From assembly GCF_029784155.1 (NCBI RefSeq), contig NC_073691.1:137342409-137406408 (forward strand): 64,000 nucleotides of DNA, read 5' to 3'. This stretch comes from Uranotaenia lowii. Its lineage: Eukaryota; Arthropoda; Insecta; Diptera; Culicidae. The position numbers and the translations under genes are program-made. The notes beneath the pieces are model-generated. The model had not been told where the DNA came from and did not search any database. It saw nothing but the letters and a program-made list of their open reading frames with translations. Below are positions 1-64,000 of this stretch, piece after piece (the stretch's first letter is position 1; every line of letters starts with the position of its first letter).

Positions 1-656
1 TATACATCGGATTCAGATGAAAATTGGTACACGAGAGTTTTGAGGGACGAGCAACCGATTTCAGGTACTAAATTCAGTGTAAGGGTCCGGCAAAAGGGGT
101 CGTCCATGTTAAACTTTCAATATTTTTGCAATATCGTCATAATTATACATCGGATTGGGATGAAAACTTGCACACGGTAGTTTTCAGGGACAGGCAATCG
201 ATTTCAGATGTCAAATATTTTGCCAGGGGTCGACGAAAGGGGTCGTCCATTTAGATTAATTGTTCACTGTTTTTTGCAATATTGACGTTATTATGCAACG
301 GATTGCTTTGAAAATTGGTACACGGGAGTTTTGAGGGAAGGGCCATCGATTTCAGATATCAAATATGGTATAAGAAGCCTCGGAAAGGGGTTTAACTTTT
401 TGGCAAAAATTGCGTTGTTATGCAACGATTGAGTCAAAATTTATACACGGGTTTTTTTGGCACGGTCAATTGATTCCTGATTTCAAATTTATTAGCAGAC
501 GACAGACAAATTGATCGTCCAATATTTTTGCAATTATTACTTAACAATGAATTCAAAAGTGCATCTGGAAAATGCTTGGCCATTGACTTTCATGCAAACT
601 GTTCATGGCATATTCCAAGTTGGAAGCGAAACGGAGTTCGTATGGGATCAGCTAGT
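1..656 (+). mobile_element. Helitron-like 3' end fragment with internal ~125-148 bp repeats
   Basis: Three to four degenerate copies of one unit run head to tail; each has a 'atgaaaattgg.acacg' segment followed by 'tttcaggtatcaaat' and 'ggggtcgtccat', with unit starts near 1, 144, 292 and 419. The fragment ends at 655 with a short hairpin (CGAA...TTCG) followed by 'gatcagCTAG' and then T. A 3' hairpin a few bases before CTRR, with insertion before T, is the Helitron hallmark. The same end occurs at 6340 and 31916. No protein is visible; it is non-autonomous or truncated at the window edge. Confidence 0.5.
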
Positions 657-1039
657 TTAAAATAAAAAGCTCCCATTTTCATTTCTAAAATCGTTTCAGT
701 TGTGTATTTGGGCCGAAGTAACAATTTCTAGAAGAAAACATAATTTTTAATTTTTTTAACAGAAAAAGTTGAACGTTTGAACATGTTCTAATGTTCCTTG
801 AATGAAAAGTCGACTGCTACCTACATTAACACGAACTAAATTTGGAAGTATTTTTTCAAATCTTTCAATTGGTTTTGATTCGATTGATAAAATACCAATC
901 CGTGTCACCTTCTAGGCGTCATTTATTACCACGTGCTGTGTACAAATTAAATAAGCAAGAAAAAAACACATCTAGGTTGCATATCGCCCCACGTGTTTGA
1001 GAAACAGGCGCCTTATTGTTAAATTTTCCAGCAATCAAT
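657..1039. other. AT-rich sequence without a recognised gene
   Basis: No convincing reading frame, RNA gene or repeat end is visible. It lies between two Helitron-like fragments and may be the eroded body of either. Confidence 0.3.
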
Positions 1040-1450
1040 GAACAGTGTGCTTTGGTTACTATCCTCTTGCGTCGACGTTTGCTCGCCCATGGAGACGAAA
1101 AACAAACCCCAGGTTGAGAAATACGCGCCAAAATATTCCTACTGATCAGTATGCTATGCCTGGATTACTTTCCTTTTGCGACGCCTCGACCATAGAGACG
1201 AAAAACAAACCGCCCAAAGGAAAAAAAAATCTCAAGAAAATGGATGTCATGACTTTAATTTGTTTCGAAAAACTACAAATTTTGTATGGAAGCCTCTCCT
1301 TCCTTAAGTCGGATGGAGTTTTGACTATTACAGAAACCATCCCCGGCCTCAAAAACCCTCAGATGCCAGTTTTGACGATGATCGGTTCAGTAGTTTCCGA
1401 GTCTATAGGGAACAGACAGACAGACAAACATTCATTTTTATATATATAGA
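1040..1450 (-). mobile_element. Helitron-like 5' end fragment
   Basis: On the - strand the fragment begins with TCTATATATATAAAAATG, followed by short (TGTC) repeats and 'ttccctatagactcggaaactactg'-type sequence. The 29282 element starts in the same way. The host base before TC is A, as expected for Helitron insertion between A and T. It interrupts a jockey-like LINE: that LINE's sequence continues at 1451. Two direct copies of 'gagacgaaaaacaaacc' lie inside. The matching 3' end (CTAG) was not found on this strand, so the fragment is incomplete. Confidence 0.5.
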
Positions 1451-2300
1451 TTACAACTCCTAAATAAGTAGCTTTCTCTACGTACAAGATAGTGTCGTTA
1501 CCAATTTTAAGCGAGGGTAAATTTAAAATGTAATAGGATGAAGGAAACAACATAGCTTTGGTTTTCTCACTATTGATAGGTAATTGGTTCCTTTGAGACA
1601 ATCTATAAACATTTTTAAGTCCGAATTCAAGTAAATGTCCGGGCTGATAACTTGAATTCGGAAGATAAATTTCACAGCAAAAAAAGTGTTGCGATATTAC
1701 ATCAAATACCTGCACATAACTTGAGTCGCAAATGGCACCTAATTTTACATTATCTTGATGTACCCGGCTGTTGGGAGACAATGAATATGTTTTGTACCGC
1801 TGATCCATATGGGCCAAATTTCCTAAAAAATGAAAAATAATGAAATTTGTTTTTTAAGCTGTGGGTTTGCTTATATTTTTAATTAATGTTGGAAGTACTT
1901 ACAAGCCAAACAAATACAGCTGAGGTCCGTAATCCGTTTCTTTATTTTTGAAATGAAATCGAATTTGAACGTCAACAGAGGAAAACATTGACTACTTGAT
2001 GCGATATCACATAGATGGTTGTGATATTACACTTCACGACGTATTCACGTTGTATACATCATTTAGATGTATTATTGCAACAGAAATACGTAATCCCCAG
2101 AAATTACATCGTCCATCGTTACATCTTTTTTTGCTGTGTTGAACATTGTCATCGAACAAATGAATGTTGCTTCTCCTGCAAGACATAGGCAAATCATTGA
2201 TGAATATGGAAAATAGAATAGGTCCTAAAATTGATCCTTGTGGAGCTCCCCAATCACCGGCTTTTAGGAACGAACAATTGATTCCAATCATCCAATTTTG
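1451..2300 (-). pseudogene. Jockey-like LINE reverse transcriptase, broken copy
   Basis: Two blocks (1451-1672 and 2139-2300) match, base by base, the better preserved copy at 25391-26158. On the - strand the distal block encodes APQGSILGPILFSIFINDLP, the conserved non-LTR reverse transcriptase stretch, followed by the catalytic box, which reads LFDDN instead of (Y/F)ADD. The proximal block encodes a thumb segment (QRNQLPINSEKTKAM). The two blocks are separated by a MITE (1673-2138), and the 3' side is cut by a Helitron end at 1450. The 5' part of the element is missing. The copy cannot be functional. Confidence 0.7.
1673..2138. mobile_element. MITE with CACAGCAAAAAAAG terminal inverted repeats
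   Basis: Starts CACAGCAAAAAAAG and ends CTTTTTTTGCTGTG, with further inverted similarity inside (gttgcgatattacatc versus gatgtaat..). It sits inside the jockey-like LINE: removing it rejoins 'aaattt' with 'ttgaaca', matching the uninterrupted copy near 26040 and leaving a duplication of about 2 bp. No coding capacity. The superfamily is uncertain. Confidence 0.6.
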
Positions 2301-2626
2301 GGCCAGGGGTCGTCCATATTACCTGTACAATGGTTTTGCGATAATGACGTTATTATAAATTGGATTAAAATGAAAATTGGCAAACGGAAGTTTTCAGGGA
2401 TTGATAATCGATTTTAGGTATCAAATTTAGTCTGAGGGCTCGGAAAAAGGGGACGTCAGTATTACATGTTCATTGCTTTTGTGATTCTGACGTTATTGTT
2501 CATTGGATTTCAATGAAAATTCGCACATGTGACGGGCAGGCTTACTCAGGTATCCAATTTTGTATAACGAGTCAGTCAAAGGAGTCGTCCATATTATTCA
2601 ATACCTGTTTTGCAATTTTGACAGTA
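2301..2626 (+). repeat. Helitron-associated ~125 bp repeat units
   Basis: Two to three units of the same family as positions 1-655, each with 'atgaaaatt.gcacac' and 'ggggtcgtccatatta'. The run is interrupted at 2627 by the foldback-like element and resumes at 5708, so the element inserted into this array. Confidence 0.5.
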
Positions 2627-2814
2627 CAGTAAGGTTTTTTTTTACACTGATATACGTGCCGCGTAAAAAAAAACCGTGTAAAAAAAACCGTGTTAATTCC
2701 CGAAAACCGTGTAAAAAAAAACCGTGCTAATTCCCGAAAACCGTGTTAAAAAAAACCGTGTTAATTTCCGAAAATCGTGTAAAAAAAGACCATTCGAATT
2801 CTGCAGCTTTGAAG

Positions 2815-3270
2815 TTCTGACACTTAAGACCTGAGACCTGAGACTTGAGACATAAGACCTGGACTTGAAAATGTAGACTAGAGACATGAGACCTGAGACT
2901 TTAGACATGACACCTGAGACCTAAGTCCAGGGACCTGAGATCTGAGACATCAAACCTGAGACTTGAAGAATGAGACCAAAGACATGGGACATTAGACCTG
3001 AGACCTGAGACTAGAAACCTAAGACATAAAACACGAGACCTGATACCTGAGACATGGGACATGAGACCTGAGACATGAGACTTGAGACTTAAGACATGAC
3101 ACCTGAGACCTGAGACCTGGGACATGAGACATGAGACAAGAGGCATGAGACATGAGATATGAGACCTGAGGCCTGAGACATGAGACATGAGACATAAGAC
3201 ATGAGACCTGAGGTATGAGACAAGAGCCATGAAAGATTAGACCTGAGACATGAGACTTTAGACCTGAGAC
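2815..3270. repeat. 7-bp array (CCTGAGA/CATGAGA), left arm
   Basis: About 60 degenerate copies of a heptamer that alternates between CCTGAGA and CATGAGA. Because three units equal 21 bp, every frame translates to a 7-residue period, which produces spurious open frames. The mirrored array lies at 5077-5515. Confidence 0.9.
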
Positions 3271-3840
3271 AAGCTACTAATGTTAGTACCGCGAAAAATT
3301 AGTTTAGCTCCGATTTCAACTTTCGACCCCTCTAGTGAAAGGGTTTGACTTGTAGATGACGAAAAATAGTGTCGCGACTTCGCTAGTACAAGCTACTAGT
3401 GTTAGTACCGCGAGAAATTAGTTAAACTCCGATTTATACATGCGACCCCTCTAATGAAAGGGTTTGACTTGTAGATGACGAAAAACAGTGTCGCGACTTG
3501 GCTAGTACAAGCTACTAGTGTTAGTACCGCGAGAAACTAGTTAAGCTCCGATTTAGACTTGCGACCCCTCTAGTGAAAGGGTTTGACTTGTAGGTGACGA
3601 AAAACAGTGTCGTGAAATCGCTAGTCCAAACTACTAGTGTTAGTACCGCGAAATATTAGTTTAGCTCCGATTTCAACTTTCGACCGGTCAAGTGGAAGGG
3701 TTTGACTTGTAGGTAACGAAAAATAGTGTCGCGATTTCGCTAGTACAAGCTACTAGGATTAGTACCGCGAGAAATTAGTTAAGCTCCGATTTCAACTTTC
3801 GACCCGTCAAGTGAAAGGGATTGACTTCTTGGTGATATTG
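3270..3840. repeat. 119-bp tandem repeat, left arm
   Basis: Unit starts at 3270, 3389, 3508, 3627 and 3746 give an exact period of 119. Each unit contains 'caagctacta.tgttagtacc', 'gacccctctagtgaaaggg' and 'gtcgcgacttcgctagta'. Copies differ by a few substitutions each. Confidence 0.92.
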
Positions 3841-4304
3841 GTTACAGGGGGTTTTCTTGAGAATCCGTGGAATTGAATAGTATTTAAAGTGTATTTTTTA
3901 TACTTTGTATCACGTTTTGTTTTAATAACTGGCAAAATAAATCAAAACGCGCAAGCAGAAGCTGCAGCATCCAGCTGAAAATTGAGTAAAATCATCATTC
4001 TAGAGAGCTCTGAGAGCTGTGAGCCCGTGCGTTTTTTGATTGTTTGAAAACTCACAACTTGTGGAACCAATAATTTTTCTGACTACCTCAATTTTATGTG
4101 CAATCAACTTTAAAACTTTTTTGTACAAACGGTATGATTATTTGCGGAAATAATGTTTTTAAAGGCCATTGAAGTTGAAAACTGTAGCATGATGCACCAG
4201 ATGCACCAGACGGTATCTCTGTTTAAAAGACATACGTTGTCTATGCCGATTTAGGCTTTGTAGACTGAATTAATTAGGTTGAAAATTTAAGATTAACATT
4301 TAAC

Positions 4305-4395
4305 TCTAATACCGAGATGGGAATCGAACCCATGCCATCAGTGGACCAGCGATTACTCGACCAGCGAGACGTATCTCACAACTAACCTTGAGTTC
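4305..4395 (-). repeat. tRNA-like SINE head in the loop of the foldback-like element
   Basis: On the - strand: GTCTCGCTGGTCGAGTAATC ... GGGTTCGATTCCC. This is a good RNA polymerase III B box and an A-box-like segment (TGGTCGAG), as in Ser/Leu-type tRNA heads. There is no complete cloverleaf with an anticodon stem, so a tRNA-derived SINE remnant is more likely than a tRNA gene. A related head is at 8628-8712. Confidence 0.5.
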
Positions 4396-4424
4396 TGTTT
4401 GCTTCAAACACTTTAACTTGATTG

Positions 4425-5076
4425 GTCGCAGATTGAAATCGGAAATGAAACTTCTTTCTACCGGTAATAACACTAGCAGCTTGTACTAGCAAACTCGCGA
4501 CACTATTTTTCATCATCTAAAAGTCAAACCCTTTCATTTGACCGGTCGAAAGTTGAAATCGGAGCTAAACTAATTTCTCGTGGTACTAACACTAGTAGCT
4601 TGTACTAGCGAAGTCGCGACACTATTTTTCGTCATCTACAAGTCAAACCCTTTTACTAGAGGGGTCGCAGGTTGAAATCGGAGCTTAACTAATTTCTCGC
4701 GGTACTAATCCTAGTAGCTTGTACTAGCGAAGTTACGACATTGTTTTTCGTCATCTACAAGTCAAACCCTTTCATTAGAGGGGTCGCAAGTATAAATCGG
4801 AGTTTAACTAGTTTCTCGTGGTACTAACACTAGTAGCTTGTACTAGCGAAGTCGCGACACTATTTTTCGTCATCTACAAGTCAAACCCTTCTACTAGAGG
4901 GGTCGCAAGTTGAAATCGGAGCTTAACTAATTTCTCGCGGTACTAACACTAGTAGCTTGTACTAGCGAAGTCGCGACACTGGTTTTCGTCATCTACAAGT
5001 CAAAACCTTTCATTAGAGGGGTCGCATGTAGAAATCGGAGCTAAACTTGTTTCTCGCGGTACTAATTCTAGTAGCT
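4425..5076. repeat. 119-bp tandem repeat, right arm (inverted)
   Basis: Reverse complement of the 3270-3840 repeat. The landmark 'ctagtagcttg' recurs at 4592, 4711, 4830, 4949 and 5068, again exactly every 119 bp. The innermost copy is the most degraded. Confidence 0.92.
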
Positions 5077-5515
5077 TGTCTCCGGTCTCAGGTCCAAAGT
5101 CTCCTGTCTCAGGTCTCAGGTCTCATGTTTTATGCCTCTTGTCTCTTGCCTCAGGTCTCATGTCTTATGTCTCATGCCTCATGTCTCATGTCCCATGTCT
5201 CAGGTCTAAAGTCTCATGTTTCATGGCTCTTGTCTCATGCCTCAGGTCTCAGGTCTCAGGTGTCATGTCTCAAGTCTCATGTCTCAGGTCTAATATCCCT
5301 TGTCTCAGCTTCCAGGTCTCAGGTCTCATGTCTAATTTCTAATGTTTCATGTCTCAGGTCTCAGGTCTCATGTCTCATGTCTCATGTCTCATGTCTCATA
5401 TCTCAGGTCTCAGGTCTCAGGTCTCAGGTCTCAGGTCTCAGGTCTCAAGTCTCAGGTCTCAGGTCTCAGGTCCCAGGTCTTAGGTCTCATGTATCATGTT
5501 CTTAGTCTAAGAGAT
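5077..5515. repeat. 7-bp array (TCTCAGG/TCTCATG), right arm (inverted)
   Basis: Reverse complement of the 2815-3270 array. The stretch 5400-5480 is nearly homogeneous TCTCAGG, which suggests recent local expansion. Confidence 0.9.
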
Positions 5516-5707
5516 AAGATTTTCCCAACTTGAAAAAGATTCAAAGTGTTTTCCTTTGAAAAGGACTTAGAATATTTTCTCTCAAAAACCGTGTTAATTC
5601 GCGAAAACCGTGTAAAAAAAAACCGTGTTAATTCCCGAAAACCGTGTAAAAAAAGCCGTGTAAAAAAAAACCGCGTAAAAAAAACCGTGTAAAAAAAAAC
5701 CTAGGTG

Positions 5708-6341
5708 TATTATTTATTAGATTTTGATAAAAATTGCCCGGGAAGTTTCTGGGACGGGCAATCGATTTCAGGTATCAAATTTGGTGTAAAGGGTCTGAAA
5801 AAGGGGTCGTCCATATAAACTGTTTATGGTTTTTAGATATTGACGTTATGATGCATCAGATTTGGTTTGAAAATTCTACTTAATTTAAGAGACGGGCTAT
5901 CAAATTGATGTAAAAATTAGCACACGAGGGTTTTTTGAGGTAAGACGAATCGATCCGTATTGTGGAATTATGAGTCCAAAGTTAATGCCTGGGATCGATG
6001 AGAAAAAGTTGTGCAGTTATTTATTGAGAGTTTTGGGTATACAATTTCGGATAATCATGTAACGAAAAAGCGCCATTCTCATGAACCAGCAACAGTTAAC
6101 GCGACATTTTTTTTTTTGGAACTGTACTAGTAAACATACGAATTGAAGAACGGGTTTTGGAGAGAAACGGATACGTTGTTATACGTTGGCGGTTTTCCAA
6201 CTTTTTAATGAGAATGATCTTACTGAATAGTTATTTTTTATACAGTGTAAGGAATATTATACGTTGTTTGAAAAATATAATCTTATTTTATCGCAATTTT
6301 ATTATTACTTGCGAAACGAAGTTCGTACGGAATCAGCTAGT
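5708..6341 (+). mobile_element. Helitron-like fragment with 3' end
   Basis: Contains units of the same ~125 bp repeat as 1-655 and ends at 6340 with a CGAA/TTCG hairpin, then 'aatcagCTAG' and T. With 2301-2626 it probably formed one copy before the 2627-5707 element inserted. Confidence 0.5.
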
Positions 6342-6689
6342 ACCAGAAAGAAAATAAGATCTCATATGAGACAAGTTCAAATATTTTGTTCCCGTTTATT
6401 CTCGACAACAACAATGATCAGACGGAGTGATATTTGAAAACTGGAAGCTATTCATTTTGGTCAAAAAATCGTTTTTTGCCTGTTCAAGTACTTGTGGTGT
6501 AAAAAGGCTTATTAAAATTAATACTCAATTAAGATTTTATCCCATAAGCCCGAAATCAATGACCCGGAATGATTTTTCCCCAGAATGCCACAAAACCTAG
6601 ATTTTTTACTGTAGTTTTGGCTTTTGAAATTTAAGTAGCCGACTCCTCACGCTGCGCGTTCGAACTTTAAAATCGTATTATCCTTCAGG

Positions 6690-7042
6690 CTGTAGCGTGA
6701 CGGAGACTCTAATCCAATAATGATCTACCTTGGAGGTGGAATTATCGGTATTAGATCCTATGCCGGGACGGTATTACAGGTCTCAGGTCTTAGGTCTCTT
6801 GTCTCACGGTTAAGGGCTCTGGTCTCATTTTTCAGGTCTCAGGTCATAGATTTCAGGTCTCAAGTCTCAGGTTTCATGTTTTATGATCTCAACATTCGGA
6901 GCAGGTCCTCCAAGTCACAACTAAAAAAAATATACACGGTTTTCCTTAATTAGCACGGTTATTACACGTTTTTTTTAAAAAGGTAATTAACACAGTTATT
7001 TTGCTCTGATTTTACGCGGTACGTTATCTAGTGTGAAAGAAA
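6690..7042. mobile_element. Truncated relative of the 2627-5707 element
   Basis: Has a short array of the 7-bp repeat (GTCTCAG type, 6778-6880), then inverted 'acacggtt..ttaattagcacggtt' subterminal repeats, and ends ...AACTTTACTG followed by TA. Read inverted, the end is CAGTAAAGTTTCTTTCACAC followed by '.gata.acgt.ccgcgtaaaa', closely matching the left end at 2627. The other end was not found. The 6710-6775 segment also resembles 51685-51745 inverted. Confidence 0.55.
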
Positions 7043-7466
7043 CTTTACTGTACTTTTTTCCCAAAATCATTTTTATATTCAATCTTAAGACTACAAAGTT
7101 TTTGTCGTTTTGCCATGTTACTGAATTAATAATATTTTTCTTTCATGAAATCGACACTTTTCCTATGAAAACTTTCAAACAAATCAAAGAGTAATAAGAT
7201 AATGCTAAAATTTTACTAGGATTGTTTTATTATTACAATTATTTAATAAGAACAAGATAAAGGACGGATTGGATTCCAGAAACTTTAGCAATGAGGGGCC
7301 ACCTTAATGGTCAGTTGTGAGTTCTGGTGGAAAATAATCAGATATGTGTACATACATACTTTTAAAAGAATACATAAACCTAATACGTATGGAATAAAAA
7401 AACAGTTAAAGGCCTTTCACGCTAAACTCATTAACAAACAAGTACACATCTTTCTTCTATTCTCAG
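7043..7466. other. Upstream of the desaturase coding exons
   Basis: AT-rich, with no gene of its own. It ends in a pyrimidine tract and CAG (7449-7466), which looks like a 3' splice site. The desaturase therefore probably has at least one further 5' non-coding exon upstream that I cannot place. Confidence 0.4.
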
Positions 7467-10400
7467 AACCCTTCCCGATGATGGCACCAAACGTGCTCGG
7501 GAACACGTTACTGCTGGCGGAAACGTGTATAGAACAGGATGATTCGAACAACAACAACAATAGCAGCAGCCAGATCAAAGCGAACAAATCTATCCTGAAT
7601 GTGAGAGGCCCGGAATCGACGGTCACAGCACCGGCAACGGTGACACGTGTCAAGGTTGGTTTTATCAGCTCCCTGTTTCCTAATAACTCCGATTTGCTCT
7701 AATTAGTGCGCCTAAATACCGACAATCGGTCAAATTTTCACAGGACGATGCACTTCAAAAGACTGCCCAAAAAAGCGCCTCCTCCGCATCCCCCCGAGAG
7801 ATGGTGCTGGTTTGGAGGAACATACTGGCGTTCGTTTATCTGCATGCCGGTTTCCTGTATGGTGGCTACCTGCTGTTCACCTCAGCCAAATTTTCCACAT
7901 TCGTGCTTGGTAAGTGAAGTTGATTAAAATGTGTATATGTGGATTTTTAGACAAATTTCAATTACCTTTAGTGGAAAACCAACCAGTTCAGCATAAAGTT
8001 CTAAAATTTGAATTCGATCTATATATTTTTTCATTTCAAACTAATACGGCCACGTAAAAAACTTTCTTGTATTTTTTTGTCCTAACTTCTCTGAAAACAT
8101 AATCTTGAGAAACTATCAGTACACACGATACCGGCTGTTCGGTTCAAACGGCCGAGCTTACGACGAAAAAATACTGAGCTTTCTATAACAAAGCTGAATT
8201 GATAACTTTTTTAGGGACGGATGCCTCCTTTAAAAATGTAATCCCTTATAAAAAAAAACTTTATTTACGGTTTGTTTGATAAATATTACTGTTAATTCAG
8301 TTTTCCAACTTATTTAGAAAGAAGGTGCTAATTCATCCTATTTGCCAAATAGGATATCCTCTAAAAAAAATCCTTCTCCCACTTTTCTGCATATAACATC
8401 CTGGGTCGTATGAGTTCTTTGCACCTGAAAAGTTAATTTTTTTTTAATCAGATTATCTCCATTATGATCACATTGACTTGTCGCGGTGTGCATTAAAGTA
8501 TTACACTATTTTTTTTTAATAACACTTGAAATGAGTGTTGCATCCAGATTCTCATTTTGGCATCTTGTGTTGATTTGCATTATGAGTTGTACTTTGTGTA
8601 TCAGTCAATGCAAGTTGTGTGCAGTACCTAGGTGGGAATCGAACCCATGTCATTAGTGGACCAGCGATCAACGTCTTACCACCATTAACGCTCGACCACC
8701 GAGACGTACGAGTTGTTTCTTGGTATGAATAAATGCTGAAAATTCGATAGTAGCGTTCATGAATTTTGTTCATTATCGCCATCCTATTTTCCTACATCCT
8801 TCAACAAAATACAACACCGTTAAGGGAAAACTTCTTTCTGGAACTCAAAATCTTGAACCACATGGGATTTGCCTTCAAACCGGCACCAAAAAATAAATGA
8901 TTAATGCTAAACGCGTGACGTCGAGGAATTATTGATCGTGTGCAAAGATAAATTTTGCGAAATTTAGAATTCAATCTTCTACTCGGGAAATGCTCTATTC
9001 AAAAGATTGTTGAATCGTGATGTCTTGCATTTCAACGAGCTCCTTTCGACACGATGTGACTCAACTCAGCTGGTGACTCCTGGCGAAGTTTCTGGAATGA
9101 ATAAGGCTTTCAATGGCAGCGAACGAGACGCTCCCAAATGTTACCAACCAAAGGTAGTCAGGTATCACATGTTTGGCCGATTTTGGGGCTGACCGATTGA
9201 GCGAAGACAACAACAACTTATAACGTTAATTCGGATTGATCGCGTGAATGTGAATCATTAGCATGCGGCGCAGCAATTTTAGATCACCATTCGATAGAGA
9301 CTTTCAACGACTACGAAGTTATTTTCTAATTTGAATTAGACAATTATTGATCACGTTTTGTTTAGGAAATTGAATTATTTATGATTGATGGGTGCTCAGC
9401 AGTTCTGTATGGTTGATCTTTCCAAATTCATTGTTTAGGTTTGTTTGGCAAATCATTCGTTATGCGCAGAAAAAGCCCTTGCAGAGAGATTAACACTTTC
9501 TTCGAGGATAGGTAGTAGTAGGTATATATTTGATCTTGAGCGCAAAGAGTGCGCAATTTGCTTAAGCTATGTTGAATGAAGTTTGGTGCAAATTGCATCA
9601 TGTCGATCGCCACACGGATGTTGAACTTTCTCCGGGCCATCGAACAAACCAAGCCCTTCATTATGATGGATGAATGACAAATCATTATAAGTGTCATGAT
9701 AGTGCGGTTATTTTCTTTTGTAGAGTCCGCGAACAGCTGCAGTTGAAGCTAGAGGTTGATATATGCCATCTATTGAGGAAACTTTGTCTGAATCAATCTT
9801 GGTTTGGTATGGATGAAGAGGAAAATCTGCTTGGGAGTATCAAGCTGTTTCTGATATATAAATATTAGCCATTATGCAATCGGAAGATGTTTGTTTCATG
9901 CTTTGATTACACTTGTACACTTATTGTTCAGTGTAAAACTCCGTGTTTCGTCGGGGATTATATACTTTGTTATGTTTTGTATTTTTTTTTTTATGATTTT
10001 TTTAAATAAAAATTAGGGATACCATTACGTACTCTTATGGTAGTACATGTAAGGCTAAGTGGAGTAATTAATTGTTTGTTGTTTTTATAAACTTTTTTCG
10101 ACGAGAAAAAAAAAATAGTGCCACACTAGTTTATAGAGCTTTAAAATGGTCGAATGCTGGCTATCGAGAAGGAACTTCGAAAACTGTACAAAGTATATTT
10201 AAGATAAACAATCTATTACCCTCAACAATTGGTAACGAAAATTATTAAAGGACGGAATCATAAAATGTACAACATTTTAAATGATAGTAAAATCGAACAA
10301 TCCAAAAGTTACATTACTATTCCGTATAGTGCAGGTTTAGGTGAGAAGTTAGCCAAATATTTTAAACAGTATGACTTCAATGTAGCCTTTAAAGAAAGTA

Positions 10401-13400
10401 AAGAACATGATTTTCAGAAAATCAAAGTTAAAAAAAAAAGAAAAGACAACAAATGCGGTTTACACATAAAACTTGGGGGCTGTAAAAAATCTTACATTGG
10501 TAAAACTAGCCAATTTTTACACAAAAGATAAGAACAGCATAAGAATGATGTAAAAAACAAAAAAAAAGTTGGAGATACAGTTGGAGGCTCAACATAGTAT
10601 TGAGTACGGTCATGCTTTGGATTTCAAAACTACCAACATCTTAGAAAGTCTCGAAGTACAACACTAGAATTACTGCAGAAATGTTTCACATTAAAATAAG
10701 AGAAGACAATGAGGTTGTTAACAAACAGAAAGATTCAGTTTATTTTAAATCAGCCTACAACTCCATTTCACCCAAGATCAGAACACAGACAGATAAATGT
10801 AAACATAACATCAAAAACAAACAACAGACAACAAACAGTAGTTAGACGATCGCTAGAAAATGTAAGTTATGTAATCCAGGGATGAGCAACCCGCGGCCCT
10901 CAAGGCCTGTTTGTGCTGCCCTCGAAGCTTATCTTAAATTACATTTATATTATGTTTTTTTTCTACGAAATATTGTTTATTATCATTAAATAGCAGTCTC
11001 TCCCGAACCAAAAATAATGTATTATTTACTTGATCAAATATGCACGTCTCTAATTTGCAGTTGCATTAGCCCCACTATCATTCGAATTGTTCACTTTTTT
11101 GAAGGATTTCTCGACAAAAGCAATATATGTAGTTCTGTGATTCAACCCAAGGCAGGTTTGGACAAAAAACATCAAAAAGCAAACTTCCATAACTTTTTTC
11201 CAGAATTCAAAATTAATCGTGGTCTTTGAGAAGGTTGATCATTAAGTCAATAAGTATTTGTTTTTTACAGCTTTTTTTTACAGCTTTTAAAGATTCCTTG
11301 CACCTCGGAAAAATATGAATTTCGTTGTTTTGCACGTTGTGGTGCTATTTTAAGAAACTTCGTTGGCAAATCATGTCAAACATCGATTAGCAATCCACAT
11401 TACCAAAGTCATAAGATTTTCATGTTTCAACCTTAGAAGACCTATCCCAGAGGTATTTAAAAAAAATTATTTGAGAAAATTTATGGAATCTGTAAAAAAA
11501 ATCTGGAATCAAAAATTTAAACTGTAACATTGACAAACAAATCTGGATAGAAATCTGTAAATTATGAATTTTTAATAATTTTCAAACCTTGTTCAATATC
11601 TCAATGCAATGAATTCATACGATACTTCAAATTAAACAATAATCACCGTTTCCAGAAAAAAACTGAGGCATCACGACAAAATTTTTATAAATTGTGAATT
11701 TTTTTTTTCAAAAATGAGCACAGAAAAAAATCGCTATGGTTAAGCTCCATGAAACTTTTAAATAGAAGTGATGACAAAAAATACCATCGCATTTGTTCGA
11801 ACAAAAACAAGGTATTCTCAGAAGACGATTCAAATCTTTTGATGAACCATAGAAAGACTTTCAACATTTTTCGTTTTAAATAAATAAAAGGGAAGCAAAT
11901 GATGTTTCCCTTTAGTCAAAAACAATTCTCGCTTAACATTTCAAATCAATTCTAACATTATGGATCTCTAATCAAGATTTGTGATTTTTCAATTTCGGCT
12001 GGTCTAATCACCTTGTACTTAAAAAAATGTTTATGCAAGTACATGAATTCGTTTTATTTATCCTTTTCAGTTTTATTTTTGGTAAAAATTTGTCTCTATA
12101 ACAAAATACGTAAAGCTTAGCAAACAGTTTTTTACCTTAATATTGTTTTTAACACTGCCCGCCGAAAGAATTTTTAATCAAAAGTGGCCCGTTGCTTCAA
12201 AAGGTTGCTCACCCCTGATGTAATCTATTAAAAAGGAATTTTTTTTAAATAAATTTTATTCAAGGTCCACTGAAGAGGAGCGAACATCCAAAAGTAGCTC
12301 GAAACGTATGACCAACTGGCAAGTAATTTGTTTTATTTCTCGCCGAAAAAAGTCGATGAAAACAATAAACAATTAATCGCGGCGATTAAAACAGTCAATT
12401 AATGAACTGGAGTAATTATGAACAAGAGGTACTTTTGAACAAACGCCTTAGGCGCCGTTAGGGCCATAGTATGATAGTCATTCTATTGATAAGTGACTGT
12501 TATATTTTGCAAACCTAATCACTAATCACTAACCGTACTTCTATAGCCAGAACTTATGTCTGATCCCGGAGGATAATGAATGATTGTTATTTTTCTTCTC
12601 GTCTCGGCTCATGTTTTCTATTATGTTAACATAAAAACATTAACATAATAATAGAAAATTTCAACCGGCCGGGCCCACTGTGGAGCAGAGAACGCAGAGA
12701 CATCAGGATCAAAGAAAAGAAGGAGCGTGGACCACCAGTACCATTCGGGGCAATGTGTTGGAAGCACGCTAAAAAGTGCTTTTTATTAATAATAGGAGTA
12801 GATCCATCCTTCAGTGGCAAAAAATGAGTTATTTTGTATACAGAAATAAAAAAATCTGAATCATCTAAATATGTAAAAGAATTTAAAGATCCAAACGTTC
12901 TGAGTTTACCATGTGTACTGTTATTTTTTACATAAGAAAATCGATTCTGACTTGAAAAACCATTAATTCAATAAGAAACTTTCGAATAAATTTGGTAGGT
13001 CAAGTTTTAATCAAGCATTGTAAATAAGTCATCAACGAAACTTATCTTTGCGCAGCTCCATTTCAAAGACATTGAGCTTTCAGGGATCGCAGTTAAAATA
13101 TGGAAAATGTCAAATAGTCACTGTAGGCCACAAAATGTTGCAATCGTAAAAATAGTTTGCCAATGTCACTCTCTTATTCAAATTCAATACTTGCGAGTAA
13201 AACCTCAACTAAAACATCAAGATAAAACACGTTTCGGCAGCCATCAAAAAGCATAACTTATTCTAACCGTTCTAGGGCAATTAAAACAAGCATAAATCGC
13301 TTTCTTCTATTCCACTTGTTTGTACTTTTGAAATCCGATTGTCTTGAAAAACATTGAGCCTCATATTTATCATTCATTTATGCTCTTTTTCGAAACTTTA

Positions 13401-16400
13401 ACAAAATTAAAATCACACTCATGCCACACACTGATAAGGTACTTATCTGTCGTGCGAGCTTTCATTACGTAATATGAAATATTTTAAGAATTCACAGAAA
13501 ATTGCTGCAAAAGTTATCAAAACAACTTTAAAATTTGTATTCCACAAAAAAATATGTTGTCCAGGCTACAAATAATCTAAATGGAAAGAAGTTGCGACTA
13601 GTTTATGTCAGTTTTTTGTATTTTTTCGTTATAATACTGTTTATTAACATTTTGTTTCATACGACGTAATGAAAGCTCAAAAGTTCAAAACTTGCGAAAA
13701 CGCGGATCGCAAAAATTTTTACGTTATGTCCGAAGCACGGATTACTTCGATCTTATAGTTGTAACCAGTGCTGCAAATAATCAGTGTCAGCTTTCAATTT
13801 TCAATTGAATTTACTGCAGTGTGCGATCAGTTCATTTCCATCTGCATTCATCTGATAATGAACAGAAAGCTCAATCCCGAAAGCACTCTGCATACTCATT
13901 CACGAATCGGCAACATCGGTGCTGAGTATACATTCAGGCTCTTTACAGGTTCATGAGATTATCCAATCTTCATTTTCAGTATCAAGCAAACATTGCTGAA
14001 AGTGAAAAAAGCTCAGTTCGATTATCATTAAGTTTAGTTGAATGGTGACAAAGCTTGTTCGATGCGCTAGACTTGCGGAAATTGAATAATTACTGCTGAG
14101 ATTTCTATTGTAGAGGTGGGAAGGTTGAGAAATAATTGTTCGGGTTGGCGAGAAGAACGCTGGCGAGGAAGCGTGTGGGACGAATGTGGGGGATAAAACT
14201 ATGAAAAAAATTACGACAAAAATGTTATAAAATTATGACACAAATATGACAAAAAATTTTGCAATAAAATGCCAAAACATGAAAAACGTGGTAAAAGTAT
14301 GACAGAACTATGACAAAAAAATCCACAAATCTGACAAATATGACTTAAATTTTACAATGTAATAAATTTTACAATGAAATGACAGTATCATGACATAAAA
14401 TTTATGATATACATAACACAAATATGACCAATTTTTGATTAAAATATTTAAAAAATTTAAATTAAAGGGGCAAAAATGTCGTCAAACTATGTAAAATTAT
14501 AACAAAGTGGTAAAAATATGATAAATGTCATATCTTTCTGATTGTTGTAATTTTTTTACCAAATTTGTCATATTTGCCATGTTTTTTTTTTCATTTTAGT
14601 GCTAATTTTTTTGTAATAATTTTGTCATATTTATCAAATTTATGTAATAATTTTGTTTTATTTTTATTATTATTTCCATATTTTTGCCATATTTTTATCA
14701 CATTTGTCAAATTTTTATCTCATCTGTCAGATTTTTGTCATGTTTTTGTTATTTTTTGTCATTTTATGGTTTTTTTTTGTCATATTTCGGCCATAATTTT
14801 GTCATATTTGTTAGATTGCTGTCATTTTATTGTCAAATTTTGTCATATCTGTCAGATTTTGGTCATACTATATGTTGTCATAATTTTGTCATGTTTTCAC
14901 CATATTTATTTCATTTTGTCATAATTTTGTCCTATTTTGACTACAATTGTCAAATTTTTGTTATATTTGTCAGATATTCGCTATGTCGTCATCAAGAAAT
15001 TTATATACATATCTCTTTCCGTCCCCTCTGAACAATCGTATAGTCTTAGCTAATTTCAAATCGTGTTTTCTTTTCGAATCCCATTTCACAATTTTTGAAA
15101 ATGGCGAAAAAACAAATGCCTACTGAAATTATCAGCAACTTTAGCTGACACTGATTGAATGCTAAAGCTGCATTCACTGATCGAATGCAGTGAGTGACAG
15201 AAACGCCTAAGCGAAAGACGCTTTCGTAGCAGTCGAGTGAAAAAAGTTAGTTCGGGTTTACGAATAAGCTTTCTACTGACTGATAGACATACTCGCAAAG
15301 CTTGCCGTAAGCACGAAGACGACCGAGCCGATCAGAAGCTTTTATATTTGTCGACTTTTACATTCCATTCATTTCCGTTCAAGCTTTTTACACTGATAAA
15401 AATTCACAGTCAATATCATTCGTGCTTTCAGAAATTTTGCAGCACTGGTTGTAACTTGCAAACCTAACTATATAAATTTTGAAATTACTACAGTGTCTCA
15501 TTCATGTCTCTGAGAAACGAAAATCCATTCCAGCATTCCACATTCCCTAGATTGATTTGGTCATGTACAGGGTTTCAAAGTGAAGTGGACAAGTAATGCA
15601 AACTACGATCGGGCCCCAAAGTTATTAAAATATTTAAAAAAAGGTCGTATGAATTCAAGTTTTGCTCATTTTTTTAAGGTTAGCTTAAGCTAAATGGTTT
15701 TTTAGGAGGTTGAAACATGATTTGAACGGGGTTGACTTTTTTCGATGAAAAAAAAGGTGTTTTTCTTCACTCTTGTCGAACTAGAACTTAAAGCAGCATG
15801 ATTTTAAAAGTTTATTTTCCACAGAGGGCTCCCCATAAGCCGGGAGGGTGGAGCGGGAAAATAGCCGCCCATTCTCCCTCCCTCCTCTTTTTATACAGCC
15901 TTGGGTATAGGCTAGGGTTGCCATCCGTCCCGAAAAACCGGGACATGTCCCGCTTTTTTGTTGAATGTTCCGCTGTCCCGCTTTTTCCTCAAAATGTCCC
16001 GCTTTTTTTTCTTGGAAAACTTTAAAAAGTAAACTGACTGACCACGGAAAAATTCAAACTTTAGTCTCAATTTGAATTCTATGATGAACAGAAAACCTTT
16101 GAAATCAACTTTTTCTCTAAATAAGCAGCATTTTTCATAGCTTATATAAGAAAATACAGAATAAATCTAAAGCTCTAAGCATTACAGTAAGATTCTGATT
16201 CAGTTAAGTGTTCTTGCAGCACGTAAGCCAATGTATGAGAAAAATATTGTTAAAGTTGCCTCCAGATAATTAGGGGAGAATTAAGGGGATACTTGATCCC
16301 CTTTTCTTATTTTCATCATATCTTTTTGGGAAAATTTAGCAACTCGCCGTCTTTTGCATTTTCTGCTAGCATGTAATTTAAACTTTATATGCTCCAAAAT

Positions 16401-19400
16401 AAAACGATACATGAACTCGTATATGAACTAGAAGCATTTTCGTGAGACTAAAAAAATTGTGATATTTTTTAAGTTACAGGAGACTTGATCCTTTACTCGA
16501 GGTGCCCTGATTGTAGGAAAAAATCTAGTAAAATCCGAAGATAAAAAGTCTGTTTTCTAGTTTTTAGATAAATATTATTTTTAGTCCTTTTTTACAGATA
16601 ATAACTGGATAAACATTAGTTATTGGATGAATATTAGTAAATTCATGATAACGAATGATCACACACAATCCTTTCAAAAGAAAAATAAATCTTTTTGGAC
16701 CCTAGGGATCAATTATACCCATACATACATTTTGTAAAACTTTTACTTAAAAAATGTGAGTTTACTATTGCTTTAAAAATATGACATTTTTCAGTTCATA
16801 TTATATTCTAACGATTGACACATTGGAATCAAAAAATTTGTTATAATTTTTTCATGTGAGAAACATTTTAAAGCGATAAAAGACACAAACAAAGTTAAAT
16901 AACTCGAAGATTTTTTTTTTAAATTTATTGGGGTATAAGAATTGTTGTTTTGTTCTATATGGCACATTTTTCTAGAGCATTTGATATTTGTAAGACATTC
17001 CTGTTTCAAGACAAAGCGAAGGAATCAAGCATCCCCAGTAGGGTGTCCCAAAATTGCAAAACCTCTGGGAATCTGGGGGCTCACCCTCCAAATGGTAGAT
17101 TAGGATGTGCAGAACAAACTTTTGTATGGGGCCGACTAAAAAAATCATGTTTAGAGGTTCCGCAAGCGCGATCTTTGAAAAAAGTCCTATTTCAAAATAA
17201 TTGATGTTGAATAAAGATAACAATGTCATCAAAAGATGCGTATTTCTGTGCACTTAAACTTTGCTGAACAAAACATGTTGTTTGTATCATCGTGTAAAGA
17301 GCTATTCACGGTTTAATCCTTAATAAAAATCACAAGTTAGGGTATTTTTTATTTAATTTATTAAATTTGTCTTAACAAACACCTACTTTAAAATCAAAAT
17401 ACTTGCAAAAAAGACTTTGATGGTTTAAGGGCGTCATCAAAAGGCCATATGCCAAATTTGAGCGGAATCAGATAACAGGAAGAGGTTGCACTGAATCTCA
17501 AGTGTAAAATGGATTTTGAGACATAGTGTTCTAAAGAAGCAAAAAAAAAACTGGTTTTTCATCTAACTTTTTTTTCTTTACCAATCGATTGCTAAATTAT
17601 GTAGATTATATCAAAATTTCAATTAAGACTAACATTTCACCTGAAGACTGCAACTCGATTGGACTTAAAACAAAAAAGTTATGGCTGTTCGAAGATTGTA
17701 TTTTGGTTACAAATTGTCCTGTAAAACGCAATGAACAAAATGTACTCATTGTGTATAAACGACCGTTTGCCACAAAAATACAATCCTTGAACAGCCATAT
17801 TTTTTTTTGTTTTAAGTCCAATCGAGTTGCAGTCTTCAGGTGAAATGTAAGTCTTAATTGAAATTTTGATAAAATCTACAAAATAAAGCAAACGATTGGT
17901 AAAGAAAAAATGTATGATGAAAAACCAGTTTTTTTGCTTCTCTAGAACACTATGTCTCGGAATCTCTATCACACTTGAGAATCAGTGCAACCCCTTCCTG
18001 TTGTCCGATTCCGCTCAAATTTGGCATATGGCCTTCTGATGGCTCCTTTAAACCATCAAAGTCTTTTTTTGCAAGTATTTTGATTTTAAAGTAGGTGTTT
18101 GTTAAGACAAATTTAATAAATTAAATAAAAAATACCCTAACTTGTGATTTTTATTAAGGATTAAACCGTGAATAGCTCTTTACACGATGATACAAACAAC
18201 ATGTTTTGTTCAGCAAAGTTTAAGTGCACAGAAATACGCATCTTTTGATGGCATTGGTATAAAAAATATTTTACGCTTGGTACACATTTTGGTCTGTTAA
18301 ATATCAAATTTTTGGACCAAAAAAATGTTTTTTCTTGGAAATAGCTTGCTTTTTTACATTTTCATAAAAATTTGGTTCATTTTCCATTTTTTACATGTAG
18401 TATTTAACTCAAACAAAATTAAAAAAATATAAAATATATAATTTTATAAAAATTTTTGGACCCAGAATTTATTTAAAATCAATTCTTTTGAAAGTGGACT
18501 TTTTTCAAAGATCGCGCTTGCGGAACCTCTAAACATGATTTTTTTTAGTCGGCCCCATACAAAAGTTTGTTCTGCACATCCTAACCCCCAAATTCCCAGA
18601 AGTTATGCAATTTTGTGACACCCTAATCCCCAGCCAGGGATCAAGTATCCCCATTCTCCCCTATAATTTATAGAATTATAGAGACAAACTTTTTCACCGG
18701 AATCTTAGTTAAATATACCGCCTTTTTCGATTCAATTGTCCAAAGTATATAAAGATGGAAGTTTTCTTGATGTTTTCTAACTTTTGAACAAATTACCAGA
18801 TTAACGAACTAATTTTTATAAAATTACACAATGGTTTTTTCACGCGGTTTCAAATTCGCCGTTCATATGCACGGCTTGAAATGTTTTTTCTCAATTAACG
18901 TGTTAATTTGCGAGAGCCGTGGCAAAAAATGGTGCATATGGCAAAAATCATTGTAAATAGAAGGCATGTAAGAAAAACTGAGCAAAATCAATCTGCGTTA
19001 AAAAAAAACCTTACTGTACTATCTATTAATGGCGTATAAGTTCGGCTACACAATTAAGCTTTTTTTAAATTTTTTTAAATGTCCCGCTTTTTTTCGCTGT
19101 GTTCCGCTTTTTTTCGTGAAATGTCCCGCTTTTTTCTGAAAGTATCTGGCAAGCCTAGTGTAGGCAGTCTTTATCATTATCGAAAGTTTTATTACTTCCC
19201 TTTTAAACAAATTAATGCACAAGCCTTTTCTAAAAGAAATTCTACCCTCTCATTTGCAGCCTTTTCATTAGGAATGTTCGGGGCATTCGGAATAACGGCC
19301 GGGGCTCATCGCCTATGGTCGCACAAATCGTACAAGGCCAAGTGGCCAATGCGCTTGATTTTGATGCTCTCGCAAACGTTGGCCTTCCAGAACAGCATCT

Positions 19401-20315
19401 ACGAATGGGTCCGGGATCATAGGGTCCATCACAAGTTCACTGACACGGATGCGGATCCACATAATGCCCAACGAGGGTTCTTCTTCTCTCACATCGGCTG
19501 GCTGATGGTCAAAAAGCACCCGGACGTGAAAGCAAAGGGCCGAGCCGTAGACATGAGCGATCTCAAGGAAGACAAGATTGTGATGTTCCAGAAAAAGTAA
19601 ATGTGAAAATTTTTTATAGTCAAAGTCGATAACTCAACCATAAACTATACCCTTACTTGCAGGTACTACTTTTTTCTGATGCCAACGTTCTGTTTCCTGA
19701 TCCCCACGTTCATGGGTTATTACTTTCTGGACGAAACGCTGTCCAACTCGTGGTACGTTGTTGCTATCTTCCGGTACGTGCTATCCCTCAACGGAACTTG
19801 GTTGGTGAACAGTGCAGCTCACATTTGGGGAACTAAGCCGTATGACAAGTAAGTTTATAATAGTGTTTTTTTTTTCTACAAAAGCTAGATGAGTTTCTAT
19901 ATCTAACTTTCGTAAAACTGTCCCCAGGAAAATTTCTCCAACGAACAACACCTTCGTGGCGATTGCGGCCGCCGGGGAAGGTTGGCACAACTACCATCAT
20001 GTGTTCCCTTGGGATTACAAGACATCCGAAATGGGAACCTATGGGACGAACTTTACAACCGGTGTAATCGATTTCTTCGCCTGGCTGGGCTGGGCTTACG
20101 ATCTGAAGACCGTTTCGGATGATATGATCAAGAAGCGGGTGCTGAGAACTGGCGACGGTTCCCACGACTACAGCGAGGAACAGCTGCGGGAAAAGATGGT
20201 CGACTACCTCAACACGATGGACCACGAAGACGAGAAACCCGTCTGGGGATGGGATGATTTGGATATGAACGAAGAAGATCGGATCGATGCTACCATTAGT
20301 AAAAAATTGGAGTAA
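7467..20315 (+). CDS. Acyl-CoA Delta9-type desaturase, five coding exons
   Basis: Coding exons 7478-7654, 7744-7909, 19260-19596, 19663-19848 and 19928-20315 join in phase with GT-AG introns and give 417 residues. The family is an ER membrane di-iron enzyme that puts a double bond into acyl-CoA (palmitoyl- or stearoyl-CoA), using cytochrome b5. All three histidine boxes are present: HRLWSH, HRVHH and HNYHH. Membrane segments include WRNILAFVYLHAGFLYGGYL in exon 2 and others in exons 3 and 4. Exon 1 supplies a 59-residue, Asn/Ser-rich N-terminus; the family is usually about 350-380 residues. I chose ATG 7478, next to ATG 7481, because it follows an apparent splice acceptor at 7466. The substrate (cuticular lipid, pheromone-type or general) cannot be read from sequence. 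Polyadenylation signals lie near 20700. Confidence 0.93.
8628..8712 (-). repeat. tRNA-like SINE head
   Basis: On the - strand: GTCTCGGTGGTCGAGCG ... GGGTTCGATTCCCACC, with an A-box-like and a perfect B box. Between them is about 45 bp, including a duplicated-looking 'atcgctggtcc' segment also seen at 4340. It lacks a clean cloverleaf, so I call it a SINE, not a tRNA gene. Confidence 0.5.
10877..12217. mobile_element. hAT-type element with perfect 8-bp target duplication
   Basis: Flanked by ATGTAATC at 10869-10876 and 12218-12225. Ends are CAGGGATGAGCAACC and, inverted, CAGGGGTGAGCAACC. An 8-bp duplication with a CAGGGG-type terminus is characteristic of the hAT superfamily. Length 1341 bp. 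The frames inside (for example 11017-11229) do not resemble a transposase, so it is non-autonomous or decayed. Confidence 0.8.
12262..12312 (+). ncRNA. Hammerhead-ribozyme-like motif in the Penelope remnant
   Basis: CTGAAGAG (12270) is followed by GAGC, a 15-base loop, GCTC, then GAAAC (12301-12305), GTA and TGACC. This matches the hammerhead core CTGANGA - stem II - GAAA - NUH, with stem II GAGC/GCTC and a stem I of GGT-C-CA/TGACC with one bulge. Stem III is almost absent. Penelope-like elements are known to carry minimal type I hammerheads, which fits the context. Activity is not implied; the bulged stem I suggests decay. Confidence 0.45.
12391..13757. other. Intronic AT-rich sequence, one imperfect inverted repeat
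   Basis: No gene recognised. 'gagctttcattacgt..tatgaaa' at about 13457-13482 recurs inverted at about 13657-13682, which could mark a small MITE. The - strand frame 12626-12820 has no recognisable domain. Confidence 0.35.
13766..15447. mobile_element. hAT-type element with mirrored 9-bp arrays
   Basis: GTTGTAAC at 13758-13765 and 15448-15455 is a perfect 8-bp duplication. Termini are CAGTGCTGCAAA and its inverse TTTGCAGCACTG. The middle (14200-14530) is a degenerate ATGACAAAA-type array that turns into its reverse complement, TTTTGTCAT type, at 14540-14990, so the element can fold into a long hairpin. No transposase seen. A fragment of the same family's right end is at 28985-29115. Confidence 0.8.
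14200..14990. repeat. Inverted pair of degenerate ATGACAAAA arrays
   Basis: Left half repeats 'tatgacaaaa' and variants; right half repeats 'ttttgtcata' and variants, turning near 14535. Units vary from 8 to 12 bp, so this is an old or rapidly slipping array. The open frames 14565-14924 and 14684-15031 are by-products. Confidence 0.8.
15456..15911. other. Intronic sequence without recognised features
   Basis: No gene, RNA or repeat boundary identified between the two mobile elements. Confidence 0.3.
16195..19016. mobile_element. TA-flanked CAGTAAG element (middle of the nest)
   Basis: TA at 16193-16194 and 19017-19018 flanks CAGTAAGATTCTGATTC and, inverted, CAGTAAGG-T9-AACGC. Subterminal 'ttaacgtgttaatttgcgag' (18895-18915) matches the AACCGTGTTAATT repeats at 2640-2790. 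Same family as 2627-5707. It contains the 16273-18661 palindrome. Confidence 0.6.
16273..18661. mobile_element. TA-flanked palindromic element (inner of the nest)
   Basis: TA at 16271-16272 and 18662-18663. Ends GGGGAGAATTAAGGGG and, inverted, GGGGAGAATGGGGATAC. Most of the element is a palindrome turning near 17735: for example 'gcggaacctctaaacatg' at 18513 mirrors 'catgtttagaggttccgc' at 17145. The left arm has about 720 bp (16305-17030) absent from the right; the right has about 200 bp (18245-18490) absent from the left. No transposase recognised. Confidence 0.7.
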
Positions 20316-20840
20316 AATGTTGTTGATGATCGATTTGTGGTTAGAGTAAACGACTTTGGACGGGTCTGCCAAATGTTGGACTGCATCTCATAAATATGAA
20401 TCATTTCGTTGTTGAATCATTCCATTCAATGCATACTAAGTGATAGCGATAACTTTTAGATTTCTGTGTATCTTTTCCTTAAGTGTTTTTAAAAGCTTAA
20501 TTGACTTACCATTTATGGAACTGTTATAGGATTTATCGATTGAAATGACAAAAGAACGAATGCAGGTCAAGCAAATCTATTACACATATTAATTTATTCA
20601 TCAAGTTTAGAGTTTTGCTGAATGTAGCAAAAATGTGAACGCATCTAAATATACACAAAAACAAAGTGGTAAAAGAGCAAATTTTAAGATTTATATTGAA
20701 TAAAGATAAGATTGTTGTAAAATTTTCCGTTATTTCATTCAAGACCCGTTTGAAACCAGTCCCTGACTCATTTGTAGATTAGAACAATCGAGTTTTTCAT
20801 ATTCATGCAACATCATTTATTTTTATATTTTTTCAAGTTT
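20316..20840 (+). other. 3' UTR and downstream of the desaturase
   Basis: AATAAA-type signals occur near 20698, in 'tgaataaagataag'. No other gene seen. Confidence 0.5.
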
Positions 20841-20959
20841 TTGATTGGATATGATTAGAAAAGCACTACTGGCATATAGAGTCGAGCTCCTAGGCAAAAT
20901 AATGCATGACCACTACATTCAAGCAAAACAGGAACAAAATTTTATGGGATTTTCCTCCT

Positions 20960-22393
20960 ACTGGCTAAAGGGTGTCCACGATGAAATTTCCACACACAAA
21001 ATAGATTCGCAAAATTCGAGTTTTCATCCGGTAGTCATCAAATTATCAGGGATTGAAAAATAACTATTAAACTTCATTTGCAGTGCATACGCAAATGGCC
21101 GCACCTTGAGCTTAACCCCGATCATAAGATTCTGCACAACCTGTGAATCAACCGTTTTTGACATGTAAACCCATACTTTCTTCAATTCCTGTCTTCACCG
21201 CCTTTAGGTCGTTTAAGAAGGTGCTGCTTCATACTCGCCCAGTACTTCTCGATAAGGCGGAGCTCCGGTGTGTTGGGAGAGTTTAACATTTTCGGCACGA
21301 AACTGACCTTATTTTCCGCATACCACTTCAGCACGTCCTTGGAGTGGTGGCATGAATCCAAATCCGGATTGTTGGGACGTTGTGGGGCTTCAGGAGAGGA
21401 TGCAGCCACTTCTGGAGGCACTCTTTCATGTACACCTGTCCGTTCATCATGTCCTGAGTCACGAAATGTGCACTCCGCTTCCCGCATGTGCAGATGGCTT
21501 GTCAAACCAGGAATTTATTCGCAAATTTGGACATCTTCTGAGTGCGGACATGGTTCGGAACGCTGAACTTATCCTTGGCCGTGAAAAACAGGTTGCCGGG
21601 AATCTGTTTGAAGTCGGCCTTCACGACGTCTTTCACGATGCAGCATTCAACTTTCGTCAGCATGTTGAGGTACAAATTCCTGGCACGGGTTTTGGCGGAC
21701 TTGTTCTGCATCTCGTCGCGATTAGGGGCCTTTTGAATCTTGAACGTTCGAAGCCCAGCCTTAATTTTGGCCTTCTGGACAAAACTTCGGCTTATGTGCA
21801 GCCAAATTCCGAACGGAGCAACACGCCCGTACATTTTGTGTTGCCAAAATCGAATGTTGCCAAAATCGAACGTTTTTTTCTCATCTTGTTTTTCAGTTAT
21901 TCTGACAAAATAACTATTATTATTATCAAAAACGTTATTTTTAGTCAACTTGCGACCATTTTTAGCTTTTCTATTTTTTTTTCATCATGTTTTTGAAGCA
22001 TTTTTTACCTTTCTTGTTTTGTTTATAATGTTTGTTTTCTTTTGTCATATTTGGTGTTTTTGTCATTCTTTATTATTTTTTAGTTGTATTTTTGTCATAT
22101 TCAGTCTTTTGTTTGAATTTCTTTTTTAACTTTTTGAAATTTTCATCTTTTTATCATTTTTGAGTACTTTATATTTTTTTTTAAATCTTTGGTTTTTATT
22201 GTTGTATTTAACCACCATTTCAGAACATAAAAACGTATTTATGGTGTTTGTCTAAATTAAATTGGTCCTGTTAGAACGAAAACTAAAAGGTAATGTTGTT
22301 TCTAAAAACCGTTCAATTTTGGCACATGTGCCAAAATCGAATGTTGCTAAAATCGAATGTTGCTAAAGTCGAATGTTGTCAGAAACGAACGGA
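20960..22393 (-). pseudogene. DD37E-like mariner-superfamily transposase relic
   Basis: Pieces read on the - strand: a helix-turn-helix tail and linker (KAKIKAGLRTFKIQKAPNRD), KADFKQIPGNLFFTAKDKFS, then LDSCHHSKDVLKWYAENKVS and NSPNTPELRLIEKYWASMKQ. The last two carry the second catalytic Asp (in the family's ASCHYSKD..WY segment) and the Glu of PIEKYWA. Frameshifts separate them, and the first catalytic DDE region is degraded (VECCIVKD). The right end 'ctccgttcgtttctgacaac' inverted resembles a fragment at 45010-45060. The DD37E assignment follows from the C-terminal motif as known in mosquitoes. Confidence 0.7.
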
Positions 22394-22444
22394 GTCTGTA
22401 CTTTATATTTTAACCAAGTATGCTCAGAATTTAAAACTAGAAAC

Positions 22445-22681
22445 CTGGGGCGGGATTATGGAACTCGAAACAATCGAGTTTCGTTCGATTCGACCAACTT
22501 TGGCATTACCGATCTCGATTCGAATGGAACATTTCAAGATGCTCTACTACCCGATTTACTCGAAATCTAGTACGTGAAAATTTAGAACTCAAACGAGATT
22601 CGTAATACTGATGCTAATTCGATTCGAGTTCAACTCGAAACGGGTAACTCGAATCGAATAGGATTCATAACTCCACCCCTG
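22445..22681. mobile_element. Small MITE rich in ACTCGAA
   Basis: Left end CTGGGGCGGGATTATGGAAC, right end inverted CAGGGGTGGAGTTATGAATC, about 75% matching. The interior repeats 'cgaatcgag' and 'actcgaa'. No clear target duplication; no coding capacity. Confidence 0.5.
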
Positions 22682-23381
22682 GTCTGGTCTTTTCGCCGTT
22701 GATTTCAACTAATTTCACATTAAACCATTTTGAAGAGTCTTTCAATTTTACAGGTTTGCCAAACTCAAGTTTATTGAAACATTTTTTCAAAGAATTTACA
22801 GAAAAACAGCTTATTGGTGGACCTTATTTAATCCATTGATTTTATTCATATTCTGATGTTAAAAATTTAAAAGTTTTCTGGGCTGTAGTTTTTCCAACAC
22901 TAAATCTTGAAATATGGTCCTTCGGATTCATTTACCAACATTGAGAAACATAGAGTTTCAAACATGTACGTTTGAAATATAATATAGGACAAATTTCAAA
23001 TGGAAATTTACCTCCATTCTTCAATACAAGCGAATAAGTTAAGTGGAATGCTTAACCAGCTGAAAAATCTATCTCTTTTCTTATGCTTTATCATATCGTG
23101 TCGGAATTCATATTGATTGCCTATCGAAAGGCGAATATACTCGAGCCAAGCCAACCTCTACTGTACACAGGTATAAACTCGTTGATCTAGTTTTCGACAT
23201 TCAATCTTAGTTTCCGACACTAAAAGTATCAGTTTCCAACAGACAGGCAACTTGGTAATAAATTCAAATATATAGGTAACTCTTAAAATTCATTGTCTAT
23301 TGCGAGGCATTTTCAAACCATGGAATCAGAATTAATGAAATACCTAGTAGTTTATTTTGTCAAAATAAAAAGCTATAAGGC
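22682..23381. other. Non-coding AT-rich sequence
   Basis: No frame, RNA or repeat end that I can support. Confidence 0.3.
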
Positions 23382-24203
23382 AGGGGTTTTCAGATCGTGC
23401 TCCGCGGAGCACTTGGTGCTCAGCGAAGCTTTTGAAAGTGCTCCGCGGCGTACGCAACGAAAATCATAAACAAACTTTGAAAAACTCTGATATTTTTTTA
23501 TCATTTCATTTTTATAAGTTTTGTTCACTTTGTTTTTACCGGCGCTTAATCCCTACAGGAAGTTTGGTAAAGAATGGTGGATTATCAAAATGTACTGCTT
23601 TGATCGAACAACGTTGTGTTGCAGGACTGAGCGTGCAAATCACTCAATTAAAGGCTGTTCTTGGGCCGTACTTAGTGAGCTTCCGATTGGAAAAGCTGGA
23701 GAAGCGCATACTATTGCTGAAAACTTAATCCAACCTTGTATTCAAGAAGTCGTTCGTATCATGATTGATAATAAAACAGTGGAATAAGTAAATTCGATTC
23801 CCATATCTGACAATACGGTTCCTCGGCGAATTTGTGACATGGCTGAAGTTGTTGAAAGCTATTGAGAACTCCAAAATTCGACATGCAGCTTGACGAATCT
23901 ACAGATTAGCAGGACTAGCAATTCTGATCATATTTGTTCGCTATCAAGGTTCTGAATGTTTCGAAGAAGATTGATTCCTTTGCAAACCGTTGCAAACTTC
24001 CACGACGGGGGCTGAAAATTTCAATCTAATTGATGATTTTGTTACGGAAAACAATATTTTATGGGGAAATTTCATTGATGTATGTACGAACGGTGCGAAA
24101 GCTATAGATGGAAATACTGCTGGAGTCGTGGCCAAGATCAAAGAAAAAACAAAAAGTTGCGGTAGTAGTCATTACATCCTTCATCGACATGCACTCGCTA
24201 TGA

Positions 24204-24365
<162 letters not shown>

Positions 24366-24902
24366 TAAATCTTTATTTAAAACAGCTCATACCTTCAGGG
24401 TTTAAGGAGAAGATTGCTGGTTATTTCGTAGAAAACCGCCTGTTTGAATTAAGATCGGAAGTCTGAACTATCTACAATAATTTGGCAAGATTCAATGATG
24501 ATCAGTTGCTCGTCAGGTTGGCTTATTTGGCTGAAATTTTTCATAAAATGAATGACTGCAGTCTTTCAATGCAAGGTAAAGGAATAACAATCTTCGAACA
24601 AAATCACGACCATCAAGAGAAACATCAAATTTTGGGCAGAATCGCTCAAAAAGCGCAACCTGGACAGCTTTCCAAATTTAAGAAGCATTCAATCAGAAAT
24701 AACCTCGAAGTTATCATCCGAAAATTTCCAAGAATTATGACAATCACGTCACTTTTCGTTGATAAATTTATTTTTGTATTCCTTGGTGTAAACTTCAACT
24801 AACAGGCCCACGCATCTAATGAAGTCATCTACAATTACAAGAACAATGTTTTGCCTGAGGATTTATTGAACAGTTTCCAGAAAACTGCGCAAAGAATATT
24901 AT

Positions 24903-26158
24903 TATTTATTTATTCATTTATTTAACATGTAGTTTAAGGTTATTCAATTCCTTGTTTTGTTACTACGTGATTCAAAGTTAATAAAAAGATCATACTTAAA
25001 CTAATTTTTCTCTTCGTGTTTTGTTTTATTAATTTACTTACTGGTCCCCCCCCCCCCCCCCCGTTGAAAAAGCTACGACACTCTCTTCGAAAGACGTTGA
25101 GATTATTGCAGATTTTTAAACTGTTCGGAAGACTATTCCAAACAGATATGCCCCTGACTAGTAATGTTCTACTGTAGCTTTCAGTGTAATGACGAGGTAT
25201 TTTAAAATGAAGAATGCGTGTGCTTCTCAAGCGAATAAATTTTTAATGTAAGTATGGTGGACTTTCCGCGGTTATGACTTTATAGATGAAGATAACAGTT
25301 CTTAGTTTATAGAATTTTTTTTCGATTATAGTAGTTTTAACATCTTTATGTCATTCGCGACTTATATCAACAATGCAGTTGGCGGACAAGTTATTGAAAA
25401 ACTAATCCGGTACAACTGTGTTCGATGTTTACTCTTGGGCTCGAACTCACGGACATCGGCACAGGAAGCAACTGACTTGCCAACTGAGCTATATCACAAG
25501 CCCTTTTATAGAAATTATCAAAAGGCAATATATGCGTTTGATGGTGACTAACTCCATGGTAACGAGAAAGGTTAAAGGTAAATCGGATGCAGCAATGCAG
25601 TGCTATTTTAAGTCGATTCATTAGCATTAAAGGAGCACCAACTATCAATTCTGCCCAAAAAACGAAGTGTGGAAGTATAAGAGATTTAAACAACATCATT
25701 TTGGTACTTACAGGTAAGAAATATGATGTCAGTTTTTGCATGCGTAGCGTTTTATAAATTTTTGAGCACTGGGCATTAACAAATTCAGTCCATTGCAAAT
25801 TATTTTGAATTACAACTCCTAAATTAGTAGCTTTCTCTACGTACCCGATAGTGTCGTTACCTATTTTAAGCGGTGGTAAATTTGAAGTGTTATAGGATGA
25901 GGGGAAAAACATAGCTTTGGTTTTGTCACTATTGATAGGTAATTGGTTCCTTTGAGACATTCTATAAACATTTTCTAAGTCCGAGTTCATGGTATCAAGT
26001 AGAAGTCCGGGCTGATAGCTCGGATTCGAAAAAAAAAATTTGAACATCATCATCGAACAAATGAATGTTGCTTCTCCTGCAACACATAGGCAAATCGTTG
26101 ATGAACATGGAAAATAGAATCGGTCCTAAAATTGATCCTTGTGGAACTCCCGAAATCA
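24903..26158 (-). pseudogene. Jockey-like LINE nested in the hAT, C-terminal RT portion
   Basis: The frame 26053-25520 encodes RT thumb sequence (MSQRNQLPINSDKTKAMFFP, YVEKATNLGVVIQNNLQWTE). The region above it encodes SSGVPQGS-equivalent sequence (out of frame) and a catalytic box reading HLFDDDVQ. After a SINE insertion the C-terminus continues at 25230-24950 (SYSRTLLVRGISVWNSLPNS). The element ends in an AAATAAATGAATAAATAAAT tail at 24903-24930, as expected of a non-LTR element. 5'-truncated. Same family as 1451-2300. Confidence 0.75.
25235..25512 (-). repeat. tRNA-derived SINE inserted in the LINE
   Basis: Head on the - strand: GATATAGCTCAGTTGGCAAG with a good A box, then GAGTTCGAGCCCAAG with a good B box, spaced as in a tRNA. 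The body continues to about 25235. It splits the jockey-like reading frame after DNFYK; the C-terminal LINE frame resumes near 25230. The exact 3' end and target duplication are not resolved. Confidence 0.6.
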
Positions 26159-26738
26159 CCCTATTATAAAAAGATCGAAGACTTTAAATGCGTGGAACAG
26201 CCTTTTTTGAAGTCAAAGAAACCAGAATCATTAACATCGCAAGAACATGAATGCTTGATAGATATGACATCGAATTCAAAGCTTCAGGATAGATTCGTAT
26301 CCAAAAAGTCGTTGGAGGAGTATTGGTGGCACCTGAAAAATGAATTAAATGAGTCTGGATTATCCACATATTTCGCAACGAAGACAAAATACCGACCTCG
26401 ACCAAACGCGGAACCAGACGTAAGACTACAAGTGGCACAAATTTAACCAAACTTGTTACAGATTGAATAATCGAAGAAAGCGTATTTGTTCTATTGAAAT
26501 CATTAATTTTTTATGACAAATATATTGTTGATAAAAACAAGACTATTCAAAGAGTAGCCATTCATTACTGGTTTTATTGACAACGATGAGCAGACAGATC
26601 TTATTTAAACAATAAATACTATCCAGTTTTCAAAACTCATTCATTCGGGTTATTCATTCTTTCAAAAATGTAGGTGCTCCGCAAAAATTTTTGGTTTAAA
26701 AAAGTGCTCCGCCGAGAAAATGATCTGAAAAACCCCTG

Positions 26739-28196
26739 CTATCTTTTTATTTCGTCTTTGGTTTAAATTACCGTACAGACTGATAACTTAAAAACTACTA
26801 AATTCTGCTTAAACTTAATTTAAAACGACGTTTGCACATATTAAAATTAAACAAATGATACACTAAATTAAAAAGTTCACAACACTTGTCAATAGGATGG
26901 TTTTGACCATAAGCAGTACGGTGGTGAGGTATTGAAAGAAACTGACGTTGTCGAAGTGTTCTCGTTGGTACATAAATATTAACACGTTGTAGAATGTAAG
27001 CACAGTCAATACGGTTGGTCAATGTGTCGAATATAAAACCTTGCTTCAGTTCGATGCGACGCTTTTCGAGTGAGGTTAGGCATATCAGTGCACACTTCTC
27101 CTCATACGGCGGTAGTTGGATCGGGTCGTTCCAGGGAAGACGCCGTAGAGCGTATCTTAAGAAACAGCGTTGAACTCGTTCAAGACGGTGGCATTGTGTC
27201 CTCTGAGCTGGAGCCCACACCTGGACGGCGTACTCCATGATGCTACGTACTGATGCACAGTATATGGCTTTCAATGCGTAAACGTCATCGAAATCCTTGG
27301 TGTTGCGACGCAGGAATCCGAGAGCAGTGAATCCTTTTGCAGAAGTAAGCGCGACATGTTCAGCAAATGTGAGCCTGTTGTCGATCTTCACTCCGAGGTC
27401 GAGAATAGACTTCACGCTCTCCAGGCTTACTCCGGCTAGTTGGTAGTCAAAAAGGATCGTTCTTCTTGCACGACAAAAGTTTATAACCTTGCACTTCTTC
27501 GCGTTTGCTAGCATTCCGTTTAAGCGGCACCACTCATCTAGTCTAGCGATGTCAGCTTGAAGGGCCAAACAGTCAACAGTGTTATGAATCTTCCGAAAAA
27601 TCTTCAGATCATCGGCGTAGAAGAGTGTATCGGACTGAAGTGTTGAGCACAGGTCATTCACGAAGATTATAAATAGCAGAGGTCCGAGGTGGCTCCCCTG
27701 GGGAACTCCAGACGGTGTGGCAAACATTCGTGAGCGCGTGTTTCTTATTCTGGTGAAAGCCTGGCGGTCGGTTAGATATGACGCAATCCACTCGAGTGCC
27801 CAAGCCGGGAATCCTAGTCGATTCAACTTTGCAACCAGTATTTTGTGCGGCACACGGTCGAAAGCTTTGGCAAAGTCAATATAGACTGAATCCACCTGGC
27901 AACCTTTCTCCATGCTTTTATTCAGTGAACTTGAGTAGCACATCAAATTTATAACTGTTGACCTTTTCTTGACGAAACCATGTTGATATTCCGAGATCAA
28001 AGGTTTAACAGCGGCATACATTCGCTCGTGCATCAGAATTTCGAAGATCTTTGACATTGAATTTAAAATCGATATTGGCCGGTAGTTTTCCACGCTGTGA
28101 GCACTTCCGGATTTGTGTATCGGAGAAATAGCCGCAACTTTCCATGCTTTAGGAAACGATCTTTCGGTTACCGATCGATTAAGGATACTGCATAAT
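26739..28196 (-). pseudogene. 5'-truncated LINE reverse transcriptase (jockey/CR1 group)
   Basis: One long open frame, 28093-26798, of 431 residues, extends upstream in frame to about 28195 (ILNRSVTERSFPKAWKVAAI, SPIHKSGSAHSVENYRPIS). RT motifs are intact: NYRPISIL, FAKAFDRV, SGVPQGSHLGPLLF, FYADDLKIF and a thumb GVKIDNRLTF. The endonuclease domain and ORF1 are missing, so this is a typical dead-on-arrival 5' truncation. Unlike its neighbours the frame is uninterrupted, which suggests a relatively recent insertion. It abuts the right end of the hAT relic. Confidence 0.85.
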
Positions 28197-28354
28197 CATA
28201 TAATCATGCTCTTAAAAAGCTTAATTGTACAGCCAAACCACGCCAAACTTTCACGTAAACGCGTATACCATCGTCAAATATTATTCATAGAAAGTTCACT
28301 AAAGCTCTTTTACGGATTGATTTTGCCTAATTTCTTTACATGACTTCTATTTAC

Positions 28355-28440
28355 ACGGTTTTTTCCATAAGCACGGTTATTACATGGTTCTCGCAAATTA
28401 ACGTGCTCCAAGAACGCTTAACTGAATCCGAATAATACTG
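28355..28440. mobile_element. Solo end of the CAGTAAG, TA-flanked family
   Basis: Inverted, it reads TACAGTATTATTCGGATTCAG followed by 'ttaagcgttcttggagcacgtt' and 'gcgagaaccatg', matching the left end at 16193-16240. The partner end is not seen; it may have been displaced by the LINE. Confidence 0.5.
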
Positions 28441-29281
28441 TAACTTATTCAGTATTGTCTTATTTTCTGTGTTGAACCAATGAATTGATTGATTGAAGTG
28501 CGTTTATTTGGGAGGGTGCCGTGCGCTAAGCGATTAAGCACCCTGAAGGAATTGAAATTGAGGCTACAGTTTGATTTTTTCCAGTGTAAGTCAGTGAACT
28601 GTGTGAAGGTTTTCCAAGAAACACGGGCCGGATAGCAACCCTAGCTTAAGGTTAAAGATCATCGTTGTTTTAAACAACTATTTTAAAGGTACTTTGCTCA
28701 AATTTTTGCTTATTGGTTTTCAAATACGCAATTTCAAATTGCTTAGCACCTGTTTCGACATGCTGTCCCAGATTTCACAGGAACCCAATATTTTTGGTGA
28801 TAAACACCCTAGAAGCGACAAGTCTTGGTTACTGGTGATATTTTGAAAATCAGAGAGACCCCTACTTGAAAAAGTTCTTGTAATTCATCATCTGGAAATA
28901 TCATCTGGTCGAAAATAATCGATTCAAATACATGAGGAGCAGTCAAATGGAAGAAATAGAGGTTTTTATTAGAAAATTTCACTGTTGCAATGACGATTAG
29001 AAGCTTTTATATTTGTTGACTTTTCTATTCCATTCATTTCAGTTTAAGCTTTTCACATTGATAGAAAATCACAGTCAATATCATTCATGCTTTCAGAATT
29101 TGCAGCATTGTTGCAGACAGTGGAAATGGCAATAATGCGTTGCGCCAAAGTGAACTGAGAGTCACCTCTGAGGTAAAGATGAAAAGCATGTTTTGGTCAT
29201 GAAAACTGATTTTGTGCGAAATAATCTAACGGGTGTTGGCTTTTTCGATTCAAAACAGTTCTTCGGCTTGTCAAGAAATAA
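28441..29281. repeat. Fragments of two repeat families
   Basis: 28621-28645 inverted resembles the CTAGGGTTGCCATCC end at 15912. 28985-29115 matches 15325-15447, the right end of the 13766 hAT element ('aagcttttatattt..tcgactttt', 'cagtcaatatcatt'). No gene between. Confidence 0.45.
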
Positions 29282-29303
29282 TCTATATATATAAAAATGA
29301 ATT

Positions 29304-29362
<59 letters not shown>

Positions 29363-29394
29363 TTCTGTCTGTCTTTCTGTCTGTTCCCTATAGA

Positions 29395-30430
29395 CTCGGA
29401 AACTACTGAACCGATTTACGTGAAACTTGGCAGGTGGGGGTATTGGGGGCCGGGGAAGGTTCCTATTATAGTTTGGGACCCCTTCCCCTAACAGGAAGGG
29501 GGGGAGGGGCCTCCCAAACAAAAGACAATTTTTTGCATAACTCGAGAACCAATCAAGCAAATGGTATCAAATTTGGCATGGGGTGGTATTTGGGAATGGA
29601 GAATGTTTCAATGAATAGAAGGTACCCCTCCCTCCTCTTAGTGGGGTGATATAAAGGGGGGAGGGGGGCTACCATAAAATTTTTCATGTAACTCGAAAAC
29701 TATTCAAGGTATTGAATCCAAATTTGGCATGGGAAGGTATTTTGTTACGAAAAATATTTCAATGATTATTTGAGACCCCTCCCTTTTTGCAGTTGAAAGG
29801 GGGAGGGGCCTCTTTAATATTTTTTCACATAACTCAAAAACTTATAAAGCAAATGGAACCAAATTTGTCATGGGAAGGTATTTGGATACGAAAAATATTT
29901 CTATGATTATTTGAAACCCCTCCCTCTTTTCAGTAGGGAGATATAAAGAAGGGGGTGCCCTCATTTTAATTTTTAAGTAACTCAAACACTAATCAAGCAA
30001 ATGGAATCAAATTGGGCATGGGCGGATATTTGGGAACGTGACATGTTCTAATGATTGTTTAAGACCCCTTCCTTCTTCCAGCGGGGAGAAAGGAAAGAGG
30101 GAGGGAAGTTCCATACAATTTTTATTGCATAACTCAAGAACTACAACATCAAATGGAACCAAATTTGGCATGGAACGATATTTGGATACGAGAAATGCTT
30201 CTTTGAATATTTGGTATCCCTTAATCCTTCAAAAAGGTGGATAAAAAGGGGGAGGAGAGGTCTCCCTTACAATTTTCAGTATAACTGGAGATCTGATCGA
30301 GTAAATTTGAACCATGTTTGGCATGTGAGGGTATTTGGATACGAGAAATGTTTCTATTATAAATTGAAGCCCCACCTTTTTTCAGCGGACAGATATAAAA
30401 GGGAAAGGGGGGCTACCATACATTTTTGAG
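29395..30430. repeat. ~149-bp tandem repeats inside the Helitron
   Basis: The landmark 'taactc' recurs at 29538, 29689, 29830, 29978, 30130 and 30282. Units share 'caaatttggcatgg..ggtatttgg.tacg' and 'gacccctccct' with a following 'gggggagggg', which could pair as local C/G hairpins. Confidence 0.8.
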
Positions 30431-30554
30431 TACAAAAAATCTTATATATAAACATGGAAGCGTTTTCTTTGTAATAACATCACGTATAAACGGTTGGTCG
30501 GAATGAAGTAAAATTTGGTATCCGCGGGTTTTTTGGGTCAGAGATGGTTTGTAT

Positions 30555-31696
30555 TAGGATTGTTCGATCTCCGGGAAAAGATCGATCTCCAAGATCGATT
30601 CAGAAGAATGGTTCTGAGATCGATCCCTCTAAAAAGTCGGAGCTTGAAGATCGATTCCCGATTAATCGATCTTTTCCATTTGTAACAAGAGGGAACAGCT
30701 TTTTATTGAAAATATGCAAAAAAGCACAAAAATTAAAATTTGTTTAATCCTTCTATTATGGAAAGGAAAAAAAATCAAGCGCTTTTATGAAAGGTGAACC
30801 GGAGTTAGTGTTTAAAAAAAAACCACAAATCAAAATCCAAATATTTCGGAAACGCTTTGATATTTTCGAATCATGTACTAACAAGAAATATTTCATGGTA
30901 TTTTCATTAAGGTTTTGTAAGTATATGAGAGATATCGAACAAAGTATGCGGAAAATAATCAAAAATCAAATTTAAAGTAATTTTTGTAAAATCGCTGTTA
31001 TTTCTTAACTTAAGGCTAGCAAATTCTAATGGTTTTTCACATTCACAAACACCTTCCAGCACCCAATTCACGAGGTTTGGAAATAATGTGCAAAATTGTA
31101 GTGTAATGAAAAATTATAAAAAAATTTTTCCACTGATTATGAATGCTAGATGAAAAAAAAGTTCACCTCGACCAGGAATCAAACTCGAGTTTTTTTTTAT
31201 TATCTTACCAATAGGTAAATCGTCAGATGTTAACTAGTCAAGCTGTAGCTCTATAATTCAGTTGACTTCATCAAATGAAATTCGCTGCTTGATTCTACGG
31301 CAGAAAACGCTCATCTTTCCTCGATTGCTGGTGTTTATATTGCCCCTACTGAGACTGATTTTCAGATTTTGGCACACAAATTTAAAATGGATTTTTAAAC
31401 GTTCATATCTACTTTTTTCAGGTTCCATCCAGCTGGGAAATTGATTTTTTAGTGTCTGAACATAAAACAATGATGTGACTTACATATTATAGTTAAAATA
31501 AGCTTAATAAGTGTTCCCCTTAAGGTGGCCATTATGCCCTTATTTTTCCTGGATAAGAAAAAAAGATCGAAAGATCGAATCGAAAATAAACCGATCTAAT
31601 CGATTTTTTCCTGGCCGAAGAATCGATCCAAAAAATCGAAAATCGGAGTGGAAAAGATCGATCTTCCAAGGATCGATCCAAGATCGACCAATCCTA
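30555..31696. mobile_element. hAT-like MITE rich in GATCGAT
   Basis: GTTTGTAT at 30547-30554 and 31697-31704 is a perfect 8-bp duplication. Ends TAGGATTGTTCGATCT and, inverted, TAGGATTGGTCGATCT. GATCGAT clusters lie near both ends (30560-30680, 31560-31695). The centre (31260-31541) is homologous to 55290-55560, so another repeat is nested inside. No transposase. Confidence 0.75.
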
Positions 31697-31916
31697 GTTT
31701 GTATAATAGTTTCAAGAATCTCACTTTTTATGGAAGGGGGGGGGGGGGGGGGTCCCCATACTAAATCAACTTCAAATGGGAAAGCCGTACAATTTAGTAC
31801 GATTTTCAAAAAATTCGATTCACGAGCACGATGAAGTTAAGGACGTGTGGATGAAACAAAACATTTATTACGATTTATTTTTTTAAAGGTAAAACGAAGT
31901 TTACCGGGTCAGCTAG

Positions 31917-32637
31917 TATCTGATAAATTAAATGAAGAAAGACGTTCCCTTGGCTAAGAACTACATGTTGATGATTGTTAGCATTTGTAAAAATCTCCTT
32001 CAGCAAGACTGAACCAAATCCCTTGAATTTTGTTTTCCGATTTACTTAAAGGAATGTTAGGATTTTTAACATTAACGTTTATCATTTAACATTTAACGTT
32101 AAGCTTTATTTTATTGCTCACTGTCGTTCAGAACTCAACCGGTAAGTAACAATAACAGGTATTCCGCATTTCAAAAGTGTGAAATTTGTATGGCTCGGTT
32201 CACACTGGCTTATCGAAAAAAAAACATTTTTCAAGCATCAGCCATACCAGTTGGGAGCTGCCCGTAAAGCGCCTATAAGTAGGCTCCTACGTTTAGAACA
32301 AATTCCACAGTCAAATGATAGTGCATGGCAATTTTTTTTTTAACATTTTGGTTTGACCAGAGTGACCTGGGTGCTAACATATTGCTTTTAAAATTCAGTT
32401 TTTTGCTTATTGTGTAATAAGAAATCGACCAGTATAGTCTTGACGGCTTTGTAAGATCCAAAATGTGATGGTAAAATTACCACATGAGAATTCTTATGGA
32501 ATGGTATCAATAGGTAGGACTTTGAACTTCAAACTCGATTTTCTCGAAGGTTTATGACGTTCAGTTCAGTTTGGTCAGATTCCGATCATTTGTGAGACAA
32601 ATAAATATTATACAGTTCATTATTTGTAATCCTAAAT
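31917..32637. other. Downstream of the Osiris-like gene, no recognised feature
   Basis: No supported gene. An AATAAA on the - strand at 32638-32643 is the likely polyadenylation signal of the 32811-33776 gene. Confidence 0.4.
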
Positions 32638-32810
32638 TTTATTCAACATATTTGTAAGCGTTTCAAGGAATGTGATAAGGTTGAAAAACAGACGTGATTC
32701 GACTGTTATTTAATTTATCTTACATCAATTTTCATAAATTAGGCAAGCGTTTACAGCTTGCACCCCCGCCTTTTACCCATCACCAGAATGCGTATCCCAT
32801 CCGCAGACTC

Positions 32811-33776
32811 CTAGTTGTACCCGGCATTGAAGTAAACTGTCTGCTTTTCCTCCTGCTCCTGGGCATGTTGCTTAGCCAGATACATAACGGCTGCCGCGAG
32901 TGCCGCATGATTGACCACACTGGTCCAGAAGGTGGCAAACTTGATGACCGGCATCATCATGGGCAGCACTGAGGCCAGCAGGACAGATGGTAACAAGACT
33001 GCCGGGACTCCCAGGCGGATTAGATGACGGTAGATTTTCTTCGTTCCTCGGTGAGATTTATCTTTCTTTTCATCTCGGTCCCTGTCTTTGGACTTTCGAC
33101 CTTCGATGTCGGTACTAGACATATCGTTATTATCGGACGCGACTTGCTTTTTGATGGAAAACTCCAGCTTGTTTCCTTCACTGGGCGAGAGCTGGACACC
33201 GAAACCCGGAAGAAACTTAAAATCCACGTGTCGGTTGTTGAACAGCAGAACTAAACCATGATTGATGCGTCGATCGACTTCGCTAGAGTTGAGGGAAAAC
33301 AGATGATCTTCAAATAGTTTATCGTCTGGTCGTCTATAAGACGGTAGTAAAATTTGTTTAACGTCTTGAGTCAGATTGCCTGAGGTATCGAAAATGTAAT
33401 CCCGAGATTCCATGTTTTGCAACAGGTATAACTTGCTACATTGCAGTATCGAAACCTTGGTCATGCAACTTAATATTCGCAGGGGAAGCGACTTTTGATA
33501 GCTGGAATAGTTAAGCGATGCAGTTTGCTGATCGGTGGATATTGGTGGGCTAATGGTGGTCACTTCATCCTCTGATTCATTCGGGACTAGAGTGGTTGAC
33601 TCAAGCTGCTTCTTGAAGCTTTGGTGATGATGATCGTGACCTCGATCCCGACTGTTGTGGTGGAACAAAAACCGGCTACTCGAGGAGCTGATTTTGCTGT
33701 GAAACGTTTTATGATGCTCACATAAAGATGGCGCTACTGCGAGCAAGAAGGAAAGCACTAAGCTGTAGGCTTTCAT
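32811..33776 (-). CDS. Osiris-type (DUF1676) secreted protein
   Basis: A single 321-codon exon. Residues 1-19 (MKAYSLVLSFLLAVAPSLC) are a signal peptide. A low-complexity Ser/His region follows (about 25-50), then an acidic linker, then the two-cysteine segment ILSCMTKVSILQCSKLYLLQ (near 103-122) typical of Osiris proteins. Residues 150-195 hold a region of DUF1676 type ending PGFGVQLSP. A charged stretch (RKSKDRDRDEKKDKSHRGTK) precedes the long hydrophobic segment LGVPAVLLPSVLLASVLPMM. The C-terminus YFNAGYN echoes the family's Tyr-rich tail. Osiris proteins are insect-specific, pass through the secretory or endosomal route, and act in cuticle patterning. Upstream, a TATA-like TATAATAAAA lies at 33880-33871 (-). 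I cannot assign an Osiris number. Confidence 0.78.
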   Translation of the reverse strand: MKAYSLVLSFLLAVAPSLCEHHKTFHSKISSSSSRFLFHHNSRDRGHDHHHQSFKKQLESTTLVPNESEDEVTTISPPISTDQQTASLNYSSYQKSLPLRILSCMTKVSILQCSKLYLLQNMESRDYIFDTSGNLTQDVKQILLPSYRRPDDKLFEDHLFSLNSSEVDRRINHGLVLLFNNRHVDFKFLPGFGVQLSPSEGNKLEFSIKKQVASDNNDMSSTDIEGRKSKDRDRDEKKDKSHRGTKKIYRHLIRLGVPAVLLPSVLLASVLPMMMPVIKFATFWTSVVNHAALAAAVMYLAKQHAQEQEEKQTVYFNAGYN

Positions 33777-33870
33777 GATTTATAACTTCACACTCTCGTC
33801 CGGTAGAACTTCACTCCAGGTGAAATGTAAATCCAATATCAACAATAGTCAAGCCACCGCGAGCTCCACG

Positions 33871-33880
33871 TTTTATTATA
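33871..33880 (-). promoter_or_regulatory. TATA-like box of the Osiris-like gene
   Basis: TATAATAAAA on the - strand, about 95 bp before the ATG; transcription would start about 30 bp downstream near 33845. Position and sequence only; no functional evidence. Confidence 0.35.
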
Positions 33881-35945
33881 ATAAATTCAATAAAGACACG
33901 TGCAGCACCAACCCACTTGCACTTGCTTTCATCAGAGCTAATTTAAGACTGACTAACAGCGAGTTAGAGCCACTGGTTGCAGGTTTCAATTTCAACACAC
34001 AGTAACGCAGAGTCTGCAACTAGACGAGCTGATAAAGATGATGGGCTCGTACTTTGGTAAATATCTTTATGGACAGGTGTGCTTTCCTGTGACCAGCTCG
34101 GTCGCACAGCCAATTTGACAGGTATGGAAAAGTGGGAAAGCGCGCGCGATTTTCCATCCCCGGCTGTGCTGTGGTTTGATCTGCTTTTTCCCTCTTCCAA
34201 CAATTTACTTCTGCACTCCAGTTTTCACTCAATCCAAATGTGGATTTGCTGGGGCGGAAGATAATAATGTAGAGAAATGACGCGAGTATGGTTTTGTATT
34301 TAAGTTCAGGTTATGTTCTCGCTTCTGATTGAGGGCTATGAAATAATTACTTTGCGGCCGTTCGCAAAGATTAGCTTGCGGCTGTCGGTAAACAAAACCA
34401 TGAGTGAAATTTAAGATTTTTTTGGTTCCAATACAAATGATGTTTGAAAAAACTATGTAGTTGGATTTTGCTCATAAGTTCTTCTTCTACGTGATATTTA
34501 TAGCAAAAAAAAAAAATTGTCATTAGGCTGTGTGTATTGAAATAATGCATAAAGAATGATTAAAAAAACATTTTTGCTATTCCACTGTTAATGAAGGTAA
34601 GTTATTTCATATTAACCCGCTCAAAATCATGTGCGCAATAACTTATTTTCAATAAGTTTATATTTGCCATTATTAGTACAATAATTCATTGTTAGGTGAC
34701 ATTTAAAATTCATATTCTTATGTTAAATAATTCATGAAGTTTGGTAAAACATATTGAGAATTAATTTTAACGAAAAAATACCTGTATAAAATTATTTGTT
34801 TGTTACGAGAACGAATGCTCCAAAACGCGCCATCTCGAATGGATCAATAAGAACAACACGGTTTTAAGACTGTAACCACAGAGAACAGACGTACAAGCTC
34901 GAACAAAAAATCTTAAAAAAGTGTGTAAAATTTCAAATACTGACATCCAAAAAATACGTTGAAAATTGACTTGAAACAGTGCCATCTATTGCGCCGTTCA
35001 AAAGTTAGCAATCAAATTTTCAAAAGCTCAGTTTTCGAAAAGGCGTAATCGTATATAATCGACATTAATAATTTAACTAATGTCGGTCTTAAATAGACGG
35101 GTTCAATTCATTGCTAAATAAATGCAATAAGAGTTACTTGTGATTATGTAGAATTTCATTTCCTTTATTTTATATGGTTTTACTTTTTCACTTTTTCAAT
35201 GGGAGAAACAAAAAAGAAGTTTTATTTTTAAATTGACGTAACTATTCCGGTTACTTTTCTTCATCCATCATCAGAGGTCTCCCAGAGTAACCCGAAACGC
35301 TACCTTAATTTAAAATAAAAGAAAGTTGTTCAACTCATTGAAAATAGTCAATAAGTAAAACCGTGTAAAAAGCACCGGTGATCATTCCTTTATTTTTTCA
35401 CTACTGAGTCAGACTAACAGTTCATCAATAAGTTTTTGCACTTCTTGAACGTCAAAGGACGAATCGGATATATTCAGTCAGTTAGGAACATTCTTGACGA
35501 TCAGCCTTACCCATCAGAACTGATTCTAGACATCTCAAAGCGCGTTACTTTCAAGTATCACTTTTGCATTCCATTGTCCAAAATTAAGCACAGTTTGAAC
35601 GAAATAGCAATTAACTTTAAATATATTTTTTCATTATGCAAACGAACAAAAGTGTTACAAAAGTTTTACAGTATTTTTTTTGAAACATGCCAAACAGTTC
35701 ATACGACCTGTTCAAAACTGACCAAAATTTTGTTTTTTTTCTCAGTTTGGTTTTGACAGTTCTCTTTGGTGTTTTTGGAGACATCTGGTGGCCCAACCAA
35801 AAAACAAAAATTGGTTCAAAACGATCGTTGGAAATTTTACACAAGTTTCATGGGCTAGCTTGTATGTCTGTTCGCTGTGCTTTAACTTCATTGATAGGAA
35901 AGTTACCAGTCATGATAGTTTAAACAAGATTGAAAATTGAATTCA
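33881..35945. other. Intergenic AT-rich sequence
   Basis: No protein or RNA gene I can support. The + frame 35436-35756 has no recognisable domain. 35355-35375 carries a 'aaaaccgtgtaaaaagcacc' scrap resembling the CAGTAAG-family subterminal repeats. Confidence 0.3.
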
Positions 35946-38150
35946 ATTCAACGCTATCAGCAATCATCTCGGACGGATACTGGATCTTGTTTTTGGCTCA
36001 AGTGAGGAACTAATTGTAACTAGAAATGCTCCCGATGTGCTCGTACCGATAGACATACATCACCCACCCATCGTCTTCGATTTACCTGCTGCTATGTCTA
36101 CCAATTACGGTTCTCGAAACACCTCCGAACCTAGGCATAGGCCTTTAAATTTCCGGAAAACGGACTTTTCGTTGCTCTTTCAATACTTGAACAGTATTGA
36201 CTGGGATGCAGTTTTCGGAGACTCATCAGTTGATGCTATGACACAATCGTTCTGCAACTTGATCTGTACCTGGTTGAATTCGCACGTTCCCAGATTTAAA
36301 GCGCCTATGACACCCGCTTGGAGCACGCCCACCTTGCGGCAACTACGACGGGAAAAAAATGCTTGTCTTCGCAGACTGAGAAAAAATCGAACAGAGGATT
36401 TTCAACAACAGTTCAAAGCAGCAAGCGGCGCTTACCGTAGACTAAACGCATCGTTGTATAAGCTTCACGTCCTACGCTTACAATCTAGTTTACGCAGTAA
36501 CCCGCGAAGTTTTTGGACCTTCGTAAACGCAAAACGTAAAACGAGCTGTTTACCTACTTCCGTTTTCTACAATGATGCTGTCGGTAACTCCCCAGATACC
36601 TGTTGCAACTTATTTGCAGAGCATTTCAAGTCAGTTTTTTTGAACACCGTCTCATCCGAAAGAGAGTGCAGTGAAGCCATCAATCATGTACCTGTCGATG
36701 TTTTTGACTTGAATAATGGAAAAATTCGTTTATGTTTCCGGTGTACATAAATGGCGATCGTCGAGACGTTAAGCAATATCGTGGTATCACCAGTTTGTCT
36801 GCAGGGTCTAAGCTCTTTGAAATAATTGTTGGTCAAGCCCTTTTACGCGCTTCATCGCAGTACATCGCACCTGAACACTTGGTTTCATGCCTGGTAGATC
36901 GGTGAGTACTAACCTCATAGAATACACGTCGTTTTGCCTCAATCAGTTGGAAAATAAAAAACAAGTCGATGCGGTGTATACAGATATCAAAGCCGCTTTT
37001 GACGCGATTGACCATAAGATTTTGCTCGCTAAGCTTGCCAAGCTTGGCATTCATGACAACATGATTGCTTGGCTGAAATCCTTTCTTACCGAGCGCTGCA
37101 TAAGGATCAAGTACGGCACTAGCATTTCATATCCTTTTACCAATCGATCTGGCGTCCCTCAAGGGAGTAATTTGGGGCCATTATTATTTGCGCTATTTTT
37201 TAACGATTTGATTACAAGCCTAGAAGACGGAACGAAAATTGGTTACGCTGATGACCTTAAAATATTTCTGCCAGTGGAATGTACTGCTGATTGCATTCGC
37301 CTCCAATCTCTGCTGAACCAGTTTGATGAATGGTGTAGACTGAACAAACTAACAGTCAGTGTTTCAAAATGCTCTGTGATAACTTTTCACCGGAATAAGA
37401 CACCGATCCCTTATGACTATAGTATCGGCAGCCAGTTTTTGAAAAGGGTCTTTGAAGTGGATGATCTTGGCGTGATCCTTGATGCGCAGCTCACTTTCAA
37501 CAGTCAACGCTCTTCAGTTATCAACAAAGCGAATCGTCAGCTCGGCTTCATCACCAAAGTGTCACGTGAGTTCAAAGATCCTTTGTGCTTAAAATCACTG
37601 TACTGCGCCCTCGTCAGATCTATAACTGAGCATGCTGCTGTAGTTTGGGCTCCGTATCAACTAAGTTGGATCTTGAGGATTGAACGTGTACAGAAGCGGT
37701 TTGTCAGATTCGCCTTGCGACACCTGCCTTGGCGTCATCCCGAAGATCTTCCAGCATATTCAGATCGGTGTCAGCTTTTGGGTCTCGAAACCCTCGAATG
37801 TCGCCGAAAGACTTCTTTCGTTGTTAAGATTATGAATGGAGAAGTTCAATCGCCAAATCTTCTAAGGATGATAAACCTCAGTGCCCCATCGAGAACTCTG
37901 CGATTTAATTCGTTGCTGTCACATCAAATCCACCGAACATCGTATGGCTACAATGAACCACTCAGTGCAATGATGCGTATGTTTCAGGATGCTGAGCACC
38001 TGCATCAGTTCGAAGAATCATCCAGCCGATTTATTCGTCGAATTCGTCAGTCCAAATTGTTTTACTAATTTGATTGTAACTAAACCTTTTCATTTAAACA
38101 TTTATGTTCGATGAATTCAATTATAATAAATAAATAAATAAATAACTATA
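35946..38150 (+). pseudogene. LINE ORF2 (jockey/CR1 group), frameshifted
   Basis: Begins inside the endonuclease C-terminus (NHLGRILDLVFGSSEELIVT), continues through a linker to about 36735, shifts frame (FPVYINGDRRDVKQYRGITS), shifts again near 36885, and then runs open to 38068. RT motifs: TDIKAAFDAID, SGVPQGSNLGPLLF, GYADDLKIF and GVILDAQLTF; the thumb and C-terminal helix end LFY. The tail is (AAAT)n at 38127-38150. The 5' truncation removes the catalytic endonuclease core. The YADD box is intact; at least two frameshifts inactivate the copy. Confidence 0.85.
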
Positions 38151-39054
38151 TTAATAAAACCAATATCCCTCACTCTTCAAAAAACAAGGCGACATATCAA
38201 GCACGCCATCATGTGGAGAAAGTCCTAACTACCATGTTTAAACATCAACGATCTGAACTACTTTTGGTGAATTTCTGACATGTAGGTGGCGCTGTTGCCA
38301 CTTGGTGGTGGTGATTGTGGTACGTGGTGGTACTATCAGTGACTTTAGTAGGAACTTTCGTCAGTAGGTGGTGCTGAAATGCGTGTCCTTGATGAGATGT
38401 ATAGAGAAGGCTGACAGTGGGGTATATTTGTTTTAATATATTTGATAAAATGGTTTCTTTAGTGCAAGAGAATTTTTGTGAGTAATCAACTAAAATTCTG
38501 TAAGAACCTCCGTTTTTTCGAAAAACCTGCGATTTTCCACAAAGTACTTTATTATTTGAACTCGGGCTTCACGACTTGTGATTAAGCAATTAAAATATCA
38601 CAACTTAATTCTTTTTAATCTTAATTACAAATGTAGTGAATTTTTTACTTAAAAATATAAATGTTTCGAGAAAATTGCGTTTAAAGTTTGATAGCTCCTT
38701 TAGCACCCAGCAAAAATATTATTTGGTTTTCTTAATGTCTCGAACACAATTCATGCATCGGTCGAGTGAGTATTAATGTAGGTCTTCGAACGTAATTTTT
38801 CACCCATCAGATAATTCGATTTGTTAAAATTTGGCGCATACGCCCTTTTGAAAAATCGGTACCGATTTGTATTCATTAAGTGTTTTTATTTATCAATGCT
38901 TTTGCGAACAGCCGATTATGTCAAATGTGAGGTGAAAAATCATCATTTATGATGTGAAATCGAATGTAATAAATTGAATGGTTAGGCATTTCGCTACAGG
39001 AAATAAACATACAAATAAATAAAAATATACAATTATAGTCGCAGTCCTGGCTGG
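38151..39054. other. Non-coding sequence between two LINEs
   Basis: Short 'ggtggtggtgattgtgg.acgtggtgg' G-rich stretch at 38285-38345; otherwise nothing recognised. Confidence 0.3.
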
Positions 39055-41360
39055 TAAATGGTGGATAATGTGCAACACGAGACCCCATAGTGGTCATATC
39101 ACATCTTATTCACAACTCCTATCTCTACCTTCCCGCGGTGCCGGCAGGGATGCAAGTAACCTAAGCGGAGATCGGGTACCCAACCCCGGTAGATGCTTTG
39201 GTCGCATGCAGACTGAGAAGGTTGCCGCACGCGTCTGTTCCCCAGGTCAGGAGCGGCTCAAACAGCGTCTGTCTTGCAGCGAGCGGCTGAGTTTATGAAA
39301 TGCGGCTCCCGCCAGCTAAGTCCAAGATGGCTGCCCCATCGCGGGATAGGGACTTACATACAACTTACTGCTCCCGATTCATAAAATTGTCCGGAATCCG
39401 AAAGAAATGGCCGACCTGGATCTTTGGCGACGCCTTTATCATGAAAACACGGACACGAATAAGAACTTGGAACGTTTTAACCCTTACCCAACAAGGCAAG
39501 CTGGCTCAACTAGCTAGAGAAACTAGCAGCCTCAAGCTTGAAATTCTGGGACTGAGCGAAGTCCGTTGGCCTAACATTGGAGAACACAAGACACAGTCCG
39601 GGCCAGACATTGCATCTGACCATCACCTCGTCCTTGGCGAGGTACGATTGAGAGTTGCGCGTGTCCAACGGCGCGAGAAGAAAGTCGGGTGTCGATACGA
39701 TGTCCGCCGGTTGGAGAATCCAGAAGTGAAAAGGGCATACGTTGAACAGCTAGAATCCCGAGCCTCGGAATTTCGACAGACGGAACAGTCGAAGAACAGG
39801 CATGTACCGAGTCAGCCAAAGCAGCCGTCCGCTTACGTTATGCGGGAAAGGCAGTTGAACGAACTTGTAGATGAGCCTGGACAAACTCCCTAGCCGAAGA
39901 AGGAGAAAGAGCCGCCGCTAATGGAGATATCCGATTACTTTATGACATTTCTCGCCTCCTCAGTGGTGCAAGGGCTAATGCAAGAATGCCGCTAAAAGAC
40001 CGAGCAGGTCAGTTATTGGCCGATCGAACTGATCAGCTCAAACGATGGACTGAGTACTTCGAACAATTCTTCCGAGTCACGAATAGCGATGGCCAACAGA
40101 ACCCGCAGCTCGGAGCGCCAACAGTAAGTCGCATTAATGGCGTCAACTCGGAAGCGCCCCCGCTGGCTGAAATAGAAGCGGAAATCAGAAACATGAAATC
40201 ATCAAACATCAAAAACATGGGAACGATTGCATTCCTGCTGAAATGCTAAAAGTCGACCCTGCCCTGTCAGCACAAATGTTGCACCGTCTTTTCTCTGACA
40301 TCTGGGATACTGCAACATTCCCGGCCGACTGGATGCAAGGTATCCTCGTAAAGGTCCCGAAGAAAGGAGACCTGACAGAGTGCAGTAACTGGCGAGGCAT
40401 AACGTTGATCTGTACAACCCTCAAAGTACTCTGCAAAGTGATCCTGAGCAGGATCCAGGAGAAAATCGACGCTACACTCGGACGGCAACAAGCTGGATTC
40501 CGATCCGGACGATCATGTGTGGACCACATCACAACGCTACGAATCATACTGGAACAATTCAACGAATTCCAGGACTCTCTTCTGCTGGTGTTCGTTGATT
40601 TCGAAAAAGTATTCGACTGACTTAACAACGAAAACAACTGGGCGGTTCTAAGGCGAAGAGGAGTACCAGAGAAACTTGTCCATCTCATCGAAGCACAATA
40701 CGAGGCATTTTCGTGCAAGGACGACGGTGTCTTGTCCGAACCAATCCCGGTAACTGCAGGAGTGAGACAAGGATGTTTCTTATCACCTCTACTTTTTTTA
40801 AGCGTAATGCATGAGATTCTGACTGGATCGATCGACTGTGCACCGAACAGAGGATTTCCGTAGAATCCTTCAACAATGGAGCAACTGAACGACCTTGACC
40901 TGGCTGACGATATTGTTTTGCTCGCCCAAACACAACCGGATATGCCGAGCAAACTCGACGACCTCACCGAAAGTTCCAAGGCAGTAGGTCTCAAAGTCGA
41001 TGTCGGAAAGACTAAGTCGCTAAGTCGACTAAGTCGAATCTTCAACTCAAACGTCAAATCCGTATTGCTGTACGGGTGTGTAACTGCAAGTATTAGTAAA
41101 CCGCCGCCTGCGGAATATCATCCGCGCTTGGTGGCCTGGCAACTGGATCCCGAATGAGAAACTACATCGCCGGTGTCGTCAAAGGGCGCAAGAAATCGAG
41201 ATTCGGGGACGTAAGTGGAGATGGATTGGGCACACGCTGCGAAAAGATGAAAACGAGATTTGCAGAAAGGCGCTAGATTGGAATCCAGAAGGACATCGAC
41301 GAAGATGCATACCCAGAAACTCGTGGCGGCGAAGCCTAACCACTGAAATCCGAACTGTCG
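39055..41360 (+). pseudogene. RTE-like LINE with internal deletion
   Basis: The 5' end has a GC-rich leader and the start of an apurinic endonuclease (RTWNVLTLTQQGKLAQL, LEILGLSEVRWPNIGEH). Most of the endonuclease core is missing: the frame jumps to SDHHLVLGEVRLRV (near 39610). RT segments follow in shifted frames: NWRGITLICTTLKVLCKVIL, QAGFRSGRSCVDHITTLRII, VDFEKVFD (then TGA), VTAGVRQGCFLSPLLF and DLADDIVLLAQ. The C-terminus has the family's WRWIGHTLRK and RNSWRRSL. These motifs are typical of the RTE group, known in mosquitoes as JAM-type. Several stops and shifts; inactive. Confidence 0.8.
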
Positions 41361-41720
41361 ATGGATTGTTTTGGAAATTTACGCACGGGGGTTTTAAAGA
41401 AAGGAAAATCGATAACTGGTTTCAAATTCTGTGGAAGAGGTCTGATAAAAAGTGATCGTCTATTTTGACAGTTCACAAAAATAAGTTCGTTCTGTTGTGG
41501 TATGAGCCTACTTGGTTGAATGATTCAACTGAATCAAAGCAATCGAAAGATTCCTTTTAATTCAACCACGGTACCGTGGTTGAATTAAAATGAATCTTTC
41601 GATTGCTTTGAAAAAGTTCGTGCCATATTGTCATGAAACGGATCTAGACAAAAGTTCTAACACGGGGCTTTTCTGGGACAGTTAATTTATCCTTAATTTC
41701 AAATTCTGGAATGTTTTGAC
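41361..41720 (+). repeat. Helitron-associated repeat units with an inserted palindrome
   Basis: Units of the same type as 1-655 ('ggaaatttacgcacgggg', 'ggcaaaatcgataactg'). A near-perfect 76-bp palindrome (41535-41610) interrupts them. Confidence 0.45.
41535..41610. repeat. 76-bp near-perfect palindrome
   Basis: Arms 41535-41572 and 41573-41610 match at 37 of 38 positions with no spacer; the centre is GGTACC. It would extrude as a cruciform with no loop. It contains 'ttcaaccacggt' mirrored. No gene nearby. Confidence 0.9.
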
Positions 41721-42089
41721 AGTACATTGTTTCGTAACGTTTCCTCTATCAGTGCTGGAAATTTCATTACGATTGTTACGTTACGTTACGATCATTACGT
41801 TTTGTTTCAAAAAAGTTACACGTTATTAAAGCCGCCAGACGAAAATTAATTTCGAACACCCATGTCAAAAACACGACGTGGCGAGGTTAAAAAATCGCGA
41901 AATCGTTAAAAATGGTCAAATCGATCGTGTGCAGCTCTCTGAAAAATAAACGCAATCTTTTTGATCATAATTGAGAGAAGTGAACTTATGTTCATTTAGA
42001 ATTAACTAAGTTCACTTCAGTTAGGGTATATTAAGGGAAATTTTTGAACAATAAAGAGAATTGTAAGAAACAAAGTCGTGTCGTGTTAT

Positions 42090-42930
42090 TCGGATGACCG
42101 AAGTACGAAGGATGCATCCTCATGGATGACGAAACCTACACAGTAAAAGAAAATTACCGAGTTCGGTAATTTTTTTTACTGAAATTCTAACATGTGTAAA
42201 TCGTTAAACTGTTTGATAATTTTTTCGGTAAAAAATAAACGATCATCGGTAAATCGATTCTTCATTTACCGATGTTCGTTTATTTTTTACTGAAAAAATT
42301 ACCGAACAGTTTAACGATTAACACATGTTAGGATTTCGGTAAAAAAATTACCGGACTCGGTAATTTTCGTTTACTGTGTAAGTGAAAATGGGTTTTGGAG
42401 CGCTTCCAGACCAAAAATTTTATAAAGCCACTGGTTGGGGTGTTGTCCCTGGCAAGTTCAAATTAGTTTTTGCCAATAAGTTTGCAAGAAAGTTTTTGAT
42501 CTGGCTAGGTATTTACAGCTGCGGACGAAAATTCCCGTTTTTTATGACAAACAAGATCATGAACTCCAAAATGTACAAGGAGGAGTTCCTGAGAAAACAT
42601 ATTCTTCCGTACATCAGATCTCACAAAGGACCAGTAAAGTTTTGGCCAGATTTCGAAAGCTGCCACCACAGCAAAGAGGTACTACAGTGGTATCGAGACA
42701 ACAGGGTGGATTAGGTCAAAAAGGACATCAACCCACCCAACTGTTCTCAATTCCGTCTTATCGAAAAATATTGGGCCATTGTTAAGTAAAAAATGAAAAA
42801 GAATGGTAGGATGACTTGGGATGCAACAGAGATGAAAAGATGATGGAACAAAATGGACGCTGAGGTCAGCGTACAGGGTGTCCAAACAGGGTGTATTCGC
42901 CGCAGGGATGCCAGGTGTTTTTTTTTTCTA
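42090..42930 (+). pseudogene. DD37E-like transposase relic, split by a MITE
   Basis: Before the MITE the frame encodes SWMDDET-like sequence (CATCC TCATGGATGACGAAACC), the first catalytic Asp region; after it, KMGFGALPDQKFYKATGWGV, FWPDF-type 'KFWPDFESCHHSKEVLQWYR' with the second Asp, and, after a stop, INPPNCSQFRLIEKYWAIVK with the Glu. N-terminal helix-turn-helix is absent. The 42885-42900 'acagggtgtccaaacagggtg' may be part of a terminal repeat. Confidence 0.7.
42139..42378. mobile_element. 240-bp palindromic MITE with TA duplication
   Basis: TA at 42137-42138 and 42379-42380. Ends CACAGTAAAAGAAAATTACC and, inverted, CACAGTAAACGAAAATTACC. Nearly the whole element is a palindrome, with repeated 'ttaccga.t.cggtaa' boxes. 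It lies in the transposase codon region for DDETY; removing it and one TA rejoins the transposase sequence, though the junction now reads TAA. Tc1/mariner-type MITE by its TA duplication. Confidence 0.85.
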
Positions 42931-45504
42931 AAAATCAGGACAGCATAAAAATAATCTGGATTTTTCATCACAAATTCTTGCAGTTTATATGAAAAAAAAA
43001 AAACATTTAAATATCATCTGAACCGAACATTCTCATCGATCAAACTATTTTTTTTACAGATTTTTTCGATATCCTGATAATTTAACTCTAAACTCAATCA
43101 CCATCATTTATTTGAAAATCATAACAATTCAGTAGGTACTTTTTATAACCAATTTTTCAAAAATCAGGGCGAATCAGGACAATTTCAAAAATTGGTTTGA
43201 AAATTAATTAGCAGAAAAGTTCAAGATTTCATCAAAAGTATATAGGATTTTTGTTTTGTTATTTTTCCTTCAAAGTATGATAAAAGACCTACGTTTTGAG
43301 TTCCAAAATATTTTAATTACATTACATAGCTTCAAGATAGACCCGTTTTAATACGTCCAGATCTAAGATGAACTATGCTTTATAATTTGTTTTTCGGATT
43401 AATGATTCTGTATTCTGATTATTACCAGTTTACAGTATTCAAAACATCAGTGCATTCTTATGGCCCATCATTTGCATGTTTCTCGTACAGGATTTCTTGC
43501 ATTAATAATGTGCTCGTAAATTAAGGTTTATTACCATAATAAATACTTCGCAGCAAGCACACAATGGGGAGGGGAAAAAATTATGCTACCCATCAATCGA
43601 ACCGCAGCAGTTGCACTTTCTATCGATGATTGTTTGTTTGGTTTCGAATGACTAGGCACAATCGGTAATTTTATTTTCGTTTTAATCGATGATGTCAACT
43701 GGTTGCACTTTTTCCTGCTGCAGTTTCGCACATCGTTCATGAAATCGATAGTGATCGTTAAAATAATTGAAGCCCAGGATACCTCTCGCTCGTTACCCCA
43801 ACCTTTCGAATGCAGAAATGTTGGAAAGTGAAACTTCAGAGAGAGCAAGGATCCTGTTAGGAAACCGGCTCGGAAAAATCTCGTTAAGCCAGCAACTTTT
43901 TCGCTATGGAGAGTGAAAACTGCCTTGAATTGATTTTTCCACTCGTCCCCCAGCACCCCTCTCGTTTGAGCAGAGTGAGTACAATTTCACCCAGTGATCC
44001 AGATTTCCGTCCCCTGCTAGTGGATTTTACCTTACCCGTATCTGATCTTCCCACAGTTGAGTTAATACTCAATGAACCGGTTAAGAGTTCAATCTTCAGC
44101 ACTCTGAGCTGTTGTGTTGCAGATGGAATCATCTGGCAATGCGTACTATTTACGTTTGTGTGTATATGCACGTTGTTACTAGTTTTTCAAGTTATTCTTC
44201 CCCATGGTCATGGTCAATCTTCAATCAACGGCGCTTTCGATAATTGGGAGAAAATGTTTTGCTGCCTCTGGCAAATCAGCTAGCTACGCTTACTGGATTC
44301 TACGACACTCAAAATAAAAAATAAAATAATGTTATTTTCGAATATGATGAACATAATTAAACTAGAAAACTGATTTTATCCTATCTAATGTAATATTAAC
44401 ATGCATATCGTCTTTTCTTGAAAGGTTCAAGATCTAGTGTACCGTCAACTGGAACACCATGCAACACTTTTCAACTTCAATGGCTTCTAAAAACTAAATA
44501 TCCACAGATAATCATACCTTTTGTACATCAAAAGTTTTAAGGTTGATGGTACATCAAATTGACGTAGTCAGAAAAATTATTGGTTTCACCAGGTTTAAAA
44601 TTTGCAAATAGAGCGATTTTCTCCCTTATAAGATAAAGGGGTAAGTGGCAACAAACTTTGTTTTTAATTTTAAATTAATATTTATCGGTGAATGTTATGT
44701 TCTCATACTGAGAAAATTTGAAGATTTGAAAATTATAAATGTATAGAAAATAATTAGAAGAAAATTACAGATGTTTAAAATGAGCGTTTTCAATGAAAAA
44801 TCAAATGAAAACGTTAGAAAATATATAATTTTTGATGTATTTGTGATTTCTTAACGCATGAAGCACCAATTGCAGAAATTTTTGGTTTTGTTCGAATAAA
44901 ATTTTACAATTTTTCAGTCAAAATGTTTCTAAAGAAAAAGCGTAAGGGTGCTGCACATATTTGGGGGTAAAAATACATACCCCGTTCGTTTTTGGCAACA
45001 TTCAATTTGGCAACATCAGATTTTGGCTCATAAATATGCCAAAATCGAACGGTTTCATAGTTTAATACTGTTTAATAGTCTTTTTAGAACTTTTTTTGAA
45101 ATTTCAGAGCATAAAAATTGAATTTTTTTTACTTTATTTCATCCTTAAGGAACTTAAGGTTTCGAATAAACTGGTTCATCCTGTTCGGTTCAGAGATCAA
45201 TAATTCAAGACACAACACTAGAAACCTGATTTATATGACTAAGATTAATTCTTCTTGATTTATTTATTGTATTTCATATACTTTACTGTTAATCTGATGC
45301 TTGAACTTCAAATCTGGATCTCAAAACCTGTTGTTGAATTTCGGTTATCGAAAGAATACTTTCACCGTGATTCAAGATTTTGGTCTGTTCATCAAAAGAA
45401 TTCAACATTTCAATAGAATTAGAATGTACCAATCTTTATTTTTTAAATATGCATTACACTTATTCCAGTAATAAATATGGACTTTTTAAACTGAACTCTA
45501 TTCA
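42931..45504. other. Long stretch without a supported gene
   Basis: Contains a CT-rich, GC-higher segment at 43780-44200 ('ctctctgaagtttcac') that could be a promoter or non-coding exon, with a donor-like GTGAGTAC at 43976. No frame there has a recognisable domain. 45010-45060 is a solo end of the DD37E-like element (gttcgtttttggcaacattc). Confidence 0.35.
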
Positions 45505-46047
45505 TTATGCTTTTCGGCTGTTCAGTCAAAAAAAATCGAAAACGATTTTTCGATGATTCCGACGTTTAGATGCTGTCTAGCATCATCCTCAGGGAATTAA
45601 TCGGATCGTTTCATGTAAAAATTGATTGCATATGTGAAGGTGATTTTTCACTTTTTTGCCCTATTTTCCTTATTGTTTTTTGTGTCGCAGTTTAAATTTT
45701 TAAAATTTAAAATTTTTACGATCTTCGATCAGGTATGATCGAAGCGATATAATTTGTATAATGATTTCCAAAATGGCTATCAAGAAACGATATTGTCTCT
45801 TGGTAGCCATTATTAAAACTAGACCGCTCCAATTAGACCGCGTTGACCGTAAGAGTTTCAAAAATTTAAACTGCGACACAAAAACAATAGTGAAAATAGG
45901 GCAAAGAAGTAGACAATAAGCTTCATATATGCAATCACTTTTTACGTGATACGATCCGATTAATTCCCTGAAGATGGTGCTGAACAGCATCGAAACGTCG
46001 GAATAATCGAAAAATCGTTTTCGAAACTTTTCGACTGAACTGCCGAA
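45505..46047. repeat. Palindromic repeat with hammerhead-like motifs in both arms
   Basis: Left arm 45508-45715 and right arm 45850-46045 are inverted copies, with 'ttcggctgttcagtc' mirrored by 'gactgaactgccgaa' and 'cgcagtttaaattttt' mirrored by 'aaaaatttaaactgcg'. Between them a further 'aatggctatcaagaaacg' / 'ctcttggtagccatt' hairpin forms the centre. The right arm holds a near-canonical hammerhead core. Probably a non-autonomous element. Confidence 0.6.
45963..46004 (+). ncRNA. Hammerhead-ribozyme-like motif
   Basis: ATTCC (stem I) - CTGAAGA - T - GGTGCT/GAAC/AGCATC (stem II, one G-U) - GAAAC - GTC - GGAAT (stem I). The conserved core CTGANGA and GAAA and a GTC cleavage triplet are present; stem I pairs 5 of 5. 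There is one extra T before stem II, and stem III is almost absent, as in minimal hammerheads of Penelope-like elements, which work as dimers. The left arm has the same motif with GAAA changed to TAAA and CTGAAGA to CTGAGGA. No evidence of activity. Confidence 0.45.
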
Positions 46048-46690
46048 TAACAATCGCATCAAATTATCCAGTCGACTTCTCCTTAATTCCACTTTTCAGT
46101 ATATTACTGAGAAATATGATAAGAATTGTTTAAGGTACATCATTTTTGAATGGGACCTTTTCAATATGACCTTTTCATCGAATCGTCGAATCATCGACCC
46201 TTCAAATCGAAATTCATTTTAATTATTTCAGTTTTTAAACATTTTCATTTTTTTTCTGACACTGATTACATTGGTTATTTAAGCTGTTATGTGTTCACCT
46301 TATAAATTTACTGAATAGTAGAACATAGTTCCGTATCCGAAAAACTACTCCTGGGTATTGCACTTCCGACCAGTTGCATCACAATTCCTAAACAAGACAT
46401 CGCCAGACGTTCCTAGGTGTGCGGTTTGATATCAAACGTTTATTTGGCTGTGAAGAGAAATTAGCGCCATAAATGAATTTTCGCAGCTGGTCTAGCGTTT
46501 GACGGAACCAACCAGACGTCGCGTTATTCGGTGCATTGCGTTCTCAGAACTAGAATGGTTCAAATGGGTATGCTTGAATGTTTTACGGTGTAAAATTCGA
46601 AAATTGTTGCATTTTGCATCTGATGATTTACACTGTCATAATTTACGTCTGATTGTGAGGTAATTTCCCAAATTACAAAAAATCGTTTTA
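46048..46690. other. Non-coding sequence
   Basis: No feature supported between the palindromic repeat and the DD37E-type element. Confidence 0.3.
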
Positions 46691-47987
46691 AGGAGTGTAT
46701 CGAAAAATAACTATAAACATATTTGGGCATTCTACTTACTAACGCGTAAACGCGCACAACTGTGCTCACCTGTATGTAGATTCTGGATCTGTCAAGAGCG
46801 CTTTGTTTACGTTTGCAACATTCGTTTCTCCCAAAATGTCGCGAATTAAAAAAAGAAGTTAAAATTCGTGTGTTGGACACTTGGATGCGAGAGAAGGGCA
46901 TCTCGATGAATGAAGTGGCGAAACATTTCGGCATACGTTTGATGATTTTCCAGGAAGAGGCAGAAAACCAAGACCATCTGACCCAAATCTGGACCGTAAG
47001 GTAATCAAACTCATCAACCGGAATCGATCGATGTCCATACGGATTTTTTTTTTTAAATTTGTTGTTGTCCTAAGACGGCTAAGACCAGGAAGGTCCAGCT
47101 TGCCTCATACGGGATTTGGCGAAAAAAGCTGGGACATCGATCGAAATGGTACAGCGGATCAAGAAGCGGAACAACCTGAAGACATACAAAAAGCACAGAG
47201 TGTCCAAATAAACGGCTGAACAAAAATCACGAGCCAAAACCAGAGCCCGTAAGCTGTATCATCGGATTTTGCAGAAGCCTGATGCGTGCATTCTCATGGA
47301 CGATGAAACTTATGCAAAAGAAGATTCCAGTACTCTTCCGGGACCACAATTCTACATTGGAGCTATTGGGGAGGATGTGAGTGACCACGAGAAGTCGATT
47401 GAGGTGGAAAAATTTGGCAAGAAAGTGCTCCTGCGGATTGAAGTCGGCGAGTTTCTTTACAAAAGGAACAATAAATGCCGATATCTACCAAAAGGAGTGT
47501 TTGCAGAAAAGGTTGCTGCCACTATATAAGAAACATACGACTCCACCATTGTTCTGGTCGGATTTGGCGTCAACCCACTAAGCTAAATCAACTCTTAGAT
47601 GGTTTGAGGATAACGATATAAATTTCGTTGAGAAAGATATTAACCTACAAAACTGCCCCCAGCTTCGCCCCATAGAACGATATTGGGCTATCGTCAAGAG
47701 AGTTCTCAAAAAGGATGGTAAGGCCAACAGGACCATGGCGGTTTTCAAGAAAAATTTGAATGCTGTGGCCAAGAAGTGTGCTCAATAAGCTGTACGAAAC
47801 CGAATGAAACGCGTCAAGTCGAAAGTCCGAGAATATTACCAATAATTACTTTTTTACTTGTATTTCTTTATAAACTGTCAGAATAAGCTTTTTAAAACAC
47901 TTCCGAACTGTTCCTTTGTTTGAATCGTCAATAAAATCAATACAATGAAAAAAAAATGTGTTTATAACTTATTTTCGATACACTCCT
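46691..47987 (+). mobile_element. Complete-length DD37E-like mariner element with TA duplication
   Basis: TA at 46689-46690 and 47988-47989. Ends AGGAGTGTATCGAAAAATAA and, inverted, AGGAGTGTATCGAAAATAAG. Length 1297 bp, normal for Tc1/mariner elements. It carries a transposase on +, annotated separately. Confidence 0.8.
46834..47844 (+). pseudogene. DD37E-like transposase, disrupted
   Basis: ATG 46834 opens an N-terminal helix-turn-helix region (LKKEVKIRVLDTWMREKGIS, MNEVAKHFGI), followed by shifted frames. The catalytic part 47269-47529 has CILMDDETYAKEDSSTLPGP (first Asp) and runs to PKGVFAEKVAATI, then a stop. In shifted frames come FWSDLAST (second Asp), FVEKDINLQN and CPQLRPIERYWAIVKRVLKK (Glu). 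All catalytic residues are recoverable by eye, but at least three shifts or stops break the frame. DD37E spacing is inferred from family motifs, not counted across an intact frame. Confidence 0.75.
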
Positions 47988-47989
47988 TA

Positions 47990-48770
47990 AAAATGATAAT
48001 TCAAATCTACTATCAAGACATTTTTAGTCAATATCGTAAACACGTTGTATTGAGTGATTTTCTATCATTCATTTGAATCGTTGAATCGGACAGCAGCTCG
48101 GTTAGTCTGTTAATGTCGTCAAAATATTACGATAATGCTAATTCGATATTAACGATTTAAGCTAAATGAATTGATATACACTACACTGTTTCCCACCACG
48201 CACCATGCCGATCTAATTAAGAAAATTAAGTTTTAATAAAGGATTGGTGATTTCTAGTATAATCTGACAATTACGGATAATATCCAATACATGAATATTG
48301 CTTTCATCAATCCATTTTTAAAGTCTGGAAAATCAGGGCACTCTGAGCAAAAACCTGTGTCTGACCGATATCAGGACGAAGGGTCAAAAGTCTGTTTTTC
48401 ACAGACAAATATGGGCACCTGGCAACCCAGATCATCGGTGTTTGTGATAAAAAGCTTGATTTTCTTAGCGATATCTTATCTCCCCTTATCTTTTTGCATC
48501 TCTTTAGTTTTTAAAGTTTAAAGAACAAATTTAAAAACATTTTAACACCGAAAACAAATAACTTGCACTGTAAATCTACCAATACTGTCAGTGCAGTTGA
48601 AATCCCTAGATTTCGCGCTGGTGAATCACTTTTGGTAGAAAAAGTACCTACCTTTCAAGAATATTTTGGTGTCGATATGAAACTTATGTCCATCAAATAA
48701 AAGTTAATTGCCATAGTCTTTCTGCCATCGCTGATTACCAAACAAACTGCATAAACCGTCTGCCGTTTGG
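47990..48770. other. Non-coding sequence
   Basis: 48340-48430 ('tgtgtctgaccgatatcagg...cacctggcaaccca') looks like a MITE end similar in its 'gggttgccaggtg' to 42905, but no partner was found. Confidence 0.3.
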
Positions 48771-49589
48771 GGGCATCCATTAATTACGTAACGCTCCTAG
48801 GGGGGGGAGGGAGTAAGCTTGAGCGTTACGAATTGTGACATAGGGGAGGGGGGGAGGTATGCTCATCGTTACGTAACGATTTTTTCCTTAAAATTTCAGT
48901 TTAATCGCAGCTATTATGATGACATGCAATTTTTGCAGAATGATAAGCCCACCAAAATCAGTTTCAAATTTGTAAGCTTCAATATGATTAAACTGGTTTG
49001 TAACCTTCCCTTTTTAATGATTCTAAGATAGACTCCTTAAACTGTGTATTGGACATCCAAGAAATAATCGCTAGAAAACCGAATATTAGATTTGTACATT
49101 TACCCTCAAGAACTCTATTCAACCTTAAGACGGAAATTTTACTTTTTTTTCTCAATTCATTTAAAAAATGCAATTTTGGTTATTCCGAAGAATATTACTT
49201 AGTGGAGTATATTTTACATAATTGTATAATTTATTTTGCTCCTTGAACAAAATAAATTAAACAAGGTAGATCATCAGTTAACAAGCACAGAACAACTAGT
49301 AATAAGACAATCATATTATTTTATCAGAGAGTTATCATCAATGAGTACTAAAAAGCGATTTGAATAGATATTAATTCCGTTTCGAAGAACGTTAATTAAC
49401 TTTATATTAAAATCTTTTCTTATCATCGAAAACCATTATTCAAAAAATGAAAAGTGTGGGGGGGGGGGGGTAATTATCAGCGTTACGTAATTTTCATAGG
49501 GGGGTACGTCCAAGCGTGACGATTTGTGACATACGGGGGGGAGGGGGTCAAATAAGTGCATATTTTGCGTTACGTAATTTATGGATGCC
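48771..49589. mobile_element. MITE with GGCATCCAT.AATTACGTAACGC ends and poly-G tracts
   Basis: Left end GGCATCCATTAATTACGTAA, right end inverted GGCATCCATAAATTACGTAA. G-tracts of 7-10 Gs adjoin both ends (48801-48855 and 49460-49555). No coding capacity and no clear target duplication. Confidence 0.7.
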
Positions 49590-50029
49590 GCCTTTGGCCG
49601 ATGTTATTTTTCACTCTCCTTTGTCATTGAAGGGAAAGGGATGAGAATGGGAGAGGAATGACCCGCATAAATCAGTATTATACAATAACGATTTCCATTA
49701 TCTTCTTCCAGACACACGAAAGATTAGCTTTATAGTTTTGGATTATTGATGCACGATTAAGGTAGTCTTATTTCCATGAAATGGAATCGTTTGGACGCAC
49801 TTTACGATACAGCGAACGGGTCGTTAAGTAGAGTAACCATTCATTTTTTTTTTGCTGTTTTCTACTCGTTCTGAAGCGAGTTGGATCATACGTGGAATCT
49901 TTAGTGAATGTAAAAAGATAAAAATTAATTTCCAAAATTAGCTTTATAAACTTTTATTTTTCATAATATAATTTTTATAATAAACTTTCCAATATTCACC
50001 TTTTTTAATTAAAATTCTTTTATATGCGA
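49590..50029. other. Non-coding sequence
   Basis: No feature supported. Confidence 0.3.
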
Positions 50030-50129
50030 TGATTGCGTGTGCTACTGCTCCTGATGTTTATACGGTGGCGGAGAGATAGATAAAACCGGAAAACTGACTT
50101 GTGGTGCTGTTGGATTGCCCACATTGCAA

Positions 50130-50512
50130 CTTTTTCCGCCTATGAGTACGCGAACGTCTTCCTCCTCTGAGCTTTTGCCGGTTTTGTCTTGAGGTCACCT
50201 GCAGCCGTGGTTCCATCGTCATCGCCTGAAATTGCAAGCATTTTCCAGATGTTCACCATTTCGCCTTCTAGATGTTCCATAAGCTGTGCTTGGTCTGAAT
50301 CTAGTTTGCCACAGCTTCTGGTATCCCTTCTTTGCCGAATTCTATCGGTGGGAGAGAATGGATTTAACTACCTAATATATTTTCCTCTAAATACAAAGAT
50401 TTTTACTTTACCTTCATCACTTGCACATGTCGTCATTCCCGGCGGCTTCCGCGTAGTCTTCGGAGGTTCCGTAATCCGTACGCTACCTCCCACAATTCCG
50501 GAACAGGGAAAA
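50130..50512 (-). pseudogene. Unrecognised reading frame with one internal stop
   Basis: On the - strand one frame encodes PCSGIVGGSVRITEPPKTTR and CASDEG, then, after an AT-rich stretch with a TAG at 50372, NPFSPTDRIRQRRDTRSCGK, QLMEHLEGEMVNIWKMLA and KAQRRKTFAYS before a stop at about 50135. Composition and continuity look coding-like. A GTAA...TAG pair around the stop could be an intron, but at about 40-48 bp it would be too short. I do not recognise the protein; a transposon ORF or a pseudogene is possible. Confidence 0.3.
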
Positions 50513-50529
50513 AATTGGTGAAAATGTGG

Positions 50530-52400
50530 TCATGTTTGTTGACGTGACAGCAGAAAACACAATGCGCGTTGCAAAAAAAATCTTTTAATTTGCAAAATGA
50601 TTAATCTTATCTTTCTCGAATATTTTTTTTTATCATTTCGACGTGTTGCAAAAATAATCAATTTCATTAAAGAAGTATTAACCGTACCCAATCTCTGTCG
50701 ATCAATATCTTTCCGAAATGATATTACATCCATATTATCGAAGGCACATTTAGCCAAAACACAATGTGAAACGTTACTATTAAGGTAATCAGAACGAAAT
50801 AGTACTTAAGATTCAGCATATCATATTTGATTATGCGGGGAGAGACTAGAAACTGTTTTTTTTTGCCAGCCGGTTTACATACACACGCACAGCTCTCGGT
50901 TGGTTTTTTTTTTGCCGTCGGTAGGGAACAGAGGGGTGACAGCCCTATCCTTTGTCATTGATTTTGACAACCATCAAAATTACGGGCCCACGATTTTGTG
51001 GGCCCATAACAAACCTGACATTTTGCTGTCAAGGAACCGGACTAGATGTCAAATACTAGAGAATTATGAATGATTGCCCACCAACACAACAATCATTCTG
51101 GTTCCTCATTGGTTGAAATTTTGACTTTTTCAACTCTGTACTGCTTTGAGCGGAAAACACCATAAACGTTTCTCCCGATGGATAGAAAAAAAGAAAAAGA
51201 TTCTTGTTCGCAAGAAGAACCAGATTGTCACCCCCCTGGTAGGGAACAAATGCCGCATTTGTTTATGCACTGGTGCACCACTAGGTGCTGTCAATCTGTT
51301 TGTTTATTCGGACAGTGTTGCACTGGTTTTGACCTGGTGTTGCACTGCCATCGGGCGGTAGTGCCCCGAAAATTTTGTCAGTGTTGCGAGAGCGTGCGAG
51401 TGAGTGAGGTAGCAAGACACTGGCGACGATTTGAGTTTGTTTTTATCGGGTACGGTGGAACACTGAACGAGGGAAGAAAACAAATACGGTAAAAGAATTT
51501 TTTTCTATTGCTGGTTTACATTCACACGCAGCGCTCGTTATATAATTCGACAATATCCTTCTGGATGATTGTTTCCATCTAGCTTTGTCTTGTGATGGAA
51601 TATGGAGTATGTTTTATTTGGTTTCTTTCAGACATATGCAATGCGGTTTTGTTGGGAAGACAATGCCTGTATTAGAAAGTTTGTTAATGCCAGTCCGGCA
51701 TAGAATCTTATACCGAAGCTTCCACCTCCAAGGAAGTTCCTTATTGGAGTCGGGACTGATTTGTGGATGTGTTTCGTTTGCACGGTATTAGGGGTTGGAG
51801 GTTGGCAAATAACAACTAATTCAATTTTAGTCCATGTTGGGCTGGTCGACTTTTTCCCAGGACCCGGCAACGTTACACGATTTGTCTGTGTATCGTGTGA
51901 CCAACATCTTTTAAATAAGTGGTCGTGAATCTCGTATTTAAGCTTTTTTCCTCAGATTTAAGCTTTTTTTGCCTTGAGAGCATAGGAGATAAAAGTTCAA
52001 ATCTGAAGAAAAAAGCTTAAATCTGTCAAAAAAGGGGAAAATCTGAGGGGAAATCTGAGAGATGTGCTCCATACGGTTTGAATAGCGTTGCCGCCGCCTG
52101 CTTTTCCCATGCTCGGCTTTTAAATGTTAACACTTTTGAGTTGATAAATGTTAAGAAACGCTCAACGGCATCATTTATGCCAAGAACATTCGACTTCTGA
52201 GAACAGGAGATTTCTAAAACTTTAAACCATATAAAATATGTCGATGTTCCAAGTCAAATCTAAACATAGAACAAATTTTGAACCACCTCAGTGAATGACG
52301 ATTCATCACAAGCACCTTCGTCCGGGTAATATTTGTTTGGCCAAACCAGGAGGACGTCACAGTCGAAAGTGTTTTTTTTTGTTTGGTTTGGTTCGGCTAC
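50530..52400. other. Upstream intergenic region with a hairpin and repeat scraps
   Basis: 51685-51745 resembles 6710-6775 inverted. CAGATTTAAGCTTTTTT at 51953-51969 recurs inverted at 52009-52025. GC-higher stretch 51280-51470 has small frames (51146-51361, 51178-51492) with no recognised domain. Confidence 0.35.
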
Positions 52401-52515
52401 CTCTCGTTCAATCAAAGTCGTGCCCGATCGGCATTCCCAAAAATTTGGTGACAATGTCTGTGGTCCCAATAGCGCCAATCCGTGCTCTAAGCGCACGTAA
52501 TGTGAGGGCAATTGT

Positions 52516-52523
52516 TTTAAATA
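52516..52523 (+). promoter_or_regulatory. TATA-like box of the small secreted-protein gene
   Basis: TTTAAATA, followed 34 bp later by CACAGTTG, a reasonable initiator, about 105 bp before the ATG at 52656. Positional evidence only. Confidence 0.35.
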
Positions 52524-52655
52524 CCCTCCCGGAACAAATTTTGGGGCACAGTTGTCGCTTGATTGCCTTCCGCGCGTTGTGACGATTAAATTGATAGTAG
52601 TTTTGCCTGTCGGGTAGACTTGTAGTTCGAAGCTTTGTTATTTTGATTTTGAAAA

Positions 52656-55600
52656 ATGTCTGTTCGATCGAATATCGTCGTTCTGGTGTACATCGTTCTA
52701 TGTTGTCTTCTACCGGCGGCACTCGGTGAGCAGCAGGATCAACAAACTGTTGCAGGTCGGTGAGATTGAAAGTGAAAGCGTTTTTGTAAAAATTGATTTG
52801 TGACCTCAAAGCAATTTGCGAACTGATGATAAGCAAATCTTCAATGATCGTCGATGTGTTGAAGCGGTGAAGTGGAACAATTGACGAGACATTGGACATT
52901 GGAAAAGCGAAGAAATATGAATACAATGATCAGTGGTTGATTTCGTGGCTTTAGAAAACGTGCAGTTGGTCTTTGGAAAAACTTAGAGTTCGGACAGCTG
53001 AAACAAATATTATTTATGTCATCGAATTATCGTGATAGCCAGTGATTTGTTTGAACAAGTTCGTGTGGTTAAAAATTATCAATTTTGTGTCCGTTCTTAC
53101 GTTCAATGTTGTTGAGTGATAACAGCTCCAATACCTTAAGGCTTCCATCGTCTTGGTTTTACTCATTCAGTCCTTCTTTTTTATGTATGGGGTTGATGGT
53201 GCATTTTATAAGTAGGATGCCGCTAATAATAATCAATTATCTTTCAGTCCGTTGTAGGATCAGCAGGATCAGGTTTTCTTGCAAGACCTTAGGATTCCGT
53301 AAAACAATTCAAATTGCTGCGACATTTATTGACATGAATAAGGGACAATTCCGATTGGACTAGCATCCAAGAAACAGTTTGTTTACCTGTTTCTTGGATG
53401 CTAGTCCAGTGTTTACTTTTCTCAGGTTTTGCATAGCATCCGGTTCTACCAGGATGAATCCGGCAATCCTGAATACAATTACTATTGATTAATTTGTTCG
53501 ATTTCATGTAAGATTATTTATTTCATACAAAGCCAAGAACATAATAATAGTTTTTTTTAAATGTTTATCTTTATGAATATTGCCAATTTGAAATGTGTAT
53601 CAGTGGGAAATTGTTAATTTGATAAATTTATTACATTTTAACCCTTGCTTACCCACAAGGTTTCCAAGTTTTAAAAATAGAAAAAATGATTTTAACGAAA
53701 ATTCTAGAAAAACAGATGTCCTCATCACTCCCAGACATTTTTATCCGCTAGAGTTCGTGGAGTGCCAATTTGACACCCCTGCCTGACTAAACCTAAACTT
53801 CTATATATAACTTGTTTCACAACCGATTTTTATAAAATTTATTGTTATAGTTAACCTCGTAACGTAACTCTAATATGTTTTTCGTACAACATTCAACTAC
53901 GATACTGCAATTTTCTGTTATTCAAAATCTGAGAAATAAAATTCGAAAATACATGCATCGGAAAAAAGATTGTAGACCAGTTTCGAAATGCTCAAATACA
54001 ATTTTACTTAGTGTTCAACTGAAACAAAAAGCTATACGTTGCTCACAAGGATTATTTTTTTTTCTTTATTTTTTTTAAAGATCATGACTGCAAAAAAATG
54101 TAAAAAAAGTGGTGTGAAACCGTGCTTTTCAATCTATGAATAGTCAAAACTGTTTCAGTCTTAGGAGATAAACTTTGAAAAGTGGATCAGCAATTTTAAG
54201 TAATTTGAAATATTTTAGCACCTTAAGATTTACAAACACGAAACACAGAGTTTTAGAAGAATTTTCATATGTAGCAGTTTTTCAAACTTTTTGTCAATTA
54301 GCAATTTTCATGATTTTCTTACACTTAAAATCAGCTTTGCACTTGGATAACCTTCTTTTACAGTTGAGAAAAAGGACATTTAGCCGGATCCGGACTCGGA
54401 TTACTATTAAAGCTGTTTCTTCAATAATACTGAACGGATTTTCATAAACTATACCATTTTGGAATCCCCTACATGTTCACTATAAACTTTTTGTTTTGTA
54501 AAAACATCAAAATCAATGAGAAATCACATTTTTTGTGATTTGAACTGAAAAGAATAAGTGAATTTATTGGACATAAGATAAGTTGGTATGAATCTTATCC
54601 TAATTTTTGGTGCGACGGTCATGATTTCTTATTCAGAAATTTCCTACTGAGAATTTCAAACATCACGCCACTCGAGATAACATTTGAGTTTTTTTATCTG
54701 GAATTTTAAATAACATTTGAAAAAAATGTGTGCCGACTTAAAACAAAGCGGCTTTCCTTCTTAAGTAAAAAAATATAAATAGTAAAATGATTTTTTTTAA
54801 ACAAAAATCAAAAAGATTAACAGCTTAAAAAGAAGCTTCACACAGCTGTTTTTATTTGACAGATTTTTTTTTGTTTTTTATTTATTATATTTAATATCAG
54901 TAGTCATTTTTGAATAAGGCGAATACACCAAATGTAAACAAATGGTGTTATCAGCTGGGTGATAAAGTAGGGAAGATAATGGCATAACGAGCACCCGGGG
55001 CATAGTAAGCTCAATTGAGCCTTTTGGTGTGGGGGAGTGTGGTGGGCCGCTACAAAAAAAATATATAAAAAAAAGCACTTCTCTTTTCTGCAAAAAGTAC
55101 GCATTAGTAAGATGTCGGAGAAGTAATATCAGCAGACTCGATTTCGATTCCTGCTCAAGGAGATTTTTTTTTTATTTACCATTCATGATCGAATATTTTG
55201 ATTGTTGCATTATATGACTAGCAGCATCTTGGCGGATGATGCAAATCACCAAAAACATAATGTATGAGTGTGTGTGAATTGCCGCTCATCGTGCCCCGAT
55301 TAATGGTACTTATACTGCTCCAGAGGTGTTTTCATTATGCCCCTAGTAGGGGCCCCCTACAGTCAATTGTTTTCAGCTTTTGGCAAAATTATTTAAAATT
55401 CATTTTTAAACGTTTTTATCTAGTTTTTCAAGTTTCAGCCAACTAAGAAGTAGACTATTTTAGTGTTCGAACACGAAACAATGATGTAACTCACATATTA
55501 TAGCTGTTTTCTATGGTTAAATAAGCGTTTTCCTTAAGGTGGCCATTATGCCCTTATCTCCCCTACACTGGACTCTTTTTTCTAAACGATCTAACGTGGT

Positions 55601-56815
55601 TTTAAAGGTTTTTAAGGTTTTTTTTTTTAAATAAGACGACTATCGAACACGTCAAAACAGGTACTTGACATTGCCGCTCTTCCACAAACCACTCCTGGGT
55701 TTAAAGGGTGTTCGGATCTAAAAGTGGTCAGACTTGATTGCGTGTAAATTGAGTACCTATTTGTTTTTTTTAAATCAAAGTATCTTTCATATTTAAAGTT
55801 CAATAGGTATAGAAGACGAAAAAATGCTCAGTAAAGATTTCGGTTGACCTGGTCCAAATTGGCGATCCTTTCGTTTGACGCCTGCCTTCAGATTTTGTAC
55901 AGTCACCTTATCCACTCACTTCGGCGCAGAACGCTAGTTTGCTTTGAACTGCTTCTCGCTGCTTACAGTTTTTTTTGGGTCTTCCCCGAAAACTTTTAAT
56001 ACTTTGGTGACATCTGATTTCACCACATTCAAAAATTTTGCTATTTCTGCGGCGTAGTTTGGATTTTCACGACGCATGTAGGTACAAAATTCTGATTCGT
56101 AGCCCTTCTCGCTTGGACGCCATTTTGAAATCTAAAGACTAAATAGAATCATTATTCTACATACACACCTTAAAAATGAGGGGTGTTCAGGCGTTTTTCA
56201 TGAATGATGAGAAAGAATACTAAATAGCTACTCAACAGAATTTTGGACCGGAATAGTCACTAAGAGATAATGCAGAAAATCCGGAATAACCGTAGAAGAA
56301 AACAACACTCAGATCAGATCATTGAGCTTAACGATTTCAGTCTGATCACTTAAAAATGGTCAACTAGGATGGAAACGATGATTTTTTCAAAATTGAGAAA
56401 TTTTACATTGAGAAATTTTACTTTTGTTGCATTGCTCCCTAAATCTCAGAATCAATAGCAGACTCATTTTTTTACCTTCTTCTACTTGCAGAAAGTCGAA
56501 CATTTGGCCACCACTTCCTGAAACGTGTCAGCTTTGCCATGATACCAGCTGCATTCGTAGTCGGAGTAATCACAACGCTCCTATCGGCACTAACCGTTGT
56601 TTCCATGAAGGGCTTGGGAGTCGGAGTATGAAAAAAAAATTTTTTTTTAATTGTAGAATTGTCAACAAATGATATCATTTTTTTTAATTTGTTTTCAGGT
56701 CATCCTTCTAGTGCTTGCCGTTTCGCAAATCCTAGCAAGAAGTTTCGCCGCACCTTTGCCTCCCCCACCAATCGCATACGCCGGTCATGGACACATTCCT
56801 CTGGTTTACCACTAG
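52656..56815 (+). CDS. Small secreted hydrophobic protein, Osiris-like C-terminal half
   Basis: Three exons, 52656-52755, 56492-56625 and 56699-56815, join through GT-AG introns in phases 1 and 0 to give 116 residues. Residues 1-24 are a strong signal peptide (VVLVYIVLCCLLPAALG). After a short linker, FLKRVSFAMIPAAFVVGVIT leads into a long hydrophobic run broken by one Lys (VVSMKGLGVG, then VILLVLAVSQILA), and the tail is Pro/Tyr/His-rich (APLPPPPIAYAGHGHIPLVY). The 'basic - IPxAxG - hydrophobic - single Lys - hydrophobic' plan is that of the DUF1676/Osiris membrane region, but the two-cysteine N-terminal domain is absent. Intron 1 (3.7 kb) could hide another exon. AATAAA at 56968-56973. It was not visible as one open frame. 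Not assigned to a named gene. Confidence 0.6.
53356..53408. repeat. 22-bp perfect hairpin in intron 1 of the small gene
   Basis: TGGACTAGCATCCAAGAAAC-AG at 53356-53377 pairs perfectly with 53387-53408 across a 9-base loop (tttgtttac). If transcribed with the gene it forms a stable hairpin. Confidence 0.85.
53409..54969. other. Intronic sequence, no recognised feature
   Basis: AT-rich; no frame with family resemblance. Poly-A/T runs only. Confidence 0.3.
54970..55563. mobile_element. TA-flanked MITE (GGG.AGATAA.GGCATAA ends)
   Basis: TA at 54968-54969 and 55564-55565. Ends GGGAAGATAATGGCATAACG and, inverted, GGGGAGATAAGGGCATAATG. 594 bp, inside intron 1 of the small secreted-protein gene. 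Its right half is homologous to 31260-31541. A tRNA B-box-like 'gatttcgattcctgctc' lies at 55139-55155. Confidence 0.7.
55700..56135 (-). pseudogene. N-terminal piece of a DD37E-like transposase
   Basis: On the - strand, from about 56129: MASKREG, then in another frame MRRENPNYAAEIAKFLNVVK and SDVTKVLKVFGEDPKKTVSS, a helix-turn-helix N-terminus of the mariner-superfamily type, and VTVQNLKAGVKRKDRQFGP. The catalytic part is missing. 'gggtgttcggatctaaaag' (55708) may be the terminal repeat. It sits in intron 1 of the small gene. Confidence 0.5.
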
Positions 56816-57658
56816 GCCCAGCCGGATGAACCTTACCTTTATGTAGAATTAGCTAATTTATTACTTATTTATTGTACTATTTATAAAAATGTATATCTAG
56901 CGATATAGATCACGACTGCTTATGGTTCCGTCGTAAGTGATTCGGCTGAAGAGAGCCGAAATCGTGTAATAAAAGTCGGCTTTCGACTAATCACGCATGC
57001 AGAGCATGTGGCCCTATAATCGTGGAGTTGAGGATTATCTCATTGGCTGGAGAACTTCCCCCTTAATGTACACTTAACAAGGAAGAAAGAAAAATTTTGG
57101 CGCGTGTGTCACGATGCCATTATAAGCGAGGGTCTGAATTCCATGATGACATTGTGCGCCCTGCCATTGTTGCTCACTTCGAGACACTGTTGACACTTGA
57201 TGAGCAATCATCCACGGTAAATAAGCGAGAGTTTTCAGGCACCCAGGCCACATGTACCCATGGTGGAATTACTAAACTTGAACTGGAGTAGTGGAACATG
57301 ACGAGGTGCATCTGCTAATTTTATCCATTTCACTTTACGATTGAATCGTTTTTATAAACCGTATCGATGTATTGACATGATGATGGGTTAATTATAGTGG
57401 TTTAATTGATCGGGTTCATAATAGGAATGTTGAAATGTCGATCAAGACACATCCATCTTAATAATAGAAGCAGTAATGCTGCTGAACCATGAATTGCGAT
57501 GAGTTTCTTAAGTAGACATTACTGATAGACATGATCTGATTAAAAGCTGAAAACTTTCTCATTGGATTTTTTTTTATAATCTGACGGGTTTGCGCCGGGC
57601 GTCTTCAGATCTTCTACAAAATTGAATGCGCGCTTCTATTAACATGGGATCAAAAGTA
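56816..57658. other. 3' side of the small gene and intergenic sequence
   Basis: Contains the AATAAA at 56968-56973. The frame 57097-57291 has no recognised domain. Confidence 0.4.
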
Positions 57659-58151
57659 CCGTAAACTGGGGGAACTTTGATCACCGAGGTAACTATGATC
57701 AACATGAAATTTTTGCAGATAATCATCATTAACTAAGTCCTAAGTTGAATTATCTGAAAACTGTCTGTTTTTTTAGAAGACTCACAAACAAACACCTCTC
57801 CTGATAAAATGATAGCATTTAGATAGAAATGGGTTGTTTTGTATAAAACTTTAACTTTTTTCCTTTGTATAGGTATATTTTTAGAATTATTTATATGGTC
57901 ATTCTATGTTCATTTTAGAGTATTAAAAACGAACATTTCCTATAAGAAAGTCTGTATAAAACAAATGACCAATAACATTGGAACAGTGGGAGCACCTAAA
58001 GAATTTTTTAAAGCCAAAAGATATTGAGAAATATTTATAATTTTTGCCCCTAAATGTATGCAGCAACATTGTACATCCTTTGAGTATATTTGTTTTTTGA
58101 AAGAAATCCAAAATTTACTAAAAAAGTGATCAATGTTCCCCCAGTTTACGG
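57659..58151. mobile_element. MITE with CCGTAAACTGGGGGAAC ends
   Basis: Left end CCGTAAACTGGGGGAACTTT followed by GATCAC, right end inverted CCGTAAACTGGGGGAACATT followed by GATCAC; 23 of 26 or better. 493 bp, no coding capacity. Target duplication not clear. Confidence 0.75.
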
Positions 58152-59336
58152 TTCTTATCAAAGCAGGTAAAAACACAATTTTTTCGTGCTGTGTTGAGTG
58201 TTTACATCATAACTGACTTAAAGTTCCAACCAATAAGGCCGAAACAAATTTCCCTCCGCCCCCCTTCGAAATTTTCAAGAACCCCGAAGGGGAAAATAAA
58301 TAAAGGTTTTATGTATTTTATGGAAATTTTGAAAAAATGAAAATCAAATATCCGAAGATTACAAGAGCAAAAAACAAGTTGTGGAAGATGGGAGTTTTAT
58401 CACCATTTGTATTCTTGATTTTTTTGAATTTTTCGAAACAGTTCAACATACTGATTTTAAAAGTGGCTTAACAACAAATTTTGGAAGGAGAACTAAAATG
58501 CATTTCAGAATGTTATATTTGAGGATTAGTGGTTTGCAAAAATGTAATTCGGGTATTGTATATGGCGCTTTCAAAAACTCTTTATTTTGTTGTAGATTTC
58601 AAAACTTGTTTTTGTTAAATAAGTGTTTTTGTTTATGTTCCCAGCAAGTCCCAGCAATAAATTTTACATCATGTAAAAATCCATAACTTCATAAACCATG
58701 TTCAGAAGAAAAAACTTCCGCATACTTGCGCACTCGTGATATTTTCAATGTTAAATTGAAAATTCTGTCTATTTTGTAAAATCCTTTCAATGCACCTTGT
58801 TTGTTTTGAACAGTTGCCCAAAACAATTGGTTTTTTTCAATCAAAGTAAAAAATTGTTTGTTCGTGCTTATAGCAAATAACTTATATACCTATACCTATG
58901 TTTATACCTATATTTAACATTTTCATTGATGTTAATTTCGTGAAACATGTTTAAAAGTTTCAGGGTTATTTCTGAGTTTTTGAATGTTATACACTATTTT
59001 TTTTCCAAATGTTAACAAAGAAAACTCTTAGATTTTTTGTTACGGGTTTGAAATCGAAAATTTATTCAAATTGATTTGAAAATTTTTGTTTGCAGAATGA
59101 ACGAATGTTTCAGAGCTGAGCTGTTTTTTTTATTAGTTCATCAGATCACCCAGGTGGTAAATCCTTTTTCCGGATTGCATTCCAAGGCAATAATTCCCAC
59201 CCGGACCTGCAACGAAGGCTATACCCGAGATGGGAGACCAAGTCCGCGCTTAAGCGCTCATCGGCAACTCTAGTTCGAGTCAAACTCCAGCATATATACC
59301 CTGCCTCTTGTTACGATTCAAGACTAAGGACCTCTC
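58152..59336. other. Non-coding sequence
   Basis: No gene supported. 59140-59300 is less AT-rich and ends with TATATACC (59293), possibly part of the repeat complex that follows. Confidence 0.3.
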
Positions 59337-59575
59337 TGTCGTGATTTTACGAATCTCAATTCAGAGATTCACCTAAACACGTCTGTCGTTCGCAAGAATA
59401 GATCAATGACTGACTTTGTTTTGTTTGTTTGTCAAGTGCTGCCAAAATAGCAAATGTTCTCATAGAAATTTATTTTTTTTATTCATCTACAGTGTTGCCG
59501 AATACAACTATTATTTTATTTTATTCCTAATTAAATTTGATTTATTTTCTGTATATTCTTCATCTCATCCCTACA
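59337..59575 (+). repeat. Direct repeat, copy 1
   Basis: Starts TGTCGTGATTTTACGAATCT and ends CTTCATCTCATCCCTACA; copy 2 is at 60666-60877, with one indel of about 27 bp. The 1.3 kb spacing and flanking position recall long terminal repeats, but no primer-binding site or polypurine tract is seen, so a segmental duplication is as likely. Confidence 0.75.
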
Positions 59576-60109
59576 TTCCTTCTCACCTCTATTCTTAATT
59601 AAAACTTTTCACACATCAACATTTGTTTTTTTTCTTTAGTGCAAAATTTTATTTACCAAATATCCTAAATTTTTATTCCATATTCCACATCTTTATTCTC
59701 CATCCTACGAATTTTATTTAATTTCTGCATCACATTTCTACATTCCTTCTCAACTCTATTCTCAATAGAATCTTTAATTTACCGACTTTTGTTTTTTTTT
59801 AAATAAAAAAAATTGATATCCCAAATATCCCTCATCTTAATTCTACATTCCATTCTCTGCAAAAGCTTTTCAAATCTTTTTTTTTTTGCATATTCTTCAT
59901 TTCATCCGAAAATATTCTTCACAAAAGCCTTCCCAATTTGTGCTTTCTCTGTCGCTCTGCTTTTATTTACCAGAGCCGGAACAATCCGCAAAAAAAAATT
60001 CTTAGCGACAGCTTTCTCAAACTGTGCTTTTCTTGTTACTCTGTCTCTGTTTACAAGAGCCGGAATAATTCGATAGTATTCTACGAAACAGCCTGCCCAA
60101 CCAGAAGGC

Positions 60110-60640
60110 TTATTCAAATCAAAACAATCAGCAGCAGCAGCCTTAAATATCTGCGCTTTCAGAGGCAATTCCGTCTTATTTCCACCGGAAGGCCAAATCA
60201 AAACAATCAGCAGCAGCAGCCTTAAATATCTGCGCTTTTCAGGGGCAATCCCGTCTTATTTCCACCGGAAGGCCAAATCAAAACAATCAGCAGCAGCAGC
60301 CTTAAATATCTGCGCTTTTCAGGGGCAAATCCGTCTTATTTCCACCGGAAGGCCAAATCAAAACAATCAGCAGCAGCAGCCTTAAACATTTGCGCTTTTC
60401 TGGGGCAATTCCGTCTTATTTCCACCGGAAGGCCAAATCAAAACAATCAGCAGCAGCAGCCTTAAATATCTGCGCTTTTCAGGGGCAATTCCGTCTTATT
60501 TCCTCCGGAAGGCCAAATCAAAACAATCAGCAGCAGCAGCCTTAAATATCTGCGCTTTTCAGTGGCAATTCCGTCTTATTTCCACCGGAAGGCCAAATCA
60601 AAACAATCAGCAGCAGCAGCCTTAAATATCTGCGCCATTT
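60110..60640. repeat. 80-bp tandem array, about 7 copies
   Basis: The landmark 'aaaacaatcagcagcagcag' starts at 60121, 60200, 60280, 60360, 60440, 60520 and 60600. Units are more than 95% alike ('ccttaaatatctgcgcttttc', 'ttccaccggaaggccaaatc'). Recent homogenisation is likely. Lies between the two direct repeats. Confidence 0.95.
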
Positions 60641-60665
60641 GTGCTTATTCTACCAACCACGCCAT

Positions 60666-60877
60666 TGTCGTGATTTTACGAATCTCAATTCAAAGATTGA
60701 CCTAAACACGTCTGTCGCTCGCAAGAATAGATCAATGATTGACTTTGTTTTGTTTGTTTGTCAAGTGCTGCCAAAATAGCAAATGTTCTCATAGATTTTT
60801 TTTTTTATTCATCTATTCTATTTTATTCCTAATTAAATTTGATTTATTTTCTGTATATTCTTCATCTCATCCCTACA
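60666..60877 (+). repeat. Direct repeat, copy 2
   Basis: See 59337-59575. Followed directly by GC-richer sequence with repeated 'gactcgagat' motifs (60890-61030). Confidence 0.75.
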
Positions 60878-61060
60878 CTCTCCTCTAGCGATTCGAGATC
60901 CGGCCTTTACTCGCAACTCGAGACTAGCTTGGTTCCCACGAAAATCGTGCGCTCCGCCTCTGTTCGAGACCACTGCAAGAGACCAATGACCTTTCCTCTA
61001 ACGACTCGAGATCTTGGCTCCGCCTGGCTTGGCTCGAGGCCCTCTCCTCTTTGCCCGTCC

Positions 61061-61958
61061 GTGTGCCGATCGAGAGCAGCTTATCTTGGACACGCGCCTG
61101 TCACAGCACACGTCCGGGGCTTTACGAAAAACTACTCGGATGATTCCCGGCGAAGAATTCATCCTACACCGACTCAGGTGACTCACCCGCCGACGACGTG
61201 AAGTCACCCTACCCGAGAGTATTTCGCGGCGTAAATACTCTTCCCCCTACGAGTTCGACTGCGAAGAAGGTCAAGTCTTATCCCAGCAGCCTCCCTCGTA
61301 GGGAGCGCGTTTTACTCAGATACTCCGTGGCGGTAGAGGTATCCTACACAACGATCGCGACGTACCTAAACAGCTCGGCATACGCAAAAGGTATTGTCTT
61401 ATATTTGTATGCTTTACTGCTAGGATCGGACGCACACTACTCAAATGCCCCCCGCCGAAAGGGCATTCTACTCCGACCGGTTCTCTACTTCGGTCTTTCT
61501 CCTCCCTTTTTGGTTGGCAACCTTAGGCTTTTTGCCCGCCGTGTGCCGATCGAGAGCAGCTTATCCTAGACTCGCGCCTGTCACAGCACACGTACAGGTC
61601 TTAGACGCTTGCGACTCAGATGAATCCCGACGGTGATGTCATCCTACCCGACTCGAGTGGCTCATCCGACGGCGACGTGAGACCACTCTACCCGAGAGTA
61701 CTCCGCGACTTGAATACTCTTCCCCCTACGAGTTCGACTGTGGAGAAGGTATTGTCTTATCCCCACAGCTTCCGGCGCGATCGACTCGGATACTCCATGA
61801 CGGTTACGTTGGGGGTATCCTACACACAGACGCGCGACGTACCTAGCAGCTCGGCATACGCAGAAGGTATTGTCTTATCGTTGTATGCTTTACTGCCAGG
61901 GTCGGACGCACACTACTCAGGTGCTCCCCGACGAAGGAGTCACCCTACACCGATCGCA
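61061..61958. repeat. 480-bp tandem repeat, about 1.9 copies
   Basis: GTGTGCCGATCGAGAGCAGC occurs at 61061 and 61541, exactly 480 bp apart; other matched pairs are 'cttccccctacgagttcgact' and 'acgcacactactca'. It lies directly downstream (on the - strand) of the R1-like ORF stop and is probably its 3' UTR. Confidence 0.85.
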
Positions 61959-63575
61959 GACTGATGCTGGTTCCAACTCCCCTGCAGGGCAGTCATGATC
62001 CGGGTGAACCCATCGCTGACCACGCGCCAAGTATTGGCGTCCTCACACATTCTCCGCACTATGTTGTCGGCTGTCATGTCTGGTCTGCAGACGGCAAACA
62101 TGTTAGCACGTACCTCTTCGAACCTTGGACAGTTGAACACTACGTGCTCTGGTGTCTCTTCTATGTTTCCGCAGGTTAGACAGGATGGCGAAGCCACGTG
62201 TCCAAACCGATGGTGGTACTGCATGAAACATCCGTGACCAGTCAGGAACTGTGTCATGCAAAAGTCCACCTCGCCATGTCTTCGATCCACCCAGGATCCG
62301 ATATTAGGGATCAAGCGATGGGTCCACCGGCTACGTTCCGAGCTGTCCCATTGGTGCTGCCAGTTGGACATCGAGGCCTCTCTGGCATGTTTCCGCACAT
62401 CGGGCATGTGCCTGTGCTCGTAGCAGAAGGTATCTTCCTCTAGCAAGACCGAGATGGGCATGACCCCCGCCACAACATCAGCAGCTACCGAGGACACCGT
62501 TCGGTATGCGCTGATTACTCGCAGGTTCATCAGCCGCTGCACACTGCAGAGCTTTTGCAGATTACACTGCCTGCTCAAGGCTGCCTTCCAGGCTGCCACT
62601 CCGTAACGCAGAATGGACGAGGTCACACTCGCTAGGACCCTCCTTCTGCTGCAGCGAATCGCCGAGTTGTTCGACATGGCCCGTGAGAGGGCTGCTGTCG
62701 CCATTGCCGCTCTTTTGCAGGCGTAGTCGACGTGGGCCGTGAAGCTCAGCCGATCGTCGATCATCACCCCCAGGTATTTTATCGCACGCTTGGACTCGAT
62801 TTCGCACGGTCCAACTGCAATCGTCCCTGATTGTGCTGAGATCAGGTTGGTGAGCAGCACCATCTCGGTCCTGTGGTGAGCCAGTTTTCCACCTTCTCGA
62901 TAGCTACTGTGGCGAGTAGCTGGACTTCCTCTGTTGTCGGGCCCGATGCCAGGAGAACCACATCATCGGCGAATCCCACAAGTCTCGCTCCTGTGGGAAG
63001 ACGCAGTCTCAGCAGTTCGTCGTAGACAATGTTCCACAATACCGGGCCAAGTATCGAACCTTGTGGAACCCCTGCCGAGACACTCACTGTTTCCAGTCCC
63101 TCGCTGCTCATATACTGTAGTTGGCGGTCATGGAAGTAACACTCCACCATCCTACAGATATATGCCGGAATCCTCATGTTGATGAGCGATGACGCAATCG
63201 TTGCCCAACTGACGCTGTTGAGCGTTCTTTACGTCGAGAGTGACCACTGCGCAAAACCGGTCTCCTCTCCGTTTCTTCAGCCTGGCTTCATCTGCCCTTT
63301 CGAATGGCATGGCGACGTCGAATGGCGACCTGTCGAATGGCATCCACCGTGCTGCGACCTTTCCGAAAACCGAACTGTTTATCGTATAGGCCATTCGCAC
63401 CTTCGGTGTAGAGCTGGATCCTGCTCTGTAACACCTTTTCTAGAACCTTGCCAGCAGTGTCCAGGAGACATATCGGGCTATGCTGATGGTTCACCTGGTG
63501 GCTTGCCTGGTTTCGGCAGGAGCATCAATCGCTGCCGCTTCCACACATCTGGGCTGAGCTGTTTAGAATAATCAG
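61940..63575 (-). pseudogene. R1-like LINE, C-terminal RT and zinc-knuckle region
   Basis: Read on the - strand from about 63575: SKQLSPDVWKRQRLMLLPKP, LLDTAGKVLEKVLQSRIQLY, FGFRKGRSTVDAIRQV, VTLDVKNA, SVSAGVPQGSILGPVLWNIV, LVGFADDVVLLASGP, and, after a frameshift near 62870, a 307-codon frame with KYLGVMIDDRLSF and the C-terminal CLTCGNIEETPEHVVFNCPR, the Cys-His knuckle typical of R1-type elements. The catalytic FADD is intact. At least three frameshifts; ORF1 and endonuclease are missing. R1 elements target 28S rDNA, but no rDNA flank is visible here. Confidence 0.82.
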
Positions 63576-64000
63576 GGAGTATAGAGTATCCAGATCGCTC
63601 TATAGCAGCAAATCTTATATTTTTAAAGAAAAAGCTCATTGAAATTTCACGTTTTGTTCCAAATAGACGAAAAAATAAGCGAAAAAAACACAGGAGCTCA
63701 ACAAAATCATGCCTATGGATGTTTGAGGTCTTGCAGCACAAATGAAATTAGGGGTGCAGGATAAACGCATGCTTCAAAAATAATCAAAAAAGTTTCTAAG
63801 GTACCTGGCAAAGCGGCTGAATTGCTAAATCTTTTTGAAAGCCATTACATAGAAAAACTACAAAAAGTTGTTGATGCAAATCTGGATGGAAATCTATACA
63901 ATCAAGTGATAAGGAAATAAGTGGGTTTTCATCTCAATAATTAAATGATGTTTCGATATTTGTATAATTCAATCGGAAGATAATATTTGAAGTATCAAGT
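63576..64000. other. Window edge, non-coding
   Basis: AT-rich, no feature supported. Confidence 0.3.

Follow-up and report, generated by a model that had tools for sequence, protein, structure and literature searches.

Two satellite arrays in mirror order within a dispersed, TA-flanked foldback-like element of Uranotaenia lowii

When two unrelated tandem repeats follow one another on one side of a short loop, and recur on the other side in reversed order and orientation, do they belong to a single mobile element, or are they separate satellites that came to lie together? The question is posed by positions 2627-5707 of a 64,000-nucleotide stretch of Uranotaenia lowii NC_073691.1 (hereafter the window, meaning the whole stretch analysed), where an earlier note had described a foldback-like element with pogo-type ends and two different satellites as its arms. 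We find that this segment is one copy of a dispersed mobile foldback-like element. We consider it likely that the family is a non-autonomous DNA transposon with many copies, which moves by cut and paste, inserts at TA, duplicates that TA, is mobilised in trans, and originated as a MITE before gaining its foldback core. The element sequence was inspected over window positions 2400-5950, and its parts, together with a decayed relative close by, are as follows.

2625-2626, no strand: left target-site copy, TA; aligned with the ~148-bp host repeat around it, the junction shows no gap
2627-2649, plus strand: left terminal sequence CAGTAAGG-T9-ACACTG; the tip is present in 29/29 complete copies
2659-2791, plus strand: left subterminal array of direct AACCGTGT-type repeats, with 14- and 34-bp periods
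2827-3268, plus strand: left 7-bp array, GAGACCT type (TRF)
3269-3835, plus strand: left 119-bp array of 5 units, the final one stopping at unit phase 91
3836-4403, plus strand: loop, a shorter version of the one that measures 875 bp in other copies, with pieces of host dispersed repeats
4061-4203, plus strand: part of the loop with an 84% match at window 44446-44589 (minus strand)
4304-4388, minus strand: tRNA-like (SINE-type) loop piece with a box-B-like GGTTCGATTCC
4404-5079, minus strand: right 119-bp array of 6 units, the innermost partial (phase 80)
5080-5499, minus strand: right 7-bp array, TGTCTCA on the plus strand (TRF)
5584-5701, plus strand: right subterminal array of AACCGTGT-type repeats, oriented as the left one
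5685-5707, minus strand: right terminal sequence, reading inward CACCTAGG-T9-ACACGG
5708-5709, no strand: right target-site copy, TA
6777-7050, minus strand: decayed relative, comprising a left end that starts from 7050 and has TA on its outer side, subterminal repeats and a 7-bp array of ~100 bp

The mirror order is confirmed. Between 2627 and 5707, a 7-bp array, a 119-bp array, a 568-bp loop, a 119-bp array and a 7-bp array succeed one another. By TRF, 2827-3271 and 5077-5499 are 7-bp arrays; the 119-bp repeat covers 3269-3827, with 4.7 copies and 88% matches, and 4404-5079, with 5.7 copies and 87%. The inverted arms pair without gaps over 961 nt at 83% (2876-3836 with 4512-5472). In each arm of the window copy, the change from the 7-bp to the 119-bp repeat falls at the identical base of both units (GAGAC joined to AAGCTACTA), and this shared switch point suggests a single origin of the junction. 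Some details of the original description need amendment. The loop is real, and the profile gives it 568 rather than 585 bp; the TA-flanked ends and the T9-ACAC at both tips stand, and the right tip reads CACCTAGG, not CAGTAAGG; the 119-bp unit likewise stands, although in the left arm units two apart are more alike than neighbours, and pairs of 119-bp monomers form a weak 238-bp dimer rather than an exact period. Of the 23 positions of the left terminal sequence in the window copy, 19 match the inverted right end. The 16-mer AGG-T9-ACAC has ten matches in the window at no more than two mismatches (shuffle mean 0.14), nine of which fall within the element. The decayed relative at 6777-7050 aligns with a score of 59 against a shuffle maximum of 32 (0/500 as good); a right end was not detected for it, and a candidate at about 6594-6620 was rejected, with 63 of 500 shuffles as good.

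This architecture is repeated widely in the genome, which totals 1.08 Gb and has contigs of 216, 437 and 370 Mb. A query with the 119-bp dimer gave 228 matches in the best 40 scored of 900 candidate places. The listed matches form at least 37 clusters, and 20 of these loci were fetched (fetched loci carry L numbers below). All 20 have both ends and the full array order of the window copy: left end, subterminal, 7-bp, 119-bp, loop in some, 119-bp, 7-bp, subterminal, right end. Foreign inserts interrupt L010, L016 and L024. Reciprocally, ten loci were sampled from 40 scored right-end matches (2,207 candidates), outside the listed 119-bp matches, and each of the ten carries both the 7-bp and the 119-bp arrays. 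At L031, which holds 3,413 bp of 119-bp repeat (~29 units), and at L032, the fetched stretch stops short of the left end. Both were excluded, leaving 29 complete copies: the window copy, the 20 from the 119-bp query and eight of the ten from the right-end query. All 29 share the tips and the TA flanks, as the earlier note had expected of copies elsewhere.

Genome-wide pattern searches agree with this picture. The left-end pattern has 249 matches (132+117) and the right-end pattern 175 (98+77), with none for either reversed-pattern control. Within the part of the genome listed for both patterns, 57 of the 100 left ends have a right-end partner on the same strand no more than 20 kb away, involving 56 of 68 right ends. 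The paired ends lie 2.2-6.2 kb apart in 52 cases and 8.0-13.7 kb apart in five (two of the five share one right end). The 43 left and 12 right ends left unpaired in the same part are to be expected, because the patterns are exact and copies are broken.

The two arms of the element have separate histories. We compared 327 full 119-bp units from 21 copies, skipping pairs between L017 and L018. For 296 units the best match is a unit from the corresponding arm of a different copy, with a tie to the own arm in 27 of these; it lies in the own arm only for 17, and, best or tied-best, in the opposite arm for 14. From this predominance of same-arm matches between copies it follows that the left and right arms diverged before the family spread and exchange little with one another. 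The comparison of arm-to-arm with copy-to-copy identity that the earlier note proposed gives 0.878 for left and right arms inside a copy, and 0.962 for position-1 units between copies. At other positions the excess is small, with 0.889-0.911 for the same arm of different copies against 0.876 for the opposite arm. The 238-bp dimeric period is seen in the left arm (0.919 at lag 2 vs 0.872 at lag 1) and is weak in the right (0.900 vs 0.882).

Arms hold from 3 to 20 units in the 21 copies, and up to ~29 when L031 is included. Although unit numbers range from 3 to 20, the junctions between array and loop keep the phases 91/80 in 12 of the 21; three others (L010, L012, L026) have phases of ~85-91/73, and the remaining six are loop-less, with 111/68 in four and 119/84 in two. 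No consistent best shift, and so no shared register, was found between the left and right 7-bp arrays of 27 copies in an ungapped comparison that indels blur; L016 and L024, with large outer-arm inserts, were left out of this test and of the outer-arm tree described below. A role for the 119-bp units as transposase-binding arms was considered and rejected, since the resemblance of AAAAACAGTGT to subterminal AAAAACCGTGT is not significant (337/500 shuffles as good).

Contrary to the reading in the earlier note, the 119-bp repeat is not exclusive to the element. A 19-mer spanning the unit junction occurs 3,019 times in the genome. The first 100 of these places form 28 clusters on C1 between 2.0 and 65.1 Mb; an exact end lies no more than 8 kb from eight clusters (51 hits), and the other 20 (49 of the 100 hits) have none in that range. 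Seven of the 20 end-less clusters were fetched, and tips and 7-bp arrays are absent from all seven within the fetched stretches, four of which span only 2.1-2.2 kb and two of which (L042 and L047) have arrays running to the stretch edge. Three of the seven, L039, L045 and L046, represent a second dispersed family, with inverted 119-bp arms, the boundary TGATTAACGGCAC and flanks that are common to the three and differ from those of the window element; alignments between L039 and L046 extend over L039 687-3909. This family has neither the 7-bp arrays nor the tips of the window element. L040 is a decayed inverted pair with TGATTAATGGCAC at its left and a two-mismatch copy at its right, a sequence that at two mismatches occurs seven times in 310,932 other bases. 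L041, L042 and L047 show a single 119-bp orientation within the fetched stretch. L042 also has one weak 25-bp match to the right subterminal part.

Which way, then, did the satellite travel? Birth of the 119-bp repeat inside the element, with the outside arrays as escapees, is the Tetris-like direction, and we regard it as rather unlikely, if the most serious of the alternatives. In its favour, unit number varies freely within the element, up to ~29; identity between L039 and element units goes up to 0.951, and L039 units are about as uniform among themselves (mean unit identity 0.892, against 0.895 for 94 element units from seven copies). L039 units show no dimeric period. Other outside arrays are more diverse than the element (0.859 in L041, 0.764 in L042, 0.722 in L040), and the second family carries inverted 119-bp arms but neither 7-bp arrays nor the tips of the window element; both points, drawn from seven outside loci, speak against escape. 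On these seven loci, the data lean towards an existing, older satellite that may have been captured and moved by the element. A more specific proposal, which we hold tentatively and would not yet call probable, treats the inverted 119-bp arms as a module able to pass between elements. On this view, an older core of palindromic satellite, present as well in the unrelated L039/L045/L046 family, may have been taken up by a very small MITE that inserts at TA, so that little over 100 bp became a mobile palindrome of 2-6 kb that repeatedly sheds its loop and stays mobile.

The ends of the element define how it inserts. The family end sequences are TACAGTAAG and CTTACTGTA. The 29 complete copies extend from CAGTAAGG-T8-10 to CCTAGGTG, with L033 and L034 terminating in CCTTGGTG, and their right ends are alike (mean identity 0.986, lowest 0.939). 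TA stands on both sides of all 29, at 28 distinct sites, the identical flanks of L017 and L018 being counted as one. To look for empty sites, we joined the two flanks of each of 21 copies and aligned them to the fetched loci and the window DNA; six gave an alignment across the junction. That of L028, within its own locus, is 100% identical over 192 bp and has one TA; that of L024, at window 22313-22013, is 85% identical, again with one TA. Alignments for L011 and L022 are gapless at the junction, with TG where TA is expected, and L016 against L015 has a 7-bp gap there and is an imperfect empty site. For the window copy, the flanks match host repeats of ~148 bp that lie in the window and in L028, and six of the eight alignments have TA at the site. 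Taken together, these alignments establish TA as the target duplication, and the single-TA empty sites foreseen in the earlier note do exist. With the same ends and TA in 29/29 copies, and both arrays in 10/10 loci chosen by right end alone, the claim of a single foldback-like mobile element is sustained.

The family has copies at unrelated sites with a target duplication and, on either side of a variable middle, long inverted arms that contain tandem repeats, both features of the foldback class; it also has a TA duplication and inverted terminal repeats (19/23, and the exact pair CAGTAAG/CTTACTG in the small relative L048), which are features of the Tc1/mariner/pogo (IS630) group. A foldback of Mutator or FB type, making direct duplications of 8-10 bp, would share the long inverted tandem-repeat arms, the variable unit number and middle, and the lack of coding capacity, as the cited part of the Tetris report describes them (PMC4079207). 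It is nonetheless very unlikely here: only TA is duplicated, the L028 empty site requiring nothing longer, and TA/TA recurs in every complete copy while the flanks otherwise differ. We give slightly less credence still to a satellite carrier of Helitron or Helentron type, inserting with no duplication and having the TAs as part of its ends. Helentrons do carry short satellite arrays, according to the portions of the reports cited (PMC7492417, PMC12628747), but insertion free of duplication is not what was found, the L028 and L024 empty sites having one TA and filled sites two, and the tips are inverted, exactly so in L048. That the mirror order reflects independent neighbours or an assembly error is next to impossible: assemblies can produce palindromes, and the right end of L013 is palindromic across a TA tract, but the arms differ by 12-17%, and chance neighbourhood of the two satellites is refuted by the same order in 29 complete copies at 28 sites.

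The loop is the most changeable part of the element. Its longest common form is ~875 bp, from which the 568-bp form of the window and forms of ~591-598 bp miss different parts. Pieces of it are host dispersed repeats, found at window 44446-44592 (84%) and 44830-44973 (81%). In the longer loop form, the tRNA-like piece has relatives at window 8622-8708 (84%) and L015 8696-8863 (74%). Its tRNA/SINE label is our interpretation of the box-B-like GGTTCGATTCC; Rfam returned no tRNA match for the element and loop, the only matches being far under gathering scores.

Some copies have no real loop, and in a midpoint-rooted tree of the outer arms of 27 copies they sit on three branches. The first (L019, L020, L025, L028) lies inside the group with loops of ~595 bp, the second (L021, L022) beside L013-L015, and the third (L033 and L034, with L029, L036 and L037) has a short spacer only. 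The loop has been lost at least twice, on the first two branches; the third may represent a further loss or the ancestral state, two readings between which a midpoint root does not decide. Loop-less near-palindromes have still moved, and recently, since the end branches of L019, L020, L025 and L028 are no longer than 0.0031. Palindromes of ~3 kb that lack a spacer and still transpose would probe the tolerance of both transposase and replication.

The subterminal arrays present a different puzzle, being direct where the arms are inverted. This orientation, described in the earlier note, holds for the CCGTGT-type motif in 21/21 copies, the 200 bp next to each end being free of the motif in reverse. 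Small relatives offer a simple account. A relaxed left-end pattern matches 318 genome places, and five such loci outside the listed strict matches were fetched as stretches of 741-831 bp. L048 is a 473-bp element in which the left tip is accompanied by a single 7-bp array, oriented as in the right arm, and by the right spacer and subterminal array; its right tip CTTACTG is the exact inverse of CAGTAAG, TA lies outside both tips, and its arrays are not inverted. L049 (113 bp) and L052 (137 bp) are apparent tiny elements, each with the left tip, one direct CCGTG-type array and TA, and with weak right tips (GCTTG and ATTGGGG, respectively). In each, 0/300 shuffles aligned as well, in a joint test of array and tip that leaves the tips themselves unproven. 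L049 and L052 are apparently minimal MITEs, and L050 and L051 appear to be what is left, on the left side, of older copies. Alternatively, the small elements may have arisen by deletion. If L048, L049 and L052 are what they seem, the two subterminal arrays of the large element would be halves of one array, from which their direct orientation follows, and the direct AACCGTGT repeats at both ends would look ordinary.

We return to the transposon reading with a proposed order of events. The transposase acting in trans on the CAGTAAGG tips would be specific for TA and most likely a member of the IS630/Tc1/mariner/pogo group, and may recognise the AACCGTGT subterminal repeats too. The probable starting point is a short MITE with a single AACCGTGT array between its tips, and a relative with an added 7-bp array would be the 473-bp form. 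The foldback core, with 7-bp and 119-bp arrays inverted around a loop of host repeats, would then have arisen or been captured inside such a MITE, splitting the AACCGTGT array so that both end halves point the same way. A break and fold-back repair between repeats may have inverted the core, and is a reasonable proposal. The composite spread as one whole, after which the 119-bp arrays expanded and contracted in each arm independently and the loop was trimmed, more than once to nothing. The ends, the TA duplication, the mobility of the composite, the distinct histories of its arms and the recurrent lack of a loop are observed; the transposase, the sites it binds, the succession from MITE through the 7-bp form to the foldback, and the route to an inverted core are proposals.

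Membership of the pogo or Tc1/mariner group is putative, being read from the TA and the tips. A transposase was not found in the foreign inserts or in the examined parts of the long copies L043 and L044. These two belong to the five left ends lying 8.0-13.7 kb from a right end, among which, with these two examined in part, no autonomous copy was found. Both contain other inserted DNA, and their longest frames (140 and 134 aa) lie inside 7-bp arrays. The L044 insert has a near-duplicated GTCTAAGA, its right side is not clean, and its tips are of a kind we take to be hAT-like.

TA-inserting MITEs belong to the Tc1/mariner/pogo group. To our knowledge, the target duplication of Galileo is not TA, and Helentrons make no target duplication. 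The nearest published case known to us is Tetris of Drosophila virilis, where the link between foldbacks and satellite arrays was already known; the cited sections describe a non-autonomous foldback with a tandem repeat of varying copy number in its inverted arms, a repeat that also occurs outside the element, and a transposase that was not found (PMC4079207). On the same partial account, Tetris resembles the window element in its variable middle domain and in having a smaller relative with the same ends, DAIBAM, and differs in its duplications of 8-10 bp rather than TA, its one repeat of ~220 bp rather than two unrelated ones (7 and 119 bp), and its three structurally complete copies against 249 left-end matches (PMC4079207). 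Compared by description, the window family adds direct outer subterminal arrays, small one-array relatives and loop-less forms that arose more than once. Galileo, of the P superfamily in Drosophila, has inverted repeats of 18-1,250 bp and chimeric and deletion forms, and in one subfamily internal tandem repeats of ~210 bp alter arm length much as here; it has transposase-bearing copies of the P superfamily, and the cited parts mention no second satellite (PMC3573991). TA-inserting MITEs, including those reported from Aedes in the section cited (PMC3259105), share the TA duplication, tips starting with CA and short non-coding forms (L048, probably L049 and L052). Ordinary MITEs lack the multi-kilobase foldback core that the window family has. 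Helentrons, as far as the cited excerpts describe them, likewise disperse short satellite arrays non-autonomously, and are another kind of element with other ends (PMC7492417, PMC12628747). In the open-access literature searched, which leaves most subscription journals outside, we found no TA-inserting foldback with two satellites (Tetris, Galileo and Tm1 surfaced) and no 119-bp mosquito satellite.

The element shows satellite DNA being carried about by a small transposon, a connection that is often drawn from fragments. Here, a single genome contains apparent minimal MITEs, a one-array form, a two-satellite foldback with and without its loop, a second family with 119-bp arms, and decayed arrays. 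With such a range of forms, one can test directly in what order the events took place, in which direction satellite and transposon exchanged sequence, and how stable long mobile palindromes are. Elsewhere in the window, positions 28300-28500 (minus strand) resemble the right subterminal part (0/500 shuffles as good), and Pfam confirmed a desaturase and two reverse transcriptases in three of five window frames.

The copy of the foldback-like element in the window is inserted into a diverged tandem repeat of about 148 bp, which is also present at L028, one of the genomic loci carrying a further copy:

Window 1-391, 2276-2624 and 5710-5950: diverged ~148-bp tandem repeat
L028 441-992: ~148-bp tandem repeat

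At L028, an empty version of the target, inverted and 100% identical, occupies positions 1312-1503, approximately 1.2 kb away from the filled site. Judged from this arrangement, the insertion may have hit an arm of a different inverted repeat. Two other copies, L017 and L018 (contig C3, 234.9 and 234.3 Mb), have the same flanks and element and lie in opposite orientation with about 0.65 Mb between them, representing either a segmental duplication or a duplicated haplotype. At L013 2799-3406, the element's right end recurs in mirror image on the far side of a TA tract of about 380 bp; this is either a true palindromic duplication or an assembly artefact.

Two copies, including the unusually long one at L044, share an insertion point that separates the right 7-bp array from the right subterminal part:

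L016 5747-8680: insert
L044 2120-6578: insert

The duplication is TCTAAGAG in L016 and GTCTAAGA, with extra bases, in L044; we take both inserts to be hAT-like. Within the left 7-bp array of L024 sits a fragment with a poly-A end (545-2084), presumably reverse-transcriptase-like.

At L041, where the 119-bp array occurs outside the element, an open frame adjoins that array:

L041 1461-2099: 213-aa frame

It has helix-turn-helix matches and a below-cutoff match to a Tc3-type transposase.

TRF detected other tandem arrays in the window, the first of which possibly forms a further foldback-like structure:

14193-14968: AAAAATATGAC followed by TTTTTGTCATA, imperfect arrays with an 11-bp period that point in opposite directions
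60115-60635: 80-bp tandem array, 6.5 copies, 96% matches
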